DNA of 32,602 bases, taken from positions 1 to 32,602 of IMG/VR virus record IMGVR_UViG_3300021136_000034; one strand, written 5' to 3'. The DNA is from a virus. The notes under the pieces were generated by a model. It worked only from the letters and a program-made list of their open reading frames with translations, was not told where the DNA came from and ran no database searches. The position numbers and the translations under genes are program-made. Positions 1 to 32,602 of the stretch are shown piece by piece. Positions within the stretch are counted from its first letter, which is position 1; every line of letters starts with the position of its first letter.

Positions 1-1041
1 GGCCAGCGTATTTACGCCAAACAGCCCGGGAGCGACTGCTCCGGGCGGGGGAAGCATTACCATTTGTCCGTTTCTGATTACCGAAGCTCCGGTTGTCATG
101 GCCCCAACTGAACCCATGCCCTGACTGGCGGCATTCTCAATCTTGGCGGCAGTATTTGAGATTGTCGCTTTTGTATTCGCTGCCATCAGTGCAGTATTCG
201 CGGCCAGAATAAGATTCTTCCCGGCGTAGAGTGTTTTTATTCCTTTAATAATTCCGGCCAGCGTCTTGACTGCCAGTACCAGGCCGCCAGTCCGGATAAT
301 CATGGCAATCGTAGTTTTATCCCATCCGTTGAAAGTTTCCAGCAGATCGCGCAGAATCTTAGCCAATCCGGTAAGAGTGGGGGCCAGAGCCTCGCCTATC
401 TTTTCTTTGGTTTCGGTATAGGTGTTATTCAACTGCTCCATCGCGCCTTTATTCGTCTTGGCCGCATCGGTCGCCATGCCGAAAGAATCAATACCGATAT
501 GCAGGAACTGCTGATACTGTTCAGCCTTGGTTTTAGTGGTATCCAGCACTATGCCGTGTCTGGCCAGCATTTCCGTGTGTCCGTGTTCAGCCCTGACCAG
601 TAGATTCATGGCTTCCGGCAAGTCAAAGCCGTAGCGCTGTGCCAAACCCATTGCGGCCTTCGTCGTTTCTTCGATCTGGGATTGCTGAACGCCTAAACTC
701 AAGCCGTGGCGCATGGACGCAAGTACTGCATCTTTCTGGTAAGTGGTAACATTCTGCATCTCTTTGGCAAACTCTACGGCGGCGGCGGTATTCAACCGGC
801 ATTCCTGCCCATTGGCCCGGAGTGCGGAAGTATACATTTTAGCGGCGTATTCCGCATCATTGAATTGCTGGATCGTGGACTTGAGAAAAAGAGTGCCGCC
901 GATTGCGGCAAAAGCTTTCAGGGCGTAACCTTTTATCTTTTCAAAAATATTCTCTGACGAAGTATCAATGCCCTTTAGTTTGGCCATGTAGTCTTTGTCA
1001 TCAAGCGTTATCGCCCCGCCGATTGTTCCAATATCAAACAT
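1..1041 (-). CDS. Tape measure protein, N-terminal part (cut by window edge)
   Basis: The minus-strand frame from the ATG at 1041 stays open for 347 codons to the window edge, so the gene continues outside. It begins MFDIGTIGGAI and is helical, with a conserved-looking segment around residues 95-190 (AVLASMRHGLSLGV, then a GFDLPEAMNLL stretch) as in the PhageMin_tail/TMP family. A hydrophobic segment lies near residues 250-270. It follows a frameshifting tail chaperone, which is the normal place for the tape measure gene. Its start overlaps the upstream -1-frame ORF by 8 bases. In the virion it would set tail length. The family call rests on position plus general character. Confidence 0.85.
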   Translation of the reverse strand, partial: MFDIGTIGGAITLDDKDYMAKLKGIDTSSENIFEKIKGYALKAFAAIGGTLFLKSTIQQFNDAEYAAKMYTSALRANGQECRLNTAAAVEFAKEMQNVTTYQKDAVLASMRHGLSLGVQQSQIEETTKAAMGLAQRYGFDLPEAMNLLVRAEHGHTEMLARHGIVLDTTKTKAEQYQQFLHIGIDSFGMATDAAKTNKGAMEQLNNTYTETKEKIGEALAPTLTGLAKILRDLLETFNGWDKTTIAMIIRTGGLVLAVKTLAGIIKGIKTLYAGKNLILAANTALMAANTKATISNTAAKIENAASQGMGSVGAMTTGASVIRNGQMVMLPPPGAVAPGLFGVNTLA

Positions 1042-1411
1042 TTAAATCCCTCAATTTAATTGACCTGAAGTCTTTATTTTTACTCAAAACAATGGACTTG
1101 GCTTTTTCCAGCGCGGCCTGATATTCTGATTGAGTATATTCTTTGGAATGGTCAACGATGGTATATTCGCCGCGGCGTTTTTCGAGAAACTTGAAGGCGT
1201 CGCCGCCGTTCATTGCCGCCTGGATCGCCGGGACCTGCATTTCCAGCGCGTGATCCGCCCGTATTCTGGATACAAAATTATTCAAAGTGTAGAAAACATG
1301 AACCGGCTCGTTCATCAGGTTGCCTAAAGTGTAGCCGGGGAATTCCTGCAGAATACGCGCCGCCATAAATTCGTAATCCAGTTCCGGCTCTTCTTTTCCT
1401 GGTATGACACT
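1034..1411 (-). CDS. Tail assembly chaperone, -1 frame extension (gpT-like)
   Basis: The -1 frame is closed by TAA just before the A9 run and then open for 125 codons through the run to the stop at 1034. A ribosome slipping back one base in the run would make a fusion of 110 + 125 = 235 aa, with a junction reading KKK-SVIPGKEEPELDYEF. The extension has a natural composition (LDYEFMAARILQEFPGYTLG), unlike the zero-frame tail. An independent start at the ATG at 1366 is possible but has no evident SD. In lambda-like phages the G-T fusion is the minor form that binds the tape measure and tail tube proteins. Confidence 0.72.
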   Translation of the reverse strand, partial: SVIPGKEEPELDYEFMAARILQEFPGYTLGNLMNEPVHVFYTLNNFVSRIRADHALEMQVPAIQAAMNGGDAFKFLEKRRGEYTIVDHSKEYTQSEYQAALEKAKSIVLSKNKDFRSIKLRDLNV

Positions 1412-1740
1412 TTTTTTTTATCATCGCCTTCGGTGTCGCCGGTGCCGTACAGCAGATAGCGAGTCAATGCCGCCGCTTCATCAAACTCGAATCTTTCAAG
1501 CTCTTCATACTTTTCTGCCGGCATGACCTTCTTAATCAGGTTGATGAGTTTTCGGCGCGCTTTAACCAACGCTTTGAATTCGTCGTCGCGGTCATTGGCG
1601 GAAGTGATAGCCGCCAGTTCCTGTAGAATAGTTTCGAAATAATCCTGATCGACGACACCCAGCATCTTCACTTCAAACCAGGTGCCGTCGCAATTCTGGA
1701 TACCCACAACGCGCTTGCCGAATTTTGGAAACATTTTCAT
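1324..1740 (-). CDS. Tail assembly chaperone, short (gpG-like) form
   Basis: A 138-aa product beginning MKMFPKF. I chose the ATG at 1740 because it has an AAGG sequence about 10 bases upstream and lies 16 bases after the preceding stop. A longer TTG-started form to 1809 would overlap the upstream gene by 53 bases. The middle is charged and helical. Codons near residue 108-110 are three lysine AAA codons in an A9 run, after which the zero frame has a poor-looking tail ending RNSPATL. Position between tail tube and tape measure genes plus the slippery run match the G/GT arrangement of siphoviruses, whose products chaperone the tape measure protein during tail assembly. Confidence 0.75.
   Translation of the reverse strand: MKMFPKFGKRVVGIQNCDGTWFEVKMLGVVDQDYFETILQELAAITSANDRDDEFKALVKARRKLINLIKKVMPAEKYEELERFEFDEAAALTRYLLYGTGDTEGDDKKKVSYQEKKSRNWITNLWRRVFCRNSPATL
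1411..1419 (-). other. Programmed -1 ribosomal frameshift site (A9 run)
   Basis: Nine A residues on the coding strand (T9 on the given strand) are read in the zero frame as AAA AAA AAA followed by GTG. This contains the canonical heptamer A-AAA-AAA with its spacing in frame. The -1 frame is blocked directly upstream by TAA and open downstream, so the switch must happen in this run. No strong downstream pseudoknot was evident by eye. Confidence 0.75.
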
Positions 1741-1756
1741 AAAGTTCAGCCTTAGA

Positions 1757-2269
1757 TTAAGCCGGAGTTGAGGCGGCTCCAATTTCCAGTAGCGTTCCGT
1801 CAGTGTCAAAGAGACATTCCCAGGTCATCGAGACGGCATGGTCTTCCGTGCCGCTGGGGCTGTAATCGAATTCAGGCAGGATCACCGCAGCCGGGAAGTT
1901 ATACGCGTCAGTATCGGCAGTATCTACCGGGGTAATCAGCAATGCTTTCCGATTTGCGGCGGCGTAGATATCGCTGCCGATAATACTGGAATCAATTTTC
2001 TTGGCGGATCCCAGCAGCGCGGTCATGGCCGTGGTGATTTCCTTGAATTCAGCGGTAATCGTTACCACCATTTTTGTTATAATTTTACGCACCGGCTGCG
2101 CTCCGTTCTGGTCCACCATCGACTCATAAAACGTTGGCTTGACGCTGATTTTGGGCGGTCCTTTGGTTCCGCCCAACGGTGATCCATCCCAAGAAACGAC
2201 TGACGGCCCGAATTTAAGTTTGGTTATATCGAACGGTGCCACAACAGGTGCGGGTGTATCTCCAGCCAT
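1757..2269 (-). CDS. Major tail tube-like protein
   Basis: A 170-aa protein beginning MAGDTPAPVV with a GGAG sequence 7 bases upstream. It has alternating beta-strand character (GGTKGPPKISVKP, KMVVTITAEFKEITT) and a C-terminal part reading HAVSMTWECLF, as in the beta-barrel tail tube proteins of siphoviruses. It lies directly before the chaperone and tape measure genes, the standard place for the tube gene. No enzyme motifs. Call is from position and fold character, not from a clear family motif. Confidence 0.65.
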   Translation of the reverse strand: MAGDTPAPVVAPFDITKLKFGPSVVSWDGSPLGGTKGPPKISVKPTFYESMVDQNGAQPVRKIITKMVVTITAEFKEITTAMTALLGSAKKIDSSIIGSDIYAAANRKALLITPVDTADTDAYNFPAAVILPEFDYSPSGTEDHAVSMTWECLFDTDGTLLEIGAASTPA

Positions 2270-2305
2270 TTTTCATTCTCCAATTTTGTTTTTAATGATA
2301 AATTC

Positions 2306-2332
2306 ATTCTAAAAACGAAATGGAGTTGTCAA
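2306..2332 (-). promoter_or_regulatory. Candidate promoter before tail tube gene
   Basis: In the 69-base gap upstream of the tail tube gene the minus strand reads TTGACA (2332-2327), a 15-base spacer, then TAGAAT (2311-2306). The -35 is perfect but the spacer is short, so activity is uncertain. This is the largest gap within the tail block, which fits extra expression of an abundant tube protein. Confidence 0.3.
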
Positions 2333-2338
2333 CTTGGA

Positions 2339-2749
2339 TTAAAAAGCGGCAACCAGATTGAACGATGCGTAAGTCTTTTTTTTGCCGTCGTCCGTCTGGT
2401 TATAGGTTCCACCTGATCCGCGCTTAATCATGCCTCGAAACGTTACGACTACATCTTCTTTATCTTCGGCAGACAGCGTTACAGTCTCGCCGTAACAGGG
2501 CAGCGCGTTGGAAATATCTTCCAGTAATTGCACGGCTTTGTCGCGGTCATCATATTTTCCAATAATCTGGACATTGTACTTTTTTATGTCCGGATAGTTA
2601 TCCGCGCCTTTTTCCGCTCCCATGATTATGGCAACACCCTCCGATATGGTGGACGGGATCCCGCCCCGGAAAATATCGGTATCTATTGTCAACTTCAGCG
2701 TATCCGCCCAAAACTTTGTCAATGCCTGCTCTGCTAATTTTGTATCCAT
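2339..2749 (-). CDS. Tail terminator / minor capsid-type protein
   Basis: A 136-aa protein starting MDTKLAEQALTKFW, with AAAGG 8 bases upstream inside the end of the preceding gene. The sequence mixes helices and strands (KKYNVQIIGKYDDRDKAVQLLEDI) like tail terminator or 'minor capsid protein' families that cap the tail tube at the neck. It sits between an HK97-gp10-like gene and the tail tube gene, as terminators do. Confidence 0.55.
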   Translation of the reverse strand: MDTKLAEQALTKFWADTLKLTIDTDIFRGGIPSTISEGVAIIMGAEKGADNYPDIKKYNVQIIGKYDDRDKAVQLLEDISNALPCYGETVTLSAEDKEDVVVTFRGMIKRGSGGTYNQTDDGKKKTYASFNLVAAF

Positions 2750-2750
2750 C

Positions 2751-3164
2751 TTACATGCCTTTCTTTAAGTTGTCTTGAATAATCGCCCGAATGTCATCTC
2801 TTGAATCATCCATTGCCCGGCGAATGTAACCGTTGCCGACCGTTACGCCATTGCGTTCCTGCTTGCCCTGGGAAAGTTTGCCCAGATTATAAGTATGTTC
2901 GTGCATCGGTATCGCGTAATACTTGGAATTGGCATTGAGCGGTACGCTGATAACGGCCCCTTTCTGCCCGGTGGCGGGATCGGACTGCACGGTTCCGGAA
3001 ATATCGCCAGTCAAGTTTCCCGCGTCAATCGGAGCGCGGTCTTTTGCGGCGCCGGAAACATGATCGGCAATCTGCTGCAAGGCCGTCAACTCATTCTGCC
3101 GTGTTTGCGCAATAAGGGCCGCGATGCCGCGCTTGAGTTGCGACAAGTCTACCGTCATCCCCAT
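2751..3164 (-). CDS. HK97 gp10-like neck / tail completion protein
   Basis: A 137-aa protein with SD GGAG about 9 bases upstream of ATG. The region around residues 35-105 (DHVSGAAKDRAPIDAGNL, then KYYAIPMHEHTYNLG) has the pattern of gp10-like/minor capsid proteins: an early helix, an 'AP.d.G.L' turn, and a 'Y...hEfG'-like strand. Such proteins join head and tail. The stop is one base before the next gene's start. Confidence 0.65.
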   Translation of the reverse strand: MGMTVDLSQLKRGIAALIAQTRQNELTALQQIADHVSGAAKDRAPIDAGNLTGDISGTVQSDPATGQKGAVISVPLNANSKYYAIPMHEHTYNLGKLSQGKQERNGVTVGNGYIRRAMDDSRDDIRAIIQDNLKKGM

Positions 3165-3186
3165 AAAAATATCTCCGTTTTAAATG

Positions 3187-4128
3187 TCAACTTAAACTCT
3201 TCCGGTATTCTTTCCAGGCTTCGGCGTTATTGACTTCCTCATGTCCCGGCGAATTGACCCCGGTATTCTTATGGCCTTCATCAGAATAGTATTTTTCAGC
3301 CATGGACGGCGGCACGGCAACCAGAGAATGGGTACAGTTTGGATGAAACAGTCCGTCGCTGGTCGCTTCATCCACAGTTACCAGGCCTTCAGTGGCGCCG
3401 GAGATCGACAGCAACGTATTTTCAAAAACGGCGCAGGCCGGGCAGGGGTTGCCGCTGACCGTTACCCGGACAATATCGCTTTCATTGGCGGCGCAGGCAT
3501 CCATATAAGTTGATCTGGAGGCATTCATAAGAACCGTCCGCCCCAGCATGTCGAAGTAAGTTTTGCTGTTCCATTTATAGCCGGACTTATCCACAAAACG
3601 GAAGCCCGGCAGCGCGGTAGCCTCATTCAGCAGTCGCTTGGAAACTTCCGTGCGGGTTTCGCCGGTCAGTGCGGTTTCGCGAAATACCTTTGCCGAAAGA
3701 TTCCGCAGATTCTGGATTTCAGTATCCCGCATCTTCTTTGTCGCTCCCGCGATATCGTTGAATGCCGAATCTACAAAGTATTGAATTCGCTGTTTGTCCA
3801 GACTGCCTAAAACTTGCTCTTTGCCGGGAATACTCAACTCATTTAGCGCCATAAAATAGTAAGATTGTGCCAGATACGGGATAGCATACTGCATTTCATC
3901 CCGGAGTTGCTGCTCATAGTCGGCATATTCCGCCTGAAGCTGTTCACAAAGTTGTACGAGGTATTTTCCGGTATATGGCGCGTTGGAAGACTGGGAATGT
4001 TTGACGATAATTTCCATGACGCGCTTTCTGGCCGCTTCATAGATTTTATCCATTTCGGCAGTTTGCGCGTGAATGAAACTTAATCCTTCCGCGTGACTGG
4101 TCAGCATGTCGTCAATAGGATTACCCAT
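3187..4128 (-). CDS. MuF-type / phage minor capsid protein 2
   Basis: A 313-aa protein with SD GGGAGT 10 bases before ATG. The N-terminal half is helical (EQLQAEYADYEQQLRDEM). The C-terminal half carries the family signature: an R-T segment (LGRTVLMNASRSTYMDAC), then CPAC near residue 230 and HPNCTH near residue 263, matching the Cys/His-rich end of Phage_min_cap2/MuF head morphogenesis proteins. These are minor head components associated with the portal. Its position is odd: it lies after the head-completion genes rather than next to the portal. Confidence 0.75.
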   Translation of the reverse strand: MGNPIDDMLTSHAEGLSFIHAQTAEMDKIYEAARKRVMEIIVKHSQSSNAPYTGKYLVQLCEQLQAEYADYEQQLRDEMQYAIPYLAQSYYFMALNELSIPGKEQVLGSLDKQRIQYFVDSAFNDIAGATKKMRDTEIQNLRNLSAKVFRETALTGETRTEVSKRLLNEATALPGFRFVDKSGYKWNSKTYFDMLGRTVLMNASRSTYMDACAANESDIVRVTVSGNPCPACAVFENTLLSISGATEGLVTVDEATSDGLFHPNCTHSLVAVPPSMAEKYYSDEGHKNTGVNSPGHEEVNNAEAWKEYRKSLS

Positions 4129-4146
4129 TATGCTTTTTACTCCCGA

Positions 4147-4461
4147 TTATGCAACGGCGCATTTGTATGCAAGAATCACATCGTCAAAATCTTTAAACAC
4201 TCTGACGGCTTTGATCTCATAAGTATTGCCGGAATGAACAATCTGCCCGGCAACCGGAGGATTTACCGACAGCGGCGCGATAAGAAATATTTTTTTGCAT
4301 TCAATTCTGCCGAAATAGTCAATATCTTTTTGCGAAAAATCGGACACCCGTGCTTTGCCTGAAACTTCGGTATAGGCAAGTTTTCCGTCCACGATTGTTT
4401 CAGCAGGATATTTTATAGTGACTGGTTCCCTGCAAAATTCAGCAACCCATGATTCATCCAT
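4147..4461 (-). CDS. Head closure / head-tail connector protein
   Basis: A 104-aa beta-rich protein with SD AGGGGG. It includes the pattern 'GQIVHSGNTYEIKAVRVF' (residues about 71-88), which resembles small head-closure proteins that form the ring between the portal adaptor and the tail. It starts 3 bases from the end of the upstream adaptor-like gene. Call is mainly positional. Confidence 0.5.
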   Translation of the reverse strand: MDESWVAEFCREPVTIKYPAETIVDGKLAYTEVSGKARVSDFSQKDIDYFGRIECKKIFLIAPLSVNPPVAGQIVHSGNTYEIKAVRVFKDFDDVILAYKCAVA

Positions 4462-4463
4462 AT

Positions 4464-4835
4464 TTACCCCCTGCCGATTCTGATTGTTCTCGGAGTTACT
4501 TTCTTTGCCAGGCTGATAAAGAATTGAGCCCGTGGCGCAATGCCCGGAGTTCCGATTACTGTAAAATTCTGTGTCACCCCTTCAATTCCCTGACCGGTGA
4601 CAATTTTTCCCTGATTCTGCTTGACGTAATTCCTGGCCAGATATACCGCCTGTTCACATTTGGCTTTCATGGCGGCGTCACATGCCGGATCAATGCCGAT
4701 TTCCAGCAGGGCTCCGACATCGTTTTCAGCCATGGCCAGTGCGGCGGCTTGGGCATCGGAAGCAAGCCCGGTCCAGAATACTTTGTCCAGATGTGCGTTG
4801 AAATATAGAGTTGCAAAATCGTTTAATGTGCTCAT
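4464..4835 (-). CDS. Head-tail adaptor-like protein
   Basis: A 123-aa, mostly alpha-helical protein. The segment with ALAMAENDVGALLEIG and CEQAVYLARNYV fits the helical bundle of gp6/gp15-like head-tail adaptors that dock under the portal. Its ATG overlaps the TGA of the upstream glycosyltransferase fusion (ATGA), so translation is coupled. No definitive motif. Confidence 0.5.
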   Translation of the reverse strand: MSTLNDFATLYFNAHLDKVFWTGLASDAQAAALAMAENDVGALLEIGIDPACDAAMKAKCEQAVYLARNYVKQNQGKIVTGQGIEGVTQNFTVIGTPGIAPRAQFFISLAKKVTPRTIRIGRG

Positions 4836-6040
4836 TTCTGCTTGCCCTTTGCTTTTGGTTTGACAACTTTGGTGGCTTTCGGTAGGTTGAAAGACGGCAC
4901 GGGCGGGGCCGCCGGAACTGGCGCGGCTGCCGGAGCTGCCGGTGGCATTTTCGGCGGTTCAGGATTAACCGGAACAATCGGCGACGGTTCGACGGCAAGA
5001 AGATCCTTTTTTATTTCCGCTTCAATCTGTTCGAAAGTATATGACGGCGGAAACGTTCTAACCTGTACGCCGCCGTTGTCAACCTTAAATGTCGCGGTGG
5101 CGTTCTGGCTGTTGTGAATGATGCCTAAAAATTTAATGTTCATTGCTCGTTCCTTTGCTTTATTGACGCAATCCTCAAAGATCGCTTCGTACTGTTTAAC
5201 TATTTCCTTAACGTTGTGATGTTTTACCGCGAAAGCCCTTGCGCCTGAAGATAGAGCCTGCCGTAAACTTGCATCTTGTTTAAGCTGCTCGATTGCAGAT
5301 TGAATGCTTTCAACTGAACGCTCACAGAACAGAACGTTTTCGCCCTCGGTCATCATTTCGCCATGAAAGCCGGCGCAGCGCGTCGTAATAATTGGAATAC
5401 CGCAGGCCGCGGCTTCCATCAGGGTATTGGAACATCCTTCCCCCTGAGTTGGATGAACAATGCAGTCAATCTGGCCGTAGAACAATTCCCGCATTTGTTC
5501 ATGTGGAATCTGATTATCCTGATACAGTGCGTTTTTCAATTCAACCCCGGCATTCTTACAGGCAATTTCTACCAGGTCATAGCCCTTATACTCCCGGTAT
5601 TTCGGATTGCTGATATTGCCGCAGAATCCAACCGTAAAGGGCCGTTCCGGAATTGATGTAAACGGAATCCACTCATCAAGGTCAATTCCGTTGGGGATGA
5701 GATAGACATTGTCATTTACGGATTTGGCAATCTCATACAGCTTTTGATTAGTGGCGACCAGGCAGAAGCATTTCGACATTTCCTGCAGAAGAGGCGCAAT
5801 CGCGTACACGTTATCGAAATTCTGATTACCGCCCAGCCGGCAGATAGTCCGCAGGCGCTCTTTAAATTTCTTCAACAGTGTTACATTTTGGCTTAATATC
5901 ATGTCATGCCCTTCAAAATTTATACTGTCGCTATAGTTGACAAAAAACCGGCTGAATTGAAGGCCGCTATGTTTTTGCATCTCGCCGAATATCAGCCCCC
6001 AACTCCATTGCGGAGTAAATTCAACGGACAATATTTTCAT
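4832..6040 (-). CDS. GT-B glycosyltransferase with C-terminal proline-rich phage domain
   Basis: A 402-aa protein. The start at 6040 (MKILSVEFTPQW) has a strong AAGGAG 4 bases upstream; the longer 410-aa reading has no better site. Residues about 1-295 are a GT4/GT1-like glycosyltransferase: the signature EGCSNTLMEAAACGIP (about 201-216) supplies the E…E motif that binds the nucleotide sugar, preceded by 'NGID' (about 117-120) and 'GFCGN' (about 138-142). Residues 300-402 form a distinct small beta/helix domain followed by a Pro/Ala-rich, Lys-rich tail. The gene sits among head genes. It may modify a virion protein or a host surface glycan; the acceptor cannot be read from sequence. Confidence 0.82.
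   Translation of the reverse strand: MKILSVEFTPQWSWGLIFGEMQKHSGLQFSRFFVNYSDSINFEGHDMILSQNVTLLKKFKERLRTICRLGGNQNFDNVYAIAPLLQEMSKCFCLVATNQKLYEIAKSVNDNVYLIPNGIDLDEWIPFTSIPERPFTVGFCGNISNPKYREYKGYDLVEIACKNAGVELKNALYQDNQIPHEQMRELFYGQIDCIVHPTQGEGCSNTLMEAAACGIPIITTRCAGFHGEMMTEGENVLFCERSVESIQSAIEQLKQDASLRQALSSGARAFAVKHHNVKEIVKQYEAIFEDCVNKAKERAMNIKFLGIIHNSQNATATFKVDNGGVQVRTFPPSYTFEQIEAEIKKDLLAVEPSPIVPVNPEPPKMPPAAPAAAPVPAAPPVPSFNLPKATKVVKPKAKGKQK
5141..5157 (-). promoter_or_regulatory. Internal ribosome binding site and start inside the glycosyltransferase fusion
   Basis: In frame within the fusion there is an ATG at 5143 (codon 300) preceded by AAAGGA with a 7-base spacer to the ATG. This would give a separate 103-aa product, MNIKFLGIIHN onward, comprising only the proline-rich domain. 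A small protein after the major capsid gene is common in phage head modules, so the short form may be the ancestral product and the glycosyltransferase a later fusion. Confidence 0.45.
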
Positions 6041-6266
6041 TATTCTCCTTAATAAAAGAATCATACCAGCGGTTTGAATCTACATGACAAATAGTTTTTT
6101 CATCGCCTGTAACACCGGCCTTGAAGAAGTTTGGACTGCAAACGAATTTGACGTCGCAGTCCCTGCCGTCGAACTGGTGTTCATGCTTTGGCATCGCCTT
6201 TGCCATGTGGTGACATAGGTGATCGAACGCCCAGCCTATTTGTCTGCGTATCCAGTTTATCTTCAT
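6021..6266 (-). CDS. Small protein of unknown function between capsid and glycosyltransferase genes
   Basis: An 81-aa reading from the ATG at 6266 (MKINWIRRQIGWAF). It has four Cys and several His (LCHHMAKAMPKHEHQF), suggesting possible metal binding. It starts just after the terminator hairpin and has no clear SD at normal distance, so translation may be weak. Its end overlaps the glycosyltransferase start by 20 bases, which suggests coupling. I do not recognise the family. Confidence 0.5.
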   Translation of the reverse strand: MKINWIRRQIGWAFDHLCHHMAKAMPKHEHQFDGRDCDVKFVCSPNFFKAGVTGDEKTICHVDSNRWYDSFIKENNENIVR

Positions 6267-6275
6267 AGTAGTAAT

Positions 6276-6299
6276 AAAAAAGCCCCTCCGGAGAGGGGC
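6276..6299 (-). terminator. Rho-independent terminator after major capsid gene
   Basis: On the minus strand GCCCCTC, loop TCCG, GAGGGGC is followed by TTTTTT. The stem is 7 perfect GC-rich pairs closed by a UNCG-type tetraloop (C-UCCG-G), which is unusually stable. It lies 16-39 bases past the major capsid stop codon, so it would cap an abundant capsid mRNA while read-through feeds the downstream head and tail genes. Confidence 0.88.
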
Positions 6300-6314
6300 G
6301 GTTAAGAATTGCAC

Positions 6315-7475
6315 TTAACTCAGGGAAGCGGCCTTCATTTCAGCCAGCGCGGTCGCACTGGGCTTCAGATTGAAAATACGGCAGAGACGCTGTTTCGCGT
6401 TCTTGAACTCGAAAGACAACTCGCCAAGGGCACTGCGGGTAATCCCGTCAAATCCCTTCGGCGTGGTATCGGTGTCCGAAATGGCGCGACCGTTCAGGTT
6501 GGACAGTCCGAAACCGGCGACGTCAACTACCCAGGCTTCCGTGTCCGGCATATCCGGGTCAGCCATAATAGTCATTGTGCGTCCGTTGATTTCGTTGACG
6601 ACTACCGCGACATACGCGCCGCGGGTCTGGTCTTCGCGGACGATGTGCAACCGCTGTTTGTATTCGTTGGACAGCACACGCGCCTGAGCCGGAGAGCAGA
6701 GAATCAGCGTGGGATCTGCGCCTTCACCCAGCACGGCCTGAGCCGCGTCATTGATGACATAGCTGTCAAGCGTGTGGACCAGCGCGTTTACGGACAGGCA
6801 TCCGGCCTGTGTGCCGAAGAAATACAGTCCGCCGATTTCACCCTTGACGGACGCGGTCGGCTCAACGCGGCGACCGTAAAGAGCGACGCGGTTAAGATCG
6901 CGGGCCAGTTCGCCCAACGCGAAAGTGGTCTGGCGGTTGATCTGATTGTCAACATTACCATACACTGCAATTGCCAGCGCGGTTCCGCTGATAACGATAT
7001 CCTTACGGAAAATCTGGCAATAGTTGAATGACTTGTCATTCAGGTGATATGATTCCTCGCCGTCGCCGTTATTCGACGCTTCTTTAACCGGAGTGCTGAC
7101 GATATTCAGCACGTCGCCGGAAATCGGCGTTGTTTTGCTGGAACCGTTCGCGGCGGCCAGGGCGACGGTAAACGTGGTGTCGCTGTTTTTTGCCGCAACA
7201 TTGAACAGCGCGGAATCATTCTTGACGATTACCAGAGATCCGACTTTCACTTTGGCAACGTCCGCCGCCGATGCGGTGACTACCAGCGAGGTTACGCCGG
7301 TAGCGACTACTGAGCGTCCCTTGATCTGGTCTTCCAGCCACTCGTGTTTCTGATTGATGGAGTTGTCTTTCCCACTGAAAAGCGAGATAAACCGGGGTTG
7401 CTGAGCTACGACAGTGGACAGAATGTCCGAAAGGTCGCGTTTCTGATCGAAAAAACTATAAGTATAGAGACCCAT
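6315..7475 (-). CDS. Major capsid protein, SU10/DUF5309-like
   Basis: A 386-aa HK97-fold type capsid protein with SD AGGAGA. The N-terminus (MGLYTYSFFDQKRDLSDIL) is followed by an insert at about residues 55-135 rich in V/T/A strands, resembling an Ig-like or beta insertion. After it comes the family pattern NYCQIFRKDIVISGTA and 'Q…ELARDLNRVALYGRR' (about 150-205), characteristic of DUF5309/SU10 major head proteins. It lies after the scaffold gene and carries its own downstream terminator. Confidence 0.88.
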   Translation of the reverse strand: MGLYTYSFFDQKRDLSDILSTVVAQQPRFISLFSGKDNSINQKHEWLEDQIKGRSVVATGVTSLVVTASAADVAKVKVGSLVIVKNDSALFNVAAKNSDTTFTVALAAANGSSKTTPISGDVLNIVSTPVKEASNNGDGEESYHLNDKSFNYCQIFRKDIVISGTALAIAVYGNVDNQINRQTTFALGELARDLNRVALYGRRVEPTASVKGEIGGLYFFGTQAGCLSVNALVHTLDSYVINDAAQAVLGEGADPTLILCSPAQARVLSNEYKQRLHIVREDQTRGAYVAVVVNEINGRTMTIMADPDMPDTEAWVVDVAGFGLSNLNGRAISDTDTTPKGFDGITRSALGELSFEFKNAKQRLCRIFNLKPSATALAEMKAASLS

Positions 7476-7500
7476 TTTCTTTTCTCCTGTGAGAAGTTGT

Positions 7501-8127
7501 TTATTCTTTTACTACCGGGGCCGCGGCAACCATGCCGGCGATATCCCCTTTTTCTTTGGCTGCCAGATAATTTGCATTACCCTGGTCAGCCGTTCCGCCC
7601 GGACTGCTTCCGGCGCCGGGTTTGCCGTCTACCTTGAACATCTTGGGACTGGCAGTCTTGAGACTGTTCATAAACTCCGCGACTTTTGCTTCATCGCCCA
7701 AATCCAGTTTGGCCGTCGAAACCTTGAAGTCCAGAAACTCCGGATCTGTGAAGTTATGTTTTGCGGCCAGTTCAGAAATAGAGGCTTTTCGCTTTAAACT
7801 GTTAAGCTCACCGGCTGCCGCTTCTTTCGCGGTAAGTTCATCGGATAGTTGCTTTTTCAGCTTTTCAAGTTCTTTTCCCATTTCTTTTTTTAACTTTTCA
7901 ACTTCCGGAAGACCCTTATTTTCAAGCTCTTCAACCTTACCTTTTACTTCATTCAGTTCGGTTTCAAGCTCTTGCTTTTTGGTCTCTGCTTCTCTGCGCT
8001 TGAGGATTTCCTGATCCAGTCTTGATTTCGGGATTTCTTCCGGCTTGTATGCCGTCAGAAAATCCTTTTCCTCTTGACTGATTTCCTCGCCTGCCGTTAC
8101 TTTCTTCAAGATGTCCGTTAATTTCAT
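7501..8127 (-). CDS. Capsid scaffolding protein
   Basis: A 208-aa product from the ATG at 8127, chosen because AAGGAG lies 8 bases upstream; the GTG at 8136 abuts that SD. Residues about 30-110 are a long charged coiled coil (ETKKQELETELNEVKGKVEEL), followed by a compact C-terminal segment and a G/A-rich tail. This is the profile of phage scaffold (DUF4355/gp20-like) proteins that guide procapsid assembly and leave before packaging. It is located between portal and major capsid genes as expected. Confidence 0.85.
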   Translation of the reverse strand: MKLTDILKKVTAGEEISQEEKDFLTAYKPEEIPKSRLDQEILKRREAETKKQELETELNEVKGKVEELENKGLPEVEKLKKEMGKELEKLKKQLSDELTAKEAAAGELNSLKRKASISELAAKHNFTDPEFLDFKVSTAKLDLGDEAKVAEFMNSLKTASPKMFKVDGKPGAGSSPGGTADQGNANYLAAKEKGDIAGMVAAAPVVKE

Positions 8128-8171
8128 CCGTAGCACTCCTTTTTTAGTCTGGGGATGACTAGCATTTTTAA

Positions 8172-8186
8172 CGCTGAATGTCAGCG
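8172..8186 (-). other. Stem-loop between portal and scaffold genes
   Basis: On the minus strand CGCTGA, loop CAT, TCAGCG forms a perfect 6-bp hairpin in the 63-base gap between portal stop and scaffold start. It is followed by TTAAAAATG rather than a U-tract, so it is not a clear terminator. It could be an mRNA processing or stability element. Confidence 0.4.
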
Positions 8187-8190
8187 CTTA

Positions 8191-9720
8191 TCATTTAATC
8201 AGGCTGTCAACTTTCGATATGCCCGGGGCCTGTACAACCGGCTTGACCGGAGTGCCGGGAATAACCGGGGTAACGGGTAGTGGTGTTGGAACTGGAGCCG
8301 GTTGCAGCTTGTCAATCTCAGCCAAAATAGTAGTCAATGTATCCAGCGGAATACGGTTGATCTTGTTGAGCAATGCAACCCCGGCGCGCGCCACTTCATG
8401 CGTGAACTCTTCCCCGGCCTGGATACTGTCTAACCCAAGCAGTGCATCAATCATGTCTTTTAGGTCCGTAATTGAGAAGTCGCGATTATAGGTAACTTTT
8501 GGAATAACTACCGTATTATCCCAAGTGTTCATTATTTCCCATGCCCGGTTCTCAACCTGTTCCAGAATATCGGCGCGGGTGGCCAGAAACTGCTGCACGT
8601 TTTGGTTATCCCAGGCTTTTGATTCGGCGGATTGAGCCGTCTTGCTGTCTTTCTGTACCGCCAGCCCGATAGTGTCGAAGAGTTCTTTTTTCAGGTTTAT
8701 ATTTTCTTCCCGGATAGTTTTGGTCTCTACGCCGGTAGGGGCAATATATCTGCTGATTCCTTTTTCATTGTCTGCTTCCCATATTGCCGCTGAACGAGCG
8801 ATTACATGGCTGAATTTGGTTTTATTCTTGTCTTTGTCGCAATCCTGTGAATCGTTTTGAGTGCTGGCATCGGTTTCCGCGCCGCGGGCAAAGGTTTCCG
8901 ATACTACCAGCAGACCAAACATCTGTTTAACGATGTTCATCTGCGCTTCCGATTCGTTATTGAGAATCGCATCGGAAATCCTGACCACGTCTTCGAACCA
9001 GTGGTTGCAGTTCATGCCGTAACCGTCAGTTTCTTCAAAATGCAATAGCGGAACTATTCCGAGATTGTGATCGAGCGTTGCTTCAATCAGACAACCGGTC
9101 GGCCCTTTGCTGAAGAGTGTCCAAGATGTTCGCGTCCATAGACGGCGTTTATGTGTCAGGATTGGCGGGTTGAACGGGTCAATGTTGGTATAGACATCTT
9201 CGGCGATGATTGCCCAAAGTAACAGGCCGTCGCTGCCGAATGCCCAGTCCACCACAGTAAGCGGATCGAGCGCGATTGCGTAAGGCCGGATGCGGTTTGC
9301 CGCTTTGCTCTCGATATCCAATTCCCCGTTATCGAACGGCGGGTTGTCAATCAGCATCCATGCGGCGCCGTAAACGTTCAGCATTGTTGAGAACTGCCGC
9401 ATTACCTCATTGACCCGGAGACCAGTCCGGGAAAAGTCTTCAACCAGATCCGGATCGGCATTTTCCCGCTTGGGCTCTTCGGAAAATACAAACTGAGTAA
9501 TTGAACGTGCGACTTTGCGCGGGTAGTTGAAGTAATAAGCCCGCTTCCGCCGTTCCTCAAACTCCAGGTCGATTTCGGAAACATGCTTAATCAGTGCAGT
9601 ATCCACATATTTTTTGCCGCCTGAATAAGCTGCCTTTGCCCGCTCCCAATTGCGCTTATTGTCGGTATAGACCGGATGTTCACGCGCAAGAACATAAGCC
9701 AGATTAATTTTATCAGCCAT
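8191..9720 (-). CDS. Portal protein
   Basis: A 509-aa protein with GGAG about 8 bases upstream. It follows the large terminase gene and precedes the scaffold. The sequence has portal features: an N-terminal helical section (YYFNYPRKVARSITQFVF), a 'MLNVYGAAWMLID' strand near residue 112-124, 'HNLGIVPLLHFEE' near 217, and a stem helix with the pattern NNESEAQMNIVKQMFGLLVV. The C-terminus has a proline-rich tail. It forms the dodecameric ring at the unique vertex through which DNA is packaged. SPP1-like or DUF4055-like family is probable. Confidence 0.88.
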   Translation of the reverse strand: MADKINLAYVLAREHPVYTDNKRNWERAKAAYSGGKKYVDTALIKHVSEIDLEFEERRKRAYYFNYPRKVARSITQFVFSEEPKRENADPDLVEDFSRTGLRVNEVMRQFSTMLNVYGAAWMLIDNPPFDNGELDIESKAANRIRPYAIALDPLTVVDWAFGSDGLLLWAIIAEDVYTNIDPFNPPILTHKRRLWTRTSWTLFSKGPTGCLIEATLDHNLGIVPLLHFEETDGYGMNCNHWFEDVVRISDAILNNESEAQMNIVKQMFGLLVVSETFARGAETDASTQNDSQDCDKDKNKTKFSHVIARSAAIWEADNEKGISRYIAPTGVETKTIREENINLKKELFDTIGLAVQKDSKTAQSAESKAWDNQNVQQFLATRADILEQVENRAWEIMNTWDNTVVIPKVTYNRDFSITDLKDMIDALLGLDSIQAGEEFTHEVARAGVALLNKINRIPLDTLTTILAEIDKLQPAPVPTPLPVTPVIPGTPVKPVVQAPGISKVDSLIK

Positions 9721-9771
9721 TGACAGTCTCCGTGTTTATGAAAACCGGTTGCTGTCAACTTGAATCAGGGA

Positions 9772-11205
9772 TTACGCCAGAATAGCGCGGGACTCGCCGG
9801 AATCTCTGGCCATGATAAAGCCGCCAGTAATACTGTCGACAAAATCGTCGTGTGCCCCTGCCGGGAATTGCGCAAGCTGCTCAAGTACCTGATTATTCCA
9901 CCAGGCGCGCCGGAAGTGAACATTGCCGACTTCAAAGACTGGTTCCATCTCCGAAGCTCGGATTACTTTGTCAGTTGAAACATTGACTTTTGTAACGCTG
10001 TGAGAACCTTTCAATATATCTTTAATAGTGGTGTAAGCGTCTTTATACCCGGCAACTGATTCAATCCCGATCCTAACAGATGAGCCGTCGCCTTTGGCCG
10101 TGTCTTCAATCAGCCGGTTACGCGCCGGGGCTTCTGCCTGACACCAGCGGACATCATCAACATACAGATGATAGAGCCCGTTTATCTTTTTGATTGCCAC
10201 TTTTGCGCCGGAAGTATAGTCCGGGTCCTGTTTGGCTATTTCCTTTTCTGTGCTGGCCAAATCCCAGAAACGGACCCATCGCAGGCCGGCCGGAAATTGT
10301 GAACCGTCAACAATATTGACCTTTTCAGTCTTGATCATGTTGCCGCCTCTGTTTGTCGGCTCACATTGCAGCAGAGCAGAAGCCGCATAACTTCCAAGTG
10401 TGGCAAACTGTAATGTGTACCAACTTTCAGAGAAGCGTTCCGGGAAAAGATAGCCGGATTCGTATTTCTCATGCCTGGCAGGGAACGCCATTACGTCAAA
10501 CTTCGGAAATTCAGCGGAATAATCCTTGTGTATTGGATTGTTTTTATTCTCGACACGTCCGATAATATCATCCACATGCCAGGGGGTGGCCAGAATAATA
10601 ACGATATGCACCGGTGCCAAACGTGTCATAAAGTTATTCGTAAAGGCTTCCCATTGCTTTTGTCTGACAAGCGGATTCTCTGCATCTGCCCGGTTTTTCA
10701 GATAGTCGTCAAGGATTAAGACATCAGCGCCTTTGCCGGTGGCGCCGCCATCCAGTCCGACCGGGTGCAGTTTGCCGTAATGATCTGCAACGCCCCATCT
10801 GACAACGGCAGAGCTGCGGGTATCTATCCGGCTGTCAAATACGCTTTGATATTCACCGCTTTCGAAGATCCCGCGGGCATCCCTGGACATTTCAACGGCT
10901 AGATCGCTGTTATATGACCCCAGTATTATTTCGGCATCCGGACATTTACCATAAATATAAGGCACATAGTTCCGGCTGACGATATCGCTTTTGCCATGCC
11001 GAAACGGAACTTTAATAATAATGTATGAAGATTTACCGGCTTTATAATCGCCAAGAGCGCGGTCCAGCCGGTCGGTGATCTCCCGGGTATGCTGACCAAT
11101 CAGCAACGGTGAAGTTTTTTTCTGCCAGCAGTATTCCATGAATTTCAGCAGTTTGTCTTTGGCCATGGATTGACGGCAGGCTTCTATTGATGTGTTTGCA
11201 ACCAC
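9772..11205 (-). CDS. terL: Terminase large subunit
   Basis: A 477-aa packaging motor. ATPase: Walker A-like VPFRHGKSD (residues 66-74), Walker B VLILDD (162-167) and a coupling segment LATPWH (about 205-210). Nuclease: FWDLAS with D315, GIESVAG with E382, and AHDDFVDS with D453/D454, giving the RNase H-like acidic set. The GTG start at 11205 has GAGG 10 bases upstream and overlaps the small subunit's end by 22 bases; an ATG 13 codons in is an alternative. It cuts and packages concatemeric phage DNA into procapsids. Confidence 0.95.
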   Translation of the reverse strand: MVANTSIEACRQSMAKDKLLKFMEYCWQKKTSPLLIGQHTREITDRLDRALGDYKAGKSSYIIIKVPFRHGKSDIVSRNYVPYIYGKCPDAEIILGSYNSDLAVEMSRDARGIFESGEYQSVFDSRIDTRSSAVVRWGVADHYGKLHPVGLDGGATGKGADVLILDDYLKNRADAENPLVRQKQWEAFTNNFMTRLAPVHIVIILATPWHVDDIIGRVENKNNPIHKDYSAEFPKFDVMAFPARHEKYESGYLFPERFSESWYTLQFATLGSYAASALLQCEPTNRGGNMIKTEKVNIVDGSQFPAGLRWVRFWDLASTEKEIAKQDPDYTSGAKVAIKKINGLYHLYVDDVRWCQAEAPARNRLIEDTAKGDGSSVRIGIESVAGYKDAYTTIKDILKGSHSVTKVNVSTDKVIRASEMEPVFEVGNVHFRRAWWNNQVLEQLAQFPAGAHDDFVDSITGGFIMARDSGESRAILA

Positions 11206-11699
11206 TTTACTTTTTCCTCATAAGTCATAGAGTCAAAAGCTGCTTTCTTTTCCTCTAGTGCTGTTTTATCGGTTATGGTATGGGTTGCATCAGTTCTACT
11301 TTTCCATAATTCGCTAAGACGATTATCTAACCAGTATCTGATAGCGTTGACTTCCGGGACTACATACTTCTTTGTTTTTCGGACAATTTTAACAGTGCCA
11401 GCTTTTGTATTTACATTTTCGCCATTCTTGCCGGTATTTGAAGCATCGGTATATTCAGTGGTTACTTCCTCGTACTCAAAACCAAGAGCACGTTTAAGCA
11501 AAGAATTCTCAACTTGTATGTCAACTGGAGCTTTGCCACGCTTTAGGGACTCAGAAAACTCAGGATAGCGCTTAACATATTGATAGAATGTCTCGACAGA
11601 AATACCGAGCTTTTCGGCTATTGTTGCATCTATCATTCCACGTCTGGCATAGCCTTCAGCCAACAGCGGGAAATCATCTGTATATTTACACTTTGCCAT
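11184..11699 (-). CDS. terS: Terminase small subunit
   Basis: A 171-aa protein with SD AAGGAAT. The N-terminus contains a helix-turn-helix (residues about 22-45: MIDATIAEKLGISVETFYQYVK) of the kind in DNA-recognition small terminases, followed by a middle helical segment and a C-terminal part (AIRYWLDNRLSELWKSR) typical of the family. It lies directly upstream of and overlapping terL. It would recognise the packaging site. Confidence 0.85.
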   Translation of the reverse strand: MAKCKYTDDFPLLAEGYARRGMIDATIAEKLGISVETFYQYVKRYPEFSESLKRGKAPVDIQVENSLLKRALGFEYEEVTTEYTDASNTGKNGENVNTKAGTVKIVRKTKKYVVPEVNAIRYWLDNRLSELWKSRTDATHTITDKTALEEKKAAFDSMTYEEKVKWLQTHQ

Positions 11700-11737
11700 A
11701 AAATCACTATTCCTTTAATATAAAGCAGTGTGTAAAC

Positions 11738-11911
11738 TCAGGATGCTTTGTCAGTATTGGTCAGCTTGTCTGATAGCGCCTTGCGCCGTTGAAGATACTC
11801 AGTCTCGATAAGTCTAAATTCCGTGTCAAGTTCGTCAATCTCTTCGAGTATTGCGAGGGTTGCACGGGTTTGTTCAATCTGTTTTCTGACATCCGGGATT
11901 TGATTTGACAT
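11738..11911 (-). CDS. Small coiled-coil protein nested in the 3' end of the upstream gene
   Basis: A 57-aa ORF (MSNQIPDVRKQIEQTRATLA…) with a perfect AGGAGG 5 bases before ATG. It is charged and helical (LAILEEIDELDTEFRLIE), compatible with a short coiled coil. 151 bases overlap the end of the 239-aa ORF in another frame. The quality of the SD and the natural composition of this frame argue that it is translated. Function unknown; a neck or packaging accessory role would be a guess. Confidence 0.7.
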   Translation of the reverse strand: MSNQIPDVRKQIEQTRATLAILEEIDELDTEFRLIETEYLQRRKALSDKLTNTDKAS

Positions 11912-12480
11912 ACTGCCTCCTTAAATGACAATGCTTTTGGTTTTGCCTGTAGCGGGATAAAATTGCTTTCGGCTTTGTCGGCTTCTGCTTTCTGGCGTAA
12001 ATGTTCGCATTCCATCATGCGCCTGCGGTTCCTGAGTAATGGGGCCAGTTCCGGGATTTCCTCGCAGCGGGAAAGAACCAACTTATGAATCGCCTGGCGG
12101 CTTACGCCCTGCTCTCTGGCTATTTCTGAAAATTGAACATCAGGATTAGAAAATTTAGCGTTTAGAATTCCCAAGGTGGTAGGATCAAGACAGACCAGGA
12201 ATGAGATCACTTCAAGCAAATCGGCTTTGGTGTAGATTTTCTTTTCCTTTGGCTGGTCAATGGCTTCCGGAATACTGGCAACGCCTTCCGTGGCAATTTC
12301 GGCAATCTCTTCCGAGTATTCTACTTTCTCAAAGGACGTGCCCACATCTACCATGAGACCGGGATTTCTCGCAGCGCGACAGTGTTCAGAATATTTACAT
12401 TTTAGGCATTTGTCCAGCTTTTTATAATACAGGCCGTAGCATTCCCTGATATTGTCGCCTGTGTTTGCCGTTTTCTTCAT
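11761..12480 (-). CDS. Cys-cluster and HTH protein, possible late regulator
   Basis: A 239-aa protein with SD AAGGG. Residues about 14-34 carry C-x13-C-x2-C-x5-C (CYGLYYKKLDKCLKCKYSEHC), a likely metal or Fe-S site. A helix-turn-helix follows at about 115-140 (SEIAREQGVSRQAIHKLVLS). As first full-length gene of the structural operon it could be a late transcription regulator or a packaging-associated DNA-binding protein. The last ~50 residues look low quality and overlap the nested gene, so the biologically important part may end earlier. Confidence 0.65.
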   Translation of the reverse strand: MKKTANTGDNIRECYGLYYKKLDKCLKCKYSEHCRAARNPGLMVDVGTSFEKVEYSEEIAEIATEGVASIPEAIDQPKEKKIYTKADLLEVISFLVCLDPTTLGILNAKFSNPDVQFSEIAREQGVSRQAIHKLVLSRCEEIPELAPLLRNRRRMMECEHLRQKAEADKAESNFIPLQAKPKALSFKEAVCQIKSRMSENRLNKPVQPSQYSKRLTNLTRNLDLSRLSIFNGARRYQTS

Positions 12481-12487
12481 ATTGCCC

Positions 12488-12586
12488 TTAATTATGTATT
12501 AAATACCAATAAGAACGTGTGCCCCCGCGTATATAAGACGTGCGCGCGCAGGGGTTGTTTGTTAGGTAATTTAACAAAGAATTCAT
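12488..12586 (-). CDS. Short leader ORF of the structural operon
   Basis: A 32-codon ORF (MNSLLNYLTNN…WYLIHN) with AGGAGA 9 bases before ATG. Its TAA stop overlaps the AAGGG SD of the next gene and lies 8 bases before that gene's ATG, so it could couple or control its translation. The composition is not clearly protein-like, so this may be a leader peptide rather than a functional protein. Confidence 0.4.
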   Translation of the reverse strand: MNSLLNYLTNNPCARTSYIRGGTRSYWYLIHN

Positions 12587-12701
12587 GGCCGCTTTCTCCT
12601 GTCTGTAATTATTTCAATAAAATAGATAAATATGATGAAAACAAGTATGGCGTATAGATAAGTATTGTCCTGGGAGTTATCAACCTGAATTATAACTATA
12701 C

Positions 12702-12730
12702 TTAGCATATTTTTACCTATAGCATAAAAT
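12702..12730 (+). promoter_or_regulatory. Candidate rightward promoter
   Basis: TTAGCA (12702-12707), a 17-base spacer, TAAAAT (12725-12730). The -10 lies in the first copy of the 16-bp direct repeat. It would drive the small gene at 12861. The -35 matches consensus only 4 of 6. Confidence 0.3.
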
Positions 12731-12790
12731 TAACATATAATTAATATAATACGCAGTAAATATTTGTCAAGCAAAGCATAAAATTAACAT
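12721..12790. repeat. Pair of 16-bp direct repeats flanking the leftward promoter
   Basis: AGCATAAAATTAACAT occurs exactly at 12721-12736 and at 12775-12790. The copies are 54 bases apart and bracket the TTGACA/TATATT promoter: one covers the expected start of leftward transcription, the other is just upstream of the -35. The arrangement suggests binding sites for a regulator of the structural operon. The whole 12,587-12,860 gap is otherwise AT-rich with no gene seen. Confidence 0.6.
12743..12770 (-). promoter_or_regulatory. Leftward promoter of the structural operon
   Basis: On the minus strand TTGACA (12770-12765), a 16-base spacer, TATATT (12748-12743). Transcription would start near 12736 and run into the leader ORF and the packaging genes. 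The hexamers are the same as those of the repressor promoter at 14616-14644, suggesting housekeeping sigma recognition with control by factors binding the flanking repeats. Confidence 0.65.
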
Positions 12791-12860
12791 TTTGGCAAAA
12801 AATAAGTTATTGTGCGATATTAATAATATCCATTAACTTTTAACCACGGGAGGAATTATC

Positions 12861-13121
12861 ATGAGTAGTAAAGAAACTAAAATCAAGTTTACTTACACGT
12901 ATAGCCCAATGTCTCAGGAAAATGAAAAGGCATTGCGCCGTCTTGTAGAAAATATCTATGGTCGGCCCGAAGCGTTTCCCAATGAAACAATAAAATCAAA
13001 TGATATCAAAATAAGGATACCTGATTCAGCTATAGAAGAAACTGCCGACGCATTTGCGGATATCTTGATTGCGGCGGCAAGGAGAAAAATTAAAAACAAT
13101 CCTAAATCAGCAAAAAAGTAA
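12861..13121 (+). CDS. Small protein of unknown function
   Basis: An 86-aa protein with a strong GGGAGGA SD. It is mixed alpha/beta with a lysine-rich C-terminus (ARRKIKNNPKSAKK). It stands alone between the structural promoter and the regulatory block and runs convergent with the next ORF, overlapping it by 15 bases. I do not recognise a family. Confidence 0.7.
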   Translation: MSSKETKIKFTYTYSPMSQENEKALRRLVENIYGRPEAFPNETIKSNDIKIRIPDSAIEETADAFADILIAAARRKIKNNPKSAKK

Positions 13122-13313
13122 ATAGCTTTGATTTTTGGATAATGATGACAACTTATTATGCAGACGGGATTCGGCGGCTTTACCCAAAAGCGTATCTTCA
13201 GCAGTTTTGGCGGTGGCATAGACCGCCGTGCCGGTAGTTTTCCATACCTGCCGGCCGTCAAGCTTATAGACAACGTAATAGTTGCCGTCTTTTTTCTTTT
13301 GAATTAATGCCAT
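13107..13313 (-). CDS. AP2-like integrase N-terminal remnant or small DNA-binding protein
   Basis: A 68-aa ORF whose first ~35 residues (GNYYVVYKLDGRQVWKTTGT) resemble the three-stranded arm-binding domain at the N-terminus of phage tyrosine integrases. A full integrase would be about 350-400 aa; here the frame ends after KLSSLSKNQSYLLFC and no core domain follows. No SD is evident. It may be a truncated integrase or an independent small DNA-binding protein. Its place between the structural and lysogeny modules suits an integrase site. Confidence 0.5.
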   Translation of the reverse strand: MALIQKKKDGNYYVVYKLDGRQVWKTTGTAVYATAKTAEDTLLGKAAESRLHNKLSSLSKNQSYLLFC

Positions 13314-13338
13314 AATATTACTTTGTATTACTTTTCAT

Positions 13339-13375
13339 TTGCTTTTTACGTTTCCGGTATTACAATTGTATTACC
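13339..13375 (+). promoter_or_regulatory. Promoter overlapped by a near-perfect palindrome
   Basis: TTGCTT (13339-13344), a 16-base spacer, TACAAT (13361-13366). A 20-bp palindrome at 13356-13375 (GGTATTAC-AATT-GTATTACC, one mismatched symmetric pair) covers the -10. Further GTATTAC occurrences lie just upstream (near 13325), so a dimeric regulator may bind several sites here. It would drive the gene at 13391. Confidence 0.45.
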
Positions 13376-13390
13376 AACTATGGAGGCCAT

Positions 13391-13600
13391 ATGAAAAACC
13401 TGAAAGAATACTCCCCGGATTATCAAGCCGGATTCCTCGCCGGTCTGGATCATTGCATTGACCTATGCGACAAATTAGCTAAAATGCCCGATGAAAACAA
13501 TCACGATCCTACAACTATAGCAATACTCGCCTATAAGCGTTTACACAAAGGGCTTGTTAATCATAAAGAGACTGCTATTCGCCGTCTTCGTCAAAATTAG
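13391..13600 (+). CDS. Small protein of unknown function
   Basis: A 69-aa protein with SD GGAGG. It is largely helical (YQAGFLAGLDHCIDLCDKLAKM) and basic at the C-terminus. It resembles small phage early proteins with the 'Y..GF..G...C' start, but I cannot assign a function. Its end overlaps the convergent zinc-ribbon gene by 26 bases. Confidence 0.7.
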   Translation: MKNLKEYSPDYQAGFLAGLDHCIDLCDKLAKMPDENNHDPTTIAILAYKRLHKGLVNHKETAIRRLRQN

Positions 13601-13751
13601 GTTCTTTAATAGGATTAGAGTTACCTATTTTCCTGTCTATTGCTACCCCTCTGCCGATTATGCCTGATTGGCGCTGAATGGATTTAAGGCACTTTTCACT
13701 ACAGGTTTTCCTTTTGCTGCCGGTTTCTTTTCCGCATACTACACATTTCAT
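13575..13751 (-). CDS. Small zinc-ribbon protein
   Basis: A 58-aa ORF (MKCVVCGKETGSKRKTC…) with AGGAGG 6 bases before ATG. Cysteines C3, C6, C17 and C21 (CVVC…CSEKC) form a probable zinc ribbon, followed by a basic and then acidic tail (NFDEDGE). It lies in the lysogeny region downstream of the repressor gene on the same strand and may be co-transcribed with it. Function unknown. Confidence 0.7.
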   Translation of the reverse strand: MKCVVCGKETGSKRKTCSEKCLKSIQRQSGIIGRGVAIDRKIGNSNPIKEPNFDEDGE

Positions 13752-13854
13752 TGGATACCTCCTATTTTATGTTGAATGCATTCTCAGGGGTTTCTTTTAA
13801 TGCTGGAATACTTGCCTGGTGCAGATGTTTCCTGTTTCTGTCTCTCTAATGACT

Positions 13855-14580
13855 TTAATTAATTATCCAGCCGCCGTTATGTTTTGGATCAAAAAATCTC
13901 TCCATCATTGTTTCATCTCTGAGTGAATATCTTATAGGAAATATCCACTCAAAGGGGTTATCTGCTGGACTACTAAAACGAATCGGCTCTTCGTTTATAT
14001 TATTAAATGATGCTAATTCAATAAGTCCTGTCTTTTTATTTTTTGAAAACAATCTAAAGGTAAGTTTTTGCCTATCTCTTAATTTAGCAATTACCCTTGA
14101 ACCATCTTGGGGATTTTGTAAATAATTAAAATAAAGAATTGTGCCAGCCGGATAAGTGGTATTGGCAATAGACTTATCTACCCATAGTGCCGCCATTCCT
14201 TCAGATCCCATTGAACTTATCACAGGAGCTTTTCCAACCGCATTGCTGCCATGGCTCAGAAAGTCATCAAATGATTCCAGAGTTCTGTCAAATCTCAAAG
14301 CCTGGGCAGTTCCCACAACCGGGATACTGCTAACCCTATACGGCGGTATTTGTTTTTTTCCTTGGACGACCGGGGCATTATAGATTTTTTCGCATAATTC
14401 ATCTATGGACACGCCGAGAATATCGCATATTTTTTGATGGTATTTCACTGGCACAGCCTTGGTGCCGCGCTCCCAGTTTGAAATATTAGGTTTTTTGATT
14501 TCAAGTTTTGACGCAAGCTCTTCTTGTGAGATACCATTACTTTTTCTAATGTGACTAAGTTTGGTCGGGCTGATAATCAT
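13855..14580 (-). CDS. CI-type repressor: XRE HTH with S24-like C-terminal domain
   Basis: A 241-aa protein. Residues 7-62 are an XRE helix-turn-helix (ISQEELASKLEIKKPNISNWERG). After a linker comes IPVVGTAQAL and an S24-like fold: DKSIANTTYPAGTILYF (S137 in the place of the catalytic Ser) and VIAKLRDRQKLTFRLF. The usual Ala-Gly scissile pair appears as A94-L95 and the catalytic Lys position seems to be R176, so RecA-stimulated self-cleavage may be lost. It faces the early operon across two operators and is expected to maintain lysogeny. SD GCGAGG. Confidence 0.88.
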   Translation of the reverse strand: MIISPTKLSHIRKSNGISQEELASKLEIKKPNISNWERGTKAVPVKYHQKICDILGVSIDELCEKIYNAPVVQGKKQIPPYRVSSIPVVGTAQALRFDRTLESFDDFLSHGSNAVGKAPVISSMGSEGMAALWVDKSIANTTYPAGTILYFNYLQNPQDGSRVIAKLRDRQKLTFRLFSKNKKTGLIELASFNNINEEPIRFSSPADNPFEWIFPIRYSLRDETMMERFFDPKHNGGWIIN

Positions 14581-14596
14581 AATATGCCTCGCTTTT

Positions 14597-14617
14597 TTGT
14601 TTTACACTATAAAACAA
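14597..14617. promoter_or_regulatory. Operator O1 (perfect dyad)
   Basis: Arms TTGTTTTA and TAAAACAA are perfect 8-bp inverted repeats separated by CACTA. The site overlaps the end of the leftward -10 and the expected start of repressor transcription, so binding there would shut off the repressor promoter. Confidence 0.75.
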
Positions 14618-14644
14618 TATAACCTCAAATTTTTAGTTTGTCAA
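14616..14644 (-). promoter_or_regulatory. Repressor-maintenance-type leftward promoter
   Basis: Minus strand TTGACA (14644-14639), 17-base spacer, TATATT (14621-14616). Start expected near 14609, about 30 bases upstream of the repressor ATG and within operator O1. Confidence 0.75.
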
Positions 14645-14660
14645 TTATTTTTAATTTTTT

Positions 14661-14685
14661 TTTGTGTTATCGCTTGCAAAACAAA
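14661..14685. promoter_or_regulatory. Operator O2 (imperfect dyad)
   Basis: TTTGTGTTA and its partner ending CAAAACAAA form a dyad of 25 bases with matches at 7 of 8 outer pairs. The half-site TTTGT.TT matches O1, but the spacing is two bases wider per half pattern. It covers the -35 of the rightward promoter, so repressor bound here would block early transcription. Confidence 0.6.
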
Positions 14686-14702
14686 CAGAAACAAATTATA
14701 AT
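14674..14702 (+). promoter_or_regulatory. Early rightward promoter
   Basis: TTGCAA (14674-14679), 17-base spacer, perfect TATAAT (14697-14702). Start expected near 14709, 37 bases before the ribbon-helix-helix gene. The -35 lies within operator O2. Confidence 0.8.
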
Positions 14703-14745
14703 ACAAGCATAGCATCATACAATAAACAAACAAAGGTTCTGTAAG

Positions 14746-14916
14746 ATGACAAAAGAAAAAAAATTTATGGGGGTCAGAGTAACCGACGAGGTCAGGGAAA
14801 GAATAAAAAAACTTGCCGATGAAGAGTACGGGGGAAATGAAAGTATTGCCGTAAGAATAATTTTGCAGAAATTTTTTTTCCCAAAAAGACAAAGAAAAAC
14901 AAATAAAAACATTTAA
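14746..14916 (+). CDS. Ribbon-helix-helix (Arc/CopG-like) regulator
   Basis: A 56-aa ORF, MTKEKKFMGVRVTDEVRERI…, first gene of the rightward operon. The strand KKFMGVRVTD followed by two helices (EVRERIKKLADEEY and NESIAVRIILQKFF) matches the Arc/CopG RHH fold, with a lysine-rich tail. Such proteins bind DNA as dimers through the strand. The SD (AAGG, 9 bases before ATG) is moderate. Its position suggests a role in the lysis-lysogeny switch alongside the two XRE proteins. Confidence 0.75.
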   Translation: MTKEKKFMGVRVTDEVRERIKKLADEEYGGNESIAVRIILQKFFFPKRQRKTNKNI

Positions 14917-14931
14917 GCGAGGATCAGGATA

Positions 14932-15216
14932 ATGGCAATGAAAATCAATCCAAACAAGTTTACATGTATCAGAAAAAGCAAGAACATTTGCCAAGAAGAA
15001 ATTGCGTCAAAGCTGGGAATTAAAAAACCAAATGTATCAAACTGGGAGCGCGGAACTAAAGCTGTTCCGGTGAAATACCACTATGCGATCTGCCAGATAC
15101 TTGGCGTATCGTTCGAGGAACTTTGCCGTGAATACCGTGAGCCGGTAGCGCCGTCACGCGGCGGCGGCTATGTCTTGACCAGTCCGCAACCGTCTATAAC
15201 AATAACGGTCAAATAG
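14932..15216 (+). CDS. Cro-like XRE regulator, paralog of the repressor HTH
   Basis: A 94-aa protein with SD GAGGATCAGGA. Residues 9-66 are an XRE HTH. The recognition region IKKPNVSNWERGTKAVPVKYH differs from the repressor's by a single V/I change, and even the DNA is closely alike there. It lacks any S24 domain and ends in a short G/S/P-rich tail. This is the arrangement expected for Cro competing with CI for the same operators. An alternative start two codons downstream is possible. Confidence 0.85.
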   Translation: MAMKINPNKFTCIRKSKNICQEEIASKLGIKKPNVSNWERGTKAVPVKYHYAICQILGVSFEELCREYREPVAPSRGGGYVLTSPQPSITITVK

Positions 15217-15228
15217 GGGAGGAGTATT

Positions 15229-15579
15229 ATGGATCTAATTATCAGAGAGTTCGAGAAACACGCGGTGCGGATGATTCAACAGGAAGGGAAAGTATGGTTT
15301 GTTGCAAAAGACGTTTGCACTGTTCTTGGAATCGCCAAATATCGCGACTATATCAACAGAAGACTTGAACCGGACGAAAGGATGTCCATTTCCGTGGACA
15401 CCCATGGCGGCAAACAGAACATGGTTGCTGTCAATGAATCCGGTCTTTATGCCTTGATATTCCAGTCATCCAAACCGGAAGCGAATAAATTCCGCAAATG
15501 GGTAACATCGGAAGTATTACCCTCCATCCGCAAGAACGGCGCGTACATTGCCCCGAATGCCGACATGGCAGGCGTGTGA
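15229..15579 (+). CDS. BRO-N domain antirepressor, N-terminal part
   Basis: A 116-aa product with SD GGGGAGGA. It is a complete BRO-N domain: VWFVAKDVCTVLGIAKYRDYINRRLEPDER (start about residue 21), then MVAVNESGLYALIFQSSKPEANKFRKWVTSEVLPSIRKNG (about 65-105), written here only as landmarks WFVAKDV, NESGLYALI and KWVTSEVLPSIR. BRO-N proteins bind DNA or repressors. It ends soon after the domain at a TGA, where most antirepressors continue into a second domain in the next frame. Confidence 0.85.
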   Translation: MDLIIREFEKHAVRMIQQEGKVWFVAKDVCTVLGIAKYRDYINRRLEPDERMSISVDTHGGKQNMVAVNESGLYALIFQSSKPEANKFRKWVTSEVLPSIRKNGAYIAPNADMAGV

Positions 15580-15839
15580 TCAATGCTTTACTCGAAGCAC
15601 AGGAAAAACGCATCGAAGCAAAATGCGCGGAGCTGTCAGCGGTTAGAACAGAAAACCAGTTGCTGAACTTTTTTCGTCCAGTCGGCAAGCCCGGCGATGT
15701 GTCCGCAAAAACCGGCGAGGAAAAATGGAGATTCAGGCGCGGCTATTTCTGTTCCGGCGACAGAGGCAAGCATGTTTCTCTGCTGCTTCAGCATCCGGAC
15801 CAGCCGGACTTGTTTGAAACCTTTGAAGTAACTCAATAA
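15576..15839 (+). CDS. Probable C-terminal half of the split antirepressor
   Basis: An 87-aa reading from the GTG at 15576, which overlaps the TGA of the BRO-N gene (GTGTGA). It begins with a helical stretch (INALLEAQEKRIEAKCAELSAVRTENQLL), as follows BRO-N in full-length antirepressors, and ends in a basic/aromatic part (KWRFRRGYFCSGDRGKH). The overlap permits coupled translation as two chains; a natural frameshift mutation in one original gene is equally possible. The exact start is not certain. Confidence 0.55.
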   Translation: MINALLEAQEKRIEAKCAELSAVRTENQLLNFFRPVGKPGDVSAKTGEEKWRFRRGYFCSGDRGKHVSLLLQHPDQPDLFETFEVTQ

Positions 15840-15865
15840 TTCAACTAATCAGGAGGAAAGAAGAA

Positions 15866-16072
15866 ATGGAAAAGAAGACAGTAGAACAGAAAAAGAAAGC
15901 CGCCGCCAAGAAAGAACTCCCGAGAATCAGCAAGCCGGAAATCCTGAGGGAAGCGGCAAGATTCACTGAGGAGCTTGAGAGTAAGTATGACATGACCATG
16001 GCATGTGACCGCTGCGCCGTCATTGAGGCGCTGAATGCCGTTGCCGGATTTGATTCAGTCGTTAAAAGTTAA
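15866..16072 (+). CDS. Small Lys-rich helical protein
   Basis: A 68-aa protein with SD AGGAGG. N-terminal ~20 residues are Lys/Ala-rich (EQKKKAAAKKELP); the rest is helical with CDRC at residues 47-50. Unknown function. It ends convergent with, and overlaps by 4 bases, the minus-strand gene at 16069. Confidence 0.65.
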   Translation: MEKKTVEQKKKAAAKKELPRISKPEILREAARFTEELESKYDMTMACDRCAVIEALNAVAGFDSVVKS

Positions 16073-16260
16073 TTAATTCTTGGGGACTTAAAATGCTTAT
16101 CATACGTGGAACAAAGAGATTGAACCAGACTGTCAACTATCCCGTCAAGATTACGACATCCAGCTCCCTGTGTTTCGCGAGTGAATATGCTTTTATCGGC
16201 TTTAGCAATCTCAACGAGAACTTCTTTAACAGTTTCACAAACAAAAGCTTCTTTACTCAT
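16069..16260 (-). CDS. Small protein of unknown function, opposite strand
   Basis: A 63-aa ORF with GAGGAGA 7 bases upstream of ATG. Helical N-terminal half (CETVKEVLVEIAKADKS) and three Cys. It is transcribed against the early operon, so it may be expressed in the lysogen or from its own promoter. The good SD supports it over the plus-strand ORF in the same place. Confidence 0.55.
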   Translation of the reverse strand: MSKEAFVCETVKEVLVEIAKADKSIFTRETQGAGCRNLDGIVDSLVQSLCSTYDKHFKSPRIN

Positions 16261-16337
16261 AATCAGTCTCCTCTCCCGGCAACAGCGGGGAAACAGTACA
16301 CCCGGAAGCAGAATAATTCAATCAGGAGTAATTAACC

Positions 16338-16580
16338 ATGAATGCAGAAACACAAGAACTGGCGGTAGCGATAGGGGCGGCGATAGCGGAGCGGATCAGC
16401 CTGCCGAAGTATCTAACCGTTGAAGAAGTAGCGGAGATAACCCAGATACATCCGGAATCGGTCAGGGCATTTGCCAGAAGCAAACGACTTAAGGGTTTCC
16501 AGATTGGCACGTCATGGCGTTTCACCGCTGCCCAGGTCCGCGAATTCGTTGAATCTGAAAAACAAATCAACCCCAACTAA
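16338..16580 (+). CDS. MerR/excisionase-type HTH protein
   Basis: An 80-aa protein with SD AGGAG. Residues 24-72 (YLTVEEVAEITQIHPESVRAFARS, then GFQIGTSWRFTAAQVREFV) are a HTH_17/excisionase-like winged helix: helix pair followed by the wing and an Arg/Trp landmark. Such small proteins act as excisionases or regulators. No integrase is adjacent here. Confidence 0.8.
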   Translation: MNAETQELAVAIGAAIAERISLPKYLTVEEVAEITQIHPESVRAFARSKRLKGFQIGTSWRFTAAQVREFVESEKQINPN

Positions 16581-16597
16581 AAAAGGAAAGTGAGAAA

Positions 16598-16771
16598 ATG
16601 AACGAAGAAAAAGAAACGACAGAGCATGATGAAACACAGAAGCGTTTGATTATCGAGGGGATTGACAAAGTCACAACGGTAATCATGGAAATCCAGAGCA
16701 AGCGCCCTGGCATGAATTTGAGCAAGGGAATACTAAAAGGAGCGGCGGCGGTATTAAACGTTAATCTTTAA
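16598..16771 (+). CDS. Small protein of unknown function
   Basis: A 57-aa ORF (MNEEKETTEHDETQKRLIIEG…) with AAAGGAAAG upstream. An acidic N-terminus is followed by a helical segment with GIDKVTTVIMEIQSKRPGMNLSKG landmarks. Its TAA overlaps the stop of the convergent gene at 16768 by 4 bases. Confidence 0.65.
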   Translation: MNEEKETTEHDETQKRLIIEGIDKVTTVIMEIQSKRPGMNLSKGILKGAAAVLNVNL

Positions 16772-16965
16772 TCTGGTTTTACGGTATCGGTTTCCTTCAC
16801 AAATTCTTTATAAGCTTCGGCAGTCTGATGGAGAATAGATTTAAAATGAGCTTTAAAACAATGGTCAAAAGTTTCAGTATCATGGGGAGCAAGTTCAGGA
16901 TTAGTCAGGGTTGCCGCATAAATGCGGGATGCCGCAATCAGGATAGAGTTGTTTTTATCGGTCAT
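16768..16965 (-). CDS. Small helical protein, opposite strand
   Basis: A 65-aa ORF with a clear GGAGG SD 5 bases before ATG. It contains helices such as SILIAASRIYAATL and HFKSILHQTAEAYKEFV. It is a second leftward gene inside the early region, like the one at 16069. Function unknown. Confidence 0.6.
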   Translation of the reverse strand: MTDKNNSILIAASRIYAATLTNPELAPHDTETFDHCFKAHFKSILHQTAEAYKEFVKETDTVKPD

Positions 16966-17046
16966 AATGCCTCCGTGGTTAATGTCGCCGCTAAATAGAA
17001 AATAGCATAACTCAAAGAAAAATCAAAAATAAAGGAATCTTCAAAA

Positions 17047-17343
17047 ATGATTATGCGTCTCCTCAGATGGGCTCTTCCGCAGGAAAACGAAACCGAATGC
17101 GTCAAATGCAATCACCGGGGCTCATGCAGCGCGGGGCTGGTGAATTGTGCTACTTACTCGCCAATGGTCAAGCGTTCGGTATTCAGTCCGGTAATGAGTT
17201 TCGGGCCGCGCATGAAAAAGTATTCCCGTCCGGTATTCGACCCGTCGCAAAGCATCCCGGCCCCGGCATGGCACTATATCGCATGGTTCGTGATATTCGT
17301 CGGCTTTGTGGCATTCGTGGCAACGGCAGAGGTGGCAAAATGA
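17047..17343 (+). CDS. Small membrane protein with Cys cluster
   Basis: A 98-aa protein with SD AAAGGAAT. C18, C21, C27 and C34 in the N-terminal third (CVKCNHRGSC…C) may bind a metal. Residues about 77-95 are a hydrophobic helix (IAWFVIFVGFVAFVATA), so a C-tail or single-span inner-membrane protein is likely. Its stop overlaps the next start (ATGA). Confidence 0.65.
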   Translation: MIMRLLRWALPQENETECVKCNHRGSCSAGLVNCATYSPMVKRSVFSPVMSFGPRMKKYSRPVFDPSQSIPAPAWHYIAWFVIFVGFVAFVATAEVAK

Positions 17344-17531
17344 AGTGGCAATGCAGTAATCAGAATTGTTCTACTCCCTGCGAAATAAATGTCAACGATG
17401 AAGACGGCGGCTGGCCGACAATTTGTCCGTTCGGCTGTGATAATTGCGCATGGCGGGAAGTGATAGAGAATCCGGTCGAAGTATTTGAAGCACTAAGAAG
17501 TTTGAACCCACAAAATAAAAAAGCCCTGTAA
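17340..17531 (+). CDS. Small zinc-ribbon protein
   Basis: A 63-aa protein from the ATG at 17340, which overlaps the preceding TGA and has GAGGTGG upstream. Residues contain six cysteines (MKWQCSNQNCSTPCEI and CPFGCDNCAW), a zinc-ribbon or knuckle pattern. The longer upstream extension of this frame is a shadow of the membrane-protein gene. Function unknown. Confidence 0.65.
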   Translation: MKWQCSNQNCSTPCEINVNDEDGGWPTICPFGCDNCAWREVIENPVEVFEALRSLNPQNKKAL

Positions 17532-17542
17532 TGAGCAGGGCT
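17510..17542 (-). terminator. Terminator-like hairpin acting leftwards
   Basis: AGCCCTG and CAGGGCT (17522-17528, 17536-17542) form a perfect 7-bp stem with a 7-base loop. On the minus strand it is followed by TTTTTATTTT, while on the plus strand there is no U-run. It would stop antisense transcription entering from the replication genes toward the leftward genes at 16,965. It overlaps the stop of the zinc-ribbon gene. Confidence 0.6.
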
Positions 17543-17571
17543 GAACCAAAAACAGAATAAGGAAATGTAAC

Positions 17572-18312
17572 ATGTTAGAATTGAAAAGTCAAGAAGAAAT
17601 GTCTCTTTGCGCAAAATTGGCAAGCAAAATTATTGCGCTCGGCGAAGAGATTGGACAGGTCAAGGCCGAGGGGCATAATAAGCACAGCGGCTATGATTAT
17701 GTTGGATATGAACAGGTCAATGCAATGCTCCGGACATATCTGGTAAAACATAAGCTGTCAATTATTCCGGAAGTGCATGACATTACTGAAACTGCACATG
17801 CCGGAGTAAACGCGTCCGGAAAACCAACTACCACGATCCGCACGATTGTCAAAGGCTCCATGATGCTCATAGATACCGAAACCGGATATTCTATCGAACG
17901 CAAATTTGTTGGAGCAGACCAAGACACAGGCGGCAAATCCGTTGGACAGGCTGTAACCGAAATGCTTAAAAGATTTGAGTTGAAGTTATTCCACATATCC
18001 ACAAAATCAGATATTGATCCGGACAGCCGCACGGAAGAATTGCCCGATCCCAAATCTCCACAACCTCAACCGCCCCGCCGCCCGGCTGCTCCGTCCCGTC
18101 CAGCAACTCCACCGCAATCGGCAACCGGTTCGGTGTTTTCAGAAACGTTAATGGCTGAATTCAATATGGACCCGGACAAAGTCTTGATCCGTTTCAAGGA
18201 AATGAAGCCTGACGCCGCCAATGTCGCCAGCGTCAATGATCTTCCAGGACATACCAAGGCATGGATTTCCGCCAATCTTGCCAAGTTTCAAGATTGCGGC
18301 CTTGCTCAGTAA
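17572..18312 (+). CDS. erf: ERF-family single-strand annealing protein
   Basis: A 246-aa recombinase with SD AAGGAAATG region. ERF landmarks: HSGYDYVGYEQVNAML (residues 38-53), a strand-rich middle, then GADQDTGGKSVGQAVTEMLKRF (about 114-135), matching the conserved 'GSGDDKaisKAmTyakRYAL' type segment. A Pro-rich linker (about 160-185) leads to a small C-terminal helical domain. ERF proteins anneal complementary single strands in phage recombination. The adjacent nuclease gene completes a Red-like pair. Confidence 0.9.
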   Translation: MLELKSQEEMSLCAKLASKIIALGEEIGQVKAEGHNKHSGYDYVGYEQVNAMLRTYLVKHKLSIIPEVHDITETAHAGVNASGKPTTTIRTIVKGSMMLIDTETGYSIERKFVGADQDTGGKSVGQAVTEMLKRFELKLFHISTKSDIDPDSRTEELPDPKSPQPQPPRRPAAPSRPATPPQSATGSVFSETLMAEFNMDPDKVLIRFKEMKPDAANVASVNDLPGHTKAWISANLAKFQDCGLAQ

Positions 18313-18350
18313 TCTACAACCAAACCAATAATATAAGGATTTTTGCTATT

Positions 18351-19202
18351 ATGAATTACACCAACAAACACAACCTCCCCGAATACATTGTCGCCTGGCT
18401 GCTGCATGATGATTACGATTATGATGATTCAGCCATTTCCACCACTACGCTGCTTAAACCGGCCCGTGCTTATGTTCTGGGTCACCAGCACAAGTCCGAG
18501 CTTTCCGTTGACGTGGCTGATCTGATTGCCCTGCGGTACGGTTCCGCGCTCCATGAATCGTTTGAAGTTGTCCTGATGGGGCAGATTCAGGAAATCCGCT
18601 ACTTTGCGGACATCGGCGGCTACCGGATCAGCGGCAAGCCTGACCTGATTCTGGATAACGAAATCCACGATTTCAAATCTACATCTGTCTGGGGCTTCAT
18701 CTACGGCAGCAAGGATGATGATTTTATCAAGCAGATGTCTATCTATCGCCTGATTCTGCACCATAACGACATTGAATTAAAAGATACCGGCGTAATTGAT
18801 TTCATGTTTACTGATTGGAGCAAATCAAAAGCCGGTTCCTCGCCGGACTACCCGGCGCTGCGTTATGCCCAGAAGCGCTATTCCCTGATGTCGCTGGAAG
18901 AAACAGAGGCTTACATCGTCGGCCGTCTGTCAGTATTCGAACAGGCCTTCGATGAACTGCCGCAATGCTCCGCTGAAGAGCTCTGGTCTACGGAAACCAC
19001 TTACGCTGTAATGAAGAGCGGCAATATCAAAGCTAAAAAGGTATGTTCCACTCAGGCAGAAGCAGACGCCTTCATTAGCGGTGATCCAGCGCTTAGCGTT
19101 GAAGTACGTCCGGGAATGGCTAAGCGCTGCGCTTATTGTGCGGCCGCGCCGTTCTGTGACCAGTTCAAGGATATGCAGGCCAAAGGTTTGGTCAGCGAGT
19201 AA
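18351..19202 (+). CDS. PD-(D/E)XK nuclease, RecB/Cas4-like exonuclease
   Basis: A 283-aa protein from the ATG at 18351 (MNYTNKHNLPEY) with TAAGGA upstream; the longer 313-codon reading lacks an SD and overlaps erf. Motifs: GSALHES (H68), GKPDLIL (D98), HDFKSTS (D107, K109) and QMSIY (Q128…Y132), the catalytic core of RecB-type nucleases. C260, C263 and C269 form a C-terminal cluster similar to the Fe-S cluster of Cas4/AddB, but an N-terminal fourth Cys is not seen. Probably supplies resected ends for ERF. Confidence 0.88.
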   Translation: MNYTNKHNLPEYIVAWLLHDDYDYDDSAISTTTLLKPARAYVLGHQHKSELSVDVADLIALRYGSALHESFEVVLMGQIQEIRYFADIGGYRISGKPDLILDNEIHDFKSTSVWGFIYGSKDDDFIKQMSIYRLILHHNDIELKDTGVIDFMFTDWSKSKAGSSPDYPALRYAQKRYSLMSLEETEAYIVGRLSVFEQAFDELPQCSAEELWSTETTYAVMKSGNIKAKKVCSTQAEADAFISGDPALSVEVRPGMAKRCAYCAAAPFCDQFKDMQAKGLVSE

Positions 19203-19205
19203 GCC

Positions 19206-19613
19206 ATGGATACAAAATTCACAGCAACAATTACCGATAATCTGGAACTGTCTTTTGATGACGTTCAGAAGTACAAACAGCACTTAATGAACCTGAAGAG
19301 CAAGAATAAGCCGGTTTCAGTAATAATCAAAATTCAAAGCAAAGACCGCTCCAACAATCAAAATGGTTATTACTGGGGATGTGTAATTGAACTTATTGCT
19401 AATCATTGCGGCTACCGGCAAAGCTGGGAACGCGAAGAGCTGCACGGTGAACTCAAGCGGCTCTTTCTTCCCAAGCATGGCCGGCTGCAAATAACCCGGT
19501 CAACCAGTGATCTGAATACCGTTGAGTTTGAAGAGTACCTGTCCAAAATACGGCAATGGGCGAGTGAGTATTTAAGCCTCTACATCCCGTTGCCGAATGA
19601 AGTCAATTATTAA
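19206..19613 (+). CDS. NinB-like recombination protein
   Basis: A 135-aa protein. The stretch RSNNQNGYYWGCVIELIA (residues about 48-65), an acidic helix with E.LHGELKRLFLP and the C-terminal 'EFEEYLSKIRQWASEYL…IPLPNEV' match a phage family related to NinB/Orf recombination mediators. Such proteins bind single-stranded DNA and help load recombinases. It lies between the exonuclease and SSB genes. Confidence 0.75.
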   Translation: MDTKFTATITDNLELSFDDVQKYKQHLMNLKSKNKPVSVIIKIQSKDRSNNQNGYYWGCVIELIANHCGYRQSWEREELHGELKRLFLPKHGRLQITRSTSDLNTVEFEEYLSKIRQWASEYLSLYIPLPNEVNY

Positions 19614-19628
19614 TCAGGAGTTAAAAGC

Positions 19629-20147
19629 ATGGCATTCAACAAAGTTATTGTGATCGGCAATTTGACCCGCGATCTGGAAATCCGTTACACGTCAGCAGGC
19701 AAGGCAGTCGCAAACGTCAGCCTGGCAATCAACCGCAAAAGCGGCGACAAAGACGAAACCACGTTCGTTGAAATCACCGTCTGGGAAAAACAGGCGGAAA
19801 TCTGCGGACAGTATCTTTTCAAAGGATCTCCGGCAATGTTCGAAGGCAGATTGCAGACGGAAAGCTGGCAGGACAAAGACACTGGCGCAAAGCGCTCAAA
19901 AATGATTATTGTTGCCGAAAAAGTTATCCTGCTCGGAAATAAGCAGGATAACAGCGGCGATGGCAACGGCTATGAAGATCAGCAGTCGCCGCCTCAGCAG
20001 CAGCGCCAGCAATACCAGCAACCGCCGCAACGTCCACCAGCAAACCGTCAGCCGGACAACGGCGGGTTTGGCGGCAGTCGCCAAGTACCGCCGATACCGC
20101 AAGAACCGTATCCCGGCAACGATGACGAAGATAACATTCCGTTTTAG
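19629..20147 (+). CDS. ssb: Single-stranded DNA-binding protein
   Basis: A 172-aa SSB with SD AGGAG. The OB fold begins MAFNKVIVIGNLTRDLEIR and includes the conserved FVEITVWEKQAEICGQYLFKG landmarks and a 'GRLQTESWQDKD' strand. After residue ~110 is a Gln/Pro-rich linker and an acidic tip ending DDEDNIPF, the standard SSB tail that recruits partner proteins. Forms tetramers covering phage ssDNA at forks and during recombination. Confidence 0.96.
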   Translation: MAFNKVIVIGNLTRDLEIRYTSAGKAVANVSLAINRKSGDKDETTFVEITVWEKQAEICGQYLFKGSPAMFEGRLQTESWQDKDTGAKRSKMIIVAEKVILLGNKQDNSGDGNGYEDQQSPPQQQRQQYQQPPQRPPANRQPDNGGFGGSRQVPPIPQEPYPGNDDEDNIPF

Positions 20148-20156
20148 GTAAATACT

Positions 20157-20600
20157 ATGACTAAAAAATGTTTTAAATGTGAAAGAGTATTGCCGATGGA
20201 CCGTTTTTATAAACATTTCAAAATGGCTGACGGACATTTAAACAAGTGCATCGAATGCACAAAAGCAGATGCAATATTCAACAGGAGAAATAACGTTCAG
20301 AGTTATCGTGAATATGATCGCCAGCGTAGTAACCAGCCGCATCGTATTGAGCTAAGAACTAGGTATCTGAGGAAAGAAAGAATGACAAATCCTGAAAAAT
20401 CTAATGCCAGGCAGAATGCCGAAAGAGCATTGGCAGATGGCAGGCTTAAAAAAGAACCTTGTCATTTCTGCGGAACGAATCAGGACATTGAAATGCATCA
20501 TCCTGATTATTCGCAAGCGCTGCGAGTTTATTGGCTTTGCCGCCCATGCCACCGGAAACTCGATAATATGCAAAAAATAGGAATTACACAAAGCACCTAA
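20157..20600 (+). CDS. HNH-type zinc finger protein
   Basis: A 147-aa protein. C5, C8, C31 and C34 form an N-terminal zinc knuckle. The C-terminal part has C102-HF-C105, H114-H115 and C128-RP-C131-H132 (CHFCGTNQ…MHHPDYS…WLCRPCHRKL), the arrangement of small HNH/treble-clef endonucleases. It may be a homing-type or replication-related nuclease; a DNA-binding role without cutting is possible. It ends about 110 bases before the next gene, a gap with no further gene. Confidence 0.75.
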   Translation: MTKKCFKCERVLPMDRFYKHFKMADGHLNKCIECTKADAIFNRRNNVQSYREYDRQRSNQPHRIELRTRYLRKERMTNPEKSNARQNAERALADGRLKKEPCHFCGTNQDIEMHHPDYSQALRVYWLCRPCHRKLDNMQKIGITQST

Positions 20601-20708
20601 TAGCACCGCCAGTTCCCAACAAAGCAACCTGAGCAAGTTGAGAAAAGGCTCACCTTTAAAATTAACCGCCTCTTATGGGGCATAACCAAAAACAAGGAGA
20701 TACAAAAG

Positions 20709-21575
20709 ATGAATGAACAGCAGATTAAAGACTGCGGTAAAATCATGTCTACGGCGGCCTCAGCACTGTTTGAGGAACACGCAGACGTGATTATTGGCAG
20801 AGTGGAAGAAGTGCAGTCCGAAACGGACGGCGGCAAAGGTCAAGTTACAGTTCCGTTGCGGGTTGAAATCACTTGGGATGGCAAAGAGCTTTTGTTCAGC
20901 GGCTGGATCGACTGGAAAAAAACAATTTCGCAGCGTTTCAGTGTTGAGCCGGTGACGTACAATCCCAAAACGGAACAGCTTTCTTTGCCGCTGGCTGGAT
21001 CGTCGGAAGATGCGTCCGTAAACCAGCAGTCAGGATTGAAGCTGGTCGGCAGCGGCGATGCAGTTACCGCAATTGACAAAGACAGCTTCTATGCCCGGGT
21101 ATGCGGAAAAGGCGAAGAGCCGCTGCAACTGGTTGAATCGGAACTTGACCAGTATTTCGCCTCTGAAAGCGCTTGGGGAAGCTATCAGGAATGGCTTGAT
21201 TTCGTTGACGGAAGCAATGGCGAGGTTGCGGCCGCTATCATGTCAAACGATCAGAACCGTGACGACTTCATCGCTGAAGTTAAATCCACGCTGTATCCGG
21301 TAGGCGGCACCGGTGGATCCACGGAACCGGCAGCAGAGAAAAAGACCAGAAAGCCGCGCAAGGCAAAAGAAGTGCCGACAGCGCCTGCCACTCCGGAGCG
21401 CTGCGAGTTTATCCATGAAAAGATTGGCCTGCAGTGCATCCACAACAAAGGCCATGAGGGCAAGCATGGATTGAATCTTTGCAAGCACATGCACGAAGAC
21501 GAAGTTCAGTTCTGTATCCTTGAATCAGGGCATGCCGAAGAGCATAAATTCGCCGATCCGGCAACATTAAGTTAA
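20709..21575 (+). CDS. Protein of unknown function with duplicated Cys/His module
   Basis: A 288-aa protein with SD AAGGAG. The N-terminal part has beta character (VTVPLRVEITWDGKELLFSG). After a Lys-rich linker (about 203-222), the C-terminus contains two successive C-x(~10)-C-x5-GH-x2-(K/E)H modules (…CIHNKGHEGKH and …CILESGHAEEH), a likely pair of zinc sites typical of some phage early proteins. Function unknown. Confidence 0.75.
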   Translation: MNEQQIKDCGKIMSTAASALFEEHADVIIGRVEEVQSETDGGKGQVTVPLRVEITWDGKELLFSGWIDWKKTISQRFSVEPVTYNPKTEQLSLPLAGSSEDASVNQQSGLKLVGSGDAVTAIDKDSFYARVCGKGEEPLQLVESELDQYFASESAWGSYQEWLDFVDGSNGEVAAAIMSNDQNRDDFIAEVKSTLYPVGGTGGSTEPAAEKKTRKPRKAKEVPTAPATPERCEFIHEKIGLQCIHNKGHEGKHGLNLCKHMHEDEVQFCILESGHAEEHKFADPATLS

Positions 21576-21627
21576 TCCTCTCTAAGGTCATCCCGGGCAT
21601 GATGTAAAAAGGCCCTGGAGCGATAAA

Positions 21628-22416
21628 ATGGCGAAAAGATTTACCGATAATCAAAAATGGCAAAAAGAATCATTTAAAAGTTTATCGACGATTAATAAAT
21701 TGTTCTTTTTATATCTTCTTGACAACTGCGACCATGCTGGAATATGGGAAGTTGAATTAGATGTTGCAGAAATAAGAATTGGAGAAAAAATAGACAGCAA
21801 TGTCGTAAATTCAGAATTAAGCAATTATATACATGTTTTTGACAATGGTAAAAAATGGTTTATTCCTGCTTTTGTGGAATTTCAATATGCAACCCTTAAT
21901 CCTTCCGTCAATGCTCATAAATCAGTCATAGAAATTCTTAAAAAGAGAAATTTAATAAAAATCTATGAACAGTTCATTAACAGTTCATTAACTGTTATGG
22001 ATAAAGACAAAGATAAAGATAAGGATAAAGACAAAGATAACGCGGGTAATAATCCAAAACCACAAGGCGAAAAAATATCCCCATCAAAAGAAATAATTCT
22101 GGCGGCAGAAAGAATATCCAAAAAGCATCCGCGTCTGACAAAACCACAGCGAACCCAGTTTGAAATTATTGCCGCCATCAACAGGGCAATTGAAAAAAAT
22201 ATTCCCGTTGACAAGGCGATTAAGTTTCTGGAAGATCAGACAGAGCTTTATGCCAAGTCAGTAGCCAAGTGGACAAAAGAAGAGCAGCAGTACATTGTCA
22301 ATTCCGAGAACTGGTTCAAGGACGGATGTTACAGTGAAGATCCAAAGCTCTGGCGCAAAGATGGCGATTCCGATGAAGATGATAACGAAGAGTTCGGAAA
22401 CGGAGTAGTTCTCTAA
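21628..22416 (+). CDS. Replisome organiser / replication initiation protein
   Basis: A 262-aa protein with GGAG upstream. The N-terminus (TDNQKWQKESFKSLS, LYLLDNCDHAGIWEVE) is the winged-helix fold of phage replisome organisers (DnaD-like context, O-protein-like role). A central DKD repeat of acidic-basic character (about 124-138) separates it from a helical C-terminal domain. It precedes and overlaps the primase-helicase gene by one base (TAATG), consistent with origin binding and helicase loading. The gene contains a repeat cluster that may be the origin. Confidence 0.75.
   Translation: MAKRFTDNQKWQKESFKSLSTINKLFFLYLLDNCDHAGIWEVELDVAEIRIGEKIDSNVVNSELSNYIHVFDNGKKWFIPAFVEFQYATLNPSVNAHKSVIEILKKRNLIKIYEQFINSSLTVMDKDKDKDKDKDKDNAGNNPKPQGEKISPSKEIILAAERISKKHPRLTKPQRTQFEIIAAINRAIEKNIPVDKAIKFLEDQTELYAKSVAKWTKEEQQYIVNSENWFKDGCYSEDPKLWRKDGDSDEDDNEEFGNGVVL
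21966..22038. repeat. Repeat cluster within the initiator gene, candidate replication origin
   Basis: Two tandem copies of AGTTCATTAAC (21971-21981, 21982-21992), the palindrome TGAAC-A-GTTCA (21966-21976) and the dyad AACAGTT-CATT-AACTGTT (21979-21996) are followed by a purine-rich GATAAA/GACAAA 6-bp repeat (22000-22038). Origins lie inside the initiator gene in several phages, including lambda O. No test of function is possible from sequence alone. Confidence 0.5.
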
Positions 22417-24197
22417 TGAAAAATTTCAGCGATTTCGGAATTGACCTGCCGGATAAATTTAGCGGCGACCGCAAGGCAGAATGTCCGCAGTGCAGCCATA
22501 CCCGGAAAAACAAGCATGAAAAATGTTTGTCGGTGAATGGCGACAGCGGAATCTGGCATTGTCACCACTGCGGATGGAATGGATCGCTTGATGATCACAG
22601 CCAGCCAGTCCCGGAACGCAAGGTTTACCGCCGTCCTGCAGCGGACACAATACCGGCACAGCCGGACATCAGTCCGGAAGTGGCCGGCTGGTTTCACAAA
22701 CGCGGCATATCGGTTAATACGCTCCGGTCGGCAAAGGTTTATTCCTGCGTCCATTATCTCCCAGGAGTCCAAGACGATACTATTTGCATGGCTTTCCCGT
22801 ACTTCCGGGGCGGTGAACTTGTCAATGTCAAATATCGCGATGCCCGGAAAAACATGTCCCAGGAGAAAGACCCGGAACCGTGTCTCTGGAATTTCGACGG
22901 CATTGCCGGCGCGGATGTGGTTTATATCACCGAGGGCGAAATCGACGCGCTGACTTTGATCGAGTGCGATTACCTGACTGCGGTTTCGGTGGACAAAGGC
23001 GCGCCAAACGAAAAGGATAAAAGCGCTGACGGCAAACTGGAGTGCGTCGTCAACTGTCTGGATGCTCTTGTCAATGCATCCCGCGTGATTCTAGTAACAG
23101 ACAAGGACGCGCCCGGCTTGAGACTTGAGACAGAGCTGCTGTCGCGGATAGGCCCGGAGAAATGCTATCTGACGCGGTATCCGTCCGATTGCAAAGACAT
23201 CAATGATGTGCTGATGAAACATGGCCCGGAAGCCGTCCGGGAGTGTATTGAGACCGCCAGACCGGCGCCAGTGCCCGGATTGCGGGATTTTGCGGAGTAC
23301 AAAGCTGACATCATGCGGCTGTACACCAGAGGCAATCCCCGCGGCCTGTCCACCGGATGGCCGGAGTTTGACCAGACGTTCACCCTGCAACCAGGTTCGC
23401 TGAATATTGTCACCGGCATCCCGATGTCCGGTAAAAGTGAATGGGTGCATGCTTTGATGATAAACGCCATCAAATTGCACTCATGGAAAATTGGACTGTT
23501 TTCCCCGGAAATGCTGCCGGTTGAGAATCTGTTTCAGAATTTCGCGGAAAAAATTATCGGCAAGCCGTTTTTCGGTAAAAAAGAAATACGGATGACAGAA
23601 GAGGAACTTGAACGCGCCCTGGCATTTGCTTCAGAGAACATCAAGCCGCTGATTCCGGAAGAGGATAAGACGGCCAGCCTGGAAGATATTATCACGGCGG
23701 CGCGGGTCTGTGTGGCCCGGTACGGCATCAAAGCGCTGGTGATAGATCCATACAACGAACTGGAGCATACCCGCCCGGCGTGGATGAGCGAGACAGAGTA
23801 TATCTCGCTGTTTCTTGGCCGTCTCCGGACGTTTGCCCGGATGCATGAAGTCTGGGTCTGTGTGGTGGCACATCCGACGAAGCTGAAAAAGGATGACCGC
23901 AAAGACGAATACCCGGTACCGAGCCTGTACGATATTTCCGGATCTGCAAACTGGCGCAATAAAGCCGATAACGGCCTGTCATTATGGCGGGCGTTCAAAG
24001 ATAAGAATGCCGGGAATACGGTCGAAGTTCATGTCCAAAAAGTTAAACGCAAAGGTATCGGCCGGCTCGGTAAACAGGTATTCGCCTGGGACTTCGCCAC
24101 CGGAACCTATACCGCAGTTGCAGAATCGGAAAACGGCAAGAAAACCATGAAATCAGAAGATCAGCCGCCGCAGTTACCGCTACATCTTCAATTTTAA
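22416..24197 (+). CDS. Primase-helicase (TOPRIM primase fused to DnaB-like helicase)
   Basis: A 593-aa T7 gp4/Twinkle-type protein. N-terminal zinc site: C23, C26, C49, C52. TOPRIM: VVYITEGEIDALTLIE with E173, then VILVTDKDAPG with D229 and D231. Helicase: Walker A GIPMSGKS (334-341), Walker B LVIDPYNE with D444, then VVAHPTK and DISGSANWRNKADNG landmarks for motifs 3-4. It unwinds the fork and makes primers. The C-terminus ends QLPLHLQF. Start overlaps the upstream stop by one base. Confidence 0.93.
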   Translation: MKNFSDFGIDLPDKFSGDRKAECPQCSHTRKNKHEKCLSVNGDSGIWHCHHCGWNGSLDDHSQPVPERKVYRRPAADTIPAQPDISPEVAGWFHKRGISVNTLRSAKVYSCVHYLPGVQDDTICMAFPYFRGGELVNVKYRDARKNMSQEKDPEPCLWNFDGIAGADVVYITEGEIDALTLIECDYLTAVSVDKGAPNEKDKSADGKLECVVNCLDALVNASRVILVTDKDAPGLRLETELLSRIGPEKCYLTRYPSDCKDINDVLMKHGPEAVRECIETARPAPVPGLRDFAEYKADIMRLYTRGNPRGLSTGWPEFDQTFTLQPGSLNIVTGIPMSGKSEWVHALMINAIKLHSWKIGLFSPEMLPVENLFQNFAEKIIGKPFFGKKEIRMTEEELERALAFASENIKPLIPEEDKTASLEDIITAARVCVARYGIKALVIDPYNELEHTRPAWMSETEYISLFLGRLRTFARMHEVWVCVVAHPTKLKKDDRKDEYPVPSLYDISGSANWRNKADNGLSLWRAFKDKNAGNTVEVHVQKVKRKGIGRLGKQVFAWDFATGTYTAVAESENGKKTMKSEDQPPQLPLHLQF

Positions 24198-24213
24198 ACC
24201 CGGAGAAAAAGCA

Positions 24214-24420
24214 ATGCGAATGAACATCACAGTCAGGATTGGAGCAATCGGCAACAAGTCAATGACCGCGTTGCTGGAAGAGTGCAGGCGGCGCCATCGC
24301 GGATGTTCTGATTACCGGGTGTATGAAAGTGTAAAACGTGATATTTCGCAACTGGCCAAAGGTGACTGGAATCTATACGAAACCGCGATCGGCATTTTGG
24401 CCGATATTCTGGGAATTTAA
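24214..24420 (+). CDS. Small helical protein of unknown function
   Basis: A 68-aa protein with SD CGGAGA. It has a basic N-terminal half (LLEECRRRHRGCSDYR) and an amphipathic C-terminal helix (YETAIGILADILGI). Located 17 bases after the primase-helicase; possibly a replication accessory factor. Confidence 0.65.
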   Translation: MRMNITVRIGAIGNKSMTALLEECRRRHRGCSDYRVYESVKRDISQLAKGDWNLYETAIGILADILGI

Positions 24421-24424
24421 AACG

Positions 24425-24592
24425 ATGAAACATAAATGTAACAAATGCGGCTGGACCGGAACTGCCGAAGAAACCCGCAAAGAAGCTTTCGGCATGGGAT
24501 GCCCGGTCTGCTGGACAAAATCCGGCCGCTACATTCCGGTAAAACCAGAGGTATTGAAACCTCAAATTCAAGCTAAGGGATGGAGTATATGA
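24425..24592 (+). CDS. Zinc-ribbon protein
   Basis: A 55-aa protein starting MKHKCNKCGWTG. C5-x2-C8 and GMGCPVCW (two more Cys) form a classic zinc ribbon. The start at 24425 is chosen because the upstream extension is a shadow of the previous gene. Its TGA overlaps the next gene's ATG. Confidence 0.7.
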   Translation: MKHKCNKCGWTGTAEETRKEAFGMGCPVCWTKSGRYIPVKPEVLKPQIQAKGWSI

Positions 24593-25203
24593 AAGAAGCA
24601 AAAAAACATCATTACAACGGCATGGAATTTGACAGTTATGAAGAGATCGAGTTTTTTCAATGGCTGGAAGAGGCAAAAAGTCATGGCTTGATTTCAACTT
24701 TCCAGTTTCATCCGCAACCCTTTGAATTAGCGCCGGCTGCTGCGGTATATGTCCGCAAGCCGCTGGCAACTAAAACGAAAGTAGTGAAAAGACACTTGCT
24801 GCAGGATTGTTGTTATACGGCCGATTTCATGTTTGAAGCCACTCCTGATTTGCAACGGATAAATCACCAGCTATTCAGTCCGGATCACCGCGAATATTGG
24901 ATTGATGTCAAGGGCGTGTTCTCAATGTATAACGATTCCGCAAAATTCTCACTGATTCAGAAATGGATGTGGTCTACGCATGGCGTGTTTATCAATAAAG
25001 TTGTACCGGTGAAATTTTTTGAAAATACTTTTGTTCCGCGTCATGCAGTCCGGACTAAGACCGGGAAACTGCGAGCCTGTTATGTTCACTGCCGTAAAAT
25101 TCATGAAGTACCGGCAGAGCGTAATTTTCCGAATTTGGAAATAGTGCCTCGCCCTGCCGTTCCAGCAGATTTATTTCAGCCAAAAGAAGGCTGGAATTTT
25201 TAA
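24589..25203 (+). CDS. DUF1064-like endonuclease (Holliday junction resolvase-type fold)
   Basis: A 204-aa reading (MKEAKKHHYNGMEFDSYEE…) from the ATG overlapping the previous TGA; an ATG 3 codons upstream is also possible. Landmarks: YNGMEFDSYEEIEFFQWLEE, YTADFMFE and YWIDVKGVFS, with the acidic residues and Lys of a PD-(D/E)XK fold (D…D-x-K). Matches DUF1064-like phage nucleases related to T7 endonuclease I in fold. May process recombination intermediates. C-terminus ends KEGWNF. Confidence 0.75.
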   Translation: MKEAKKHHYNGMEFDSYEEIEFFQWLEEAKSHGLISTFQFHPQPFELAPAAAVYVRKPLATKTKVVKRHLLQDCCYTADFMFEATPDLQRINHQLFSPDHREYWIDVKGVFSMYNDSAKFSLIQKWMWSTHGVFINKVVPVKFFENTFVPRHAVRTKTGKLRACYVHCRKIHEVPAERNFPNLEIVPRPAVPADLFQPKEGWNF

Positions 25204-25238
25204 TAACCGAAACCAAACCAAAAACAGGAGACAGAGAC

Positions 25239-25778
25239 ATGTTGAAAGAACTGGTCGAACTGGCGAAAGCCAAAAAACAAGTGAACATCGCGTTCACGTA
25301 TCTGACGGCAGAGCGTTATCTGCTTGGCATCGCGCCCCAGGGCGCTGGCACTGACAAGATCGCGCCGTTTATCGCAAAGGGCGCAATCGCGGAAATCGAG
25401 ACGCAGCTTGCCGGGCTGAATGCGTATTTCGTCGCCGCACTGGCCAAGAAGCCGGAACCGGTGAAAGAGGCTGATTCGGATGAAGAGGGCGACACTGCCG
25501 GCGCGGAAAAAGTAAAAGATAAAAACTTAGGAGAGAGACAGCCGGCGCCGGATATTGGTAAGCTGACTGAAGCTCCGGAAATTAAAGAGCATAAATGCCG
25601 CGGTTGCAATACCGTCAGATCAGAGGGCGATGTCTGGCCGGAAGTTTATCTGTGTCCTTCTTGCAAAGAACAGAGCGATAATACTCCACCGGGAGCTATC
25701 GAACCCGCCCCGGCAGTTCCGGCAGTTCCGGCAGTTCCGGCAGCCGCGCCAGTCAAACAAGCCACATTTGAATTTTAA
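25239..25778 (+). CDS. PRTRC system protein E-like, with zinc ribbon
   Basis: A 179-aa protein with SD AGGAG. The N-terminal ~70 residues (MLKELVELAKAKKQVNIAFT…) match the start of PRTRC protein E in length and pattern. The rest is a low-complexity linker with a zinc ribbon C120-x2-C123…C139-x2-C142 (KCRGCNTV…CPSCKE) and an Ala-Val-Pro repeat, ending KQATFEF. It opens the PRTRC block. A bridging role between system partners is an inference. Its assignment rests on the neighbouring C protein as much as on its own sequence. Confidence 0.72.
   Translation: MLKELVELAKAKKQVNIAFTYLTAERYLLGIAPQGAGTDKIAPFIAKGAIAEIETQLAGLNAYFVAALAKKPEPVKEADSDEEGDTAGAEKVKDKNLGERQPAPDIGKLTEAPEIKEHKCRGCNTVRSEGDVWPEVYLCPSCKEQSDNTPPGAIEPAPAVPAVPAVPAAAPVKQATFEF
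25712..25738 (+). repeat. Three tandem 9-bp repeats coding for Ala-Val-Pro
   Basis: GGCAGTTCC is repeated three times without change in the linker of the PRTRC E-like gene, giving (AVP)3. Exact DNA identity suggests recent slippage expansion, so the linker length probably varies among relatives. Confidence 0.8.
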
Positions 25779-25805
25779 CCAACCAACCTAAAGGAATTTT
25801 ACATC

Positions 25806-26015
25806 ATGGCTAAGAAAACTGACAAACTCGAACGCGCTTTCACTTTCAACGGCATGACCCTGCCGGATCCGGACGCATCAATGACCACTACCCAGGTACG
25901 TGACTTTTACGCCGGGCAGTATCCGGAACTGAATAACGCCGGGATTAAGGGGCCGACACTGACCAATAATAAAAACGTCTATACGTTTAAAATTCAGACC
26001 GGAACTTTAGGCTGA
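25806..26015 (+). CDS. PRTRC system protein C, ubiquitin-like
   Basis: A 69-aa protein with SD AAAGGAAT. The pattern R-x-F-x-FNGMTLPDPDASMTTTQVRDFYAGQYPEL is diagnostic of PRTRC protein C (shown by landmarks LPDPD, VRDFYAGQYPEL), and the family is known as Prok_Ub, a ubiquitin-like beta-grasp fold. The chain ends TGTLG with a C-terminal Gly (G69), as needed if it is conjugated through its carboxylate. Its partners E1-like ThiF and E2-like B lie in the same block. Covalent conjugation is an inference. Confidence 0.88.
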   Translation: MAKKTDKLERAFTFNGMTLPDPDASMTTTQVRDFYAGQYPELNNAGIKGPTLTNNKNVYTFKIQTGTLG

Positions 26016-26068
26016 TGATATTTAACCGGTGGATGTAACAATCCCCATAAATATGGAATTTGCAATGA

Positions 26069-26242
26069 ATGAAAAAATCAAAAAAACTGGAAGTAAAAAA
26101 GTTTCCGCTGCCGCCAATGGACGACGAAACGGACAGATGCGGAAATGCGCTCGTTCAGGCGTTGGAAATATGGAAGGCGGAAAGCAAGGACGAACTGCCG
26201 GTAATTACAAGCCGTTTGCCGGTTTATCCGGTATTGCCTTAA
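26069..26242 (+). CDS. Small ORF upstream of PRTRC F, overlooked frame
   Basis: A 57-aa ORF (MKKSKKLEVKKFPLPPMDDE…LPVYPVLP). Codon choice (CTG, CCG, GAA, GCG) matches neighbouring genes, whereas the overlapping longer frame reads as Gly/Arg-rich noise. SD is weak (GGA about 12 bases upstream). Its stop lies 2 bases before a TTG that could start the F gene. It may be an independent small protein or the N-terminus of F separated by a frameshift. Confidence 0.55.
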   Translation: MKKSKKLEVKKFPLPPMDDETDRCGNALVQALEIWKAESKDELPVITSRLPVYPVLP

Positions 26243-26244
26243 CG

Positions 26245-27222
26245 TTGCCGAAGATAGTACGGATTCCGGAAGAAGCCCCGGCGACAAGCCTTATTCTTGA
26301 CCGCCTGGAAACTTTCTTGCAAAAGATTATCCCGCATCATTTCCGGAAGACCGATAACAGCAAGACAATCAAAGCGCTGGAACGCTGGACGAATGAGTTT
26401 TTCCCGTCATCAAACCAGCTCGGATATAAATTAATCATCGACAATGAAACATCGGCAATTATGGATTGTGACAACGGCGGGTATGTTCAGCCGCAATACG
26501 GCGACAATAATTTTGCCGGATTAAGTTGCATTCAGGACTTCCGCCGCAGTTTCCTTGTCGGACCGGCATTGACCATGTTTCAAAAACAAAAACGCGGACT
26601 GGGCCGGGACATTCTTACATGCCTGAAAACAGAGGGAATAATCAGTCTTTTTACTCCGGACATGGCCCGCGATGCAGGCCATGATGTCAGTTTACTGTCA
26701 GAGTACAATGCAGAATCAGAACCCAACAAAGAAGAAAGTGAAATTGACAGGGAATTTAAAAAGCAGATTCCAAAATGGTCGCTTGACATCGGCGATGATT
26801 TCGGCACATGGAATGGCAAAGGACCGAAAGAATTAATCGCGGATATGAATATGCTGCATGATTGCAGGGCTGAGTGGAAACGGCTGCTGGAAGATTATAA
26901 ATTCCACTTCCCGGATCCGCCCGGCTTTATCCCTGGCATACTTTTGCGCTGGGTTGAAAAAGATGAAGATGATTATATGCTGCGTTTTTATGACGATATC
27001 GAAAATGAGATATCCAACGAATGGAATCCGATGCAGGGATATTTCATGTTTGAAATAGTTCTGGATCCGCAAGGACAGACCGTTCCGCAGTTATTCAAGT
27101 CTATTTTTGAAACATGGCTTAAATCTATGGAAATACTGGTCAGGATATTGACGCAGCTAGCAAATATCAGCAAAGAAATAATTAAAAAGGAAAAAAGCGG
27201 AAATGAAAGCATTTCTCAGTGA
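26245..27222 (+). CDS. PRTRC system protein F-like
   Basis: A 325-aa reading starting at the TTG at 26245 (LPKIVRIPEEAPATS); the frame is open back to 26029 but residues 1-72 of that version are a shadow of the 57-aa ORF. The start is therefore uncertain. The protein begins with a 'LPKI…P' segment and a helical block and continues with acidic regions (SEIDREFKKQ, RWVEKDEDDYML); its end overlaps gene B by 20 bases. It occupies the slot of PRTRC F (C-F-B order). Role unknown even in the family. Confidence 0.65.
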   Translation: MPKIVRIPEEAPATSLILDRLETFLQKIIPHHFRKTDNSKTIKALERWTNEFFPSSNQLGYKLIIDNETSAIMDCDNGGYVQPQYGDNNFAGLSCIQDFRRSFLVGPALTMFQKQKRGLGRDILTCLKTEGIISLFTPDMARDAGHDVSLLSEYNAESEPNKEESEIDREFKKQIPKWSLDIGDDFGTWNGKGPKELIADMNMLHDCRAEWKRLLEDYKFHFPDPPGFIPGILLRWVEKDEDDYMLRFYDDIENEISNEWNPMQGYFMFEIVLDPQGQTVPQLFKSIFETWLKSMEILVRILTQLANISKEIIKKEKSGNESISQ

Positions 27223-27910
27223 ATATGAAGGCTGTACACTGGAATTGGACCAGGCTCTTTTGATCTATAAAGATGAAAATGGTCAGTGCATGGTAACGAA
27301 CAATAATTATAATCGTGATTCCGGAGAGCTGGAATCAGGGCGCCCTATTAACCGGCAGCGCCTGGCGGAACTAATCGCAATGCTGTCAGATCACGATAAC
27401 AATAAACTTACCTTGATGTCAGACAATCTGCTGGCATTGTCGGCCGGAGCTATTATCTGGTGGAAGCCGGAACATAAAGATAACATTTTCTTTAAAACAT
27501 CCAATAAAAAAGTATCGGCATTGAGCGGGAAAGAAGTAACATGGCCGGCGCTGGTATTCAAAGCAAATTCTGCCGGCATGTTCGTCTATGCCCTGGAACA
27601 TTCGCGGCGACCGGATGCAGATACCCCGTTGCTGATTGCGCCGTTCTGGAATGTTTACAAAGACGGACGAATCTGCTTGCCCGGAGGAAATAAATCATGC
27701 AAGTTCACGCCGTCTCAAATTGAATACAATGAACGGCTGCTTTTCGACAGCGCCTTTACCCACGCAACTGCGGCGGATTTGCAAATAACCTACACTGGCG
27801 GACACGATGCCTTGTGGAGATATATGGCATCATCCAGAGCCCCGGAAAAATTTCCGGTCGAGTTTTTGACCAAATCAGACAAAAAACTAAAGGATTTATG
27901 CAATGATTAA
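27203..27910 (+). CDS. PRTRC system protein B, E2-like
   Basis: A 235-aa protein. The family signature is at residues 142-161: PLLIAPFWNVYKDGRICLPG, here given as APFWNVYKDG and C158. This mirrors the active site of ubiquitin E2 enzymes (HPN-x…G-x-I-C-L), and PRTRC-B is grouped with prokaryotic E2 family D. The N-terminal ~130 residues are the family's own region with strands and an S/T-rich part. It overlaps F and ThiF genes, so translation is coupled. Thioester formation at C158 would be the testable prediction. Confidence 0.85.
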   Translation: MKAFLSEYEGCTLELDQALLIYKDENGQCMVTNNNYNRDSGELESGRPINRQRLAELIAMLSDHDNNKLTLMSDNLLALSAGAIIWWKPEHKDNIFFKTSNKKVSALSGKEVTWPALVFKANSAGMFVYALEHSRRPDADTPLLIAPFWNVYKDGRICLPGGNKSCKFTPSQIEYNERLLFDSAFTHATAADLQITYTGGHDALWRYMASSRAPEKFPVEFLTKSDKKLKDLCND

Positions 27911-28694
27911 AAATACAAAAACATTATTCAAGCATATTCTGCCGGCTGAAATGCTAAAAAACACAATCCGGATTGTCGTGATCGGCGCGGGCGGTACCGG
28001 CTCTCAGATTGCGCACGGACTGGCCAGGCTGCATCTTGCCATGCTTAAATGCGGACATCCATACGGTTTGAGCGTCACGCTTGCGGATGGCGATACAGTA
28101 TCCAAGTCAAACCTTGGGCGGCAGTTGTATTATGGCTCTGACCTTGGACGCAATAAAGCCGCGGTATTGATCGAGCGGTTGAATTTTGCTTATAATCTGG
28201 AATGGCAGGCATATCCTCATAATGTTGACAAGGATTATTTAACCCAGCGCCACACAGATATTGTCATTGGCTGTGTAGATTCGCGCAAATCCAGACGAAT
28301 CATAAAAAGTGTGTTATATAGAATAGTCAGGGATTGCTATTATCTCGATTGCGGCAATGGCGCGGATTATGGTCAGGTATTGCTTGGCTATAAAGAAAGT
28401 TTCAAAAATAAAAAGAACAATCTTCCCATGCCCTGGGAGACCTGCCCGGATCTGATTGCGGACATCAAAGAAGACAATACGCCAAGCTGCTCACTGGCTG
28501 AAGCTCTCGGCAGTCAGGAGCTCTTCATCAACCAGACAGTGGCCACTTGCGCCCTGCAATTACTCTGGTCGCTGTTTCGTCACGGCGGGCTGGACATTCG
28601 CGGGTATTACATCAACCTGAAGACTGGCCGGACGCTGCCGGTGGCGATTGAAGCAAAAAAAGTTGAAAGCAAGAAAAGCGAGAAAAGTAAATAA
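27903..28694 (+). CDS. PRTRC system ThiF-family protein, E1-like
   Basis: A 263-aa adenylation-type enzyme. Landmarks: VVIGAGGTGSQ (G28-S34, nucleotide loop), LADGDTVSKSNLGRQ (D62, D64, N70, R73, Q74), K85 after 'DLGRN', and VDSRKSR with D126. C196 in TPSCSL sits in the crossover region where E1 enzymes carry the catalytic Cys. It overlaps gene B by 8 bases. It should adenylate the C-terminal Gly of the ubiquitin-like C protein and transfer it through thioesters. C-terminus is Lys/Ser-rich. Confidence 0.9.
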   Translation: MIKNTKTLFKHILPAEMLKNTIRIVVIGAGGTGSQIAHGLARLHLAMLKCGHPYGLSVTLADGDTVSKSNLGRQLYYGSDLGRNKAAVLIERLNFAYNLEWQAYPHNVDKDYLTQRHTDIVIGCVDSRKSRRIIKSVLYRIVRDCYYLDCGNGADYGQVLLGYKESFKNKKNNLPMPWETCPDLIADIKEDNTPSCSLAEALGSQELFINQTVATCALQLLWSLFRHGGLDIRGYYINLKTGRTLPVAIEAKKVESKKSEKSK

Positions 28695-29510
28695 ATGAAA
28701 CGGTCATTATTCAGATACTTGGGCGGTAAATGGCGCGTGGCTCCGTGGATCGTCAGTTTTTTCCCGCAGCATCAGCAATACGTTGAACCGTTTGCCGGCG
28801 CCGCGTCAGTGCTGTTTAAAAAGGAAAGATGTTATTCTGAAACTATCAATGATTTGAATGAAGAGGTAATCAACTTTTACCGAGTCCTGCAGGATGAACA
28901 ATTATCATCAAGACTGGAAACCTTGATACGGTTAACGCCATACAGCCGGAATGAGTATATCCTTGCCCATAACAAATCCGATGAGTCGATAGAGCGCGCC
29001 AGGCGGTTGCTGATCCGTTCGCTGATGAGTTATAACGCAACATCAATGTTCGACTGCAACAGTCAGTCAGGCTTCAGGATGGACATCAAAAAACGGTATT
29101 CAATCCCGTCGCATGACTGGGCGCGGTATCCGGATAATATGGCTTTATTCATCAACCGGCTGCGCGGCGTCACTGTCGAGAATACGGATGCATTCAGCCT
29201 GATTGAGAGGACGGATGACCCGGACACGCTGTTTTATCTGGACCCGCCCTACGTCGAACATACCCGGACGGACAAAAACAAGAACCAGTACGCTTTTGAG
29301 TTTTCAGACGAAGACCATAAACGGCTGGTTGAATTGATTCTGTCGCTCCGGGGCATGGTTATCATCAGCGGTTACGATTCGCCGCTCTATCAGCCGCTTG
29401 AGGCCGCGGGCTGGAGCAAAGAGCAGAAGACTTTCCAGATCAACTATTCCGGCATCCGGATAGAATGTCTCTGGATCAAACCAATTAAAAAAGTAACATT
29501 TACATTTTAA
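28695..29510 (+). CDS. dam: DNA adenine methyltransferase, D12 (Dam) class
   Basis: A 271-aa enzyme, immediately after ThiF. Motif I region FRYLGGKWR…YVEPFAGAASVLF (EPFAGAAS at 31-38) and motif IV DPPY (183-186) define the alpha-class N6-adenine methyltransferases. The spacing matches Dam (recognises GATC in many members; the specificity here cannot be read). No restriction partner is adjacent, so anti-restriction or gene regulation is more likely. Ends KKVTFTF. Confidence 0.9.
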   Translation: MKRSLFRYLGGKWRVAPWIVSFFPQHQQYVEPFAGAASVLFKKERCYSETINDLNEEVINFYRVLQDEQLSSRLETLIRLTPYSRNEYILAHNKSDESIERARRLLIRSLMSYNATSMFDCNSQSGFRMDIKKRYSIPSHDWARYPDNMALFINRLRGVTVENTDAFSLIERTDDPDTLFYLDPPYVEHTRTDKNKNQYAFEFSDEDHKRLVELILSLRGMVIISGYDSPLYQPLEAAGWSKEQKTFQINYSGIRIECLWIKPIKKVTFTF

Positions 29511-29528
29511 ACCAAGGAAACAGGAATT

Positions 29529-30266
29529 ATGGCTAAACTATCGAAACAGGAAATTAAACAGCATGAAGCGGCATTGAAGCTGCTGGAAAAGGATGTGTTG
29601 AGCATTGATGATAAGTTTTTTGTTCTGGAAAACTACTGTCCGGACGCAGCGCACGTCGTTTCAAAATTTGGCGCGTTCTTTACGCCGGTCGTCCTGGCAA
29701 GGGATTTTGCTATCGAATGCAATTCATTCAGCAGGATCGTTGATCTTTGCGCCGGAATCGGGGCGCTGTCTTTTGCCGCCTGTCGATATGGTGATGGCGA
29801 GGGAATAACCTGCGTCGAACTGAATGACGAATATCTGGAAATCGGGAAAAAGATATTGCCGAAAGCGACTTGGATACATGCAGACGTTTTAAGCGATGAA
29901 GTAAGGGCACTGCGCGGCTTTGAAATGGCAATCAGCAACCCGCCATTCGGAAATATTGCCAAACAGGGAAGCTTTGAATATGCAGTTATAAAAATTGCCT
30001 CGCAGATAGCAGGTATGGGATGTTTCATCCTGCCGCAGATGTCAACGCCGTTCAAATACTCAGGCAACAGCAATTACGAAGAGAGAGAAAATGACAAGTA
30101 TTTGAAGTTTTCAAAAGATACTGGCATTGAGTTTGAATTCAATTGCGGAATTGATACGTCTGTCTATCTGAATGATTGGAAAGGCGTATCTCCGATGTGT
30201 GAAATCGTAGTCTGTGATTTTACGGCAGTAAAAAAAGCAGTAAAACAACCAACATTTACATGGTGA
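29529..30266 (+). CDS. Second N6-adenine-type methyltransferase
   Basis: A 245-aa protein with SD AAGGAAACAGGA. Motif I VDLCAGIGAL (71-80), an acidic loop (CVELNDEYLEIG, about 95-106) and motif IV NPPFGN (137-142) mark a class I methyltransferase with the NPPF catalytic motif of N6-adenine enzymes. The N-terminus has an FTP turn (51-53) also seen in such enzymes. Substrate may be DNA; a protein or RNA target cannot be excluded. Ends KQPTFTW. Confidence 0.85.
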   Translation: MAKLSKQEIKQHEAALKLLEKDVLSIDDKFFVLENYCPDAAHVVSKFGAFFTPVVLARDFAIECNSFSRIVDLCAGIGALSFAACRYGDGEGITCVELNDEYLEIGKKILPKATWIHADVLSDEVRALRGFEMAISNPPFGNIAKQGSFEYAVIKIASQIAGMGCFILPQMSTPFKYSGNSNYEERENDKYLKFSKDTGIEFEFNCGIDTSVYLNDWKGVSPMCEIVVCDFTAVKKAVKQPTFTW

Positions 30267-30270
30267 AATT

Positions 30271-30543
30271 ATGAGCTCAATACTGAATCACAAATGGGAA
30301 ACGGTCGGCAATAAGATCCGAGTTGCGGACAATAGCGAATATCATCATCTGCATATTGCCACGGTGTCGCTGATGAACCCGGAGCATAGACAGATAGCCG
30401 CGATGGTTGCCGCCGCACCTGAAGCTGTGGAATGTCTTTACGATATTGCAAAAAGGTTTTCAAACGTGTTTCCGCTGACGGACGATGACCGACAGGCTCT
30501 CAAAAAAGCAGAATCAATAATTTTAAAATCACGAGGTGAGTAA
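30271..30543 (+). CDS. Small protein of common phage type
   Basis: A 90-aa protein. 'QIAAMVAAAPEAVECLYDIA' resembles the frequent phage accessory proteins with an AAAPEL-like helix. TAA is followed directly by the next ATG. SD is moderate. Function unknown. Confidence 0.65.
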   Translation: MSSILNHKWETVGNKIRVADNSEYHHLHIATVSLMNPEHRQIAAMVAAAPEAVECLYDIAKRFSNVFPLTDDDRQALKKAESIILKSRGE

Positions 30544-30786
30544 ATGAAGCAGATAACGCCATTCAGCAATGGAACAGAATTTGATACATGGAAAGAAAAT
30601 AACTGCGACCAATGCAAAAAATATGAATCTGAAAGCTCCACGCCGGAAGAGGCCGGTTGCCGCCTTGCTTTCTGGCTGGATATGGGCTCAATCAGCGGTA
30701 CGGTTGCGGAAGATGTCTGCAATGAGATCGGGCGCAATGGTGAGCAGTTGAATGATAGATGCGCAAAAATTGAGGTGAAAGAATGA
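30544..30786 (+). CDS. Small Cys-containing phage protein
   Basis: An 80-aa protein, MKQITPFSNGTEFDTW… with CDQCKKYE, C at 'GCRLAFWLD', and later C-x-E/C positions. Typical of accessory phage proteins that bind zinc. Its stop overlaps the next start (ATGA). Confidence 0.65.
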   Translation: MKQITPFSNGTEFDTWKENNCDQCKKYESESSTPEEAGCRLAFWLDMGSISGTVAEDVCNEIGRNGEQLNDRCAKIEVKE

Positions 30787-31052
30787 CATACAAATCGCCA
30801 TTTGAAATGTTTAAATCAATGCATCCGGAAGAGGCAAAATCCATGTTCTGTCAAAAAATAGTGCATCATCCATGCGAATGTCGTCGAAAATTAGGCGTTC
30901 CGGAACCTAAGATTTGCGGACATTGCGAATCTTTTGAACTGCTTCCAGGCTGTGACTATGGCGGTATTTGCACGGTACGCAATATCACTATGATAAGTTC
31001 TGACGAATGCATCGTTGAAAAAGAAAATTCCATAGATATTCAAAATTTGTGA
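30783..31052 (+). CDS. Cys-rich protein of unknown function
   Basis: An 89-aa protein with eight Cys (C23, C31, C33, C45, C48, C57, C63, C76), including KICGHCE, suggesting one or two zinc sites. AGGTGA upstream. Ends in an acidic stretch. Function unknown. Confidence 0.65.
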   Translation: MTYKSPFEMFKSMHPEEAKSMFCQKIVHHPCECRRKLGVPEPKICGHCESFELLPGCDYGGICTVRNITMISSDECIVEKENSIDIQNL

Positions 31053-31063
31053 GGCATAAAATC

Positions 31064-31552
31064 ATGTTCAAGCTACCGCCCGGAGTGGCTTATATCATCA
31101 ATGGCCGGCGTGTGACATACGCAGACGTCGGCAAAGCCAAAAAGGAAAAGCAACGTCGGCAGCTTGCCTGTAAGCGAGAAGAGTCAGTTTCTCACGAGGA
31201 ACGAATTGCAGTCTATGTCTGGACGTTCTACAATGACCCGCATGTATGTCCATTCTATTCCGGTTGGTGGTGTTATATCAACGGGCGCAAAAGTAAACAT
31301 GAATGGCAAGTCAATGAGAATAATGATGCGGCAATAAAGGTGATGACTGCTTTCCCTTTAGGAATTACCCCCTTGCCAGAGAATTTCTATGAATGGAAAG
31401 AAGCTTTTTCAAAAGCCTATCCTAAGCCAGTCAACTCCGATAATCGCCGTTCCGGCAAGGCAAAAGCCTGGGCAGTAATTGATGGACGCAAAATACTCAG
31501 CATTGAACCTGTTACAAAAATAAACAAGCCGAAAGTAAATTTTGAATTTTAG
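31064..31552 (+). CDS. Protein of unknown function with FEF C-terminus
   Basis: A 162-aa protein from the ATG at 31064, with GAGG at 31050-31053; a GTG 5 codons earlier overlaps the previous stop and is the alternative. It has a basic helical stretch (KAKKEKQRRQLACKRE) and an aromatic patch (VWTFYNDPHVCPFYSGWWCY). Ends KPKVNFEF, like several other proteins of the operon. Function unknown. Confidence 0.65.
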   Translation: MFKLPPGVAYIINGRRVTYADVGKAKKEKQRRQLACKREESVSHEERIAVYVWTFYNDPHVCPFYSGWWCYINGRKSKHEWQVNENNDAAIKVMTAFPLGITPLPENFYEWKEAFSKAYPKPVNSDNRRSGKAKAWAVIDGRKILSIEPVTKINKPKVNFEF

Positions 31553-31563
31553 GAGACAAGAAT

Positions 31564-31842
31564 ATGGTAGTATTTCATCCGCTCGGATACCATGGGGCCA
31601 AGTGGGGTAAGTCCACTCACTTGATTGCTGACAACAAACAGGAATTGCTTGAATTCGCAGATAAGATAAACCTTCCCCGCGAATGGCTGGACAATAAAGC
31701 GCCATTGCGGCCGCACTTTGATCTGAATCAAAAATGGGCGATGAGAGCAGAAATGTTTGGAGCAGAGCAGGTAACTATTAGCGTGTTTGCAAAAAGAATG
31801 ATGATACTTCAAAAAAATATGAAAGAGGAATTAACACAATGA
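31564..31842 (+). CDS. DUF4031-like protein
   Basis: A 92-aa protein with SD AGGAGA. Landmarks H18…D23 with 'STHLIADNKQELLEFADKI' and 'PHFDLNQKWAMRAEMFGA' match DUF4031, a small family common in phages and often next to nucleotide or DNA enzymes. Its role is unknown. Confidence 0.75.
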   Translation: MVVFHPLGYHGAKWGKSTHLIADNKQELLEFADKINLPREWLDNKAPLRPHFDLNQKWAMRAEMFGAEQVTISVFAKRMMILQKNMKEELTQ

Positions 31843-32249
31843 AAACACTGTCGCTTAGAACGCCGTGGGGATTTTTAATTTTACACGGAAAAGATGTTGA
31901 GAACAGAACCTGGACTACCCCATATCGCGGTCAGTTTTTGATTCATTCCGGAAAATCATTTGATTATGACGCTATGCAGTGGCTGTTAGACAATAATCTT
32001 CAAGGATTTTTAATAGACGTTGCACTTCATTTTGGCATTTCAGAGGAAAGCAATTTCATGGTAACCAAGGGGGAATTTGGCGGCATTATCGGCAGCGTTA
32101 ATCTTGATGATATTATGGATGATTCAAAAAGCGTTTGGGCAATGCCGGATTGCAAGCACTGGATATTGTCAGGAGCAAAGGAATTGCCATTTAAGCAATG
32201 CAAAGGGCAGCAGGGATTCTGGAACGTTGAAATTGAGGTGACAAAATGA
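31839..32249 (+). CDS. ASCH-domain protein
   Basis: A 136-aa protein with SD AGAGGAA. It begins KTLSLRTPWGFLILHGKDVENRTW, followed by YRGQFLIHSGKS, the landmarks of ASCH/PUA-like domains (landmarks LSLRTPW, GKDVENR, RGQFLIHS). Such domains act on or bind modified RNA or nucleobases. ATGA overlaps on both sides. Confidence 0.85.
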   Translation: MKTLSLRTPWGFLILHGKDVENRTWTTPYRGQFLIHSGKSFDYDAMQWLLDNNLQGFLIDVALHFGISEESNFMVTKGEFGGIIGSVNLDDIMDDSKSVWAMPDCKHWILSGAKELPFKQCKGQQGFWNVEIEVTK

Positions 32250-32527
32250 GTTCAACGATTGTAATAATTGGAGTGAACACCATAAACATTTCGGATATCC
32301 GTCAACATCTACTTAATAATGGCGTAGACATGGACGAATGTACTATCGAAAGATTTTTACGCGCTATGATAGAAGAGCCTCTCAATGAAAAAGAGAGGCG
32401 AGAAGCCGCAATAATGACATTGTCCGCGCTTAAAAGATGCCCGGAGCCGGTAAATTACAATGACGTATTCAAAAAAGATATTCAACCGCTATTCAAATTT
32501 AACAACGTAAGGAAAATCAGGAAATGA
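32246..32527 (+). CDS. Small protein of unknown function
   Basis: A 93-aa protein with GAGGTGA upstream. Hydrophobic N-terminal strand (STIVIIGVNTINI) and helical middle (LNEKERREAAIMTLSALKRC). Basic C-terminus. Ends in ATGA with the next gene. Confidence 0.65.
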   Translation: MSSTIVIIGVNTINISDIRQHLLNNGVDMDECTIERFLRAMIEEPLNEKERREAAIMTLSALKRCPEPVNYNDVFKKDIQPLFKFNNVRKIRK

Positions 32528-32602
32528 GTAAACACACTCCCGGACCGTGGCATTCAGTAATAGAAAATCCCAAACTCGTATATGATGAACACTGCAATCT
32601 GA
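32524..32602 (+). CDS. MSKHTPGPW-type phage protein, partial
   Basis: A reading frame of 26 codons to the window edge, starting MSKHTPGPWHSVIEN, with AAGGAAAATCAGGAA before the ATG. The MSKHTPGPW start is typical of a widespread phage family of unknown function. Cut by the window edge. Confidence 0.7.
   Translation, partial: MSKHTPGPWHSVIENPKLVYDEHCNL

Follow-up and report, generated by a model that had tools for sequence, protein, structure and literature searches.

A five-gene PRTRC cassette lacking JAB in the replication region of a phage contig

Results

Gene organization of the locus

The stretch of DNA analysed here, which we call the window, is IMG/VR record IMGVR_UViG_3300021136_000034 over its full 32,602 nucleotides, a partial virus contig (32.6 kb) from which the tail module of the nearest prophage relative is missing. 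The virus is probably a temperate phage, and its hosts are probably bacteria of the Lentisphaerota (Lentisphaeria). Open reading frame calls delineate a cassette at 25239-28694 whose five genes are tightly packed on the plus strand in the order E-C-F-B-ThiF, all frames being open, with distances of 27, 13, -20 and -8 nt between E/C, C/F, F/B and B/ThiF (Table 1). The two negative distances correspond to the overlaps F-B and B-ThiF described in a preliminary description of this DNA, and the phage context and early, replication-region position that it gave to the cassette were also confirmed. The Dam/D12-type methylase gene that follows is probably co-transcribed with ThiF.

Table 1. Cassette genes and neighbouring genes, with positions in the window and the basis of each assignment
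Feature	Position	Strand	Basis
Single-strand DNA-binding protein (SSB), ...DDEDNIPF tail	19629..20147	+	phrog_44 3.3e-37
Primase/helicase, replication module	22416..24197	+	phrog_239 9.3e-95; 53% in prophage L143
DUF1064 / Holliday-junction-resolvase-like protein	24580..25203	+	PF06356 6e-7; phrog_190 1.8e-10
PRTRC protein E-like, 179 aa	25239..25778	+	Position before C; L010 homologue; sub-cut-off TIGR03741
PRTRC protein C, Ub-like modifier, 69 aa	25806..26015	+	TIGR03738 and Prok_Ub
PRTRC protein F, diverged, 397 aa, GTG start uncertain	26029..27222	+	Leave-out profile, size, place
PRTRC protein B, E2-like, 235 aa; N150, C158, H187	27203..27910	+	TIGR03737 and Prok-E2_D
PRTRC ThiF, E1-like, 263 aa; GxGGxG, D64, R73, K85, D126, C196	27903..28694	+	TIGR03736
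Dam/D12-type N6-adenine methylase	28695..29510	+	MethyltransfD12 6.3e-30; 0 nt after ThiF
Second DNA methyltransferase	29529..30266	+	phrog_3820 2.1e-91

Identity of the cassette proteins

The identity of the cassette as PRTRC is firm. The family names previously given to C, B and ThiF from the letters alone were borne out by profile search, each protein scoring above the curated NCBIfam PRTRC cut-off: 83.4 bits for C (TIGR03738, cut-off 45.95), 156.8 for B (TIGR03737, cut-off 131.45) and 280.7 for ThiF (TIGR03736, cut-off 144.75), with Pfam matches to Prok_Ub (1.3e-25), Prok-E2_D (7.5e-33) and ThiF (9e-19), respectively. The active-site residues are intact in the window proteins and near-invariant over 107-117 loci. 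The residues on which the preliminary description had placed the chemistry are kept in 113/114 relatives (C158 of B), 117/117 (C196 of ThiF) and 106/107 (G69 of C); N150 and H187 of B are likewise each found in 113 of 114, D64, R73, K85 and D126 of ThiF in at least 115 of 117, and G66 of C in 105 of 107. The active-site pattern WNVYKDGRICL, also reported before, lies at residues 149-159 of B, and a conserved downstream His is a hallmark of B-type E2s (Iyer et al., 2006; PMC1779556).

The solved chains nearest to the window ThiF are eukaryotic E1s. For B, hhalign placed the PxxNVxxxGxIC stretch on the E2 HPN...C site, in a short and weak match (probability 34, P 4e-4). When B was modelled with AlphaFold (pLDDT 89) and searched against the PDB with Foldseek, it matched no E2, the best E-value being 0.28; among viral models, it matched three uncharacterised proteins. 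Protein C, which ends in ...GTLG and carries no C-terminal extension, did not match solved ubiquitin folds by sequence.

The window versions of E and F have diverged strongly. The E-like protein consists of a diverged N-terminal domain, a disordered linker, a CxxC...CxxC insert and a C-terminus reading ...KQATFEF; it reaches 13.6 bits against TIGR03741, below the cut-off of 37.95, and an E-value of 0.26 with a leave-out profile. Its place and size fit PRTRC E, and its position together with a homologue in one phage relative (L010, 42%) points to that assignment. F (TIGR03742) was not matched in the profile libraries and its model retrieved no significant solved fold from the PDB with Foldseek; leave-out profiles, with values of 2.7e-4 to 1.8e-3, tentatively identify it.

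Related phages and genomic neighbourhood

Single-sequence scans of viral and genome collections found no relatives; alignment scans succeeded. Cassettes without A are also present in two phage relatives (L010 and L009) and in a prophage (L143), the latter sharing with the window its terminase (55%), primase-helicase (53%) and portal (48%). The DUF1064 protein is kept in all three (67% in L010, 36% in L009, 40% in L143), and a primosomal protein and RecT are encoded near the cassette in L009/L010. A PRTRC cassette in a phage, the feature stressed in the preliminary description, is no novelty: an isolated Burkholderia phage, BgVeeders33, carries the set E-C-F-B-A-ThiF, and so do some 18 related IMG/VR contigs. 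Loci L041-L050, which encode a short ThiF-like protein, belonged to a different phage cluster and were set aside.

Beyond these phages, a single-strand DNA-binding protein is encoded upstream on the same strand in 16 of the 20 Bacteroidota loci, and DnaN-like sliding clamps adjoin the cassette in L033, L142, L004, L120 and L036.

A recurrent subtype without JAB

As first reported, the window has no JAB, ParB or D: profile searches of the record with PRTRC_A, Prok-JAB, PRTRC_parB and PRTRC_D found none of them. Likewise, neither A nor D turned up in the entire genome in which the nearest prophage (L143) resides, where controls were detected, and ParB was not found on that prophage contig with our own profile; in the locus sample, ParB occurs mainly with proteobacterial plasmid loci. 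A further 27 genomes or records with PRTRC also lack PRTRC A (TIGR03735), which is thus not required in practice.

The five-gene form without JAB accounts for 20/20 Bacteroidota loci, is common in Acidobacteriota and Lentisphaerota, and also occurs in Verrucomicrobiota and others. What had been taken for a minimal, phage-adapted system is hence not phage-specific: the JAB-less cassette is a recurrent subtype, common but little-noted, and not a product of phage streamlining. Two candidates were discarded during this survey. A JAMM-like motif in minor head proteins encoded by the L143/L145 prophage is a chance N-terminal match and not a JAB, and pPRO1 was removed from the list of JAB-less loci, its A gene being located beyond the record origin, two genes downstream of ThiF.

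Absence of JAB goes along with an extension-free C, a link that is new here: a C-terminal extension on C was found in 0/28 JAB-less loci versus 53/79 JAB-bearing ones, and a tree-based test of this link, which offered about one informative independent contrast, did not reach significance.

Discussion

A putative conjugation relay

We favour, as the probable explanation, that the window harbours an authentic PRTRC cassette, apparently functional and of the five-gene subtype without JAB, which resides in a phage replication operon and would act as a ubiquitin-like (Ubl) conjugation relay, with C as the small tag, ThiF as activating and B as transfer enzyme, and E and F as helpers. In such a relay, ThiF would adenylate C at its free C-terminal Gly69 and hold it as a thioester on C196; C would then be handed to C158 of B, with N150 and H187 assisting, and B would join it to a protein of the replication or recombination machinery, on which E might dock as a flexible adaptor. 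Because C is encoded without a C-terminal extension, no maturation step would be needed, and the tag would be permanent unless removed by the host, the cassette having no JAB isopeptidase. Conjugation is likely rather than established, the modelled fold of B having no match among solved E2s. Two Lentisphaeria relatives in which C lacks Gly69 and ends in GTFR and GNFN count against this explanation.

The same components could instead form a sulfur-carrier system, in which C would be a ThiS/MoaD-like carrier activated by ThiF for sulfur modification of nucleic acids or cofactors. ThiF-like E1s classically serve sulfur carriers, the model of B is unlike E2 folds, and genes of the PAPS-reductase family (phrog_424) lie downstream of ThiF on the same strand in L005, L075, L141 and L144. 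Yet such a neighbour occurs in only 9/147 loci, mostly on the opposite strand, and was not found near the window cassette, while the E2-type Cys/Asn/His of B are invariant, so that we regard a sulfur carrier as quite unlikely. Somewhat less doubtful, though still unlikely, is a role in anti-defence or host takeover, with phage C inactivating a host defence or replication protein by tagging it. The early-region operon and the two DNA methylases directly downstream, typical counter-restriction neighbours, would suit such a role, and related E1/E2/JAB chemistry is employed within the bacterial defences CBASS and Bil (PMC10097602, PMC11354881). However, the cassette is also found on plasmids and conjugative elements with replication or partition genes and without consistent anti-defence neighbours, and PADLOC names no cassette gene beyond generic E1-E2 and weak BilD matches of ThiF.

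The weak BilD match (1.4e-4), and the Ubl-E1-E2 logic common to Bil/ISG15-like systems and CBASS type II, could also speak for a Bil-like prophage module shielding the lysogen against other phages. We consider this very unlikely: the cassette sits within the rightward replication operon, not at a typical moron site, its position is conserved in diverged phages, there is no JAB, and PADLOC made no calls on B, C, E and F and called no defence system. That a plasmid cassette was taken up by the phage and is now decaying, with JAB and ParB the first genes to be lost, is scarcely credible despite the strong divergence of E and F, as all frames are open, the catalytic residues are intact and shared with three phage relatives, and cassettes without JAB are both old and widespread, occurring in several phyla.

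A possible link to the replication fork

That replication proteins of the phage or its host are tagged, a possibility already raised in the preliminary description, is suggested circumstantially by the replication neighbours and by the clamp-motif-like tail of E. A hydrophobic pair is present in 19/26 E tails, versus 5.5 in shuffled sequences, and in 5/9 tails of a held-out Bacteroidota set, versus 0.76. To judge from these sequences, the recurrent C-terminal motif (...QATFEF in the window; ...QGELSLF, QTLSLF, QPLNLF and DLASLF in relatives) resembles clamp-binding peptides. We therefore put forward, as a hypothesis that we think rather unlikely to hold, that PRTRC tags the sliding clamp or replication fork: E would dock on the beta clamp through its C-terminal motif and steer ThiF and B, which would couple C irreversibly either to the clamp itself or to a protein bound there and so promote the element's own replication, in a logic analogous to PCNA ubiquitination or SUMOylation. 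The clamp link does not hold generally, as clamp genes lie beside only about 5 of 150 loci and beside none of those from Bacteroidota (20 loci). If true, tagging of replication-fork proteins by a mobile element would, to our knowledge, be a first in bacteria.

Although annotations of PRTRC in plasmids now number in the hundreds and go back nearly two decades, we know of no function assigned to it. The full-text mentions of PRTRC that we read were annotation only, and the papers that we found contain no biochemistry on any of its members. Its presence in phages, the widespread JAB-less form, the extension-free C and the SSB, primase and clamp neighbours make this anonymous cassette testable.

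Comparison with known systems

Bil (ISG15-like) and CBASS type II (Cap2/Cap3) share with the window a bacterial Ubl/E1/E2 logic, but belong to other E1/E2 families, include a JAB, serve defence and display only weak profile similarity. The plasmid PRTRC loci (TIGR03734-03742; operon type 6d of Iyer, Burroughs and Aravind, 2006) have in common with the window the order E-C-F-B-ThiF, a Ub-like C with terminal Gly, an E2-like B with a conserved downstream His and an E1-like ThiF. The window differs from them in lacking A (JAB), ParB and D, in its phage replication operon and in its strongly diverged E and F; in type 6d operons, the JAB gene was described as always fused or adjacent (Iyer et al., 2006; PMC1779556). 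In Bacteroides thetaiotaomicron, BT2645-BT2649 form a run of PRTRC E, a hypothetical protein, an E2 of family D and ThiF (PMC10434189), in which BT2648 (E2) and BT2649 (ThiF) are consecutive with no JAB between them, as in the window; the context is there a conjugative element, not a phage, and the E tails differ. The isolated phage BgVeeders33 (OK665841), of the same size as the window, encodes E, C, F, B, A and ThiF, every member above cut-off, in the order E-C-F-B-A-ThiF; unlike in the window, A (JAB) lies between B and ThiF and C carries a 62-residue C-terminal extension, and its ThiF is 42% identical to that of the window.

Genome organization and the PRTRC operon

The window record corresponds to the whole IMG/VR entry of 32,602 bases, and the genome is incomplete. 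The genes of the PRTRC cassette are spaced by 27, 13, -20 and -8 nt, and the start of a Dam-type methylase gene directly abuts the end of ThiF, so that, judging from the sequence, the cassette genes look like one transcription unit. Two inverted repeats were also found. One (189 nt, 71% complementary) takes in the repressor gene and an ORF of divergent orientation, and the two might encode paralogous regulators; the other (44 nt, 82%; 26-nt core 96%) pairs a glycosyltransferase-like gene with the Pro/Ala/Val repeat of E.

Features of the phage record
Feature	Position	Strand
Terminase, portal, scaffold, major head, minor head proteins	left half	-
Minor head protein copy	3187-4128	
Glycosyltransferase-like gene, 44-nt repeat arm	4899-4942	-
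Divergent repressor region	~13.9-15.2 kb	
189-nt repeat arms	14392-14580 / 14938-15126	
Erf-like annealing protein, exonuclease, NinB, SSB, endonuclease, primase-helicase, DUF1064 protein	right half	+
PRTRC E-C-F-B-ThiF, then two DNA methyltransferases	downstream of DUF1064 gene	+
E	25239-25778	+
44-nt repeat arm in E	25710-25753	
C	25806-26015	+
F	26029-27222	+
B	27203-27910	+
ThiF	27903-28694	+

Protein families and active sites

Three of the window proteins, C, B and ThiF, score above the curated PRTRC cut-offs; their Pfam families are Prok_Ub, Prok-E2_D and ThiF, respectively. F matched none of the library profiles; a leave-out profile that excluded both the window and the relative closest to it recovered F at 2.7e-4, and a version excluding four additional relatives did so at 1.8e-3. 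E was not recovered by its leave-out profile (0.26), and is assigned by where it lies, by its size and by a gene of 42% identity at the corresponding place in the phage relative L010. The operon is of type 6d (Iyer et al., 2006; PMC1779556), in which the E2-like protein is recognised by a histidine conserved downstream of its cysteine; this residue, H187 in the window B, is kept in 113/114 relatives. Counted over 107-117 loci, C196 of ThiF never varies and the nucleotide-binding residues of this enzyme hardly do; B keeps C158 and N150 in 113 of 114, and C keeps Gly66 in 105/107 and Gly69 in 106/107. The families of C, B and ThiF and the conservation of C158, C196 and G69, as put forward in the preliminary description, therefore hold, qualified by two further Lentisphaeria loci in which C ends in GTFR or GNFN, without terminal Gly (L142:6188-6427, L144:7064-7270). 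ThiF and B are intact beside both. The predicted B structure (pLDDT 89) had no match among solved E2s, and the profile match of B to E2s is limited to the active-site segment.

Absence of JAB and possible maturation of C

Profiles for PRTRC_A, Prok-JAB, PRTRC_parB and PRTRC_D had no match in the incomplete window record, bearing out the reported absence of JAB, ParB and D there. Since the record is incomplete, a fuller relative was sought: a related prophage (terminase 55%, primase-helicase 53%, portal 48%) lies in a Lentisphaeria genome, on a contig of 51.9 kb, placing the host, with fair confidence, in Lentisphaeria. This contig carries E-C-F-B-ThiF without A, and our own ParB profile found no ParB on it; PRTRC_A and D are absent from the whole genome (control genomes positive). 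Two more phage relatives, L010 and L009, show the same arrangement. The window-related prophage encodes two paralogous MuF-like minor head proteins (L145:11260-12939, L143:5556-7343) with long, differing C-terminal extensions, one containing an HExxH-like stretch, unlike the extension-free window copy.

C extends 2-100 residues past the Gly in 53/79 JAB-bearing loci and in none of 28 JAB-less loci with a scorable C; 19 Bacteroidota C proteins, ending in ...KG, likewise have no extension. This fits A being a maturation peptidase that is not needed where C is made in mature form. By count the association is clear, but once relatedness is taken into account only about one informative independent contrast remains, so it is suggestive rather than proven.

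A possible link to replication

Replication genes accompany the cassette across lineages. In 16/20 Bacteroidota loci an SSB gene lies on the same strand, 5-7 kb upstream of the cassette; in the window it lies ~9 kb upstream. A primosomal protein and RecT accompany the L009 and L010 cassettes. DnaN-like sliding clamps, rare neighbours overall, directly adjoin the cassette in four loci (L033, L142, L004, L120) and lie nearby in L036. The variable, disordered tail of E bears a recurrent hydrophobic motif near its C-terminal end (19/26 non-redundant tails versus 5.5 expected; held-out Bacteroidota tails, 5/9 versus 0.76), several instances resembling the bacterial clamp-binding consensus QL(S/D)LF (PMC9690074, PMC4549789). 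From these neighbours and clamp-like motifs, we favour a Ubl-conjugation relay that would act on the replication machinery, with E as its putative adaptor.

Only the E proteins of the window (residues 120-142) and L010 (7115-7795), 2/104, have two CxxC motifs, a zinc-ribbon-like insert preceding the C-terminal motif. A phrog_5696 N6-adenine methylase recurs near PRTRC, overlapping the ThiF end in L010 (10711-11544) and lying ~6.8 kb upstream of ThiF in 14 Burkholderiaceae loci. The human-gut phage contig L004 (13021-15781) holds a distant JAB-ThiF-sliding clamp operon, with E2-like B separate.

Comparison with known PRTRC systems

The window cassette is of the PRTRC kind, a JAB-less variant, confirming the original observation, and is less unusual than first implied. 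Five-gene cassettes without JAB are present in Acidobacteriota, Bacteroidota, Lentisphaerota, Verrucomicrobiota and Peregrinibacteria as well as on several viral contigs; whole-genome search found A in 0/27 JAB-less genomes or records (controls 3/3 positive). PRTRC ThiF occurs in 16/396 Bacteroidota genomes, A is missing at all 20 Bacteroidota loci examined, and B. thetaiotaomicron BT2645-2649, with consecutive E2 and ThiF, is a published annotated case (PMC10434189). In the ThiF tree, A presence changes about five times and the window clusters with L010 and L009 (SH-aLRT 94). The JAB-less variant is older and wider than the window phage. Ten viral contigs (L041-L050) share a conserved set of genes centred on a ThiF-like protein of 184 aa that has no relation to PRTRC.

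The interest of the window cassette lies in its conservation in a phage lineage, the logic of C maturation and a now testable replication-fork link. Phage carriage and the missing JAB, both stressed in the preliminary description, are real, and neither is exceptional given these JAB-less phyla and the isolated Burkholderia phage BgVeeders33, which, unlike the window, has A and encodes E-C-F-B-A-ThiF with every member over cut-off, a set also borne by ~18 viral contigs related to it.
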